Shown here: in pieces, positions 1 through 64,000 of the stretch
How positions within the stretch are numbered: the stretch's first letter is position 1
How the letters are laid out: every line of letters starts with the position of its first letter
Origin: Melanopsichium pennsylvanicum
Lineage: Eukaryota > Basidiomycota > Ustilaginomycetes > Ustilaginales
DNA: 64,000 nt
Direction of reading: 5' to 3'
NCBI GenBank assembly: GCA_900208305.1
Contig: OAPG01000007.1
Span: 841,001 to 905,000 of the forward strand
Notes under the pieces: model-generated
Database searches by the model: none
What the model saw: the letters and a program-made list of their open reading frames with translations, nothing else
Told to the model about the DNA's origin: nothing
Program-made: the position numbers and the translations under genes

Positions 1-1
1 G

Positions 2-96
<95 letters not shown>
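1..96. repeat. (GTT)n / (CAA)n trinucleotide microsatellite
   Basis: Perfect GTT repeat from the window edge to base 96, at least 32 units with no interruption. Read on the minus strand it encodes polyglutamine inside the partial gene above. Its full length cannot be seen. Confidence 0.95.
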
Positions 97-148
97 CTGA
101 GAGCAGCTGTTGGATTTGATCCGGGGTGAGTACTTGAGCATCTGCCAT
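1..148 (-). CDS. N-terminus of a polyglutamine protein (partial, cut by window edge)
   Basis: On the minus strand an ATG at 148 opens a frame reading MADAQVLTPDQIQQLLSE and then at least 31 consecutive Gln codons, all CAA, running off the left edge. The first 18 residues are amphipathic and rich in Gln and Leu. No domain is visible, so the product is unknown; long pure polyQ in fungi is common in transcription regulators and RNA-binding proteins, but that is only a family-level expectation. The start is supported by being the first ATG of the frame and by lying next to a gene-free stretch shared with the divergent carboxypeptidase gene. Confidence 0.55.
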
Positions 149-663
149 GTTGATCAAGTACAAACTCCTATCCGAGGGAAGGAAAGAGAAGCTCGAGCTG
201 ATACAAAGATGCTAGATACAGTATGATGGTTGCACAAGATGATGGATAGAGAAAAGCCACGTTGGATTTGAGCCAATTCTTCCTTCCTTCCTTCCTCTCT
301 TCCTTCCTTCCTTCCTTCTAACCGCGAAATTTTATTTTGAAAAAAGCCAACAAAAAAAAAATAAAAAAATTAGCAGCACAATTTGGCTTGAATTGAACAG
401 CCGAGTTCTGAATTTTAAAGGAAAGCAGAGGAGTAATTCGGCCGAATGATTTCATTTCACGGCCAATCGGGTTGAATATGGTCAGCTGTCACGCGAGCCT
501 TTTCTCCGAAATGATTAGTTTTTGATTAATAGATTACACCAATTTTTGTGGAATGTGCACTTTTCCCCCCACATTTTCCCATTTACCTGTCTCTTTCTCT
601 CTCTTTTTTTGCTAGTTTGTCTTCCACCATATCTTATCATCCTCATCGAATTAAACAGCCATA
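149..663. other. Divergent intergenic region with (TTCC)n
   Basis: Region between the polyQ gene (leftward) and the carboxypeptidase gene (rightward), so it should hold both promoters. A TTCC/TTCCTC run covers about 279-319 and an A-rich stretch about 351-369. Before the carboxypeptidase start the plus strand becomes strongly pyrimidine-rich (about 560-625), as is common upstream of fungal genes. No clear TATA box or protein-coding signal. Confidence 0.6.
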
Positions 664-2628
664 ATGCGCAGCTTCTTACTAGCTGCTCCAATACGGTTAC
701 TCGCTTTCTCTCTATCCATCAGCTTGGGTGCTACTGCTGCTGCTCAACCACACCAACATCAACAAGCATTCAATCTCTCGTCCAACCATGAAATTCCATC
801 ATCACGAATCAACTTTGCATCTACATCCTCTTCCTCAGCCGTCGCAACGTTCGTCGGTCAAAAAGTGGTTCGTTTCACCACCTTGTCATCCGCTCAACAT
901 CAACAGTTGCTCTCACAAGCCAATACTCTCGGTTTGGATGTATGGGCTAACAAACTCAGTGCTGCTTGCCCTCGTCAAGATGAACAAGAAGAAGTGTATG
1001 GATGTGTAGATATCAGACTCGCCAGTACCGATAAATACGATTACGATTCGTTCGGACCTTCAGAAGGCGCTTCTTCATCCCATCGCGTCCTCAACTTGTT
1101 GCTACAACCTTTTGCATCGCATGCAACACCACGAGTCACCACTCTTATCGAGGATCTTGATGCACTCGTATCTTCCCAGCAACGAAGCCGTGATTCTTTG
1201 CGATCTTCGTCATCATCCTTGTTGGATGAAGAGGCGATCATGATGGAGGGTCAAGCGTGGTACGAGGATTACCACACGTATGACGAGATCACCGCATATA
1301 TGCGTATGTTGGAGAAAAGCTATCCCATGCATGCAAAGGTGATCGAGCTCGGAAAGACGTATGAAGGAAGACCAATTTTGGCGTTGAAACTCTGCGAAAA
1401 TTCACCGCCAATCGATCCGGAACCGCCCACACAACCCAATCCAGAACCGCAACCAGAACCAGAACCAGAACCAGAACCACCTTCGAATCCACTTTCTTCA
1501 AACAGCACCATCACATCTTCTCATTCTTCTTCTTCTTTTTCTTCTGCGATCGCAAACGCAAGTGGCGCGAAATTGGGCATCGTCATCACTGGTGGATCGC
1601 ATGCACGTGAATGGATCTCGACTTCCACCTCGCTCTTCTTTGCTTCCGATCTTTTACAAGCCGCTCTAGGCAAACCTCACGCGTCACCTGCTACCGACGC
1701 TGCTTTCGTTTCAACATCATCCGAACTCAACAATCAAGAAGAAGGAGAAGGAGAAGATCTCACTGCTTTTAAGCGGAGGGGTAAGAAAAACCGAAAGAAG
1801 AAGAAGAAATCGAACCGCAAAACATGGACCAAGTCTTCCGCACTCACCACTCTCAAAACTTTTGAAATCACCGTGATCCCCATCGTAAATCCGGACGGTT
1901 ACGTTTATTCGTGGCACAAGAATCGAATGTGGCGTAAAAATCGTCAACCCAACCGATTCCCAGGTGGATTGTTTTGCAAAGGTGTAGATTTGAATCGCAA
2001 TTTCGGTTTTGCTTTTTCCTCCTCCTCCGCTTCTTCTTCTTTGTACAACAATAATAATGATCAAAGTGAAGAATTGGTTTTGACACCTTGTTCGGAAATG
2101 TACGCTGGCGCAATGGCTTTTAGTGCATTGGAGACGAGGGCGATTGGGAGGTATTTACAGGATGCAGCTAACAATGTTAAGGGATATTTTGATTTGCATT
2201 CGTACGGGCAATTGTTGATGTATCCATTTTCGTACGATTGTCAAGAGACTGTTGCAGATGAAGAGGATCTTTTGGAATTAAGTTTGGGAGCGATTTCAGC
2301 GTTGAAAAGTGTTCATGGAAGACAGTTTACTACGGGCAAGATTTGTCAAGTTTATGCTCAAGGCGGTGGAAATAGTGTTGATTGGAGTTACGCTTCTACA
2401 GAACTTGTACCAAACGATCAACAAGATACATCTACCAACGACGGCGCAGGAGGAGGAGGAGGAGGAGGAGGGAAGAATAAGATCAAGTGGAGTTATAGTA
2501 TCGAATTAAGAGATGGTGGTACTTATGGATTTTTGCTTCCAAAAGAACAGATTAGGCCAGCGGCGGAAGAGGTTTCGGCAGCATTGGCTTACATGCTCAA
2601 TTTCATTGCAAAAAGGGATTCGCATTAG
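664..2628 (+). CDS. Secreted M14 metallocarboxypeptidase (carboxypeptidase A / ECM14-like)
   Basis: Zinc carboxypeptidase of 654 aa that should remove C-terminal residues from peptides outside the cell or in the secretory pathway. The N-terminus has a signal-peptide-like core (LLAAPIRLLAFSLSISLGA). A propeptide-like region is followed by the catalytic domain. Zinc ligands are visible: H313 and E316 in GSHAREWIS and H512 in FDLHSYGQ. The substrate-binding block NPDGYVYSW and the VDLNRNFGF block are present. E614 in SIELRDGG fits the catalytic Glu. Fungal ECM14 proteins, which this otherwise resembles, are known to lack that Glu, so this copy is predicted active. Three low-complexity insertions break the domain: a Pro-Glu repeat with Ser run (about 245-300), a Lys-rich stretch (about 370-385) and a Gly run just before the catalytic Glu. 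Single exon; LeuRS lies convergently downstream. Confidence 0.9.
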   Translation: MRSFLLAAPIRLLAFSLSISLGATAAAQPHQHQQAFNLSSNHEIPSSRINFASTSSSSAVATFVGQKVVRFTTLSSAQHQQLLSQANTLGLDVWANKLSAACPRQDEQEEVYGCVDIRLASTDKYDYDSFGPSEGASSSHRVLNLLLQPFASHATPRVTTLIEDLDALVSSQQRSRDSLRSSSSSLLDEEAIMMEGQAWYEDYHTYDEITAYMRMLEKSYPMHAKVIELGKTYEGRPILALKLCENSPPIDPEPPTQPNPEPQPEPEPEPEPPSNPLSSNSTITSSHSSSSFSSAIANASGAKLGIVITGGSHAREWISTSTSLFFASDLLQAALGKPHASPATDAAFVSTSSELNNQEEGEGEDLTAFKRRGKKNRKKKKKSNRKTWTKSSALTTLKTFEITVIPIVNPDGYVYSWHKNRMWRKNRQPNRFPGGLFCKGVDLNRNFGFAFSSSSASSSLYNNNNDQSEELVLTPCSEMYAGAMAFSALETRAIGRYLQDAANNVKGYFDLHSYGQLLMYPFSYDCQETVADEEDLLELSLGAISALKSVHGRQFTTGKICQVYAQGGGNSVDWSYASTELVPNDQQDTSTNDGAGGGGGGGGKNKIKWSYSIELRDGGTYGFLLPKEQIRPAAEEVSAALAYMLNFIAKRDSH

Positions 2629-3142
2629 ACAAAAGTGTTTTTCTTTTCGAAATACACTTCGGTGTTGATGTATAACTTGATTTTATGTCTTGTGTTATTG
2701 ACATTTTTGGGAGAGAAAGAAAGTGAATTGTACTTTAGTATTATTGTTGTCTATTCCATTCTTGGGTTGTTATTCGGTTTCGTTTTTTTTTGGATGTAAT
2801 GAATTTTGAATTTTTTTTTTTCATTGGACGATTTATCACGACGGGTCAGATTAGGTCGATAATAATGTAAGCTCGAGTTGATTACAAAGTCCGAAAATGC
2901 AATGAGTGTATCACAAAAATGATGATGGGTAAAGAGAAGAATGAAATCATACCTCTTTGAACCTATCCAATTCAGAAGAATCGATTTCAAAATACTGTAA
3001 TAACTCCTTTCATCCTCTCTCATACAAAATTCACACCTACTTACACATTGTGACCACAAACCATTGCACATCATTTACCCAAAAACAATAAACACTCCTA
3101 ATTCTTCTTTGACTACAGCATAACATCTAAATCAAGTCTTCT

Positions 3143-3173
<31 letters not shown>

Positions 3174-3201
3174 CTTTTTTGAAATTTCAACCATCATCAT
3201 C
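2629..3201. other. Convergent intergenic region with long T tract
   Basis: Lies between the 3' ends of the carboxypeptidase and leucyl-tRNA synthetase genes. It is AT-rich and carries an uninterrupted run of about 29 T at 3145-3173, which is on the downstream side of the leftward LeuRS gene. Nothing coding is seen. Confidence 0.6.
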
Positions 3202-6200
3202 TTAACCTTGATTGATGTTGAAAAACGCAAAAGAAGGCTGACCCGGTTCTGCAATCTCGAGAACTTTCGAATCGATCTCCAAACCTTGATAACTCTGCTT
3301 ATCCTCGATCGCATGAATATGAATCTGTTGAAAGTTCATCGTCTTTTTAAAGTAACCACTTGCTGCTTTGAGAGTTTCAATCTCGTTGAAAGGCAACAAC
3401 CTATCGAAAGCGGTTTCGGCACCAAAATCGGCAATCCTCTTTTTAAAAGTCACGATGAAATTCATAACTTTTTTATCCTTCAACATTCCCTCGTTTGCCA
3501 ATTCCTCCCTAATCGCCTTATCGTCAAACACCCCACCATTCGTACAAGACGAATTGTAATGTCGTTGAACAATGGAAACACACTTATCCTGCCACTCTGG
3601 GAAATTCTTGGCTACAAATATCCTACACTCCTTTGGTGCCCTTTCATTGTACTTTGGCACACCTGTTCCTGCAGAATTGCTCTTACCCCCTTTCGACTTT
3701 TTGGTGAGAAGGATCTCGGCATCACGAACAGTTTTCACCGTACCAGAAACGTAAGCAAGCGCTTCGGTGATCGAGTTATCCACCTTGGCCAATGCTTCAG
3801 GCCATCGAGCCGTCTGGATCGAACTCGTCTCTCCCAAATCATGGCGCCAAACGTGTTCGGCAAAATGAGGCGCAATAGGCATAATTAGCAAAGCCTGCGT
3901 CCTGATCCATCTCAAAACAAGATCCACGTGCATACCAACATCGCTCGTAGCCTCACGATACAAATCACGCGCCGTCTGCAGTTCATAAAATCCAAACTTG
4001 GTGGCGTCCTTGTACAGCGCCTTTGCGTACGCATCGTTGGTGAGCTGAATCAGGTTGTTGATCTGATTCTCAAACGACTTGTCCCAAAAAGTGTCCTTGG
4101 CGCCCGAACGTAGCTTGTCCTTGTTCGCCACCACTTCCGCACACCACTCGATGAGCGTGTGTAGACGAAGAATGTTGGCATTTGCCGTCTTCTCCTCAAA
4201 GTTGGCATCTTCGATACCGTCACCAGCGTCGGCGAGCGAGAGACGCGTGGCATCAGCACCAAACTTCTCGACGGATTGACGCAGCGAGAGCGAATTTCCA
4301 GTCGATTTGGACATCTTTTTGCCGTTAAGCATAAGATGGCCGTTGGCACGGATGGCTTGAGGCCAGTGGTGCTCGGGGAAGATGGCCGAGTGCACATAGA
4401 CGCAAAAGGTCAAGTGGTTGGGGATGAGATCCTTGCCGGAAGAACGAAGGTCAAAGGGGTAAAAGTAGCGGAACTCGCGACGAAGGATCTCGGCCTTGTC
4501 CTTGGGGATGGTGGAATCAGCAGGGAACGTGGCGTCACCCAGAATGTAATCCCAAATCTCATCGGTAAGCTGCTCTGCTTTGATACCGATGGGACCAACC
4601 TTGCTGCCGTCGGCAACACCGCCCTGAAGGTGGTGAGCGATGGTGTAGTACGACATGTAGATGGTCGAATCCGAGAGCGATTCGACAAGGTACTGGGGAT
4701 CCCAAGGAAGTCTGGATCCAAGACCGTAAGAACGAGCGCAAGCCCACTGCTTGAGCCAGTCAATGGTACCCTCAAACGCGTTCTTGACTTCGGGACCAAA
4801 TGTGTTCATCTGGGCAATGAGCTTGCTCGCCTGAGCCTTCCAGGACTCCTCTCCGTAGTCCATGTACCACTGGTCGCAGAGAGCCACGACACACTCGTCG
4901 GCACTTCGGCTGATGATCTTGCCCTCTGGCTCGGCGTAAGCGAAAGCGAGGCTAGCCTTTATCATCTCGTCGCGCACCTTGTTCTTGGCCTCCTGGACAG
5001 GCTCGCCCTTGTACGTGCCTACGAGCATGGTACCGTTGTAGAAACCTTCCTTGTACGCGAGGTCCTTGGCCTCTGCAAGCTGATTCTTATCCTTTGCCGA
5101 CTGAATCTTGAGCTGCTTGACGAGCGTCTCTGCGGTCATGTCGCCGTAGGCGGGGGTGCGGATGACAGGGATGGGGTCATAACCTGCCCATTGAGGGTCA
5201 ATCTTGTAGTACTCGGCCTTCTTGCGGAGGTCCATGAGCGTGGCGTAGTCATCAGGCGAATCGGAAGGTACCGAGGTGACGACACCGGTACCCTTGGTGG
5301 CAAGGACGCTCTCCATGGGAAGTACGTAGACTTCGGGGTAGAGACCAAAGGGAGCCTTGATCTTGGTGCCGATGAGGCTAGAACCCTTGATGGTGGCCAG
5401 AGACTTGACCTGTCCACGCTCCTTGGTAATGCCCTGGAAGGCCATGTTGCGAGCGGCACGTTCGGTACAGATGTAGACGTCGGTGTCGTTGATCTGATAA
5501 GCGCCATAGTCGATGGTGGGGCCGACGTAGCAGTTGGTCTGGCCGTACATGGTTTCGGGACGGAGGGTGGCGGCGACAAAGTAGACTTTCTTGCCCTGGA
5601 GCTTGGCATCGAGCTCGGGAGCGGCGAGGCTGCCCCACTGGACAAGCTCCATCTTGAGACCGGTGTATTCCTGAGGGCCGAGACCTTCGCCGTCGGATCG
5701 ATCGTGGTCCATGCATGGCTGACCGTCCTTGGGTGAGTAGATGGTGTAGCGTTCGCCAAACTTGATCTTGTTCATGGCGTGGAGCTTGTTCATCTGCCAT
5801 CGCACAAAGCTGTCGTAATAAGGATTTACATCTGTGGTGATAAAGGCACGTCGCCAGTCGATTCTGGAACCAAAGGCGGTGCAGTCTGCTTTTGCGATGG
5901 GAGGAAAGTAGCTGAGCCAGTAGTTGGCGTCGGCAAACTTTTTGATCTCATCTTTGGGCACACCCGAGTTGAGCATAATCTGAAACTGGTACTTGAGACC
6001 GGTTTCCTTGCCTGCGAGTTTACCCTTTGTAGCTTTTGCGACGTTGGTTTTGGTGACGCTCGAAGTGTTCTCGGCGGGCGCTGGTGGTTCGGGGGCAGCC
6101 TGCTCCTCGACCTCATCTGCGGGGTCCTTGTATCCGGAAAAGTCTTGGCCAAACAGCTCGATCTCACGAACGAGTTTGTCGGCAGCAGCGCGGATGGGCA

Positions 6201-6552
6201 TACCGGTGCAGTGGAAAGCCCAGGGAAAGAGAGCACGCTTTCCCTGCATACGCTCGTAACCGGCGGCGAACTCGACTTTGGAAAGGGTGAAAGCGTGGCC
6301 AAGATGGAGCGAACCGTTCATGTAGGCGTATGGGATGGTGGCGAACCACTTTGGATACTTTGCACGAACTTCTTCGGGTGTCATGTCGATGAGACCATCG
6401 TCCTGGGTAGGAGCATTGATGTCAAAGACGTGGTTCTGTGCCCAAAAGTGTTGCGACTCCTTTTCGAGCCTTTGGAGGAAATCACGCTTTGCGGTGTTTT
6501 CGAGCTGAATCGGACCGCCATTAGCGTCTTTTGCGGTGTCCTTGGGAGGCAT
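3202..6552 (-). CDS. Leucyl-tRNA synthetase, eukaryotic cytosolic type
   Basis: Charges tRNA-Leu with leucine in the cytosol. From the Met at 6552 (MPPKDTAKD) the protein is 1116 aa, normal for the archaeal/eukaryotic LeuRS form. Class I motifs are both present: the HIGH motif as LHLGH (His83 by this start) and KMSKS within NGKKMSKSTGNS. The CP1 editing domain is intact, with the Thr-rich TLRPETMYGQTN block and the SVPSDSPDDY block holding the conserved Asp. An anticodon-binding domain and a C-terminal domain follow. I chose this start because its context (AAG before ATG, purine at -3) is good. The frame stays open for a further 87 codons to an ATG at 6813 in weak context (CAC); that extension contains no Asp or Glu and looks like a mitochondrial presequence (see findings). 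Single exon. Confidence 0.92.
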   Translation of the reverse strand: MPPKDTAKDANGGPIQLENTAKRDFLQRLEKESQHFWAQNHVFDINAPTQDDGLIDMTPEEVRAKYPKWFATIPYAYMNGSLHLGHAFTLSKVEFAAGYERMQGKRALFPWAFHCTGMPIRAAADKLVREIELFGQDFSGYKDPADEVEEQAAPEPPAPAENTSSVTKTNVAKATKGKLAGKETGLKYQFQIMLNSGVPKDEIKKFADANYWLSYFPPIAKADCTAFGSRIDWRRAFITTDVNPYYDSFVRWQMNKLHAMNKIKFGERYTIYSPKDGQPCMDHDRSDGEGLGPQEYTGLKMELVQWGSLAAPELDAKLQGKKVYFVAATLRPETMYGQTNCYVGPTIDYGAYQINDTDVYICTERAARNMAFQGITKERGQVKSLATIKGSSLIGTKIKAPFGLYPEVYVLPMESVLATKGTGVVTSVPSDSPDDYATLMDLRKKAEYYKIDPQWAGYDPIPVIRTPAYGDMTAETLVKQLKIQSAKDKNQLAEAKDLAYKEGFYNGTMLVGTYKGEPVQEAKNKVRDEMIKASLAFAYAEPEGKIISRSADECVVALCDQWYMDYGEESWKAQASKLIAQMNTFGPEVKNAFEGTIDWLKQWACARSYGLGSRLPWDPQYLVESLSDSTIYMSYYTIAHHLQGGVADGSKVGPIGIKAEQLTDEIWDYILGDATFPADSTIPKDKAEILRREFRYFYPFDLRSSGKDLIPNHLTFCVYVHSAIFPEHHWPQAIRANGHLMLNGKKMSKSTGNSLSLRQSVEKFGADATRLSLADAGDGIEDANFEEKTANANILRLHTLIEWCAEVVANKDKLRSGAKDTFWDKSFENQINNLIQLTNDAYAKALYKDATKFGFYELQTARDLYREATSDVGMHVDLVLRWIRTQALLIMPIAPHFAEHVWRHDLGETSSIQTARWPEALAKVDNSITEALAYVSGTVKTVRDAEILLTKKSKGGKSNSAGTGVPKYNERAPKECRIFVAKNFPEWQDKCVSIVQRHYNSSCTNGGVFDDKAIREELANEGMLKDKKVMNFIVTFKKRIADFGAETAFDRLLPFNEIETLKAASGYFKKTMNFQQIHIHAIEDKQSYQGLEIDSKVLEIAEPGQPSFAFFNINQG

Positions 6553-7392
<840 letters not shown>

Positions 7393-10300
7393 ATGACGTC
7401 CTTGCACTCATCACTGCTGCGCGGCGGCGGCGGCAGTCGTCCAACATCTTCGTCCTCGTCCAACACCAAACGATCCAAGCACGAAGATGATACTCACTTG
7501 CCTCAACCATATCATCAGGAGCTTCCTCCGTGGAGGCCACCCCTTCATCCAGCAGCTCCCCATCATGACATCCCTGACTTGTTCCCCACAAAGCCCAACC
7601 AGCCAGAGGATGACATGTCCCAGATTTCGGTCCGCAAAGGCTTTGTACCACGTTCTTACGTTCGCAACGAGACCTTCTCCGCTCACGACATGATCTACAC
7701 TCGACTCGCTTCCCCAGACACCCTACGCTCCCTCTCCAGCTGGATGGACGAGGTCATGCAACGCCGTCGTCAACTTGACAAGCTCAATGTCGCACCCACC
7801 CAGTACAAGCCACCCTCACGTGTTACTCTCAACGAAGCAAAGCTCGCAAACTATGTCAAAGACCTTGCCGACCCGAACGTCCCCTTGACACGCCTCTCAA
7901 AAAGTGTCCCTCACGGCTTTCGAGGCGAGAAGCTCTTCGAAATGCTTTGGGCCGGTGGCGCTCTTCCTACCGCTGCTGCTGGACTTAATACCAGCTACTT
8001 CAACCCTCGCAACAACACTTCCACGCCCATGCCAGCTCCTCTTTCTTCTGCTTCTACCCCGGCCGCTTCCGCTCACGCCGTCTCTAGGAAAAGTGTCGAC
8101 ATCTCGCGCGCCGTGTGGTTCATTCGCGCTCTTGGAGCTGCCGAGCTGTCTTCCTTTCGCAACAAGTCGGCCGCTGCCATCGTCCCCGAGATCACTTCCA
8201 ACCTTTGTACCTGGATGGCAAAGCAGGTCGCTGAGCTCAACCTCGTCCAAGCTGCCGAATCTTCCTCCAACGCCGCTGCATCTCCTGCGCCCGACTCGCC
8301 CTCGACGCATCTTCCTCGAACACCCGTCGCCGCCTCAACCTCCCTACCTCGATCCGTCGCAGCTGCCCATTTCGCTCGCATCCCTTCCAATCTCAACCCA
8401 GCTCCTTCCCCCTCGACCGCGCCCACCAAGCAAGTCTGCACCGTCCTGCAAAACGAGCTCGACGAGGAGCGATGGACTGCAAAGTGGTCTTACAGCTTGT
8501 CCTTAGCCCGGCATCTGCACGCACAGCATCTCTTAGACCGCTCCATCCTCGTTCGCTGGATCGTCGATGCCTTTGCCGCCTCCAATCTCGTCCAGCTGCC
8601 CTTCCTTTTGGAGCTGATTCAAGAGGTGCTTGTCTTCATCCTACGTCGCAGATGCTTCGTTCGTCCTTTCCTTACAGCCCTCTTGATCCAAATTCCAACC
8701 CTCGACGCTCGCTTGGACCCAACAGCAGGAGGTGGCATCCGGTCCAAGCTCATGCTTCTCTTGCGCATCGTGTCCGAATCCTGCCCAGACGCACTCGTCA
8801 GCCCTCGCCTGTGGTACGAGCACGCTACCACCCTCAATCAGCTCTTCAACGAATTCAACACCGACGCCGAAGCTGATCCGTCCAACAGCTCGGCACTGCA
8901 TTTGTCTCAATACGTCGAGCAGACCGTCAAGCCTCGTGTGGACCGACTCTTACTGCGTCCACAAACTCGTGCCATTGGAAAGGACATCAAGACATCGCCT
9001 GCACAGTCCACAGTGTCGCAGGACCTCCAGCAGCACCTGGACATCCAAGCCCTCGACTCGTTTGACATGAAGACCCTCGACCGTGTCTTCCTACAGAGCA
9101 CCTGCAGCCGAAGGGCCAAAATGGATCGCGATGATGCTCTTTGGGCGCCGAGGATCGAAACCATCCTCACTTGGGCCTGCACCGATCGTCGGTCTAGCGT
9201 CGTCCGCCAGTACCTCGCCGCCACCTTGATCGAAAAGATCCGCTTCGGCGTGTCGTGGGAAGAGTCGAGCGAAGAGACCGACCAAGTCTCCCTCCCTGCT
9301 TTCGATCTGGAGCATCACACCAAAAAGACACGCAAGATCAATGTCGAGCCTATGCTCATCAAGTGGCTCGGGGATGTCGAGGCATCTCTCCATCAGAGTG
9401 ATAGTGGCGAGCATGTCGTTGGAGGACCACGCAAACCATTGTTGGCAACCATCCAGGTTGGCTCCGTCGTGGTGCTCATCGGTGAATTGGCTAGAAGAGG
9501 CGTGTTTTCGTACACAAAGTATCTCCAGAGGTTGATCGCCCGCGGCATGACCGCCAGCTCGTCGTGCGTCAACAACCAAGACGAGGTCGACGCATCCGCA
9601 TCGGCTCCCTCGGCGAGCGCTTCAGCTTCCCGAGACTCTCTGCACTTGCGACTGCTGCGTTCGCTCCCGCTGTATGATCAGCCTGCTTCTGTCTACCAGC
9701 AGCGACGGCAGGCCATCTACGGTGACCGTACAAAGGAGACATATGAGGATGCTGCGCAACGTCGTGCGCTTCGTCAGCTGCAGGCTTGTCTGCCGTTCGC
9801 TTTCGTTGACGATGGCGAGGTAACTCAGCAACATCCATCCGGTGCGACATATCCGAAAGCGGAAACACGCAATCTCGACGGACAATTGTCGCGTCTTTGG
9901 TCTGCTTCACGCTTCGTCCGCTGCAAAATCTTTCGCGATCACCTGGTCCCTGCTGTAACGGCTCGCATCGATAGTTTGGACGGAGACCAGCTCTCGCAAA
10001 TCTCGGAGGTGCTCGTGATGGCTGACGACTTTGAAGGCCTGGCTCAGCTTCTCGCAACCCTCTTGTTGCGCCCGCTTCCCGACGACCTCGCCCGTGCCGC
10101 GTTCAACCTGGTCATCGAATTCAGCCTCGTCTGGCGATCCATGGACATCATGGGCACACTCAATCAGCTCGTGCGTCAGCAGCTCAACCACTCGAGTTCG
10201 GTAAGAAACGACCGCCAGGCTGTCATGGCGTCCACTACGCTCCTCCGCCTTCGCACCTTGATCGAAGGCATTCCTATCCGTATCCACGCCCCTGCACTTG

Positions 10301-13290
10301 ACCTCGCTGCCGAACACGATGCGATACAGCAGCACGTGCAAGCACTCAGACCCGACGTCGACGTCCTGCTGGAGCGTTTCGCGCAGCGCATGCATTCCGT
10401 GACTCCAAAGAGTGACACCAGTGCTGCCACGCCAGCCGAAGGCTCCGACATTCTCACTCCTTTCCGCGGTCTCTTCCTCCAGCCCGACGCCACAAGTGAC
10501 GAGATCATCGAACGCACCATCGTCCAGAGCGTGATGGAGCGGTCCGATGCTGTTCTGATTCCGGCAGCCGTACGCCTTGTCGATCAGCTTTACCTCGAGG
10601 CTTCCCTGGAAATTGACGAGCGGCATGCCCGCTGGCTCGCTCACCTTGCTACTGGCATGGAGCAGAACACGCACGGCGAGGCTTCTGTGAAAGCGTTCCT
10701 TGGCCTGGTATCCCGCCTTGTGGCCCATGGAACCCTCAATCTGCAGCTTGCGATGGACACGTTCCTGCTGCCTCACCTAGTAGCCTCGGTCCGGCGGATG
10801 ACGGATCCGGCAACGCGGAGCACCGAAGCAGCAGCGTCGTTCCATCTGAACGCTGTCGTCAGCTGCTTGAGCGGCATGTTTGCTAGCAGTCTTGGCGAAG
10901 CGGGCAACGTTTCGTCGTACGAGGACATGCGCGCGTTTGGTGCGCAGACCATGTTGCTTTTTGGGCAAGCCAACCTGCCTTGCCTGTTAAAGGCAGCAAT
11001 CTGCTTGATCTGTGCCTCGGACGAGGCTTCGCCCATCCAGGCCGCGGAAAAGACACGGATCGAAGCGTTCTGGAAAACACTTTTGCGCTCCGAGCCAATG
11101 CAGATCGCCTTTCGCCAAGATCCCCGACTCTGCATGTTGACCATCAGGGACACGTGCAAGTCGATGTGGGGCTGTACTCCATCGCGCGTTATGGATCTCG
11201 CCATGGCTTGTCTCGATCCGACCAGTCTGTTGCTTGGCGATGTCAGCTCTATCGATGCTACTTCGGTCAAAGCCAGACTGGATGGTTGGGATACTGGCGT
11301 GGTGGCAAGCGAGCTCGTCGACATCTTTGAGCGGCTGCAGCTCGTCGAGTCCAGTTTCCAGTCGAGAGCGGATAGCAAGACCAGAGCGTTGGCCTCCGCG
11401 ATCTTTGACGACCTTTTCGTGCGATTGCCCGATCTAGGCGCCCAACTCATACGCGATTGCCAGTCGAGCGGTCTCATCTCGCGCTTCACGGATATAGGTG
11501 TCAAGATCCTGTCGGATAAGATTGTGGCGAGAGCTGAAGCTAGCAAGAACGTTGAACAGCTCAACGCTGTTGAGCAGGTACCAGCAGATGTTGATGGCGC
11601 ACAGGACAGCAGCGAGAATGCTGGTGCAAAGGTCGGGGCTCAAAGCTCGGAAGCACTGCAGAGCACGAGTATGAACATCGCCGACGACGAGATGGGCTCA
11701 CCCGATCCCGAGGTCGATTCGACGTTGCGATCGGTTCTGCGTATGTGCGAGCAGCAGGATGGCTTTGTTTTCAATGCCACTGATGGCGATTCATGCGGCC
11801 GACTCTTGCTGCATATCATCGCTTGCCTCGAGACCACCGTCAGCTGCTCTGCCGATCGCGTTGCCGTCCGAACCTGCGCCTTGCTGCACAGTAGTCCAAC
11901 TTTCCAGCTGTTGCATCTTGTTTTGCGGTTCGGATGTCTTTGGAACGGCTCGATGAAAGCCACTGCGCATCGACTCATCAAGGCGCTGCTGGCTCTGACG
12001 CGTCAAGCTGGGGAAAGGAGTGACAGTGCGAATCAATTTTTGCTTTTGCTCGACTCGTTGGGTTTTGTTCTGGACGAACTTCCGCCGCCGCTTCTGTCGG
12101 CATGTGTGCCAGAAATGGAAACGCAACTGCATCAAGTAGAACTTGCGACGCCAGAGAAAACGGAGAAACTTGAACAACTCTCGTATACGCTGGACAATGC
12201 AATGAAGACGACGACGACGACGTCTGAAAGTGGTTGTTTTGTAGCATCCAGTGCTGGGGCTGCGCTTAAACGAGGATGGTTTACGCCCGGTGGATTGAAT
12301 CCTTGGGAGTGTGCAGAGTACTTGGATGTTCCCCCCACCACAACACCTGGTGGTGGTGGTGGTGGTGGTGCTTCGAGTCGAGGCGGTCTGGGGAAGGTTG
12401 GACAAGTTCAATCTCGTTCATATGCCAATTTAGCAGGAGGAGCACTGAGACCCACAACGCAAGGTGGCGATCATTCATCCAAAACTCGATGCTTACCAGG
12501 CGCACGTACGGGTTGGACCACAAAGCTCTACCTCAATACAGCCATTCCAGTTTCCATGTTGGGACTTCGAGTTACACGAGATTTGGTACCCAACTATACT
12601 TTGCCCGTCTCGTCTTCAATAGCGTGCAACAACAACAACAACTACATCAACATTAATGATGATGCGTCCAATATCACTGGCGCAATTTCGACCGTCTCAT
12701 CAACGAATGCTACTGGTCTTGCCTCACCAAATGCTATGCGGTCTGGATTGGCATTGGTACAAAAACAACAAGTAGAGGGGCAAGAAGCGGAGAAAGAGGA
12801 AGGGGAGAAGGATGAGGATGAGGATGAGGATGGGATGGGGTGTTTACCAATGTTTGTAGAGAGTGAGAGGAGTTATGGGGATGGTAGTGCGGGTGAAACA
12901 GTGTTCTCGAGGGATTTGAGACGAGGGTTATTGGTTCAACCCACTTTTGGTTTTTCTTTTTTGTCATCGTTGAATGATTTTGCGAGTAAGGATAGTGGTA
13001 ATGGGGATATGGGAGAAAGTACGATGACGGTTGTGGATGATGCACGTGGTTGTGATGGGGGTATAATTCCAGTGATTGATTTGACTTGGGATGATGGAGA
13101 TGATGATGAAGTAATGGCTTCTTGTGCACCTGGATCAAAGACACATTGGAACCCAATGAATTCTATGGCTGGTACCAGTGGTGATGGTGGTAGTGGGTCA
13201 TCCACCATTCAAAAAGGGATGGTGAAACAAGCAGATATTAGTATAGCGAGCAATCATGGTCGGAAACGTAGGTTCTCGAAACGCGAATGA
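7393..13290 (+). CDS. MED12: Mediator complex subunit 12 (Med12/Srb8)
   Basis: Subunit of the CDK8 kinase module of Mediator, which in the nucleus regulates RNA polymerase II, largely by blocking Mediator-polymerase contact. The protein is 1965 aa. The N-terminal Med12 motif is recognisable near residues 60-85: an FPTKPNQPEDDM segment then VRKGF, matching the family pattern of a Pro-rich stretch, Glu-Asp and KKGF. The second conserved block, starting near residue 360 (WSYSLSLARHLHAQHLLDR), matches the Med12 LCEWAV-type helical domain. A long helical body follows. The last ~330 residues are low complexity: a Gly run near 12350, an Asn-rich stretch, and an acidic Glu/Asp stretch encoded near 12800-12835. 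Single long exon; the C-terminal part could hide an unrecognised intron but no stop requires one. The start is the first ATG in frame after the CA repeat. Confidence 0.85.
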   Translation: MTSLHSSLLRGGGGSRPTSSSSSNTKRSKHEDDTHLPQPYHQELPPWRPPLHPAAPHHDIPDLFPTKPNQPEDDMSQISVRKGFVPRSYVRNETFSAHDMIYTRLASPDTLRSLSSWMDEVMQRRRQLDKLNVAPTQYKPPSRVTLNEAKLANYVKDLADPNVPLTRLSKSVPHGFRGEKLFEMLWAGGALPTAAAGLNTSYFNPRNNTSTPMPAPLSSASTPAASAHAVSRKSVDISRAVWFIRALGAAELSSFRNKSAAAIVPEITSNLCTWMAKQVAELNLVQAAESSSNAAASPAPDSPSTHLPRTPVAASTSLPRSVAAAHFARIPSNLNPAPSPSTAPTKQVCTVLQNELDEERWTAKWSYSLSLARHLHAQHLLDRSILVRWIVDAFAASNLVQLPFLLELIQEVLVFILRRRCFVRPFLTALLIQIPTLDARLDPTAGGGIRSKLMLLLRIVSESCPDALVSPRLWYEHATTLNQLFNEFNTDAEADPSNSSALHLSQYVEQTVKPRVDRLLLRPQTRAIGKDIKTSPAQSTVSQDLQQHLDIQALDSFDMKTLDRVFLQSTCSRRAKMDRDDALWAPRIETILTWACTDRRSSVVRQYLAATLIEKIRFGVSWEESSEETDQVSLPAFDLEHHTKKTRKINVEPMLIKWLGDVEASLHQSDSGEHVVGGPRKPLLATIQVGSVVVLIGELARRGVFSYTKYLQRLIARGMTASSSCVNNQDEVDASASAPSASASASRDSLHLRLLRSLPLYDQPASVYQQRRQAIYGDRTKETYEDAAQRRALRQLQACLPFAFVDDGEVTQQHPSGATYPKAETRNLDGQLSRLWSASRFVRCKIFRDHLVPAVTARIDSLDGDQLSQISEVLVMADDFEGLAQLLATLLLRPLPDDLARAAFNLVIEFSLVWRSMDIMGTLNQLVRQQLNHSSSVRNDRQAVMASTTLLRLRTLIEGIPIRIHAPALDLAAEHDAIQQHVQALRPDVDVLLERFAQRMHSVTPKSDTSAATPAEGSDILTPFRGLFLQPDATSDEIIERTIVQSVMERSDAVLIPAAVRLVDQLYLEASLEIDERHARWLAHLATGMEQNTHGEASVKAFLGLVSRLVAHGTLNLQLAMDTFLLPHLVASVRRMTDPATRSTEAAASFHLNAVVSCLSGMFASSLGEAGNVSSYEDMRAFGAQTMLLFGQANLPCLLKAAICLICASDEASPIQAAEKTRIEAFWKTLLRSEPMQIAFRQDPRLCMLTIRDTCKSMWGCTPSRVMDLAMACLDPTSLLLGDVSSIDATSVKARLDGWDTGVVASELVDIFERLQLVESSFQSRADSKTRALASAIFDDLFVRLPDLGAQLIRDCQSSGLISRFTDIGVKILSDKIVARAEASKNVEQLNAVEQVPADVDGAQDSSENAGAKVGAQSSEALQSTSMNIADDEMGSPDPEVDSTLRSVLRMCEQQDGFVFNATDGDSCGRLLLHIIACLETTVSCSADRVAVRTCALLHSSPTFQLLHLVLRFGCLWNGSMKATAHRLIKALLALTRQAGERSDSANQFLLLLDSLGFVLDELPPPLLSACVPEMETQLHQVELATPEKTEKLEQLSYTLDNAMKTTTTTSESGCFVASSAGAALKRGWFTPGGLNPWECAEYLDVPPTTTPGGGGGGGASSRGGLGKVGQVQSRSYANLAGGALRPTTQGGDHSSKTRCLPGARTGWTTKLYLNTAIPVSMLGLRVTRDLVPNYTLPVSSSIACNNNNNYININDDASNITGAISTVSSTNATGLASPNAMRSGLALVQKQQVEGQEAEKEEGEKDEDEDEDGMGCLPMFVESERSYGDGSAGETVFSRDLRRGLLVQPTFGFSFLSSLNDFASKDSGNGDMGESTMTVVDDARGCDGGIIPVIDLTWDDGDDDEVMASCAPGSKTHWNPMNSMAGTSGDGGSGSSTIQKGMVKQADISIASNHGRKRRFSKRE

Positions 13291-13843
13291 TTTTGAAAGA
13301 ATAAATGTCAAGTTGATCCAAATTAGATTTTACTGTTACTCTATGTGTGTGTGTGTGTGTTGTGACACTGATGAAAAAATAGAGTTGGAAATAATTTGGG
13401 TTTTGAAAACGATTGAAAGTTGGGTGGAAATGGTTTGGACGATGGATGGAAGAAGAATTGAGTGTTAAAAATGTAGTAGTAAAATTGGAAGTATTTAAAT
13501 CATTTTATGGTAGAAAGAGAAAAAAAAAAAAAAAAAGGATGTTAGGTAAAAGCGGTATCAATTTGATTCTTTCACTCTTGAGGTTTGGTTGATAAAAAGA
13601 AAAGAAAAAGAAAAAGAAGTTTAAATTTATATTTCTGTTGTTCTTGTTTTGCAATTTTTTCAAATCCAAACAACTGTACAGCACGGACCGAAATTGTTGT
13701 ACAAAATCCAAGTAAGAATTTTTTTCTTTATTCGATTTCATGTTTGATCAGACAGACAAAAAGAGAGAGAAAGAGAAAGAGATTGTGGTCGGGGAAACAA
13801 TAACTTTTCAAAGATCGTTATGATGTAGAGAATTTGAATGATA
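13291..13843. other. Convergent intergenic region MED12/ARPC4
   Basis: Between two gene 3' ends. AT-rich, with a GTGTGT run at about 13344-13360, a run of A at 13519-13536 and GA-rich simple sequence at about 13757-13785. No coding signal. Confidence 0.55.
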
Positions 13844-14729
13844 TTATGCAAACTAGTGATGATTGCATCCAACGATTGACAAGGAACAAAAAGGGGAAAA
13901 GAGGGTAGGGGGGCGGGGAAAATAGTAAGCAAACATAATCATAATATTATTTTCCTCGTGTTTCGTATCCTCTTCGTAACTGCTAACACCAGGCAAGAAA
14001 AAACTTACTGTAGAAAGATACGACTCTGCAACAATCCTTGCTCTTGCATTAATCGACAACTTCATTTCCGAAATTTCTTTATCCACCTCCTCCATAAACT
14101 GAATGATGAAATCCACCAATTTGTGTTTCAACATGGTTTCACTATGAGCGTTTGTGATGAGAAAACTGATATCGTACCCCTTGACCGGTTTTCGCCTTAG
14201 AATTACAAACGATTCCGCCCTTTGCATTAAAAACCGAGTGAACTTGTGCGCTAGAATTCGTTCAATTTCATCCGCCTGTTTGATCTTGATAGAAATACGA
14301 ATCGAATTCACACTAGGTTCGATCAAAACCTTTTCATTCTCGTTGCGAGAAATCGTCAATGGGGTCAGAAGCACTTCGCGAGATGAAGCAGCTTCGATTT
14401 CGGGTACATTGTGCCTTTCAACGGTTTGAGATCCAAAGTTTTCCAAAGTGAGCGCCGCAGTGAGCGTGCTACGTACGCACGCTAGGTATGGGCGAAGTGT
14501 GTTGGACTGTAAGACCAGATTTGCATGAAGTCAATTGAATGAACCAAGGGAGGGAGATGTTCAAGGTGTGTGGGAAGAGATATAGAAGCAAGATTCGATG
14601 GTAAAAGGGGGATGATGAGGTTGCGAAACAAAGCGGGGTAAAAGTGGATATGTATGAGTGTATCTTTCAAAGCGATGAAATGTTGTATGGACGATGGATG
14701 ATGGGATGGATGGATGGTTGACTTACCAT
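13844..14729 (-). CDS. ARPC4: Arp2/3 complex 20-kDa subunit (ARPC4), spliced
   Basis: Structural core subunit of the Arp2/3 complex, which nucleates branched actin filaments, for example at endocytic patches. Three exons on the minus strand: 14729-14727 (the ATG alone), 14506-14009 and 13852-13844. Introns are 14726-14507 (donor GTAAGT directly after ATG, acceptor TTACAG) and 14008-13853 (donor GTAAGT, acceptor CACTAG). Total is 510 nt, 169 aa, against 168 in human. Conserved blocks are very clear: [61 protein letters not shown] and [14 protein letters not shown]. The last exon gives the C-terminal FA after YLST, aligning with the Phe that ends the human protein. Without splicing the frame runs on into intron 2 and would mispredict the C-terminus. 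Confidence 0.93.
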
Positions 14730-15722
14730 GATGAATCCAGATCCGAGTCAATTGTTCTGTATATGTGTGCGTACAATGTTTCTATGTGATTGAGTTGTGA
14801 CTCGTCGTCGTCGTCGTTGATTGATCTGTGTTGGTTGTGTTTGAGCTTTGGCTTTTCGATTGCGCACGTTGTTCTCGGTGGATTTGCGGATTCAGAGCTG
14901 GTGCCCAAACTAAGCGTTATTATCCAACAAAATCGCAATGAAGGGGTATCAGTTGTGATGGTGGTGATAGATGTGATGGTGGTGATAGATGTGATGGTAG
15001 AAAAGGATCAAAAGCGAAGGTTGGGTTAGGATAATTGATGGATGTACCGTATACTTTACAGTAATTTACGGTATGCTGTGCTGACCGCCGCGTGCGTGCC
15101 CAAAGTGTGAGAAAAAGAGATGGAGAGACACGAGACTGTGTGGAGAGATGCAGCTCTTCTCGGCTGAGGTTGGCTCGTGCTCTGAACCCATGCTCATCGC
15201 GCATCGGGCTCATCTTTTCGTACGAGATTATAAACTTGAAATCAACACCAATTTAGCGAGACATGAACCTCCCGCGTCTCTGCTCACTCCTTCCAAAAAC
15301 CTCGCTGGCGACTCGATCCAAACACAAAGAAAGATCTTGTTTCATTCACAAAACCTTTCATGGCTATCAACTTGAGCAAACCAAGTATCACTGATCACAC
15401 TAAGTAGCGCATCGAGATCTGTTAGTTCCACTCTCGGATCCAATGACTTTCAACACCGACTCACAACAAAATACAAAGACAAAAACAAAAACAAAAACAA
15501 AAACAAAGAAAGAGGATCGTAAAAATGCATCTTGTTCTGATTCGGTAAGAGAAGATATGGATTAAGGTGCGTGTGTGTACAAATGTTGTAAATTTTCCAC
15601 AGTCTTGAAATCCTCTGCAAGGATTGGGTAACAACGGAAATCTGCAAACTAAAAACCAGGGACAAGGTATCCTATTACAATAAATACCTTTTCGTGGTTT
15701 GGTTCGGATTTGGTTCGGATTT
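14730..15722. other. ARPC4 upstream region / phosphate carrier 3' flank
   Basis: Contains the ARPC4 promoter and leader. Visible structure: a GTC run at 14804-14817, tandem GTGATGGTGGTGATAGAT units at about 14956-14998, an inverted pair ACCGTA...TACGGT enclosing TACAGTAA at about 15045-15072, and an ACAAAA run at about 15478-15508. No gene is seen. Confidence 0.5.
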
Positions 15723-17168
15723 TTAGGCCTTGGAGATCTCGACAGTGTTGGTGGCACCGAGAGCGCTCTTGAGCTGACCATAGATGGCAAACTGACCAGC
15801 GGTGATGGAACCGACCATGACCAGACGAGTGGTCAAACCACCAAACAGACCACGAACACCAAGCTCACCCGCCATCTTTGTGATCCTACCCGTAATAGTC
15901 TCACCAGGAGCAGCCTTCTGCTTGTTGATCTTGCTCAACAAGGTATCAGCAGGCTGAGAGATGGTGGCAGCAGCGAAACCTGCGATCAAACCCGAACCAA
16001 GGTTGAGCATGGTAGCCTCACCTCCGCTGAGCTCCGACTTGGGCTTTCCGTACGTCTGAATGGCCTTTTCGAGCACCACCTCCATGGTGGCAAACTTGGC
16101 CATATTGTAAGGAATCTGCTTGAACAGAATGGGACCGAAACCGGCGTAGAATCCACCTAGACCCTCCTCACGAGCGATCCTGAGGAAAGCGGGCGCAAGT
16201 CCGTTGGCGAAAGTGGGCTGAGATACCAGACGGATACGCGTAGCCTCGAGAGGGCACAGAGCAATGTCGGCGAAGAACTCGGCGATGGCAGACGCACCAA
16301 GGTAGATAGCCATGCGGTTCTTGACGGCAGTGTCGTTGTCCATCTGAGAAACAAGTACCTTCTTGAAGAGCTCGTAACCACCAAACTTGAAACCACCCTG
16401 GAGGAAGTAACCGAGCACAGTGGGGCCGAGACCGGTAAGGAGAGCACCCGCACCTTCCTTGGCAACCACCTGACGGAAACCGCCAATCATACCCTTGTTG
16501 TAAACGGTGGGCTCGAGTTGGATACGGGTCTTGACCACATCAATCGGAGTAACGGCACCGTGGGTGAGGGAGCTGCAAACAAAGTAAAACAATGACAACA
16601 TTGTTAGTAAAGATTGCTTTTGAGCGCTATTTCTTGACAAACGGCATCAATTTCGAGATCGTTTCGCATGGCAATCTCGAATGTGGCATACTGCCAAAAA
16701 AAAAAAAAAGTGCCGGGTGAGCAGCAATTGGACAAGTCTGGTTTCGGCTGGCTTTCATGTACTGCAGCTTGTTCCTCACTCTTTCTGAGCACAGCGTTCT
16801 AATGTCTACTCGTTGTGACCACCAATTTTCCACGAGTGAACCGTGATGACACTACGATTTCGAGTGTATTGTAGCTTCCGCTGTCCAACATCGACTTGAA
16901 CGCATGGTGCATACCAGATCACAGCCCCCTTCTGAATACTGCCATGTGACCAAATGACACGAATTTGGTGTTGTTGCTTTGGAGAAAGAGGAAAAGAGAG
17001 AAAAAGACAAGGAGAGATTGTGGATTGGAGAAGCACTTACCAGCAAAGCGCACCGGCGAGGAAGAACCTCGAGTAGAGGTCGACACCCTGAGGACCGGGC
17101 TTGACGGCCTCGGCGACCGAGTGGATGGGGTAGGTACCCTTGGTGAAACGTTCAGTGAAGGTGGCCAT
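15723..17168 (-). CDS. MIR1: Mitochondrial phosphate carrier (SLC25 family), spliced
   Basis: Imports inorganic phosphate into the mitochondrial matrix for ATP synthesis; inner membrane. Two exons: 17168-17041 and 16572-15723, with a 468-nt intron (donor GTAAGT, acceptor TTTGCAG). The product is 325 aa, normal for the family. Three SLC25 repeats are visible, each with a PX[DE]XX[KR]-type signature: [19 protein letters not shown] and PADTLLSKI. Spliced exon 1 supplies [17 protein letters not shown] and the first helix start (FFLAGALC), which joins in frame to SLTHGAVTP. The unspliced frame begins with a spurious stretch from the intron. Nearest relatives by motif are Mir1/Pic2; I use the MIR1 name for function, not proven orthology. 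ATP synthase gamma, its functional partner, is also in this window but 44 kb away. Confidence 0.92.
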
Positions 17169-18297
17169 TTTGTGTTCTGCTATGTCTTCGAAACAAAAAG
17201 GAAGACGAAGAGGATAATAGGGTCAGATGAAAGGAGAGGTGGTGGTGACGAGAAGAAAGGATATTTCCGTGCGCACAGTGTCTGTCTGTCTCAATTCTCT
17301 CACTCTCTCCGATTGTGTGTTGTGCTGTGCTGTGGTTGTTTTGTGTGTGCGTGTGTGTGTGTGTGGTTCGATGACGCCGTGCACACTTGTGGAAACTTGC
17401 GTTAGGGGAGGACAGCGAGGATTTACAACACTGATTTCTTGCAGTCTGTGTGTCAAGTTTTTAGTCTCTCAGAGTGATTGTGTATCTCTCTTTCTCTCTC
17501 CCTTTTGCGGTCTTCTCGATCCGAGAAAAAGCACACAAATTCACAAATTCAACTGTTGAGGGATCCATCGCTCGCTGCAAATTCGCAGTTTCTGATTTGA
17601 TTTCAAAGAGCTCGCGACAAAACTTGAACTTTTTGTTTTCGTGTATTATTTAAGAATTTGGCTTCAAAACGGTTGTAATGAATTATAGGTTTCAATCAAG
17701 ATTCGGAATCTAGAAAATTTGAGAATGGTGTGTGTTCCGAATATGGCCGTAAGTTACCATAGCTCTCTTTCTACCCTTCTTGTCATGGTTGGCTGATGAG
17801 AACGTGGACAGACGCTGTTCACCATCGCACGCTGTCTCGTTTGCACTCTCGCTTGCCCCAAATGCCCAATACAGGACCTCATTGAACCGCTTTGGATCAA
17901 TTCAAAACCTTGATGACAGTCAGAAAGAGCCTTGTTTGAGCAATATTCTGAGATCTGATGATTCTCACAAGAGCAGGAAAAGTGACAACGAACTCAAGTC
18001 GCGACCATGGAGAGATCCGGCGAAATTGAGTCAAGTGTTGTTGTTGATTCAAGTTCGCTCTCCCTTTGTTCTCTCTGTGCTGTAATCGATAGAAATGCCG
18101 ATCGATGCTGATTAGAATTGTAATCGGAAGAGAGCTGATCGGTGATGAGACACAACAAAATTAAATTAATCTTCTGGGGATGGTAGCAAAACAAGTCTAA
18201 CAAACATCAAAATCCTGCATGCTCGATTCAAGAGCACCATTTTTCTTTTTTCTTTTTCTTTTTTTGAGACTTTGAGACGAAACTTGTCAAGATCTGC

Positions 18298-18352
18298 AAA
18301 AGCCGCTGTCGAATAGAGTGGCTTCGACAGAGTGGCTTCGACAGCGGCTTTT
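18298..18352. repeat. Perfect 16-bp inverted repeat (hairpin) with internal tandem copy
   Basis: Arms 18298-18313 (AAAAGCCGCTGTCGAA) and 18337-18352 are exact reverse complements. The 23-nt loop repeats part of the right arm (GTGGCTTCGACAG). The right arm ends in TTTT. No coding frame uses it. Confidence 0.85.
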
Positions 18353-19526
18353 CTCGACCAAAGGCGAAAGAAGAAAGGACTCCGCAAATTCCACTTTTCT
18401 TGGCGAGACCTTTGCGACAGGGCACAACTCTACGCCCCGCTCCCACTCCGCATTTGGGAACACAGTAAATTTATTTACATATCCGAGCATTCCCTGTTCC
18501 TCCTAAATATATAGTCACTTCTTTTGCCGACTGTTCTGCCGGGATCCAAGAGACGTGAAGCATAGCCGTGCAGCCATGTCATGGACGCCGTTTGCCAGCG
18601 CAAATGGTGACCAAAAACTAAAATTAAAAATGGCGCCTTACCCTCGCATACGATCAAGGTTTGAGACGTACTGTAATACTTTGGTGGATACGGTTCAAAT
18701 GCAGTAACGGTGGACACAACTGTGAATCAGACAATAATGAGGTGATTTTAGCCTACCAGGCCAAGACATCCAAACGAGATCTACGGTCAAGATTGTGTTG
18801 GTTTGGTACACAACATTGTGCTAAACTTTTCACGACATATCCAAGAGCATGAACAAAGCCACAAACACCATGTCAAAAGGCAAATCACAGCAATACACAA
18901 TAAGCTGAGCTAATCTAAGCTACCAATTTCAACAACGATGCGCCTACGTTGGTTACGTTGCTGCAAAGCAAAAAGGCAGGATTTCTGACCCTCGCATAGA
19001 GGACCTTTTCTCCCTGCAGAATACATTTGTTAGCGGTAAATAGTGAGCTATCAAGACCACGTCTACAGTATTTTCCCTTCTCGACTTTCAAGGCCTTGAA
19101 GCGCTCCTATGCAACCACCCTAGCTCTGGAAGCTGGTGTCAGCAAAAAAATGACCCCCAGTAGTATGTTGGTCTTGGTTCATGGCTACTGGATAACCGGG
19201 ACGGACGGTAGAGCAAAGTGGCGCTTGACTCTGGTGGATCGACAGAGTGACAAGGCACCAGAGTGCGACTCTGTGAAACACGTCTTGCATTTGCTTGTGT
19301 GGACCTGCGTAGAAGCGATCGTCCTCTTTTTCCCCTCTCTCTTTCAAGACACAGCCGCAGATTTCACAGGCGATTGTGACTAGTACAGCCGCAGAATAGA
19401 TTTACTGTAGCAGAAAAATTAAGAATGAGCGTCCCTTTAACTGCACTCCTGCGTTGCTGCAAAGTTCATCATCCGTCTCCTCCTTAGCCGAGACATATTT
19501 CGTCCCTAGACCCTGCTCAGCTCCCA

Positions 19527-19558
19527 TGAGCAGTGAGCAGTGAGCAGTGAGCAGTGAA
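19527..19558. repeat. 7-bp tandem repeat
   Basis: About four and a half copies of GAGCAGT in a row. Simple tandem repeat in the pyrimidine-rich upstream region. Confidence 0.85.
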
Positions 19559-21336
19559 CTCTGCCTCGCTTGAGTCTAAAATGGTCCCGCTTCGCTTCTA
19601 CGTTTTTGGCGCTGAGACAAGCCTGGGAACGGGAACGGAATTGCAACTGTCTCAATTGCAGACGATCAAATCTTGGCCGCAAATGCATTTGGCCCGCTCA
19701 AAGAGTTTGCCGTCCAGCTCACCATCACTCGTCCATTATTGCCAAACGCTCTCATCACCCTCTCATCAGCCTTGCCCAAAAAAAACATGCAATCGTCTCT
19801 TTCCTTGGCCACAGCTGCATCCTCTTCCCCATCCTGCTGGGCTAGCTCGCCCGCATCCCAGTCCGCGGGTCGGCTATTCACATCAACCCTCACACTTCCG
19901 CTGCTGTTGTCGACCCCTTGAATTTTACTGCTCTTCAACAATCGTTCATGCAGTTTGCCGATCTTCAACCCACAAGAAAGCGTTACTGGCGTTTGCGGCT
20001 CTCGTCAATTCTACTACTCAAACCCACACCAGCTCACGGTCTTCACTGCACGAGCACGGTGCTCTTCGTCCACATCCTGCATGGCGGCTCACTGTAATCT
20101 GGCTGGTCAGAGTTTGTCCGCTTTTTCTCAAACTGGAGGCGATCGATTTCCTCCTCCCTCGCTACCATCATACGTCCGCTTTCGGAAATTCAACCCAACT
20201 GCAACTCCTGTGTCACTTGACGCTTCCTCCTCGCGCACTCGGCTCCCACAATAAACCTTTTCAAGCTGTCTTCCGCGCATTGCACCCTCACCACAGCCTG
20301 CTAAGGGCAGGAGACGCTCCGTCGGGTTCCCGTAAACCGGTCACCTGTCCACCAGTGCGTCTTGCTTCCAACCCAACCCTTCTCTTGCGTCTTGCTTCTG
20401 AGACATTCAGTCTTTGCAGATGCTTGTCGGCCAATCCCTCCACTCCTTGCTTGTCACGTCTTGAGACACCTTCGCTTGCGCCACACGGGCGTCGTTTACG
20501 TCTTCCATGTCCTTTCGCTCTCCTCATCGTCTTGCTGCTGCAGTATCTGGGTCAGGCGGGGTGGGACACGTCTCCTACAAAGCCTTTATTTCTAAAAGGC
20601 GCTCAGCCGTACAGATGCCCAACTGAGGCCCACACATACAAGCATAGCCCTTCTCACGCAGCTTTGCCAACCAATTGACCATCGGTACGTGTTTGCTATG
20701 TTATAGCGGCTCGCAGAGGCATTCACACGCCCCCTTGACTCGGTGCCGCAGTGTCTCTGCCGTCTCGTCTATGCTTCTCGCTTCGTCGCTCGTGCATCGA
20801 CGATTGAACGCAAACTTGATCCGCTAAGCCTCGCAACTCTTTTGTTTAGCTTGGTCGCCTTTTCTCGATGGTATCGTGCCGTTTTTGAAGGTGCGACCTA
20901 TTATGCTTTGCCTCAAAGTCAGCTGTTCTGTCACAGTCTCACATAAGCTCAATCCTGACTCTCTCAGCTCGATCGAGCGGCTCTTGACACGACTACCGAG
21001 AGGGCCGACAAGCGGCATTATGCCTGACCATGACCATTACCAAGGCGTCCCATCCGTGGTTTTTAGCTCTGCCTCTCTTACTGCTCTCCGACACTGGCTC
21101 AGCAAGATATGAAGTTCTGACTCCCTCCGACGACAAAATCACCTTTGCCCACACTCCGGATAACGATATAAGCCAGATCTCCCATCGCTTTCTGATCCCC
21201 CCAAAATCTTTCCTCATCAATTCCTTCTTCTCCTACCTTCTCTTTACGAGCCCCTCTTGCCTTTGGCGCATTGATTCCTTGATCTCTCTCCTCTCTCTTC
21301 TTCACACTTCACACCACAACTCTATAGTAAGACGGA

Positions 21337-24552
<3,216 letters not shown>

Positions 24553-25298
24553 GCAACTTCTAGTTCCAACTTAGCTTTTGAGCTTCAGAAGCTTTCGAGC
24601 TTCACAAGAATTGTTTGTTTGTTTTGCTTCTTTTTTTAGGGATGCTTCTGGGCAAGCTGATAGCTGGCACCGGGATCCCACACTCACAATCAGATTCATT
24701 CATTTTGGTGCACACAACACACATTTTTTATTGTAGTTTTCATCGTCTCTTGCTACGGATCAGATCTAATACAGTCTTTGTTCTTCTCACAGCAATTTTG
24801 CGAGCTGTGCCTTTGCCTATCGTTGGCGCTTTCGAAGTCTCATGATGTTGCATGCTCAACAGTAGTGGAATGCCTTCTCCACTTGGCGGTTTAGCAGACT
24901 CAGCAATGCGGCCTGATTGCCGATATGTGCTTCTATCTATAACAAGACAGAGTTGTTTGAGAGGTTGTCGCTATGACACTTGCTAGAGTCTTGAGTCACC
25001 TTATCGCGAGCAGGTTTAGTAATGATCCAACAACGCTTTCAAAAGCAGATTTGCAGGTCCGACATAGTTTCTCAGTAACTTTACTCATGTTGCAAGGGTT
25101 GTTGTAATAAATGTTTCTTGGGTCTGGCATTCCTTGTGTCAAGCAAAAGCACGCACATGGGAATCGATGCGCGAGAGGAAGTTTTTGTGACATGCATCGC
25201 GTGGCTTATCAAATCGCACGTAGAGAGCGCGTTTCAAGAGAGAGTCTATTGAAAAAGTGAATATGCAAGATCGAGATGCTACTATATCCATTGGGCGC
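24553..25298. other. Convergent intergenic region
   Basis: 3' flanks of the repetitive protein gene and of the leftward ATP sulfurylase gene. A T run lies at about 24631-24637. No coding or RNA gene recognised. Confidence 0.5.
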
Positions 25299-28471
<3,173 letters not shown>

Positions 28472-28687
28472 CTAATTGTTGCGACCGGTCTGCTTGCGAG
28501 CGTCCTCCTTGAGCTTTTCGATGTTGGATGGATGTGTGATGGTGTCTACTGCCAAGTATACTGCGAAGGCTCCCAATCCAAGACCGAATCCAGGGAAGAT
28601 GTTGCGAGCAAAGAAGCGGTGGGAGAAGACGGGGTGCTTGCGCCATGCCTCGCGCTTGGCCCAGGGGTCTCGGTACATTTGAGGCAT
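28472..28687 (-). CDS. NADH:ubiquinone oxidoreductase B12 subunit (NDUFB3-like)
   Basis: Small accessory subunit of mitochondrial complex I, inner membrane. 71 aa, one predicted transmembrane helix (FPGFGLGLGAFAVYLAVD). The N-terminal RDPWAKREAWRKHP followed by FARNIFPG matches the NDUF_B12 family closely. Two Met codons are near the start (28687 and 28678); I took the first. No intron needed. The short conserved length and the position of the membrane helix support the call despite the small size. Confidence 0.85.
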   Translation of the reverse strand: MPQMYRDPWAKREAWRKHPVFSHRFFARNIFPGFGLGLGAFAVYLAVDTITHPSNIEKLKEDARKQTGRNN

Positions 28688-30172
28688 TTTGAGTAGGCTT
28701 TTGTGAGGTGGCTTGTTTTAGAAAACCACGGTCCAGAATTTGGCGTCCAGATGGGAATCGCAGTTACATCGTTGAAACCAGCGTATTGAGGTCAAAGCGA
28801 CAGAGGTTGCGTGAACAGGAGGAGGTGATGTCAGTATTGTGCTTCAAATCTGTCGTTCATCTCATGTCAACGCCTTTCAGAGATAGATGCGAGCATCCGT
28901 AGCCATTGCTCGAGTCGAGGGAGTTGGATAGAACCATGTGCCGTTTGTCCTTGGTCAGCATGCTTCGTTTGACCTCAAAAAGTGTCGCCGATTTGCTTCC
29001 AGCTCGAGTGACCCGGCATGAGTCACGTCCTCGTACACATCCCCCTTACATATGACTTACCTCTTGTATTGTGTCTGAAGAGCTGGCGATAATCTGCGTC
29101 GAACTAGAAGGTATGGTAACGACGAGCGACTTCTGTATCAATTGTCAAAGTGTGGAGCAACAGGTCTAGAGCTCAACACTTTCGCAATTCTCAATTCTGA
29201 AGCTTAAGCCGGAACCGAGATCTCTTTCAGTCTTTCGTGCGAGAGATCCTTTCCCTGGAGACGCGTTTCCACCCTGTCCGTTAAAGCGAGACGCATTCGG
29301 CAGTTCTCCCAATTAATCCTCTCATTGCTCTGTACTTAGGCCTTTCCGTTCTGCATCGGCGCTCCCACTCAGTCCCTCGCAACGAGCGGCCAAAGCAGCA
29401 TGGTGAAAATCGAGCGGACTACTGGGGGTTGGGAATCCTACACAACACCGAGCCTCTCTCCGTTCGTCACAAACCACATTCATTCCAGTGCGAGTGAATC
29501 TCAACAATTGATCGGGGAGCAGCGGCAAAAGCTCCTGGCGAATGCGCAGTGGGAAAGAAAGTTGCCCGGTCTGCATTTCAAACACCAAAAAAAATTGCGT
29601 CGCGTTGAGTTGCTCACTTTCGAGTCTGCTTTCCAGTTCTAGCCAGATACCGCTTTCTGGCTTTTTTTTTTCCCAAATCAAATCACAGAAGCAAATTCAT
29701 GTGACGCCGCGAAGTACAGCAACCTCTTTTGGCTAGAAAGGCAGACACACTCTTTTCGAGCAAGTCTCCCCCCACGCGTCGTCTTAGTCCAGAAGCAGAA
29801 ACGCTCCGCGAGAAATAAAGGAAAATCAAAAGATCATGCTCGCACAAAGTGGAATGCTGCTTTCTGTTGGTGCCATTGCAGTGTCATAAAGCATATGTGG
29901 TTGAGAAGGTATCGGATTGCCCATCACACTCTGGCTCGGCTTGGTTCCGCAGTCGCTCTACCGTCACGATCTTGGCAACAGTCACGCGCTCACGCACTTT
30001 CCGTCCCCACCATCACATCTTGATTGTGTCTGGTTCTCTCTTTTCATTTCATCCAAGGTCAAAGGCAGGTCTCTTTTTCACCATCGCTGTACATTCGTTC
30101 GGATCACCAGATCATACTCGACTCTCACTGTCACTCAAGCACAATCACAACCACGGCGGGATTGCTGGCCGA

Positions 30173-30207
<35 letters not shown>

Positions 30208-30530
30208 TCCCCTCGACGCAAACCATCCTTCTCGACTCTCTGCTGTAACAAGTTGATACTGTAGAACCTTTTTTAAGCGTCTCGTCCCCACCACAAGCCT
30301 CTTTTGGCTTTCATTTTGATCTTTCTCACCAGCTCAGCTAGGTCGCCACTCTTGACTCCTTCCTCCCAACGGTCAATTCCTCGTCGCTAAGCTCAACCCG
30401 CTGCGTTCGTCAACTGAGTTCGCACGTCGTTGTCCACAGCTAACCCTCTCCGATCTTCGAACCACGATTCTCTTTCGTCTCCATCTAAACACCCTCACTC
30501 CTCATTCATCACAATTTCGCAGCTCACACA
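28688..30530. other. Divergent region NDUFB3/TOP1 with long pyrimidine-rich leader
   Basis: 1.8 kb. From about 29,950 to 30,530 the plus strand is C/T-rich, as expected for the leader of TOP1. A (CCTG)n run is at 30173-30206. No gene recognised. Confidence 0.5.
30173..30206. repeat. (CCTG)n tetranucleotide microsatellite
   Basis: About eight CCTG units, uninterrupted, about 325 bp before the TOP1 start codon. Confidence 0.9.
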
Positions 30531-33500
30531 ATGGCAGGAATCCAGGTCAAAGAAGAGCCCATGCCCTCTCCCCTGGCTTCCGGCTCTACAAATGGCCACG
30601 CAAAGCGTACAGTCAAGCAGAGCCTATTCGGCGACAGTGACGTGAGCTCCGACGATGACGACGACAAGCCTCTCGCGAAGCGGCCCAAGTTAGAGGAAAG
30701 CGATTTCTCCAGCGAAAGCGACAGCGACCTCCCTCTCACATCGGCAGTCTCATCCCAGAACGGCGTCAAGAAGGAGTCCGGCAGCGGCGACGATGACGAC
30801 CAAGACTCGGATTCAGGCTCGGATTCAGACTCGGATGCACCGCTCACAGCAGTCGTCAAGAAAAGGAGTGACGTCGAAAGTGACGATGACGACAACAACG
30901 ATGATGATGGAGAGGAAGATGGCGATGATGGCGATGATGATGATGAAGATGACGATGACGAGGATGATGACGAGGACGACGACAAACCTTTGAGCAGATC
31001 AGCAAAGTCAAATCGCAAGCCTCCGAAAACCATGTCCATCACCGGCTCAGGCGAAAAGAAGTGGGACGTGCTGGTGCATAAAGGTCCCCGATTCCCCGAC
31101 CCGTATCAGCCTCTCCCGAAAGATGTCAAGCTCAAGTACGATGGCAAGCCTGTTGATCTTCCGCCAGAGACGGAGGAGGTCGCCATGTTCTACGCCGTCA
31201 AGCTCGAAACGCAACACGCACAGAACGCCATCTTCAATCGCAATTTCTTTGACGACTTCAAAGCCGACCTCAAAAAGTACCCTCCCAGATGCGGAACACC
31301 GATCAAGTCGTTCGACAAACTCGACTTTCGTGACATCCACAACTACTGGCGATCCCTCAAAGATGCAGAGAACGAACGCAAGAAAGCTCTGGCGCCTTCG
31401 GCACGCAAGCGCGAGATCGAAGAGCGCAAGACTGAGGAACTCAAGTGGAAGATCTGCTTGGTCGATGGCTTGGAGCAAAAGGTCGGCAACGTCAACGTCG
31501 AGCCTCCTGGTCTTTTCCTTGGACGTGGTGCTCATCCTAAGGCAGGAAAGGTGAAACGTCGCATCTTCCCTGGCGATATCACCATCAACCACAGTGCCAA
31601 CCATCCCGTTCCCCAACCGCCAGCGGGCATGGGCGACTGGGCCGAGGTTGTGGAGAAAAAGGACGTCACCTGGCTCGCCTACTGGAAGGAGAACATCAAT
31701 GGCCAGTACAAGTACGTATTCTTGGATGCCACCTCCAATTTCAAGACCAATTCGGATCGTGAAAAATTCGAAAAGGCGAGAAAGCTGGATACCGTAGTCA
31801 AGCAAATTCGTCGCGACGTCAACAAGAACCTCAAGTCAAAGGTGCGACACGAGCGACAAATTGCCACCATTGTGTGGCTGATCGACAACTTCTCGCTTCG
31901 TGCAGGTAACGAGAAAGGCGAAGACGAAGCCGAAACGTACGGTGTCTGTTCGTTGCGCTGCGAGCATGCGCAGATCAAGATGCCCGATACCATCCACCTC
32001 GAGTTCCTGGGCAAAGACTCGATGAAATTCGAGGAGGATCTCAGGATCACCAACCCTGACGTCTTCAAGAACATTGCCATGTTCCTCAAGACAAATGGCA
32101 CGAAGGACAATTCTGGCAGCTTCATTCGCAAGAAGCCCTCCGACCCTATTTTCTGCGCACCCGTCGAAACCGCCAGCGGTAAGATGCAGCCATTGCAGCC
32201 CAACTCGGTCAATCAATTCCTGTCAAAGTACATGAAAGGGTTGAGTGCCAAGGTTTTCCGTACCTACAATGCTTCCGTCACCTTCCAGGGCTTGCTCGAG
32301 CAGACCGAGGAATGGCTCAAATCGCGTCCCACTGCAGCGGAGCGCGAGATCAATCCAACTAACCTGCGCGTCGCGTACAATGAGGCCAACAGGCAAGTCG
32401 CCATCCTCTGCAATCATCAAAAGACCGTCAACCCCATGATGCTCAATCGCAATCTCGAGCGTACACAAGACAAGATCTTCCAGATCCGCTACGAGATCAT
32501 GAAGGAGCAGCAAAAGATCCTCACCTTCCACAAGATCGGCGAACTGAAGAAAGAGTTTAAAGCGAAGGAATTCCCCGTCATGAAGCAGTTCGATAAGATC
32601 ATGGAGAAGCAAGATCTCGATGCGGAAAAGATCAAGCAGCACGAAGAGCAGATGATCTCCGACAAAAAGTCGAAGCTCGAGTCTACATTTAAACGACAGC
32701 AGTCGGAGTTGCAATATCAGCTGGAGCAGAAGGGTCTTGCGGGTGAGGAGGGGAAGAAGTCCAAGAAGGTCAAGAATGTTGAGGAGGAGGTCAAGTCTTC
32801 GATCAAGGGCTTTAAGGACAAGAAGCAGGTCGACGAGGAGCTGAAGGCACTGAACGAGACGGCAAAGCGGCTGGAGAAGGAGCGCAAGACGAACAAGTCG
32901 CAGGCCGCCAGCTGCAATTTTGCCTCTTCCGCCAAGAAGATCTTGGGCAAACACGAGATGATCAAGAAGCAGGAAGCCGAACTGGTCAACAAGAACAATA
33001 CTTCAGATGTCGCACTCAGCACGTCCAAGCTCAACTACATTGATCCGCGTATTACGCTCGCCTGGCTCAAAGAGTGGGATGATCGCCTCATCGACATGGG
33101 GCAAGGCAAAGCTGCGCCCAAGAAGAAGGTCAAGAAGGAAGAGGACGAGGAAGACGTCAAGCGAAAGAAGAAAGGTGCCAAAGGCGCCGCTGCTAAGAGA
33201 GGCGCTGCTAAGACAGGAAACGCCAACTCGACAGGTGATAGCGAGAAGATGGAGATCGGCTTGCAAGTGATGAACATTAGCCAGTTCTTTGCCAATGCGC
33301 TGCAGAAGAAGTTCAAGTGGGCTGCCTCTGGCGATGATGGTAGGGACATTTCGGCCAAATGGGTGTTTGTCAAGGACGCACAGTCCAAGATGCGAAAGCT
33401 GGATTCGGCGGAGAGGAAAGGGGTGGATGGCGGTTCGATGGCGGCGATGACGGATGCCGCTGATAAGGACATCAAGCCCAAGGCCAATGGTGTTTTGAAA

Positions 33501-33623
33501 AGGCAGACGGCTGCTGACAAGAAGATGGCGAAACCGATCAAGGCGGTGGATGAAGCTGAGGAAAGCGATGGCAGCTTGAGTAGTGACAGCGACGATGATG
33601 ACAAGCCTTTGGCTGCATCCTAG
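30531..33623 (+). CDS. TOP1: DNA topoisomerase I (type IB)
   Basis: Nuclear enzyme that relaxes supercoils by transient nicking through a 3'-phosphotyrosine link. 1030 aa. The first ~155 residues are an acidic, Ser/Asp-rich, KR-dotted tail typical of eukaryotic Top1. The core follows, and all five active-site residues can be placed: R457 (LRAGNEK), K495 (LGKDS), R577 (VFRTYNAS), H629 (CNHQK) and Y836 in SKLNYIDPR. A coiled-coil linker (about 660-810) precedes the Tyr. Unusually, the C-terminal domain is split: about 60 Lys/Glu/Ala-rich residues separate WLKEWD from the ISQFFANALQKKFKWA helix that normally follows soon after, and about 100 further residues ending in SDSDDDDKPLAAS extend past it. 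Single exon, start MAGIQVKEEP after the pyrimidine-rich leader. Confidence 0.95.
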   Translation: MAGIQVKEEPMPSPLASGSTNGHAKRTVKQSLFGDSDVSSDDDDDKPLAKRPKLEESDFSSESDSDLPLTSAVSSQNGVKKESGSGDDDDQDSDSGSDSDSDAPLTAVVKKRSDVESDDDDNNDDDGEEDGDDGDDDDEDDDDEDDDEDDDKPLSRSAKSNRKPPKTMSITGSGEKKWDVLVHKGPRFPDPYQPLPKDVKLKYDGKPVDLPPETEEVAMFYAVKLETQHAQNAIFNRNFFDDFKADLKKYPPRCGTPIKSFDKLDFRDIHNYWRSLKDAENERKKALAPSARKREIEERKTEELKWKICLVDGLEQKVGNVNVEPPGLFLGRGAHPKAGKVKRRIFPGDITINHSANHPVPQPPAGMGDWAEVVEKKDVTWLAYWKENINGQYKYVFLDATSNFKTNSDREKFEKARKLDTVVKQIRRDVNKNLKSKVRHERQIATIVWLIDNFSLRAGNEKGEDEAETYGVCSLRCEHAQIKMPDTIHLEFLGKDSMKFEEDLRITNPDVFKNIAMFLKTNGTKDNSGSFIRKKPSDPIFCAPVETASGKMQPLQPNSVNQFLSKYMKGLSAKVFRTYNASVTFQGLLEQTEEWLKSRPTAAEREINPTNLRVAYNEANRQVAILCNHQKTVNPMMLNRNLERTQDKIFQIRYEIMKEQQKILTFHKIGELKKEFKAKEFPVMKQFDKIMEKQDLDAEKIKQHEEQMISDKKSKLESTFKRQQSELQYQLEQKGLAGEEGKKSKKVKNVEEEVKSSIKGFKDKKQVDEELKALNETAKRLEKERKTNKSQAASCNFASSAKKILGKHEMIKKQEAELVNKNNTSDVALSTSKLNYIDPRITLAWLKEWDDRLIDMGQGKAAPKKKVKKEEDEEDVKRKKKGAKGAAAKRGAAKTGNANSTGDSEKMEIGLQVMNISQFFANALQKKFKWAASGDDGRDISAKWVFVKDAQSKMRKLDSAERKGVDGGSMAAMTDAADKDIKPKANGVLKRQTAADKKMAKPIKAVDEAEESDGSLSSDSDDDDKPLAAS

Positions 33624-34433
33624 ATCGCTCACTTTGCATGCTCCCATGCCAAGTTCTAACTGCCATTCTTGGCATCTTCGACGTCGCCAGCCGCAGATCG
33701 TTTTTAGTCTTCTTGAATCTTGCTGCCGGTCGCCAAGTTCTGCCTTCAATCGCATCTTCAGCCCTGATGTATTCATTCCCTCACTGCCTTCCAGCTGTGC
33801 CCAGCAGACCAAATGCGAGCGTTTTTTTCATCGAGTCTCCCAGCATTCTGTCAAACACAACTTGTATTCTACCAATCTATCTTATTAATCATTCAAACTA
33901 CAGAAAGTTTTGGGAATTGTATATCCAGCCTGGGATGCGATCGATTGTGCCAAGTGAAGAGTGACACGCGGAGGCAAGGTGGGGGAGGCAGACTCGCGCT
34001 TGAAAGTTTTCGGTTGCAGGGTCCAAGTAGAGTGTAAAAGCCAGGCGAGGCGAGGTGAGACGCTTCAGAGCTTATTTTGTCTGATTTGGTGCGCTAGGTT
34101 GCAGTTCAGCAGCCAAAGATGCCCAAAGTGGAGAGTCACACCAATAGAAAGAGTAATGCAAAGCGCGTCACCAGCATGCGGGTTGACACTGCTGTGGGTT
34201 TCGATTTTTTGTGAGGGAGGCCCAAGCGGCGGCTGGCTCCCTGACTGGTCGGCTGGCTGCGTGGCTAAATTGTCCTGCGCATGCTCCTGCCAGCCACCAT
34301 CGCCCAGCACATCTGTATTTTGAACATCGTGGCACTGGTCTAAGCACCTTCACCCAACCCATATCATCAACCGCACCTATCTACTTTGTCAGAACCTCAC
34401 ATCAGCAACAACGTATTGCGATAGAGATCAGAC
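33624..34433. other. Intergenic region TOP1/RPEL gene
   Basis: About 0.8 kb of TOP1 3' flank and RPEL-gene promoter. Nothing beyond short repeats such as GGCTGGCT at about 34220-34257 is seen. Confidence 0.5.
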
Positions 34434-35148
34434 ATGGGTGAGCACATGATCAGTTCCGAAGCCATTTGTTGCGATGGGTAGAGTCTAACCCAGCATCATG
34501 TCTCCTCTGCTACACTTTCTTGACCTTGTCTGCATGCGTAACACTTGTATGGCATGATCTATCGTGGATGCAGCATCAATGAATAACCTCGACATTGCTG
34601 CAGCCAACGCAGCTGATGGTCCGGCGGACGCCCCTCCTAAGTCGCCTCTCTCGCCCGAAGAACGTGCCAAACTCGAACGCTCGCTTGGTCATCGGCCTGA
34701 TCGCCACGAATTGGAGGACAAGAACATTCTCAAGCCCGGAAACCTCGCTCCTTCCCTTCAAGCAGCTCGCGATGAACTTGAAAAGAGTCAGCTTGCGGAC
34801 AAACTCGAAGGACGTCTTGAACGTCGTCCCGAGCGTGACGACTTGGTCTCTCGAGGCATTTTGAAGGATCAAAAGGTGGCTCCATCATTGCAGGCCAAGA
34901 GAGAAGAGCTGCAGAAAAGCCAGCTGACGGATAAGTTGGAGGGAAGGTTAGAAAGGAGGCCAGAGAAGGACGAATTGGTCAACAGGGGTATTCTCAAAGA
35001 TCAGAGTGTCGCGCCCGCGCTGCAGGGCAAGAGGGAAGAATTGGAGAGAGCTAGAATTGGCGATCAGCTGCAAAAGGATCTGCAGGCAAGACCTGACCCG
35101 GGAGCTCTCAGACAGAAGGGGATTCTACCTCATCAAGAGGAGCAGTAA
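34434..35148 (+). CDS. RPEL-repeat protein (predicted G-actin binding), spliced
   Basis: Two exons: 34434-34437 (ATG plus one base) and 34574-35148, joined across a 136-nt intron (donor GTGAGC, acceptor ATGCAG). The join reads MASMNNLDI; the product is 192 aa. It is nearly all RPEL repeats: four copies, each an LxxxLxxRP core followed by L and a (N/G)IL motif (ERSLGHRPDRHELEDKNIL, EGRLERRPERDDLVSRGIL, a near twin of the latter, and a more diverged one ending KGIL). In animals RPEL motifs of MRTF and Phactr proteins bind monomeric actin; here actin binding is inferred from the motif only. Highly charged, no membrane segment. Without splicing the apparent start would be MDAAS, taken from intron sequence. 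Confidence 0.85.
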
Positions 35149-35730
35149 AGTTGCGATCTTGTGTGTTTCTGTTACGACCCATCTCTCCTACCTTTCTATG
35201 CTTTTCTCGTAGATCCCAACTTGAACATCGTGTTCTCCCTCGTTCCAACAGTATCGCATTGCTTGTCGTGCATCTTGCAAGAGTCTTGGGCTCGCAAGAT
35301 GAGATGAAAGAGAAGCGAGGCCAAAGGTGAATCCGTGTTAGGACAGCAACCTAACAATGTCGGTATTTGCCGAAGGTCTCGCGCGCGAATCGTGAATGAC
35401 TTGATTCCAACTTGTGGATTTGTATTCTTGTCGGACGGTTGATTAAGATTTTGGACTGAGCTCAGCTGCGAGTGACGGTGTCACATGGATGCGTACTGTA
35501 AATTAATTTACTGTACAAAGCTGTGGTAACCGTGTCGGATGAGTTGAAGTTGCTTAATTCCCGGTGGACCGGCTTTGCCACAAAAGCGGACGGACACTTG
35601 CTCGTTTAACCAAACTTGCAACCAACTTTCTTTTCCACAAATGTACCGTATCTTTTTGACACCATCATAACTCATTTCGTACCCTTCTCGCTTCCTTGAT
35701 TTCCAGTAAAACTGGTCCTAGGTCGATATC
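35149..35730. other. PEX5 upstream region with palindromic AT element
   Basis: Contains the perfect 14-bp palindrome GTAAATTAATTTAC at 35498-35511, flanked by TACT before and TGTAC after, about 220 bp before the PEX5 start. No gene is seen. Confidence 0.5.
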
Positions 35731-38385
35731 ATGTCGATGTCCGACCTCGTTTCCGGAGGCGCAGGCTGCGGACCCTCAAATCCACTTCAGAACATTGGCA
35801 AGCGCTTTGGTCAGGATCGTGGCGCTCAACAAGACTCTTTTGCCAACACCCCATTCGCTCAAAATCAGCAAGCCCCTTCTTTTCGATCTCAAACAACCGC
35901 TTCGTCATCACAGCAGCAGCAACCATCCTTCTTCAATGCACCATCCCAGCAAACACCATTTGGTGCTCAAAATCACGATGCTTTCGACGTCTCGCAGCTC
36001 CGTGGCAACCTGCCGAGTGGATCGCGACCACCTATGCAAAACTCTTACCGTCCCGCAGCAGGCCCTAGCATGGCCGATATGGAAGCGAGCTTCCGCCCTG
36101 CCTTTTCTAGGAATGTTACCGTGCAACAGGCTTCGCGCGCAGCTCCTTCAGGGTGGGCCACCGACTTCTTGAGCGCAGAAGCCTCGCATTCTCCCATCCA
36201 AGCTCAGCCAATACAGCAAATGCACTCTCAACAGCACACACCTCACGTTGTTCATCCCAACGTCATCCCCATGGGCTTGCGCATGGGAGGCATGGTACCT
36301 GCAAACATGCAGTACTCGCCCAGCCCTATGCACGACCACGTCCAGCAACAGCACCACTCCAACACCATGCAAACAAGACCAGCACCTCTCCCCGACAATG
36401 CAAGATGGGCAGAAGCCTTCACCGCATTCGAAGCCTCGTCCAAGCCAGCCGAGGCAGCGCCTCAGCCCATGGTCGATGTCAACCCCGTGGAGAAAGTCGA
36501 CTACACTGACCCGCACGAAAGCGACGAGCTCGCTAAGACTGCAGGTCGGCTCGTCTCATCAGTCGAGCACGACCAGAGCGCCAAGTTCAAGCAAAGCAGC
36601 TTTATCGACCTGATGCGCAAGCTTCGGGACAAGCAAGCTGGCATTCAGGGGGACAACATTGTCGAGAACGCCGATACTGATGTGTCGTCGCTCGAAAAGG
36701 GAAAGGGCAAAGCACGGGATTTCAGCACCGCTCAATCTTCTTTCCAGCCGCAGTCACAGCAGGAGGCGTACGTATGGGCCAACCAGATGGCCGCCAGTGG
36801 TGGTCTCTCGCACTTGCCACCAAGCGTGCAAAAGTCGCTCGCCACCAATCATGGCTTGCAATCCGATATTCCAGCGAATCTCCGAACACAGCAAGACATC
36901 GCCAATCAGCAGGCCCTCAACGATCTTTGGGCAGAAGAGGACGCACGATCCGCGGCAATTGAGAAGCAGGCAATGACCGAGAGCGCCCAGGCGTTCATTG
37001 GAGATGGTGGCAACGTGCAAGAGAGGATGCGAGAGGACGATGCGGACGCAGCCGAATTTGAACGGTATCAGCGACTAGGCGCAAACATCCCACATGCGAG
37101 TACCTTCAACCGCAGATGGGAAGAGGATATGAATCGCTCCGCTGATCAGATGGAGGATGCTGAGCTTGATTTCGTTGGTCGTCGCTGGGAGGGGACCAAG
37201 GGGAGAGGCTATCCAGGAGCACAGACTGCAGAATGGGACAAGCTTCAAAGCGACTGGGATAACTTCGAAGTGACGTCGGCCGGTATTCGACCAGTCACCC
37301 TCCCCCAGCGCTCAGCCACAACATCGATGCAAGCTGCCCCGACCTACCGCTTCCTCAGCGACAACCCCTACATTGCTTCCACCCGCCATCACGCAGCCCA
37401 CGTTGGAGGTCTTCCTGCCGGCCTCGAATCTGTGCTTGAAAAGGAAGCTGCGGTCCAATCCGACCCAAACAATGCCTCAGCATGGTTCGATCTGGGCGTC
37501 AAGCAGCAAGAAAACGAACGAGAGGTGCAAGCCATTGCAGCGCTTCGAAAGGCACTGGATCTCGATCCCAATCTCAAGGACGCTTGGCTTGCCCTTGCTG
37601 TCAGCTACACCAACGAAAACGACCGCACAGCCGCGTACGAAGCTATCGAGAAGTGGATCGAGAATAACGATAACTACCAAAAAGTTGTTGCGAAGGCAAG
37701 TGCTGAGCTCGACGCCTCTACCGGTGCAAATCAGAGGGGCCGCAGTGATAGCGTTTCCTCGCACTCTACATCAGCAAGTGTCATAGAGAAACACTCTCGA
37801 CTTACGAATCTTTTGATCGCGATGGTCAGAAGTGGCGGTGAGAGGGGAGATATCGACGCAGATGTACAAGTGGCCCTTGGTGTCATCTTTAACTCTTCAG
37901 AGGATTACGATAAGGCGGTGGATTGTTTCTCCACCGCCCTTTCGGTCCGACCTTCGGATTGGTTGCTATACAACCGTTTGGGAGCCACGCTTTCCAACTC
38001 GGGTCGATCGGCCGAAGCGATTCAGTACTATCACCATGCGCTCAATCTGCAGCCCGAATTCGTTCGTTGCCACTTCAACCTCAGCATCTCTTGTCTCAAC
38101 CTCAAGATGTACCAGGATGCAGCGGAACACATGTACACGGCGTTGACATTGCAGCAAGCAGAAGCCGAGACCTTGGGAGGCATGGCGGGTGACAAGAACG
38201 CAGATGCGACCAGTGGAAGCTTGTGGGAGACATTTAGGGTTGCGCTTGAGCTGTTGAACAGGTCTGATTTGGCGGCAAAATGTGCAAAGAGGGACATCAA
38301 CATGTTTGATTTGAGCGATCTGGTTGCGCCCACTCCTGCTGCCTCTATGGTTGGCGGTGTTGGTGAGGTACCATTCGACTACTGA
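35731..38385 (+). CDS. PEX5: Peroxisomal PTS1 import receptor Pex5
   Basis: Cycling receptor that binds C-terminal SKL-type signals in the cytosol and delivers cargo to the peroxisome membrane. 884 aa. The N-terminus GGAGCGPSNPLQNIGKRF carries the conserved Cys (C13) used for export-linked ubiquitination. WxxxF-type motifs for Pex14/Pex13 binding are seen at W142 (WATDF), W226 (WAEAF) and around W502-W509 (WDKLQSDWDNF). The first half is Gln/Ser-rich and disordered. From about residue 575 to 860 lie the TPR repeats, for example AWFDLGVKQQENE, AWLALAVSYTNEN and LYNRLGATLSNSG, which form the PTS1 pocket. Single exon. The start MSMSDLVSGG is fixed by the conserved N-terminus. Confidence 0.95.
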   Translation: MSMSDLVSGGAGCGPSNPLQNIGKRFGQDRGAQQDSFANTPFAQNQQAPSFRSQTTASSSQQQQPSFFNAPSQQTPFGAQNHDAFDVSQLRGNLPSGSRPPMQNSYRPAAGPSMADMEASFRPAFSRNVTVQQASRAAPSGWATDFLSAEASHSPIQAQPIQQMHSQQHTPHVVHPNVIPMGLRMGGMVPANMQYSPSPMHDHVQQQHHSNTMQTRPAPLPDNARWAEAFTAFEASSKPAEAAPQPMVDVNPVEKVDYTDPHESDELAKTAGRLVSSVEHDQSAKFKQSSFIDLMRKLRDKQAGIQGDNIVENADTDVSSLEKGKGKARDFSTAQSSFQPQSQQEAYVWANQMAASGGLSHLPPSVQKSLATNHGLQSDIPANLRTQQDIANQQALNDLWAEEDARSAAIEKQAMTESAQAFIGDGGNVQERMREDDADAAEFERYQRLGANIPHASTFNRRWEEDMNRSADQMEDAELDFVGRRWEGTKGRGYPGAQTAEWDKLQSDWDNFEVTSAGIRPVTLPQRSATTSMQAAPTYRFLSDNPYIASTRHHAAHVGGLPAGLESVLEKEAAVQSDPNNASAWFDLGVKQQENEREVQAIAALRKALDLDPNLKDAWLALAVSYTNENDRTAAYEAIEKWIENNDNYQKVVAKASAELDASTGANQRGRSDSVSSHSTSASVIEKHSRLTNLLIAMVRSGGERGDIDADVQVALGVIFNSSEDYDKAVDCFSTALSVRPSDWLLYNRLGATLSNSGRSAEAIQYYHHALNLQPEFVRCHFNLSISCLNLKMYQDAAEHMYTALTLQQAEAETLGGMAGDKNADATSGSLWETFRVALELLNRSDLAAKCAKRDINMFDLSDLVAPTPAASMVGGVGEVPFDY

Positions 38386-40980
38386 TTCAAGTGCCGTGGT
38401 CATGTTGACTGTTGTGGTTGAAGAAAATCAGATTGGTTTGCTTTGCTTTTCAGTTCACTATTGCTGGCTTGTTTGATCCGGTTGTGCAATGTCCGCCTTG
38501 CGAGTGTGAGACTTGAGGCAAATGAAAGCGAGTTGACCAGCGACGACTTACACAGGGTGAGAGGCTTGCATCGCCTACACTGTGGCGGAGTGCGGGTCGA
38601 AAGTGCGGGGTGGATCCTCCTGTGCCGTTGAAAACTCTAAGATCAGTTGTAAAATTTACTGTACAGTTCAATACAGTACACCTGTACACGGCCGACGCTT
38701 CTTCTAGCTCTACAATGCTTCATTGTGAAGCTGTGAAACTCAAAAGACGATCTTTCCGTGGGACCGAGCTCATGATGGTCTTTACACGACTCTTTTATGA
38801 TCACTGCTGGGCTGAGTTAGATTGAAGGGACAGGTTTAATGATCTTGTGACACATGAGTAGGCGATGGCAGCTCGACTTGCGTCAACCTTGTGCACGATA
38901 AGAACCAGGTGAATTAGCGTCTTTGAAACCATAGCTATTTAAGATGGACTAGTGAGCAAAGGACGGCTGAGCCGTTCCTTCATCGCTCGTGAACTCTTTC
39001 ATGTTCAGCATCGTATTGATCAGCCAAGCACGCCCTCTCCGCGGACACATCAGGATGTTCGTGATCGTGATTCTATGTCTCTGTCTGCTGTATTGATTGT
39101 GAGCTGTCTTGAGCGCTTGAGAATTTTGAGATCGCTACTCTGTTACTGTAATTCTTGCACTTGTACGACCTCGGAGAATGTCATTAAGAAACAACTTGGA
39201 TGAGGACGCTTGTGACGAGTAGAAGTCCAACTCCATGTCCATGTCGAATTCGCGATAGCACATGTTGAATTGCGCTTCATGATCATTCGGATGAGGTTCG
39301 GATGCGACCAACTCTGTCATGAGTTAAAAGAGCGGCATTCAGCCTTGAGTGTCTCATCGGCTGAGGTCAAAGGACAGAGGAGGAGGCTTGACCCGAGACG
39401 CGCTTGCGATGGCACACGTTCGACTGCGCACGATACTGAGTCAGATATGACCGAGCTTCGGAGGCAAATAATTCACCTCGAGTTGGACAAGTGGCATCCC
39501 CATCTTGAGTGTTTCATCAATAACGACGAGATCTGATCTAGTATTGTGAAGATGGTCCTTTTTGGAACCGTACAGCTCCAACTTCAACTGCCGACACCAC
39601 AAGTTAGAATTGGACTGTACGATGAAAGCAACAGCCTTAGCGTCGGCACCCCGCTTCTCACGATCCGAACCTCGCATCTTTGAAGCGAACGAGAGAGTTC
39701 TCATGTCTGTGAGCTGTAACTTCGGACAGCAAAGGAGCACGTGAGTGACAGCCACTTGCTGACAAGGATGCTGATCCCACATCTGAACACATAGGAGCTA
39801 TGCAACGTCACTCTAAGTACATATTCAAGACGAAACATATTTAGTGACCTTTGATATTGTTTATCCCACTCTCCCAAGATCCGTACTTCAAAATGTCTTG
39901 TCGGAAAGGAACTTAGTCTGTGCTTGCTCCCAACAGAGCTTCGTTTCGGCCAGACTTTAGACCTCACCGCATGGAGTCAGATTCGTCCATTGACACAGCG
40001 CTTCGATACGGGCGAGACGGCAATGCACCAATCGGTAGACAAGGCAATTGCGAGGCCGAGCTTCGGACGCCTTTTGGCCGGTGTCACACGCTCATGTGTA
40101 GCGAGCTACAATGTCATTTCTAGCTGATCGAACTGCGGAAAGGCATATGTCGAGGTTTGGCCAGATTGCCAAATTCGACTTTTTGTATTAGGGGAGTGTT
40201 GCTGCTGCTGCTGTGGGGTCCAAAGCTGAAAGGCGGAGCTCCAATTCTTGAAGCTTCACACCATCATCTTGCGATAAAAAATTCTGAAACGAGAATCGCT
40301 TCGAAATTCTCCTTTGCTACACTGACCGTCCTCGCGAGGATACTCCGTCTAAGCGAAGTTTCTAGGTCTCTTAGCGAAACACCCCGTTTTCATTCAGGCC
40401 GACTGATGCATCAAAAGAGAGCGCTTTCCATGCAGTTATGGAGTTCGCCGGATCCTCCGTTGGATGCGAAGGTGAAACACGTCTGTACTGCATGACTGTG
40501 ATGGGGTTCCCCGCATCGTGTCGCAAACGTCGCCGTTCCGTTGGATGAGAGCGGCGGCGGTTTGGTAAATAGGACAGTCTGTCTTCCTGTCGCCGAACGC
40601 CCGTAGAAAAGCTATACTCCGCGAAATTCTCCGCAAAACCACTCCCCGCACACATACTAACTCGCCTTCTCAGTCTATCTTAAAATTCATTTAGCTCTCG
40701 AGTCAGTATGGTAAGTAAGTATGTCGTCCTCCTTGCTGCGGCTCGGCTATCTCGAATCGCGAGTGACAGTGCCTGTGACGCATAAAGATTGCAATGACAT
40801 GTGATCTGCATTGGTTCAAGTTTTTAGCGCCATCTACTGTGGCCACGAGGATACTTGGGCCCCTGAATCCATTTAAATAAAGCGACTGTGTGGTGTTCAT
40901 GGAGATGTTGTCCCCGCAAATCACCTTCTCCCCTTTTTGCTCCCATCCAACGGACCGGCAGCTATCAGCTATCTTCGGCC
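38386..40980. other. 2.6-kb region upstream of the sugar transporter
   Basis: No recognisable gene; all frames are short. It contains paired TACTGTA/TACAGTA heptamers at 38657-38678, a stretch at about 40160-40196 resembling the diverged repeat found at 52.57 and 57.43 kb (GCCAAATTCGACTTTTT), a TGC run at about 40199-40211, and the candidate regulatory sites listed separately. Confidence 0.45.
40509..40917. promoter_or_regulatory. Candidate Mig1/CreA sites and TATA-like box of the sugar transporter
   Basis: CCCCGC occurs at 40509-40514, 40644-40649 and 40912-40917. Each fits the SYGGRG consensus of fungal glucose repressors on the reverse strand. An ATTTAAATAA TATA-like element lies at 40871-40880, about 100 bp before the chosen start codon. 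Binding is inferred from sequence only. Confidence 0.35.
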
Positions 40981-42854
40981 ATGTCTCTGATGTCTTGCAC
41001 CAATACGATGGGCCTCAGCGGTCGCAATCTGCGCTGGGCTATCACAGCAACTTCTGTTATTGGCTTCTCCCTTTTCGGTTATGGTAAGTGAAATTATTTG
41101 TCTGAGGTCATGCTTCCGAAAAAGAGGGCAACAGCATCATTGACACAACATCGCTCAACAGATCAAGGATTGATGTCAGGCATCATCACCGGTACCAAAT
41201 TCAACGAAGAGTTCCCTGCGACCGCCGGCGACTCTCACCGTGCGACAGTCATTCAAGGAGCCGTCGTCAGTTGTTACGAGCTCGGTTGCTTTTTTGGCGC
41301 GGTCTTCACCCTCTTACGCGGCGAGAAAATCGGTCGTCGCCCCCTGATGCTTCTCGGAGCCGTTCTCATGGTTATTGGCACAACGATCTCTGTTACTCCG
41401 TTCAAGGGACACTGGGCGCTCGGACAATTTGTTGTCGGGCGCGTCGTTTCCGGACTCGGCAACGGTATGAACACCGCAACCATTCCTGTGTGGCAATCCG
41501 AAATGTCTAAACCAAAGAATCGTGGTCTTCTCGTCAACCTCGAAGGAACTTTCATCGCTGTCGGGACATTGATAGCATATTGGCTAGACTTTGGCGTTTC
41601 ATATGTGCCTACGAGTGTCCAGTGGCGGTTTCCCATCGCCTTCCAGATCATCTTTGCTATCCTAGTTTTTATTGGCGCGTTTTTGCTACCTGAGTCTCCC
41701 CGATGGCTCATCGCGCAAGGAAGGTGGGACGAAGCCAAGCAGATATTGTACGCTCTTGAAGGTGAGTCCACAAGCAAAGAAGAGGTCGAGACCGAAGCCA
41801 GGGTCATCCGCGATGCCATCGAAAAAACCGGCGGTCAGGGCGGCCTAAAAGAACTATTCACGAACGGCAAAACCCAGCATTTCCGTCGCATGCTCATCGG
41901 TGCTTCAACTCAATTCTTCCAACAGTAAGTATAAGCCAGAATTCTGATGAGAGAAAACCACAAATCAGTTTTTCTGACTCATTTTCACTCCTTATCCCGT
42001 CTTTTTGCTGCCGATGTCGCATCTTTTGATCCTTCAACCTTTCTGTCGCTACCCTACACCATCTGCACCTCCTTCCGACTCCCAATTCAATCCAACGGAG
42101 CAGATTTACTGGGTGTAATGCGGCAATCTATTATAGCACTGTTCTCTTCCAAACGTCTTTGGGCCAGTCAAGACGCCTTTCGCTCGTTTTGGGGGGTGTT
42201 TTTGCAACCGTATACGCCCTTTCGACAATTCCCTCATTTTTCCTCATCGAGAGGGTTGGGCGACGCCGCCTCTTTTTGACCGGTGCCCTTGGACAGGGTA
42301 TCGCCTTCATCATCACCATGGCTTGTCTCGCAGCGCCCGAGACCAAAGCCAATGCCAAGGGTGCTGCTGTTGGTCTCTATCTTTTCATTTTCTTCTTCGC
42401 TTGGAGCGTTTTGCAACTACCTTGGGTGTATCCGCCAGAAATTAACCCTCTTCGAACTCGTACGGCGGCTGTTTCGGTGTCTACATGCACAAACTGGATT
42501 TGCAACTTCGCCGTTGTCATGTTCACGCCCTTGTTCATCAGTTCCACACGTTGGGGAGCGTATCTCTTTTTCGCTTTGATGAACTTCTCCTGGCTGCCTA
42601 TCATTTACTTCTTCTATCCCGAAACAGCCGGTCGACGACTTGAGGAAGTCGATCTCATCTTTGCCAAAGCCCACGTCGAGCGCAAGCCAGCCTACCGCAT
42701 TGCTAAGCATATGCCGAACCTTTCTGCTGCCGAAATTGAAGCCGAAGCTGAAAAGATCGGTCTTTTCGAGCCCATGCTTGACACCAAAACGTCACACTCG
42801 CCTATTGCAGAAACTGACTCTTCAGACAACGCAAGCTTTGTTCGCAATGCATAA
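40981..42854 (+). CDS. MFS sugar (hexose-type) transporter, three exons
   Basis: Plasma-membrane sugar/H+ symporter-type carrier of the MFS sugar-porter family, about 12 transmembrane helices, 538 aa. Exons 40981-41083, 41162-41924 and 42104-42854; introns of 78 and 179 nt with GTAAGT donors. The joins restore conserved motifs: FSLFGY|DQGLMSG and STQFFQQ|FTGCNAAIYYS. Other family signatures: GRRPLMLLGA, RVVSGLGNGMNTATIPVWQSE, PESPRWL, ERVGRRRLF and YPETAGRRLEE. Substrate cannot be told from sequence; hexoses are most likely. An upstream in-frame ATG exists at 40888 but its extension is not family-like, so I chose 40981 (MSLMSCTNTMGLSGRNLRW). CCCCGC boxes upstream suggest glucose repression. 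Confidence 0.9.
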
Positions 42855-43188
42855 ATAAATCCTTTTGTTGTTTTTCAGATTTTTCTGTAAATTAGAAATT
42901 TGTGTCGCGCTCCACCGCCCCATGCAATGTTGGACATATCTCCGAAAAGTCTGTTTTCCCCAAAAAAAACAAAAAACAAAAAACAAAAAACAAACCCGGA
43001 TCCGCGCCTGTACCGTCTGTGAGAGAAATCAATTTTTGCCGGCGGCTATGCTTTTCTGTGTCACGCTAAGCGGAAATTTTGCTTGGTAAGGCGAAAGGGC
43101 TCGCACACTCGACACACGTGCAGCCAATGAACCCAGCCCTGCTTGTCACACATGCCATGAAGCTCATCCTCCTCATCCATCTTGTGAT
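42855..43188. other. Short intergenic region with (CAAAAAA)n
   Basis: 3' flank of the transporter gene, with a run of four CAAAAAA-type units at about 42961-42992. The 5' end of the broken hydrolase gene may reach into the last 50 bases. Confidence 0.5.
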
Positions 43189-44989
43189 TTGCAGTTGCCT
43201 GTTATTTCGAGTCCTACTTCACCTCGACATAGTATGTGTTTCGATAGCTGCGTAACCATTGACTTAAAGACAGGCTCAAAGCACTACCTGCTTCAGCCCG
43301 TGTCGATCCAAGTTCGCTTCCGTTCTGCACAATTTCAGGCAGATCGCCGGACGCTAAGGTGGTTGTCACACTCTTTCACCTTGGTAGCATCCAAAGCTAC
43401 CGACAAGTATGGGCCGATGATACCTGGGACAAAGACCGAAAGAGGCGTCTTGAGAAAGCGAAACAGCCAGTCGAGCTGCCTGTTCTCAGCGCACTGATCG
43501 AGCACGAGTCTTCTGGCGAACGTTGGTTGTGGGATCTTGGCATGGCGAATGTAAGTCATGTCTTGCCACTTACATTTTGCGTCGATGTAGTGCACTGACT
43601 CGTCCCATACAGACACTCGCAACCAGTAGGATTTTGCTGTTATTCCAGAAGTCTTCTCAGACGGCACCGTAAAATTCATGTCTGTCGCACTCAACGACCA
43701 AGGCCAATTAAAAAACGTGCTTCTCAAAAAATTCAATGTCGATGCCATCGAAAAGATCGGACTCTCAGGCATTATCTTGTCACACGCGCGCGTCGATCAT
43801 TACGGAAACCTATTGGACTTTCCATCTTCGCTACCTTCGTTTGTAGGGCTTGGTACAATGGATTGGGTTGGCGGAGGAGAATATGCAGCAAAGAAGGGTG
43901 AGAAAGGGTTGGTTTCGTTTCCGTCGAGTTTCCTCACGAATCGCACTTACATTGAAATGGATCATGTTGGGACAAAGTCGAATGATCCAGTCAAGAGGAG
44001 GGTGAAAGAAACGAAATTCGGGCCATTTGACCATGCGTGGGACTGGTTCGGTGACGGTTAGCACACAACAACAAGGGGCGCAACAACGCAGGCAGCCGCA
44101 GGTGCTACAACTGCGGTGAAACGGGCCACTACAAGAGGGATTTGAATACCAAGGTCTAGTGTACCCTTCATGTAACGTAACAAGTGCTTCAGAGCACTTG
44201 CGTGTGCGGTGGTGGGCTCTCTGATACTGCGACTGAGGAATTGGACCGCATATGCAATGTCGGGTCTCGTCAAGTGTTATGATTGCTTTGCTGAAGGTGT
44301 AAGTTAAAAAACGCGGCATGAGACTCAATTCTTCGGAGTAAAAAGTGATGAAGGTTTCTTTTGTCTTCTGATTGCTCACAGCATTGTTCGGGCCATATGG
44401 TCCTCCTCGCCAAGACTACTTCTGAGCCAAAGCCGACTTACGTCCTGCTTTCTGGGGATGCAGCACATCAGCAGGCGCTCTACCACCCTCTGCCACCTCC
44501 CCTACAGCTCAACAAGGAGTCACTCGGCTCATGTGCTGTGAAGTACAGTCGATCCTACGCAACAGAAGACGATCGACGAGCGACGCCAGGCTATTTTGAC
44601 CGTGCCAGCTCCGAGGCAGTCACAGACCGGCCTATCTCCGAAGACAAGGCGTCTTGTATGCAAGACTTCCCCACCGAGGCAATGCGCACTCTGGCTGCAC
44701 TCTCGCGCATGGAGGCATGTGCAGATGTGATGGTCGTGCTGTGAGTTACCAAATCCACATCTCCACCTGCCCGGATCCATTCACTAACACTTCATTTGTT
44801 GTTTCGCTGTCTTGTTGTTTCGACGCTGATGTTGAGGCTTGCAGCGCACATGAGATAGAGTTTGCTATAGCGGCGGGGTTGCAAGAAGGCGCTGAGCTAG
44901 TTGTCAATGACTGGCAGAACAAGGGCTTTAAGGATGCCAAGATTGAGTTAGGCCAAAGGGAGAGGGAGAATCTAGCTTCACTGAAATAG
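43189..44989 (+). pseudogene. Metallo-beta-lactamase-fold hydrolase gene, disrupted by a retroelement fragment
   Basis: Remains of an MBL-fold hydrolase of a common fungal type. Coding blocks: up to 43231, 43339-43550, 43630-44058, 44355-44740 and 44845-44989. Three GT-AG introns are inferred (43232-43338, 43551-43629, 44741-44844), each restoring frame; for example DLGMAN joins to DFAVIPE. Family blocks: LPVLSALIEHES, DLGMAN, the metal motif as SHARVDHYGN, FDHAWDWFGDG, QHCSGHM and LLSGDAAH, then VVL|AHE and NDWQNKGFKDA. Two defects: the second His of the HxHxDH motif is Arg, and a 296-nt insert with stop codons separates FGDG from the QHCSGH block. The 5' exon is not resolved: no ATG connects in frame to LPVISSPTSPRH. 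Likely non-functional. Confidence 0.75.
44059..44354. mobile_element. Ty1/copia retrotransposon fragments (rearranged insert)
   Basis: Two copia pieces in opposite orientation. Plus strand, about 44059-44150: a Gag zinc knuckle, CYNC-x4-H (CYNCGETGHYKRD), whose final Cys is replaced by Leu. Minus strand, about 44273-44147: the block between reverse transcriptase and RNase H, TRPDIAYAVQFLSR then LKHLLRYMKGTLDLGI. No LTRs, integrase or complete domains. Head-on junction of gag and pol pieces at about 44145 shows rearrangement before or after insertion. Confidence 0.75.
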
Positions 44990-45998
44990 TAACTACACGC
45001 TCGACCTGCTGATCCGCTGCTCCTGAACTGTATGCAATGACAATGTCTCCAAACAATAATACAAGCCTTGTCCCAGCCTATTGCGTTTTTCACGGCCTAT
45101 ATCAGCCAAGTGGCCTTGCATCGCTCGGGACTTGGACCTTCGTCAGAGCCGTTGTGCAAATCGTAACTGAGGGAAACGAGCGCCTTTGGCAGACAGCAGC
45201 AAATGAAGCTTTATGAGCCAAGACTGTTCGCACCAAGCGACGTGGGGTCATCGGTCACTACTAGCATGAGAGTCTCGCTTGACCGTGCGACGTTGGGACA
45301 TTAATCAGAGGAAAGGAGTCGAGGTTCTTCTTTCACACATCTCTTCCGTCTTCAAGTGTCCACTGTTGTTATAAAGCTACCTCAAAGTGGGTTCGCGACA
45401 TCCGTGGTGTCAGTGTTGTTGGAGGTCTGAGCGCCGTATTGCTTTGTAGAACGCGATTCTGCGTCTCCAAAGTTGCATTTTCTGAAGTCTTACTTACCGC
45501 TGCGACGAGTTGGTTGCTACGCTACAGAGGCTTGTAGCTCTCACAAACATGCCTCAAGTTGCAGTGAGTATACAGTACTTGATGTAAATTTAATCTATGT
45601 ACTGTACGCTCTCTACGGCAAAGGTTCCTCCGAACCCGGCTCAGTCACTTCGGATAATTAACTTTTGCCGTCCTTCTTTTGATTCTTCTGTTTGACAGCA
45701 GCACGCACTTGCAGTGCCACAGAATCTCGTTTAGTATTTTCCGGGTTTAAGTTACGTAAATTTAATCTAAATTATTGTACAATTGCCGCCCTACCTGGTA
45801 CAGTACATTAAATTACTGTATATCTTTTCTTCCTGATCTTTGTCTTGTTCTCCACCAGCACCGATTCTCCCTTATTACATACAGTACATCATACTACACC
45901 TTCATTGTCTTTGATAACAGCAGCCACTCTTTCTGATTGGGAATCGATGCTGCCATCAACAACGTGAGCTAACAGCAAACAGCAGCAAGCGCCAAATT
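44990..45998. other. Upstream region of the ABC transporter
   Basis: No gene recognised. The right half is AT-rich and contains the paired heptamer cluster listed next. Confidence 0.5.
45571..45886. promoter_or_regulatory. Cluster of TACAGTA/TACTGTA inverted pairs and a 14-bp direct repeat
   Basis: TACAGTAC at 45571-45578 faces GTACTGTA at 45599-45606; TACAGTA at 45799-45805 faces TACTGTA at 45814-45820; another TACAGTA is at 45880-45886. GTAAATTTAATCTA occurs exactly at 45584-45597 and 45756-45769. The cluster sits 110-430 bp before the ABC transporter start. Function unknown; a dimeric regulator site is one possibility. Confidence 0.35.
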
Positions 45999-48900
45999 AT
46001 GCAAGTTTCCAATCAATCTTCACGCATAGTTGCGCGGCTGCCATCAAAGGCGCATCGAGCACGCCTTCCTACCTTTCTTTACCTCTTTTCCTTCTGTCCA
46101 CCCGTTCCATCTCCTCTCACATCACCTCGAGCGTTCTTTCAACATCCAGGCGTGCTCTATGCTGTCGGCTTCGTTGCTGCGCTACTGGCAGGATGTGGTA
46201 TGCCCGCTCTCGACCTTCTCTACGGTATTTACACCAACAGAATCACCTCAACTGGGTCTAGCCCGCAGTACATTCGCGACACTTCTTCCTACATTGGCTG
46301 GATCATGACCATTGTTGGTCTTTGCGAATTTCTGCTCGCTTGGCTCTTCTTGGCCTGCTTTTCCTCTGCTTCATACGATCTGACACAACGACTCCGACAC
46401 TCTTACATCGCTTCGGTCCTGGCTCAGGATATCTCCCACTTTGACCTCCACGGTGCTGGCGAGATTGCCAACCGAGCGAGCAAGGACATCTCGGTCATTC
46501 GCGCCGGCTTCGGCGAGAAACTCGCGTACTTTTGCTGGTCTGGCGCAACTCTGCTTGTCTCGGCCATCATTGGTTTCGTGAAGGCGCCCAGGATCGCCGG
46601 TGTCCTCTTCGCCCTGCTTCCGCTTACCATGATCATCTTCTCAGTGCTCGGCAAGGCAACCGAACGCGTCGGAGCACCTGCCCTCCGCATCGAGGGCCGT
46701 TCTTCCACCTTTCTCGAGCAGGTTTTGGGGTCCGTTCGTGTCGTTCAGTCCTTTGGCATGGAAGAGCAATTGCTCAAACGCTTCGACCAGGCCATGCTCA
46801 AGCCTCTTGAGAAGCTTGGCATGCGCAAGTCGGCGATTCGAGGCCTGGAGACCAGCGCTGTCTACTTCATGCTCAATCTCACCTACTCTGTTGCCTTCTG
46901 GTGGGGTGCCATCAACATCACCGAAGACAAAGTTCTCATCGGAGATTTGCTCACCACTTTCTGGAACTACCTCAACTCTCTATTCTCGCTTGCAAACATC
47001 GTACCACACATTGCTGGTATCTTTGATGCTTTAACAGCTCTCAAGCAGGTCCGAAGATCCATCGAGCGTGAACCCAAGATCGATCTCCGCGAAGACCGCG
47101 GCATCATTCCCACCTTGGACAAAAAGATCTGGTCTCCTAGCTTCGAACTTGACCGTGTCACCTTCTCCTACCCATCTAGACCCAATATTGCCAGTCTCAA
47201 GGAGGTATCAATCATGTTCCAGTCCGGCAAAGTCACTGCTCTTGTCGGCCCGTCCGGTTCAGGAAAGTCCACCATCACGAGCTTGCTGCTTCGAGAGTAC
47301 GATCCTGAGATCGCCAACATTCCCCATCCGCACGATGCGGCGGATGCGGAGGCAGCAAAGGAAGAAGATGGCGCTGATGACAATGAAATCGAAAGGCAAT
47401 TGGCGTTCAAGAAGGGCAACAAGGCCTCACTCTTCTGCAGCAAAAAGTCTTCAAAGGTGTCTCCAGAAAGTGAAGACGTCGAAAAGTCTGACTTGAGCGC
47501 CGACGTCAAGGGCAGGATTCAAGGCTCAGGCAGAGTGCTCTTTGCTGGCTATGATGTTCGCGAACTCAACCCCCGATGGCTACGATCGCAGATCGCCATC
47601 GTCCAACAGCATCCGCAGCTCTTTACCGCCTCTGTTTTTGAAAATGTCGCCACCGGTCTTACCGGGAGCGATTGGGAGTATCTTCCAGACATTGATGGAG
47701 ATCCACGTGCGCCCGCACACGATGCAGCTAGGACTCGGACAATCCGTGACAAGGTTATGCGTGCTCTCCAGAAGGCAGAGGCCTGGGACTTTGTCTCAAA
47801 GCTTCCGCAAGGAATGGACACGCCCATCTCGGGTGGTCGTACAGGTTTGCTTTCGGGAGGGCAGCGTCAACGGGTCGCTATTGCCCGTGCTCTTGTGCGG
47901 GAGCCTCGCCTGCTTTGTTTGGACGAAGGCACTTCAGCACTGGATTCGGACACGGAGAGCAAGATCAAGCTTGCACTTCAAAAGGAGCAGGAAGAGCGCG
48001 GAATGACCACAATCCTTATCGCACACCGTCTCAGCACCATCGAGCACGCGGACAGCATTGTTGTGCTTAAAAATGGCTATGTTGTGGAGGAAGGCAGTCA
48101 CGACTCTCTCATGCAAAAGAAGGCGGTGGACGAAGGTGCCGTATACCGCAGCATGGTGATGCAACAGAGGCAACTCTCCGAGTATGAGGCAGAGAAAGAG
48201 GATGAAAACCTCAAGGAGAGCGGAAAGAGCGTGGCTATTGGCAGCAAGCCTTCGCCACAATCTTACGCGGTGTCGGAAGACATGAGGACAAGGGTCGACG
48301 GTGTTTCTACCAGTTGTTCCGCTTCTGTAGTGCCTGACGAGCCCCTCTCTAGAGACGCATTCCAACAGATCCCACTCGGACGACGCCGCAGTAGCCGCGC
48401 CTCGGAAACACCTTACCGCTCCATCACAGGTCGAACTGGAACCGCCTTGGGCCAGCACGAGCATGCCCAAGAGGCGATCATGGGTATACGTGATGCTGAC
48501 CTTGCGCTTCCTTCCAACACCGCGGCGGCTGTCCCCATGAAGGCTGACCCCAAGGACACACAAAGTTTGGCGTGCAAAAGAGATGCCGATCACCGCAGCA
48601 AGGCTGTGCGCAAAGAAGAGAAGCGTCACCTCCGCAGAATTTTCGTCAGATATCTCAAAGATCACAAGCTCTTTTTCTCCATTGGTATCATTGGAGCCAT
48701 TGCCACCGGCGCGAGTTTCCCGATTGCCGGTTGGCTGACAGGTGGGGCGGTGAATTCCTTAGCGATCCAAGGTGATAATGAGCGCCTCACGCGCGAGACA
48801 AACCGGTGGGCTCTCTGGTTCTTCATTCTGGCGCTGGCTGACCTTGTCATTGTCATGATTGGTAGCTTCTTCCTTGAGACTGCCTCTGAGCACGTCATGA

Positions 48901-50402
48901 GGAAGCTCAAGAAGGAGGGCTTCACTTCTCTCATTGGTCAAGAGATCGGATTCTTCGATGCCGAAGAGCATGCCAGTGGCGCAATGAGCGCCGCCATCTC
49001 CAGTCACCCAGCCAATGTGGCTGCTGCCACCGGCTTGGTGCTGTGTCAAGTCATCATCAGCATCGTCAATCTCGTGGGTGCCGTGATCCTCGGTCTCGAG
49101 CTATCCTGGAAAGCCTTGCTAGTCTGTTTGGCCCCCGTCTTTGTGCTTTTCGTTTCGGGCTGGCTCAACATTGTCATGCTCGAAAAGTACGAGCAGGTTG
49201 CACAGAAGCCCGCTGATCGCGCCGCTTCCTACATTTCCGAAAACGTCGACGCAATCAAGACAGTGGCTGCGTTGGGTCGAGAAGCAGAGACGATGCGAGT
49301 CTTTGAAGAACGCGCTCGAGCTGATCCCAAGCGCACTCGATACCTCATCTTTGGAGCCGGTGGGTTTGCCATCTCTCAAGCTATGGTCCTTTTGCTTTCT
49401 GCGCTAGTCTTCTACTGGGGTGGTTCACTACTCAGCAGGGGCGAGGTTGACATCACTGCGCTTTATGCTGTGTTTGAATCTATCATCATTGCCGCTTTCT
49501 CAGCCGGGCGTCTCTTCACTTTCGTGCCAGATTACGGCCGCGCCACCAATTCGTTCAAGGTCATCGCCGGCTGGATTAACCGCAAGCCTTTGGTAGCCGA
49601 TACGAGCTGCATGCCTGAGCTAGATGCTCCCTCTCAAGCCAAGGTCAAAGATGGCAGCTACTCCCTTGGAAACATTGTGCTTGGCAACATCGAGCTGCGC
49701 TACCCACAGCGACCCAATCATCCAGCACTCAAAGACCTTAGCATCACCATTCCCGCCGGCAAGAGTGTCGCCTTCTGTGGTACATCCGGCTCAGGCAAGA
49801 GTTCCATCGTGGCTCTGCTGCAGCGCTTCTACGACCCCTGCCAAGGCAGCATCCAATTTGGCGGTGTCGACGTGCGCCAGGTGCCCATCGAGGTCCTCCG
49901 CAAGCAGATGGCTTATGTTTCACAGGACCCAATCTTGTACGAAGGCACCATACGCTGGAATCTGTCTCTTGGCTCAAACGATCCAGACTCAGTCACGCAG
50001 GAGGAGCTTGAGAAGGCTTGCGAGGATGCATACATTCTGGACTTTATCCGCGGTCTTCCCAACGGCTTTGACACTGAAATTGGCTTCAAAGGCTCGCAGC
50101 TTTCTGGAGGTCAGAAGCAACGTCTTTGCATTGCCCGAGCTTTGCTGCGCAACCCCAACATTCTTCTTCTTGACGAGGCGACCTCTGCGTTGGATGCCGA
50201 GTCCGAAACACAAGTGCAAAGGGCACTTGATCAGGCGGCTCTCAACAGGACCACTGTCACAATCGCGCACAGGCTCAGCAGTCTCAGAAGGTGCGACTTG
50301 ATCTTCGTAGTCGAGGACGGAGGCATTCGCGAGAGTGGCTCCCATTCGGAGTTGATTGCCAAAGGCGGAAGGTACCGTGAGCTCATGGAGCTCCAACTTT
50401 AG
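45999..50402 (+). CDS. Full-size ABC-B (MDR/Ste6-type) transporter
   Basis: ATP-driven membrane exporter, 1467 aa, arranged TMD1-NBD1-TMD2-NBD2. NBD1: Walker A GPSGSGKST (near 417), signature LSGGQRQR (near 618), Walker B LLCLDEGTSALD. NBD2: Walker A GTSGSGKSS (near 1261), signature LSGGQKQR (near 1368), Walker B ILLLDEATSALD. Both sites keep the catalytic Glu, so both may hydrolyse ATP. NBD1 has an insertion of roughly 70 acidic/Lys-rich residues between Walker A and the Q-loop (after LLLREYDPEIANIP). A long charged linker (about 730-870) joins the halves. Substrate is unknown: drugs, lipids or a farnesylated pheromone are possible, and nothing in the window favours Ste6 function. Single exon; the Met at 45999 gives a short cytosolic N-terminus, so a missed upstream exon is possible. 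Confidence 0.88.
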   Translation: MQVSNQSSRIVARLPSKAHRARLPTFLYLFSFCPPVPSPLTSPRAFFQHPGVLYAVGFVAALLAGCGMPALDLLYGIYTNRITSTGSSPQYIRDTSSYIGWIMTIVGLCEFLLAWLFLACFSSASYDLTQRLRHSYIASVLAQDISHFDLHGAGEIANRASKDISVIRAGFGEKLAYFCWSGATLLVSAIIGFVKAPRIAGVLFALLPLTMIIFSVLGKATERVGAPALRIEGRSSTFLEQVLGSVRVVQSFGMEEQLLKRFDQAMLKPLEKLGMRKSAIRGLETSAVYFMLNLTYSVAFWWGAINITEDKVLIGDLLTTFWNYLNSLFSLANIVPHIAGIFDALTALKQVRRSIEREPKIDLREDRGIIPTLDKKIWSPSFELDRVTFSYPSRPNIASLKEVSIMFQSGKVTALVGPSGSGKSTITSLLLREYDPEIANIPHPHDAADAEAAKEEDGADDNEIERQLAFKKGNKASLFCSKKSSKVSPESEDVEKSDLSADVKGRIQGSGRVLFAGYDVRELNPRWLRSQIAIVQQHPQLFTASVFENVATGLTGSDWEYLPDIDGDPRAPAHDAARTRTIRDKVMRALQKAEAWDFVSKLPQGMDTPISGGRTGLLSGGQRQRVAIARALVREPRLLCLDEGTSALDSDTESKIKLALQKEQEERGMTTILIAHRLSTIEHADSIVVLKNGYVVEEGSHDSLMQKKAVDEGAVYRSMVMQQRQLSEYEAEKEDENLKESGKSVAIGSKPSPQSYAVSEDMRTRVDGVSTSCSASVVPDEPLSRDAFQQIPLGRRRSSRASETPYRSITGRTGTALGQHEHAQEAIMGIRDADLALPSNTAAAVPMKADPKDTQSLACKRDADHRSKAVRKEEKRHLRRIFVRYLKDHKLFFSIGIIGAIATGASFPIAGWLTGGAVNSLAIQGDNERLTRETNRWALWFFILALADLVIVMIGSFFLETASEHVMRKLKKEGFTSLIGQEIGFFDAEEHASGAMSAAISSHPANVAAATGLVLCQVIISIVNLVGAVILGLELSWKALLVCLAPVFVLFVSGWLNIVMLEKYEQVAQKPADRAASYISENVDAIKTVAALGREAETMRVFEERARADPKRTRYLIFGAGGFAISQAMVLLLSALVFYWGGSLLSRGEVDITALYAVFESIIIAAFSAGRLFTFVPDYGRATNSFKVIAGWINRKPLVADTSCMPELDAPSQAKVKDGSYSLGNIVLGNIELRYPQRPNHPALKDLSITIPAGKSVAFCGTSGSGKSSIVALLQRFYDPCQGSIQFGGVDVRQVPIEVLRKQMAYVSQDPILYEGTIRWNLSLGSNDPDSVTQEELEKACEDAYILDFIRGLPNGFDTEIGFKGSQLSGGQKQRLCIARALLRNPNILLLDEATSALDAESETQVQRALDQAALNRTTVTIAHRLSSLRRCDLIFVVEDGGIRESGSHSELIAKGGRYRELMELQL

Positions 50403-52562
50403 ATATGTTGTAGATACTTGTCATTCTTATGCTCACATCGTTCTGTCTATGGTGTTTTTCAATTCGCCTGCTTGCGTCCAACTATCCCAGCAACACATGT
50501 TATCGCATGTTCGACCCCAATCTTTGCAAGTCGGACCCCCTATTTGTGTGAGAAGATTTACAGACGTTGCCCGCAGCACATCGGCCGTAGCCTGCCTTCA
50601 CACTGACCTCGGGAAGCCTTGCATGTCTTTTCATCCGAAGTGCCTGTGTTCTCATGTCTAAGCGAGAAGGATCAGTTCGGTCAGGATGTGGGTGGCCGCC
50701 CCGCTGTTTGCGCGATTTGCCCTTTCCTTCTTTTACAATATGACTTGTAAGGAACAGGTTTTCGCGTCTGCAAGGGATTCTGCGCAGAAGAAGCAACCAG
50801 CAGGTCATCAAATCTGGTTAAAAAAGGGTAGTGTGCGATGAGGGATCAAGGCACCGCCCATTAAGCCACCCAAATGGGGGTGGCTGCTGGAGTGCTGCTC
50901 AAATCCGATTTAGATCTTAATCTGTTGTGGTTCTCAGCTTACCAACAATTATCGGCATGATTTTTGACTCTGTCAGAAGAGAAAATCGCCAAGGCGGCCA
51001 CCCTGATAACCTACAAGGCCATCCAGATTTGAAGAGGTTTTTCAGAGGTCTGATTTCAGTTGTTCGCCTTAAATTTTCGAAACTCTTTTTCCAATATACA
51101 TGTTCCAATGTACATGGATGCCGCTGCTCAAATTTGATGCCGTTTTACCATAGGTTGCTTCTCAATCTCTCGACATATATATCGAAAGGCTCGTCTGTGG
51201 GCTATCGTTCGGAAGCTAGCCTGATACTGATTTCTTCAGTGCCTGTGGAGACTACAGACCCAGCTAGGTACTTGTGAGAATGTGTGTGCCAGGGTTAGTT
51301 ACCATATTTCAATCGAAGTAAATAAGATCAAATTGACCCCCAATTGCGCAGCCGATACCTGCACGCAGATTCGTATTGCACTCACGCAAGCTTGTCCGTA
51401 GGCTGACAAGCAAAGCTCACTCATTCAGCCACCAAATTCGCTAACGCGACAACACTTGTGACAATTGAGTGCAGGACAATTTCAAAAATTGGAGGATCTG
51501 TCTACGTTTCGTACCACAGAATCTGAGCAGCCACCCAGCACAGCGACTTTGTCCCATGTCAGAAAGAAGGCTGCTAGGTTCAAAGCAAATAAAAAATACT
51601 GTGCAAAAGACTCTCGCCTCCAAATTATGAATTGCGCTATGCGGTTGCATGCTAGACCACAGCCCAAATATTTTCGCTTCCGGGTAAGGAAAAGAGTACG
51701 TGTTGGTGGTCCCCTAACATATGCATTGTGCTGATATTTGTGTGAAACTCATGTTTAGACTCAAGCAGACAGCCGTTCTGGCAGCCGCCATCGCAGCCAT
51801 CATAGAAGTCACCACAACACAGCTGAATTCTGAAAGATAGCTGAACGGCACAGCGATTCCGAATGGCTTCTTGGGTGGCCGCTCGATAATACATCCCAGT
51901 GGTGTAGGTTGTTATACCGAAACTTTCTTCTTGAGAACACAGTCTAGTGGCCGTCTCGTCGTATTTTTTCTAAGATCGTTCCGGCAGGGTGGTCTTGTGC
52001 TTTCCAGCTCCCAACATTTATCGAAATCTTTCAGGCTTGACAGTGGGATGACTACTAGTTCTGATCTCCCGGTGGCTCATCGAAATTGGGAGTCGTGTTT
52101 TAAGACAGACGGCACAACAAATATCCATTTGTTCTGCCTTTGAGTAGGGGCAGCCACCGAGGCGCAAGGCTTTACAATGAACGCTGAGTCGAGTCCAACC
52201 GCAATGCTGAACTGGCCATAGACGCACAACCATCATAGTATCAAATCATATGTACTGTGGACTAAATCGAAAGCGTACATCTCGGTCTTCAATAGAAAAA
52301 GAAATAATAGTCGCTCATGTAGGGAAACATGATGAAGACGAATTCGGGCTGCCATCCCCGGATGGGTGGCTTGGGTGGCTTCTTGGGAGATTTCTGCCAG
52401 AACACGTCCAAGCCAGCCGCCTAGTGTGGTAATTTCCATGGCCCACAGGCTGCTGCTCAAATCCAAGCTTCCTTTGATCACGTGCGCATGCTAAGAGCCG
52501 CTCTGGAGTGATTGGGCTGCTAGACCTTTTTGACTTGTCTCCTTGTTTGCGTGTAAGTGATC
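50403..52562. other. Repeat-rich gene-free region, left flank of transposon island
   Basis: No intact gene. Several short diverged repeats occur: CTGCTCAAAT followed by C or T-rich variants at about 50895, 51124 and 52452; GGGTGGCT at 50878 and twice near 52365-52380; and a perfect 8-bp hairpin AGCCACCC...GGGTGGCT with a 6-nt loop at 50864-50885. These look like remnants of one or more old elements. Confidence 0.45.
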
Positions 52563-52564
52563 CG

Positions 52565-52666
52565 GGATATTTTAGGACGACCAAATTCGACTTTTTTGTT
52601 TGCCAAAATTCTCTATAATCATATTTTAAGCTAGCTTTTTGACTTCCGCTTATGGATCTAGCGTGA
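52565..52666 (+). repeat. Dispersed ~100-bp repeat, copy A (CpG retained)
   Basis: Starts GGGATATTTTAGGACGACC. A diverged copy in the same orientation lies at 57417-57515, and a partial relative near 40170. Immediately to the right, 52673-52675 is TTA followed by GGGAGTTTCAGGACGATG, a similar GGG-starting end next to a TTA trinucleotide, as expected of PIF/Harbinger termini. Whole-element boundaries are not resolved. Confidence 0.6.
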
Positions 52667-52838
52667 GTCAAATTAGGGAGTTTCAGGACGATGCGACAGG
52701 CCGTGAGCGAAAATTAAATTTGTCTCATGAGCCAAATTTCATAAGAGCAGGTTTTAATTCCATAAAGCGCTTTTTTGCGGCGCATCATTCTTAGCTCCCA
52801 ATGATTAACTTTCTTTAGCAACTTTCTCAATTTTATTT

Positions 52839-53732
52839 TTGGAGCTAACATGGCTGAAAGGGCCAAAAAACAACTTCTTCCACAAAAAGCTCGTGATTAC
52901 CTGGCTCATATCAATTTTGCACATTAAAAGGCAAGTTAAGACTATCTTAGGGATCATAACCTCTCTACAGAAGCCTCCTGTCCCCCATGACGGTTCAAAT
53001 TCATCTTACTTCAATCTTCGCACTGTTCAGACCCTTGGCAAGAACCCAGGCACTCCAAGAACAAACCTTCTACTCAGAGACACCAACACAGGCAAACCAC
53101 TTTTGATGAGGGTCTCTCCTACTTTGCTTTGCAAGCACAGATTAGCGCGAAAGTTGTCAAAAAAAGGTCATGCAGCATTCCAGAAGCTCAGGAGCATGAT
53201 TCAATTTCAGGAGATTAGGGGCAACTTTGAGCCAGGCATCTACTACAGTGTTGGAGAATCATAGTTGGGGTTCACTGTTGGAAACACACAGAAAAAGACT
53301 GGGGAGGAGGCAAGTAAGCTCCTAAACTTGGCAAAGGATCATAGCAAGAGCTTTTTGCATTCTATCAACACTCTCTTGCCAGCTGAATGGAAGCAAGATA
53401 TGATAGCCAGAAAAAGCAAGTTGAAGGAGTCCATACAGAAGTACTTTGGAAGGCAGGCAGAACTTCTCTGCCCTTGGTGGACCACAGTCACCTTCCTTGA
53501 AGGCTTCACAGGCATAGCACACATGGACAAGGTGGATCACCAGCCCTCTTTCCTGTTCAACTTTTTTGCACCTTGCCTTTTGGTCTTGCACAACTACAAT
53601 CTCAAAGTGGAGCCAGATTGTCTTGACATTGCTATCTTTGTCACTCATTCTTTGGTTCATAGTACACATGCGGTGGCTGGACAGGGTCAGGTAAGGCAAG
53701 CCTTTGTAGCCTTCTTCAGACAAAGCATATGA
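52839..53732 (+). pseudogene. ORF with 2-oxoglutarate/Fe(II) dioxygenase-like pattern, one in-frame stop
   Basis: A single frame of about 298 codons interrupted only by TAG at 53262-53264. No canonical ATG opens it: an ATG at 52850 (MAERAKKQLLP) is in another frame, implying an early frameshift. The last third carries a pattern of the double-stranded beta-helix dioxygenases: HxD as HMD (codons 53520-53528), a hydrophobic strand run (FLFNFFAPCLLVL), a second His 46 residues on in LVHST (53658-53660), and an Arg 12 residues later (53694-53696). Spacing and order fit Fe(II) ligands H, D, H and the 2-oxoglutarate-binding Arg. TET/JBP members of this superfamily are known to be associated with transposons in basidiomycetes. 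Homology is inferred from the pattern, not proven; the surrounding sequence is CpG-depleted. Confidence 0.4.
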
Positions 53733-55247
53733 TTGGACAAGGGTCCATCCCAGCTTGGAAAGCAGCTTCTGGACAAGGTGCTGACAGAGAAAGACAGCAA
53801 CATCAAAGTTTGAGGTGCAAAGAAATGATTCCATGTACATACCACTGTGAAATGCACTATCATCAGAAATTTGTCTTGCAGCTGCAACAGCATTTGAGGA
53901 CAGTTTGAATGGTATCAGCTGGATGGGAATCAGCCCAGGAACACAGCAATTTAAGTTGCTCACCGTCATTGTCTGTGGTTGAGGCACAATTGGGTTGCAA
54001 ACACAACATATCTCATCACTTCAACTTACGCTGCCTTCAAAGTACCACAAGATGATTGTCATGGGTTGCTTGTGCCAGACCCATGGACACCAAAAATTTG
54101 ACTGTACTTGATGAAGTGAGGCTTTGCATACTTTGAGTTGTGTATGTGTGAGCAATTAATGATTTGCACACTTTGAGGGAAATGCACATAAAATGCCTAG
54201 TGCTGACAAATGTTTGCATCCAAGATTGACTGAATCCTGTAGAGCACTGTGCCCAGAGGTAACCTGGCACAACAACTGATACAAAGGCTTGCATGCCTTC
54301 CCTGATGCTCTTGGGGTTGACTGCAAGATACTACAAGGCCCTGGTTGAGGTTCCAGTGCCGCAGTTGGGGTTCCACCTGCAATTGATGTACTGCAGCATT
54401 GGTGATGGTTCCAACAATGATGCTTCTTCTTGAACACTTGTTATCTATGGAGTCAATGCTCTATGATGGTGGCAAGCTCTGCTATTGCCACACAACTGAC
54501 TGACTGGCAACTGTAATGTAAGGTACTGAACAGATAAGAAGATATAGTAAAGAACAGATGAGCTTTGGCTCCTTCTCATTGGCCAGCAATGAGGTATATA
54601 TATCCATCAACTCTTCAGCAAGCTGCCCCTGAGCTACCCTGCTGCATATTCTCCTACAGCCAATGTGGCAGGGCCCTTTCATGTGGACAAGGCGCCAGCA
54701 CTTTGTGTGAAGGCCCAAGCACCATTGTCCCCCTATCTGGCTCCATTGGAGCTTGCACTCTAGTCTGATGGCAACAATGACCATTCCCACAGCATTAATC
54801 ACTCTTCCTGTGGCTGCAATGGTGTTGCTCTATCAATTTGCAGCCTCCTTGCCATTGTCTGGGCTTGGAGCGCAAACATAGCCAAAGAGTTGGCTCTTTG
54901 CATGCATTTGCTCAACATACACAAGCAGCTGGTTCTTTACATATGCTGGGACTTAGAGAAATGCCAACTCCAAGCATGCACAATGCCCATCCCTTTTGCA
55001 TGTGCTGGCTGTGAGAGCGCGCCAAACCCACACCCATTGTGGACCCTGGCCTGCACCTGTAATAATGATAAGCAGACATCTGTTTGAAGATCAAATGGTA
55101 CCAATGTCTCCTCCTATCAATTCTTTCTTCAATATGTCTCTTCAAGCTCTGGTAAATGCACATCTTGGTCCTAGCTGTGAGCTTGAAATGTATGGCAATG
55201 TACATTAAAATTTTGCTGGGGAGATTTTTTGAATTGCATCTCAACTT
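53733..55247. other. CpG-poor spacer inside transposon island
   Basis: 1.5 kb with only short open frames on both strands and no recognisable domain. Minus-strand frames of up to 221 codons overlap the dioxygenase-like ORF in antisense and are not gene-like. Probably decayed element sequence. Confidence 0.4.
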
Positions 55248-56474
55248 TTGAAGGCATGTAGAAGAATTCAACTTGTCACAGCCTTGTCCTTTCCCACCAC
55301 CACCTCCTATACAAACATGCCAACAGGATCAGTTTCAGCAGCACAGCAGCCTCCTGCCAACCTTTTACGCTCCCTCAATGAACAGAGCAGTATTCTAGAC
55401 CTTGAAAGAGAAAGCCAATTGGCAGAGTTGCAATGCTGCAACAACCAACTTGGAATCTGCTGTAGCTCCACAGAGCCCATCAACATCAATTTTTTTGACA
55501 TGTTACAATATAATGTAGAAGACACATCACCAGCAAAACCTGCAGCAGCACATAGGCTAGGGGCAAATTGGTCTGCATGGACCATCTTTGCTTCATTACA
55601 GCTCTTGACACTCACAATCCCTGGATTGCAGCAACAGGAGAGGAAGCCATTGATGAAACCAATAAGCTCTTGCTAAGCACAAGTGTGAGACTTGGAAACA
55701 AGAATTTTTTGAAGCTCAATGGAGAAAGATGGTCAAGGATGCCAGAGAGCATAAGCAGCTTCAATTGAAAGCAATAGGCGCCAATTTTGACAAAGAACAG
55801 GCATATACAACCTTATACAACCTTGTTGACCTGTACAACATCTCAACACACAAACTTTCCTTTCTCAAGCCTCTAGAGATAACTGCCACCCAAATTGCCC
55901 CCACTCAAGATTGTTTGCAAAGACAAAAGTGGAGGCAGGCTGTCAGTGCTGCAAGGGAGGCAGGTCAGACAGGTCAGACTCTTGCTCTTCAAAGACTACA
56001 TGACCAACAATCAGCAAGTGCTTTGCCTTAAAACCACTCACTTGAGGAAAGCCACTCATCATTGGCTGATAATGACTATGATCAGCCAGATGAGTCACAG
56101 TCAAGTTCCTTCACTCAAGAGAGTCCGGTCCAAAGGAGAAGGAAGACTTTGAAAAAACACATTGGTGAAACACTTGTCAAGAGTCTCAATTGAATTATTG
56201 ACCTTCAGGCCATGACAGTCTCTCAAAGTCAACAAAGCCAACTTTTTAGCTCTTATGTGAAGAAGTCAGCCAGATCAAGATGCAGGTCAGTTTGTTGCAG
56301 TCAGACCTGGTAGGGATGAACAAGATGATGGATTCTTTGTTGGCAATATTTGGTCAGCAAGAATCTAGTCAATCTGCTCAAAATATGTACCTAGGGCAGG
56401 TGGGTCCATTTCAAAGTACTCTGAGGTGGTGTTTCCTCTCAAGCATGACAAGGCATTTCAAAGAAGGACAGTAA
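55248..56474 (+). pseudogene. Myb/SANT-like accessory gene of a PIF/Harbinger-type element, frameshifted
   Basis: Pieces of one protein are spread over different plus-strand frames, so at least two frameshifts are present (near 55,565 and 55,735). The middle pieces read like the Myb/SANT-like DNA-binding protein that accompanies many Harbinger-like transposases: a LCFITALDTHNPWIAATGEE helix block with the HNPW core, then WSRM/VKDAREHKQLQLKAIGANF and DKEQAYTTLYNLVDLYN, matching the usual order of HNPF/W, a charged helix, and LLxxLVDL. The C-terminal piece (56280 on) has a MDSLLAIFGQQE-type helix like the tail of such proteins. It converges tail to tail with the transposase gene, the expected partner. 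Confidence 0.5.
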
Positions 56475-57456
56475 CTAGGTAGTCACTGGCAATTGGAGAC
56501 AACAAGAATTTCTGCTGCTGCTTGTTGTTCAGCCAAGGAAAGAGAACAACAACTGAACCAATAGCCCACTCCACTGCAATCTGATACTTGCTCATGATGA
56601 TGTTGGATTGCTTCTCTTCTTCCTTCATACAATTGCCTTTGTATGGCACAATGAGATGATGATCTAAATGGTAGCCTTTGTCACCAAAGAGATATAGCTT
56701 CTTGTTGTCATTCTGGTAGGACGCCTTTCTCAACCAGTGTGCAACTCCTGGCTTGTTCCATACTGAACAATCATTCTTGCTGTCATCCCAGGGTCCTTGG
56801 ACAAAGATCAACCCTTCAGGTGTACTGATAATCTGCATTTTCAATGCATGGATGTGCTTTCAGCTATTATAAACAGCTTCCTGTGCTTGTGATGGTCTTG
56901 CAACTGGCCTAAGGGTGCCATCTACAAACCCCCATATAAGATCCACATTACACTTGGTTTGAATTTGCTCTGCATACTTCTTCAGCTGCTGCCTTGGAAG
57001 AAGAATGTTGCCACATTTGCACACATTGAGAAGGTGGCCCCACTTCTCTAGAAGAAGCTCCACCACTTCCAATTGGACTCTGCTGATGTGAGACTTGGAA
57101 CAGCCAAACTGGGCTTCAAGTCCTTGAAGTGATCTACCCCTGAGGTAACCTAGCAGCATAAGTAGATCAATGCAACTCTCTTCTTTGTCTTGAATGTTGG
57201 TTTTGATGAAAAGCAGGAGCTGAAGGGCTGCATGTGTCTGCTCAAACTCCATATGATCAAGCCCAAGATTGTCTTTGAAGTGCTTGTCAGACATGATTTC
57301 CAAATTGCTGTAATGCTCATGTGATTCTGTGAGCTGGTTGGTATCTTGGACCTGGATTGTATAGTGGTAGCTGATGGCCACCAAAGCAGCTGTGGAGAGG
57401 AGCAATGTATTAAGGGAGGTTTTGGGACAACCAGATTTGACTTTTTTGTGAGCCAA
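56458..57456 (-). pseudogene. PIF/Harbinger-type DDE transposase with one in-frame stop
   Basis: Minus-strand frame of about 330 codons. A helix-turn-helix region (YLRGRSLQGLEAQFGCSKSH) is followed by the DDE nuclease: first Asp in WGFVDGTLRPVARPS, second Asp in LFGDKGYHL, Glu in VEWAIGSVV, with the GPWDDSKND block between. All three catalytic positions are kept. TGA at 56860-56862 interrupts the frame between VYNS and KHIHALKMQ, where the family has a conserved Trp, consistent with TGG to TGA. The frame continues unshifted after it. The first dozen codons overlap repeat copy B, so the true N-terminus is uncertain. One nonsense mutation suggests fairly recent inactivation, or rescue if another copy supplies transposase. 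Confidence 0.75.
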
Positions 57457-57515
57457 ATTTCTCTGTAATCACATTTTTAGCTTTTTGACTTCTGCTCATG
57501 GACCTAGTGTGGCTG
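57417..57515 (+). repeat. Dispersed ~100-bp repeat, copy B (CpG lost)
   Basis: Same orientation as copy A at 52565. Starts GGGAGGTTTTGGGACAACC directly after a TAA trinucleotide. All four CpGs of copy A are TpG or CpA here (positions 57428, 57438, 57493, 57508). Confidence 0.6.
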
Positions 57516-57853
57516 TTGCAGAATAGGACTAGAATAATGGCCAACATCAATGGGATGGCCCAGGTTAGGGTTAGAAAATTACACAAGAAATTGCAATGTG
57601 CAGGCTGGTTGCTGAGTTGAAGCCATCCTAGGAGCCACCTGCAGTTGGCTGGCTCTTTGATGGCTTTGCCAAGAAGCTTGAGCAGCCCTGGAGGTAGCTG
57701 TGCAATTCACATCAAAATTTGATCCACTCTGCGCTCCTGAATCCTTTTAACGCACAAGAGCATGTCAAGTCTGCGTCAATGGCACAGACCTAACACCTCT
57801 ACATTGTTGAAGAGGGTCCTTTCCATCAGATCATAAACCACAAAACCCAACTT

Positions 57854-58657
57854 GTGATGCCTGCAGCTTTGATGCTGTTTATACATCTTGATCTGCGTCC
57901 TGTAGCACAGATCATGGCAACATTGATCATGGCAAAAGCCTATGAACTGTGTTGCACAGCACAGATGATGATTGACGCACGTTCAGGCCGCCAACAGGCT
58001 TGGACCATGTTGTCTAGTGCATCAAGGTATCAAGACTTAGGAGACTATTTTGCTTTCATCTTGTATGATACACCTTATAAATCAACACCATCACAATTCA
58101 GGTCATTTCTCTTCTCATTTCTCTTCCCTCAAGCAAAGCAAGTCTGGTTCCCCAACAAAGCATGTCAAGACACCTTTGATGTGATGCCAACAAACTCAAC
58201 CCAACCATGCTGTTTGCCCTCAATGCTCATCCAATGCAAGAGATTTTACATTGGTGAGTTACTGCACATGGCACTACCACACCAAGAAGCGCTCACAAAT
58301 CTTACCTATCTGCTCCTGTTTGACTGCCCTTCTCTTCACAGTTTTGCCCCCATGATTGTTGCTCAAAACTCTCATCACAACACCAGTCTTGATGATATTG
58401 GCTGCGGTTTTGTTCAGAAAGGTCATGTTGATGTCACAGACGGTAGCATATATGCTGATGCTGTTGGTTACAAATGGTATGGGTTGCACGGTGCTGACAT
58501 CTTGTCCTTGCTTTCTTGTTTTTATATGTCACACTCCCATGCCTTGCGCTTTGCATCCAACATGGCCTTGCTCAATAGTATGTTCAACTCTCCTGTCTTG
58601 CTCACCGTTTTGCATCCCTCTGCAGTTCACCGTACTGACAACTGCCTTTCTCTTTGA
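57854..58657 (+). CDS. Unrecognised 267-codon open frame inside the inverted-repeat unit
   Basis: Opens with ATG at 57854. Met-, Leu-, Cys- and His-rich product without signal peptide, repeats or any motif I recognise. The CpG-poor composition, which removes few stop codons, makes an 800-nt open frame notable but not proof of coding. No intron or partner gene evident. Treat as a hypothetical protein of the enclosing mobile unit. Confidence 0.25.
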   Translation: MMPAALMLFIHLDLRPVAQIMATLIMAKAYELCCTAQMMIDARSGRQQAWTMLSSASRYQDLGDYFAFILYDTPYKSTPSQFRSFLFSFLFPQAKQVWFPNKACQDTFDVMPTNSTQPCCLPSMLIQCKRFYIGELLHMALPHQEALTNLTYLLLFDCPSLHSFAPMIVAQNSHHNTSLDDIGCGFVQKGHVDVTDGSIYADAVGYKWYGLHGADILSLLSCFYMSHSHALRFASNMALLNSMFNSPVLLTVLHPSAVHRTDNCLSL

Positions 58658-58835
58658 CCTTGTCTCAATGTATTGACATCAGCACTCAGATGTTGCCAGT
58701 ACAAGAGCATCCTTACAATTAGATGCAACATCACACAACAAATTGAATCAAGATTGCGCAAGGCTAGTATCAGATGTTACAGACTGTATATGGGATGGAG
58801 CTTGGGCCTGCATATCATGACCACAAGGTCTTACA

Positions 58836-58913
58836 ACATTGTCTTTCAACATTGTCTTTCAACATTGTCTTTCAACATTGTCTCTCAACATCATTGTTCA
58901 ACATTGTCAACAC
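58836..58913. repeat. 13-bp tandem repeat array
   Basis: Six units of ACATTGTCTTTCA; the first three are identical, and later ones diverge (CTCTCA, CATTGTTCA). Confidence 0.9.
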
Positions 58914-59229
58914 TGTCCAGCTTCACTGGAGCATCACAATACAATCTAGAACAAGTGCTTATACAAAATTCAATTATCAAATGAGTGCACAATGCAAGTC
59001 ACAAGTGAGTGTATGAGAGCTGTGAAAGCTAGTTCCAGGGCCAACCTGTGATCAAAATTGATAGCTGGGACAGCGCAGCTTGCATGGCACTTGGACCTGT
59101 GTCAACCAGGTGACCCATTGTTAAGATGCGCAATTCCTCTGTTGTTAAAGCAGGTCTAGGGCTGACAAGCAATGGCTGACCTATAAACTGCATTGGGGGC
59201 GCAGAGTGGACCAAATTTCGATGTGATTG

Positions 59230-59778
59230 TCTCGGTTGACAACAAATTCAAGCATCACTCACTCTGTGGCCCAATGTGAGCTGACCAGTGCAAAACCAAC
59301 CGCCAAGACATGGATTGCTATTCCCACGTTTGATCATGCGCAGGCAGGAGAATGAGCAGCGAACAAAGGGATTCATTGTACGGAGAGCAGCTGAGAAAGT
59401 GCATGACATCTCTGTGGCTGGTGAATCGTGATAAATGCCGCAATTATCTTGCGACCAAAAGACTACACGTTCTCAGACTAGCTCTCGATCACCGGATTGG
59501 AGGCCTTGGTCATGTCGGTCAGGCGCTCCGATGTGACATGGCATGGGTGACGGAACGCAGGATGATGAGCGATAAGGAACACATCACCATTGCACACGAC
59601 ATGATGAATATGCGAAGTGAATGAACAAATACAGATGAGAAACGCATTGATAGCACGTTGAGCGAGATCAGAGAACGAATGCAAGATGATTTGTGTGTGC
59701 AATGTAGCATGAGTGACGCTAGACTTGGTTTTGTGTGAGCATGACTGGTTGGTGTGGTGTTATTGGAAGCGAGGCCGT
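59230..59778. other. 3' flank of eIF2-beta
   Basis: Right edge of the transposon island returning to normal CpG content. A 90-codon frame at 59352-59624 resembles nothing. No gene recognised. Confidence 0.45.
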
Positions 59779-60838
59779 TTAGGCACCTGCGGCAGCCCTG
59801 GTCTTGGAGCGCTTGCCGGTCTGTGCCTGGAAACCGCTCTTGATGGCGCTGACCGAACGTTGGGATCCACACTTTTCGCAAGTGACGAAGAAGATACGGT
59901 TCTCCTTTGTGAGTCTTGTTTCAGGACGCTTGCACGTCTTGCAGATAACGTATTCTGTGATGTATCGTCGGAGCACATTTTCAATCTGCTTTGGCTGGAA
60001 ACGACCACGGATGACGAGACGCTGGGAGCCGTCGACAGAACCGATGGTACCCAACTCGGCAAAGAGAAACTGGATGACGTGCTCTGGTTGACGGTGCATA
60101 CGTTTGCAAATGTCGACGACATTGGCAAAGACTGTCTTCTTGGAACCATCTCGCGCGACCTGAGGAGGCACCATGGTGAACTTTTTCTTGTCTCCGGAGA
60201 GGGCGGGGTTCTGTGCTCGGAGGGTCTTGAATACACGTCCAAGGAGCTCCTGATATGTATAGTCTCGATCTGTGCCCTGCCACGCCTCAACACCGTCATC
60301 GTTTGGTGGTGCTTCAGAGTCTGGTGCTGCTTCTTGAGCGAAAGGGTTGTCTCCGAGCTCTTCTTCGTCGACATGGGCGTATGCGTCGTTTGTGGCTGGC
60401 TCTGCATCGTCTGCTTGTTCATCAGCATCAGCGTCTCCAATTTCCTTTTCGAAAGCGTCGAGGTCGAGTGCGACCTTTTTCTTTGATTTCTTCTTCTTCT
60501 TCAACTCGCCAAACTAAATTGTGTATTAAGAAGAAAGGGAGAAAAGCACATGTTTGAGTGGGGCCATGAACGATTAAGTGGTGGCCATCATGAAATTTGG
60601 GGGTAAGACTCACATTGAGGTCGTCATCTTCTGCAGCGGGCGGATTGGACTGCTCGGCGTCAGCGTCTGGAGTTTGTTTGTTGCTGTCATGGTCAAGTTC
60701 GAGATCGAGGTCAAGCTTCTTCTTGTCCTTCTTCTTCTTCTTGATCATACCACCGAAAAGGTCTGCGGAATCCTGCTGCGGCTCTGCGATACCAGTTCCA
60801 TCGGAAGGGGCGTTTTTGAGAGCGTCAGCGTCTGACAT
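59779..60838 (-). CDS. SUI3: Translation initiation factor eIF2 beta subunit, spliced
   Basis: Beta subunit of the eIF2 GTPase that brings Met-tRNAi to the ribosome; cytosol. Exons 60838-60614 and 60513-59779, with a 100-nt intron (donor GTGAGT, acceptor AATTTAG); 319 aa. The join reads [13 protein letters not shown]. The N-terminal half has two polylysine boxes, [10 protein letters not shown] and [10 protein letters not shown], each followed by an LDLD-type acidic stretch; yeast and human have three such boxes, which bind eIF5 and eIF2B-epsilon. The C-terminal core ([16 protein letters not shown] onward) ends in the C2-C2 zinc ribbon with C266, C269, C287 and C290. Divergent from ATP synthase gamma. 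Confidence 0.93.
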
Positions 60839-61680
60839 GGTGGAGAGTATGAAGGATGGTCTGATGAAAAGAGTTGGAGCGGAAGTGGAGGTTCAAACGT
60901 TGATCAAAGCTGGTGTGCAAATGCGTGACTGAAGGTATGCTTGTATGTGACGAACGTGATGGATTTGTAAATCACTTGTTTGAGTCGAATATAGGTAAAG
61001 GATACGAAGGAGGTTAAGGTGAGTGGAAATGATGTTGTAGAATAAAGAGGTAACGTTCGACTCAGTCTCCACGGTAACAGTACCGCACTTTTTGCAACCA
61101 ACAACTTTTTCGTGCCGTTTGTGCGAGACAAGAATCGAACCGGACTGAGCACAATCGCCTGTCTTGACTCGCGCGAGTCAAACAGGTTTAAAATCAGCGA
61201 ATTTATTGAAATTGTGATCGAGTAGCAAGATCGTTTTCGAATTTTTATTGTTTGCGTCTTCTTCCACAATTCACACTGTATGTGGATTCTGTCATGAATA
61301 TCATAATTTTCTAACAAGATAAATGGGGTCAAAGTCAAGACACACTCTTAATTCAAATTACAATTATGAGCAGCAGCACAGGAACAACCCGGAACCGAAT
61401 TCAATCGCAAGGGCCAGTGAGAATATGTGTACTGTGTAAGAAGTGTGCCTACATACCGAGCCTGACCGGAACAAATCGACGCACAGAAGGAGAGAGAGAG
61501 GGAAAGAGAGAATGAGACTTTACTGCCACCACCGACTGCTCGACGCCATCTGCCAATAATCTCGAATCTGGATTGTAATCCCATCCCAGCTTGAGAATCT
61601 TAATCCCCATCCTCTCCCTCCTTCACCCAGGTTTCATTCACCTCTCTTCTTGTCATCATCACGCTTGCTCGTTTTCAAAA
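60839..61680. other. Divergent promoter region eIF2-beta / ATP synthase gamma
   Basis: 0.84 kb, no gene. It contains a GA-rich run at about 61488-61512, a tRNA-3'-end-like stretch at about 61117-61140 (minus strand; too weak to call) and the palindrome listed next. Confidence 0.5.
61158..61186. promoter_or_regulatory. Near-perfect palindrome in divergent promoter
   Basis: CCTGTCTTGACTCGC pairs with GCGAGTCAAACAGG: nine central base pairs (TTGACTCGC/GCGAGTCAA) then, after one unpaired C, five more. It lies roughly 320 bp from the eIF2-beta start and 500 bp from the ATP synthase gamma start. A dimeric transcription-factor site or cruciform is possible. Confidence 0.4.
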
Positions 61681-63038
61681 ATGGCGATGCTTCCTCGTGC
61701 CGCTCGTCCCGCTATGGCGGCCCTCAACTCGGCCGCTCCAATCGCTATGGCTGCCCGTGCCGGATTCCACTCGTCGTCCGCTCAGTGCGCTTCTCTCCGT
61801 GAAGTTGAGCAGCGTATCAAGTCGGTCAAGAACATCGAAAAGATCACAAAGGTAGGTTGTTTTCTCATCATCCATATCATACAATCCATCACATCCAAAA
61901 TCTGCGACATTCAACCTACCAAGTTACACCTATCGCACCATCTCAAACCCAACGCATCCTTCTGTAGCTCCGATCATTACGTTCCGCGTCCAATCATGAC
62001 TTCAATCTACACGCATACGCATTCACCACACTCACCCTCTGCACTCGCATTCCGTAACACTGCAAATATCCATTCATACTCTCTGACCTACCAACAATGT
62101 ACACACAACTTGCTTCTCTCCTGCCATTCACACCCTATCCAAACAGTCGATGAAGATGATTGCTTCCACCAAACTCTCCAAGGCTCAGCGTGCCATGGCT
62201 GCTGCCAAGGCTTACGGTGACGCCAACAACGGTAAGTCTCGCACGTCGTACACACAAATCGTAACCGACCCGAATCCATACCTTTCAGCAATCAGCAGAT
62301 TCTAAATAATTCGCATTCCAAAACCCCCATTTTGCTCCCTCTACACACCTCGCAGAGATCTTCACCAATTCCGAGGCCGTTGCCCCCGAGAACGGTCGTC
62401 AACTTTTCATTGTCGTCTCTTCCGATAAAGGTCTCTGCGGTGGTATCCACTCGTCCGTCACCAAACGTACCAAGGCCGAGTTCAAGAAGATCGGCGCCGC
62501 CGCTGCTGACGCAAGCTCTTCCGAGGGCCCCGCCGTCGTCATTCTCGGTGAAAAGTCAAAGGCTCAGCTCGGCCGCGCTCTTCCCAAGAACATTGCTCTC
62601 TCTTTCAACCAGGTCGGCAAGGACGTTCCCACCTTTGCAGACGCCACCGCCATCGCCGACCAGATCATCAAGTCTGGCATCAAGTTCGACAAGGTCAACC
62701 TCATCTACAATAAGTACGTCTCCGCTCTCTCCTTCGAGTCGGACGTAATCGAGGTCTTCTCTGAGGACGCTCTGCGAAACGCTCCCCAGTTCAAGCTCTA
62801 CGAGCAGGAGGACGACGTCACCAAGGACCTTGCCGAATTCTCGTTCGCCAACGCCATCTACGCTGCTCTCGTCGAGGGTCACGCTTCCGAAATCAACTCG
62901 AAGCGTAACGCCATGGATAACGCTTCCAAGAACGCCGGTGACATGATCTCTTCGCTCAACATGATTTACAACCGTGGACGACAGGCCGCTATCACCAACG
63001 ACTTGGTCGACATCATTACCGGTGCTTCCGCCCTTTAA
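61681..63038 (+). CDS. ATP3: Mitochondrial F1 ATP synthase gamma subunit, spliced
   Basis: Central rotor shaft of F1 that couples proton flow to ATP synthesis; mitochondrial matrix side. Exons 61681-61851, 62147-62231 and 62356-63038; introns of 295 and 124 nt (donors GTAGGT and GTAAGT). Total 312 aa. The N-terminus MAMLPRAARPAMAALNSA, Arg/Ala/Ser-rich and acid-free up to ARAGFHSS, is a matrix presequence. Mature family blocks: REVEQRIKSVKNIEKITK joined to SMKMIASTKLSKAQRAM, then DKGLCGGIHSSV, and the C-terminal NAMDNASKNAGDMISSL and YNRGRQAAITNDLVDIITGA. An in-frame upstream ATG at 61591 would hide the presequence and is less likely. The join DANN|EIFTNSEA is in frame only with these sites. 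Confidence 0.95.
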
Positions 63039-63767
63039 GCGCCTCGATGTTTAAAGAAGCAAACTTCAGTTCAGCGACATGCATGTACCCGATCGGTCTT
63101 CTCGCGTAGATCAGTAATCCAGATAGCTCATTTATGTCATCGCTCGGTTCGACGACTGTGCCAGGAAACACTGTGCGATGATTCGGGAAGGGGTGCGATG
63201 TGCTGACTGCAGTGCAAGTGCAAGTGGGACTGACACAGAGACACGTGTCGCAACCTGATTCGGCATGGTCCCACAAACAATGTTTGCAAACTGCACACAG
63301 AAGAGCTGCACGAGTAGAGATTGTCTGAGTCATTACCGATGCACCATGAGGGTGGCAATTATCCGCATGCTCGCTGAGCGTGTTTTGCTGCGAGTGAGTT
63401 AGACCGAGTGAACTTTTCGTTTGCAAAGCGGTAATACTAAGGACAGGGCGATGCGCCCTCGAGAATCGGTGACACTGCGTTGGCACGACGTAAGGGCAGG
63501 TTGATGAGGAACTTGTAAGGCACCTTCGACTTTTTCCCATGCCGAATCTCATTGAGCTCGTGTTGCAGCGCTCCGATCAATCCGCCTCATTGCTCCCATA
63601 AGTCAGTCCATTCCGCCTCATCTTCCAGTGCTAATGTCCCAGCTTATGACGAAAGCTATTGCCAAGTCGCCGTGTCCATTTGGCACGCCGCTATTATCCC
63701 TTGTTAACCCGCTGCACAGGTTCATTGAATATGAACTAAATTGTCGTTAGATTACGCACTCTATATT
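63039..63767. other. Intergenic region ATP3/tRNA
   Basis: A minus-strand frame of 178 codons (63016-63552) is Cys/Ser/His-rich, resembles nothing and overlaps the ATP3 stop; it is not called. Nothing else recognised. Confidence 0.45.
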
Positions 63768-63871
63768 GCCTCGTTAGCGTAGTTGGATTATCGCATCTGT
63801 CTAATACACGATGCCTCAGCTCGTCTGAGTATTTCAACAGAAGGTCACTGGTTCGAGCCCAGTACGGGGCA
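63768..63871 (+). tRNA. tRNA with anticodon AAT (Ile), with intron
   Basis: Cloverleaf can be drawn: acceptor GCCTCGT with ACGGGGC (one G-U pair) and discriminator A at 63871; D arm GCG...CGC; anticodon stem TCTGT (63796-63800) with ACAGA (63837-63841); T arm ACTGG-TTCGAGC-CCAGT. The loop begins CTAATA, placing AAT at the anticodon. About 29 nt (roughly 63807-63835) form an intron one base 3' of the anticodon, the usual place for nuclear tRNA introns. A box TAGCGTAGTTGG and B box GGTTCGAGCCC are present, and a TTTTT Pol III terminator follows at 63875-63879. Confidence 0.88.
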
Positions 63872-64000
63872 ATCGTTTTTCCTGCAATTTTATTTGCTCT
63901 AACCGCTCGGAAATCTGCACAACCAACTTGGATCCTGAACTTGAATGTGATGGTGACAGGTAGTTTTGGACAGGTTTTTCTTGCTGGCTAGCAAACAAAT
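63872..64000. terminator. Pol III T-run and right window edge
   Basis: TTTTT at 63875-63879 directly after the tRNA is the expected RNA polymerase III stop. Nothing else is recognised up to the window end. Confidence 0.6.

Follow-up and report, generated by a model that had tools for sequence, protein, structure and literature searches.

Why is a block of transposon DNA in the genome of the smut Melanopsichium pennsylvanicum (Ustilaginales) almost empty of CpG, and what process emptied it? The window analysed is a stretch of 64 kb, in which an initial annotation had placed a CpG-depleted transposon island at 52560..57530 and proposed CpG-directed mutation of repeats with a sharp boundary to genes. 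The depletion was borne out and was more extensive than claimed, with a CpG observed/expected ratio (O/E) of 0.00 to 0.29 in 12 of 12 500-bp bins between 52801 and 58800. The limits were corrected to about 52.8 to 59.2 kb:

52801..59229, no strand assigned, CpG-poor island (from bin O/E and CpG/GpC counts)

In the rest of the window, O/E fell below 0.6 in 2 of 113 bins (0.21 and 0.45), and the lowest kilobase outside the island, at 21 to 22 kb, corresponds to a coding tandem repeat with a 12-nt unit. As a genomic control, 15 stretches of 3 kb were sampled from 10 large contigs; the 89 bins that remained after one bin with N was dropped had a minimum of 0.60, a median of 0.96 and a range of 0.60 to 1.37. 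The control does not include five more 3-kb samples, which came from small contigs rich in AT; they gave 0.79 to 1.11 as whole samples and 0.37 to 1.93 for single bins. GpC showed no depletion (402 GpC versus 34 CpG in 52801-59200). The TpG+CpA excess that the annotation had suggested looking for was present, at 1.5 to 1.8 times expectation at 53 to 59 kb versus 1.0 to 1.5 in the other kilobases, with the exception of 59001-60000 (also 1.53). CpG-poor repeats in M. pennsylvanicum have already been published (eLife 2016; PMC5106213).

The island contains two unrelated elements, and an Rfam scan of the window gave no match. Judged by its sequence, the left half represents a PIF/Harbinger-type transposon, now broken, that carries a broken gene of putative TET/JBP dioxygenase type. 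The parts recognised are as follows:

52564..52677, plus strand, copy A, a terminal segment of a PIF/Harbinger-like family with CpGs kept (sequence comparison)
52674..52860, plus strand, left end of the TET-carrying element, including a degenerate terminal repeat (aligns to the C12 derivative's left end)
52992..53825, plus strand, broken TET/JBP-type dioxygenase gene with two TGA and one TAG (48% identity to P0122 residues 46-320)
56473..56925, minus strand, broken DDE_Tnp_4 transposase domain with one TGA (76 bits; also found piecewise)
56860..57465, minus strand, N-terminal part of the transposase frame (HTH_Tnp_4, E 0.0012, 18.8 bits, under the curated 27)
57320..57405, plus strand, segment common to short derivatives on C12 and, partly, C6 (93% and 98% identity)
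57413..57511, plus strand, copy B, a terminal segment oriented as copy A, with CpGs lost (sequence comparison)
57707..59229, plus strand, another inverted-repeat element, unrelated to the first and poor in CpG (81% identity to a copy at C19:514385-516039)

The DDE_Tnp_4 domain is one of two such matches in the genome. A derivative on C12 joins the transposase side and the TET side between inverted repeats, and both genes lie in one island, although no complete element was seen. Two derivatives are readable at both ends, with TA/TA on C8 and TA/TG on C12, and TA stands at the single readable end of two more. The loss of all four CpGs between the terminal copies was reproduced: copy A has CpG at 52578, 52588, 52647 and 52662, where copy B has CA, TG, TG and TG. 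Also confirmed was the inverted repeat at 57.7 kb, which spans 57707 to 59229, with TCA in the left arm opposite TCG in the right. C22 and C9 hold two further relatives of this element, both short fragments. The sharp border needs qualification. The confinement to repeats stood in the DNA sampled. The element begins near 52674, however, and the left edge falls some 130 bases within it and not at a gene border; 52564-52800 (copy A and some 120 bases more) is transposon sequence with its CpGs kept.

In the eroded DNA, TCG went first; loss was slower at ACG and CCG, and GCG was the most persistent. In the island, the share of NCG left was 1/449 (0.2%) for TCG, 14/300 (4.7%) for ACG, 11/275 (4.0%) for CCG and 32/225 (14%) for GCG. 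The order recurred at other loci, which were counted without the window so that pieces of the island were excluded. The 29 bins (15 loci) with O/E below 0.15 retained 6/616 TCG, 11/406 ACG, 8/431 CCG and 23/317 GCG, and the 25 bins at 0.15 to 0.35 retained shares of 0.034, 0.126, 0.130 and 0.241, respectively. Genes were spared in the sampled DNA, with shares of 0.43 to 0.49 for all four contexts in window positions 1-52500 and 0.435 to 0.491 in 310 outside bins with O/E of at least 0.6. The published TCG index was 5.8 for the island and -0.17 for 1-52500, although a 2-kb gene window at 22001 with the coding tandem repeat also gave 2.17. Pairwise transitions between old copies (CpG 153/416, GpC 203/1331, other C:G 587/2898, some places counted twice) are a weak measure, because many CpGs lost in both copies show as TG/CA pairs.

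The same preference was found in young retrotransposons, on which the C-to-T process has recently been active. Among 31 near-identical pieces, out of 36 fetched, transitions were seen at 49 of 95 TCG positions versus 16 of 209 for all other CpG; by context, the counts were CCG 9/80, ACG 6/67 and GCG 1/62, with 25/714 for other C:G positions. Zeros at columns that hold neither C nor G follow from the definition and were disregarded. The direction was uniform: all 43 of the 43 CpG-transition singletons were losses and none were gains. CpA was hardly touched, with transitions at 4/63 TCA and 3/146 other NCA positions versus 49/93 TCG positions in that count. The CpG-directed, repeat-confined and recently active C-to-T change proposed at the outset thus stood, whereas the TCG preference, the near-normal abundant repeats and the TET-like gene had not been foreseen. 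Base composition or foreign origin of the CpG-poor elements was rejected as an explanation, since unrelated elements were hit, TpG/CpA was raised and the singletons were one-directional.

It is very improbable that the differences among young copies are base-calling or assembly errors at modified CpG, as such errors could not produce an old island in which nearly all CpGs are gone and transversions, too, separate the copies. The least credible reading is damage from sunlight to methylated TCG and CCG in exposed spores. UV acts on pyrimidine pairs and TCG is favoured, but young copies did not show CCG (9/80) as a clearer target than ACG (6/67), and the two were alike in old DNA. Spontaneous deamination of generically methylated CpG, with no enzymatic preference, would agree with the CpG-specific loss and with the presence of a DNMT5 gene. 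However, young copies showed TCG at 49/95 versus GCG at 1/62, and old DNA followed the same order. We regard this explanation as improbable.

A premeiotic machine of the Neurospora RIP type, which detects duplicated DNA and heavily mutates both copies in one sexual cycle, also seems unlikely, if slightly less so than unbiased deamination, and repeat detection of this kind is disfavoured. In the sampled DNA, loss was found only in repeats, and even an element with just two long copies was affected. Copy A and some short C8 copies keep their CpGs despite being repeats, which is what a length threshold would lead one to expect. Against this, the context is CpG and not CpA, and the repeats of highest abundance are nearly identical, with 27 matches at 99% or above among the 40 of 105 candidates that were scored, so that heavily mutated copies may be unseen. 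Their CpG O/E is still 0.80 to 1.19, which speaks against a one-pass RIP. By CpG O/E alone, moreover, the process would be missed in young repeats; only TCG differences between copies reveal it there. The genome search returned only two PF00145 genes, and neither looked RID-like by profile and PDB matches. Both kinds of methyltransferase gene that the annotation had proposed to look for, DNMT5 and DNMT1-like, were found. One is a 2576-aa open frame with PF00145 followed by an SNF2 ATPase, and it matched PDB 7r76 with 1281 bits; that entry is named Rad8 and is taken as DNMT5 after PMC7862722. With methylase and SNF2 ATPase in one long protein, the product is a DNMT5 by its architecture. The second gene has DNMT1 as its closest PDB match and encodes a BAH-DNMT1-like enzyme. 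Ustilago maydis reportedly has no such methyltransferases (PMC7862722).

The TET-like gene of the island resembles enzymes that oxidise DNA methylation, and its product may have had such an activity. A profile of its family matched Naegleria Tet at E 4e-5. Pfam Tet_JBP matched 3 of the 12 family members and not the other 9, and the window's own piece reached only 13.5 bits versus the Pfam cut-off of 34.9. A Tet_JBP search of the smut's own genome gave one weak match (E 0.09) elsewhere and did not match the island, and a PDB search with the broken window piece alone returned no TET and one chance match. In a Foldseek search with the predicted structure, the first 21 rows were all TET or CMD1, although the model was of low confidence (mean pLDDT 52.6); a TET/JBP fold is thus predicted for the family. 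H220, D222, H266 and R277 (P0122 numbering) are invariant or nearly so across the 12 members, and the window copy has HMD at the aligned HxD position. We take these residues to correspond to the HxD motif, the distal His and the Arg in the active site of TET/JBP enzymes.

We consider it probable that the island is a nest of dead DNA transposons eroded by a transposon-confined, TCG-first C-to-T process linked to methylation. CpG methylation would be placed on transposons, possibly initiated by the BAH-DNMT1-like enzyme, and maintained by DNMT5. The methylated CpGs would then deaminate stepwise across many generations and not in one RIP pass. Against this reading, copy A and some short C8 copies retain their CpGs, and the TCG preference is stronger than spontaneous decay of 5-methylcytosine would produce unaided, so that a biased enzyme has to be assumed. 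The element's TET-like dioxygenase may formerly have countered methylation until its own gene decayed, and its relic in an eroded transposon suggests a lost arms race. More tentatively, a third basidiomycete subphylum might possess a live TCG-directed, methylation-linked mutator that acts on transposons. In smuts, a clade of PIF/Harbinger-type transposons with TET/JBP genes might have arisen as a counter-defence and been destroyed by the mutator in M. pennsylvanicum. The young LTR retrotransposons, which are not known to possess a gene of this kind, would now be its targets. The co-occurrence of the TCG signature and a TET-carrying relic in a smut that has two recognisable cytosine methyltransferase genes would open the connection of methylation with TCG mutation and transposon counter-defence to tests by gene deletion.

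Comparison with known systems showed both shared and differing features. Neurospora RIP likewise confines C-to-T change to repeats, but here the target is CpG and not CpA, no RID-like gene was recognised and young repeats are little affected. TCG-preferring RIP-like hypermutation is known in Microbotryum and other Pucciniomycotina (PMC10502011, PMC4352252, PMC12730594). As far as these sources describe it, it shares with M. pennsylvanicum the C-to-T change in basidiomycete repeats and the excess of TCG-to-TTG over other NCG. M. pennsylvanicum differs in belonging to another subphylum, in the loss of ACG and CCG from old copies and in the recent action on near-identical copies. TET/JBP-carrying transposons have been described in rusts, mushrooms and truffles; those of rusts, the TET+ PHISTA (Harbinger) transposons, occur in Pucciniomycotina, where TCG-type hypermutation has also been described (PMC12730594). 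The smut element appears to resemble them, as so described, in combining a PIF/Harbinger-type transposase with a putative TET/JBP gene, and possibly in its ends, since one of the two fully readable derivatives has TA at either end. Unlike them, it is from Ustilaginales and broken, its TET-like family lies mostly beyond Pfam, and none of the types PU, AG and PE was assigned to it. In the open-licence literature, we found no description of TCG preference or TET-carrying transposons in smuts or Ustilaginomycotina. CpG-poor repeats were reported in Ustilago hordei and U. bromivora and, to a lesser degree, in M. pennsylvanicum, with RIP suggested (PMC5106213). This is the same phenomenon in partly the same species, treated in the part of that paper cited here by dinucleotides only, without context, timing or a counter-gene. 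To these published repeats our analysis adds the TCG preference, the recent action, the near-normal abundant repeats, the methyltransferase genes and the TET-carrying relic.

CpG observed/expected ratios (O/E) were computed along the window, and the collapse proposed in the initial annotation was evident. Between 53 and 59 kb every kilobase had a CpG O/E of 0.04 to 0.19 as opposed to mostly 0.7 to 1.2 in the rest of the window, and GpC was normal. In 500-bp bins, the island showed 0 to 0.29 (12/12 bins) versus 0.60 to 1.37 in 89 bins drawn from 15 sampled 3-kb stretches of the assembly (21.1 Mb, 61 contigs). An artefact of assembly could not explain this old island. The left edge falls within a transposon rather than at a gene border, the sequence at 52564-52800 retaining its CpGs, and the right edge (~59.2 kb) is the end of a second element. 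Separately, the starts of five sampled small contigs (C30, C36, C42, C50 and C58) all had 27-35% GC, with tRNAs in three and a frame resembling cytochrome oxidase subunit 2 (by eye) in one, and thus look like mitochondrial fragments.

The repeated segments in and next to the island are as follows.
52564-52677: copy A, terminal segment of a PIF/Harbinger-like family, CpGs kept
57413-57511: copy B, terminal segment of the same family, CpGs lost
57707-59229: unrelated 1.5-kb element in the right half of the island; second long copy at C19:514385-516039, 81% identical

Copies A and B stem from separate insertions and have direct orientation. Rechecking bore out that four CpGs of copy A are all lost in copy B; since further copies of the segment retain some of them, CpG was probably the ancestral state. 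A short derivative on contig C12, bounded by perfect 18-bp inverted repeats, fuses homologues of 52672-52860 (left end) and 57320-57405 (transposase side), so the broken TET-like dioxygenase gene and the broken DDE_Tnp_4 transposase were probably once in a single element. The 57707-59229 element had, besides its C19 copy, two short fragments in the genome. The genome's only other DDE_Tnp_4 match (C5:1044690-1045082) is likewise in a CpG-poor stretch near a contig end. A weak DUF4780 match (54037-54327, minus strand; E 0.0016, below cut-off) lies in a segment of the island with about ten partial copies elsewhere. Short family copies at C8:884049-884406 (CpGs kept: 4/4, and 9) and C8:138953 keep several CpGs, whereas longer relatives have lost theirs; this could reflect a length threshold or protected ends.

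The loss depended on the preceding base. The share NCG/(NCG+NTG) in the island was 1/449 for T, 14/300 for A, 11/275 for C and 32/225 for G, and at window positions 1-52500 it was 0.43-0.49 for all four. Depleted bins outside the window, from loci similar to the island or their flanks, follow the island's order: T 0.010, C 0.019, A 0.027 and G 0.073 in 29 bins with O/E <0.15, and T 0.034, A 0.126, C 0.130 and G 0.241 in 25 bins with O/E 0.15-0.35. The Microbotryum TCG index (formula from PMC10502011) was 5.8 in the island versus -0.17 at 1-52500, with the warning that it also reached 2.17 in a 2-kb genic stretch at 22001 that contains a coding tandem repeat. Long coding tandem repeats at 21337-24552 (12-nt and 39/78-nt units, not transposon) give low CpG O/E and a false TCG index.

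The same signature is also present, lightly, on young retrotransposons, as shown by TCG-led transitions and one-way singletons. RVT_1 matched 138 places, 135 without internal stop, and 701-base pieces taken at 36 of them all had a CpG O/E of 0.67-1.19, the score-ordered list favouring little-mutated copies. With five solitary pieces left out, 31 formed three families (pairwise identity 96-100%); one family had 27 matches of at least 99% identity among 40 scored of 105 candidates. The proposed CpG bias between repeat copies held in these families: across 1836 alignment columns, 65 transitions fell on the 304 CpG positions versus 25 on the 714 remaining C:G positions, and transversions numbered 11, although the score-ordered choice of pieces and the shared history of the copies make p-values indicative only. 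By context, CpG transitions numbered 49/95 at TCG, 9/80 at CCG, 6/67 at ACG and 1/62 at GCG; singletons comprised 43 CpG losses, no gains and 18 others. UV damage is disfavoured because CCG did not stand out as a target over ACG. Strictly defined RIP is disfavoured because the young repeats sampled were touched only lightly and the context was CpG. Stepwise, methylation-linked deamination limited to transposons and favouring TCG would most likely account for the pattern.

Of the methyltransferase types suggested for follow-up, DNMT5 and DNMT1 had counterparts: a PF00145 profile search of the genome gave two genes, one of them on contig C21. The DNMT5 gene has a 2576-aa open frame that includes an SNF2 domain and scores 1281 bits against 7r76; the other is DNMT1-like. 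The 787-aa DNMT1-like protein has relatives in other Ustilaginales, its best PDB matches are DNMT1, and a BAH domain was matched weakly in 4/7 homologues (E 0.005 at best). By analogy with DNMTX of Kwoniella, a BAH-plus-methylase protein described as a de novo methylase (PMC7862722), we infer that it may play such a de novo part.

CpG-poor repeats have been reported for U. hordei and U. bromivora and, to a lesser degree, for M. pennsylvanicum (PMC5106213), and U. hordei LTR retrotransposons showed 91% transitions, with methylation suggested as one possible cause (PMC9603552). TCG hypermutation has been described in Microbotryum and Puccinia (PMC10502011, PMC12730594), and transposons that carry TET genes are known from rusts, mushrooms and truffles (PMC12730594, the main text of which contains neither "Ustilag" nor "smut"). 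The island's TET-like gene may have served its transposon as a counter-defence, as that paper proposed for rust transposons. New here, in a smut, are the TCG context with recent action and a PIF/Harbinger-type relic that probably carried a TET-like gene.
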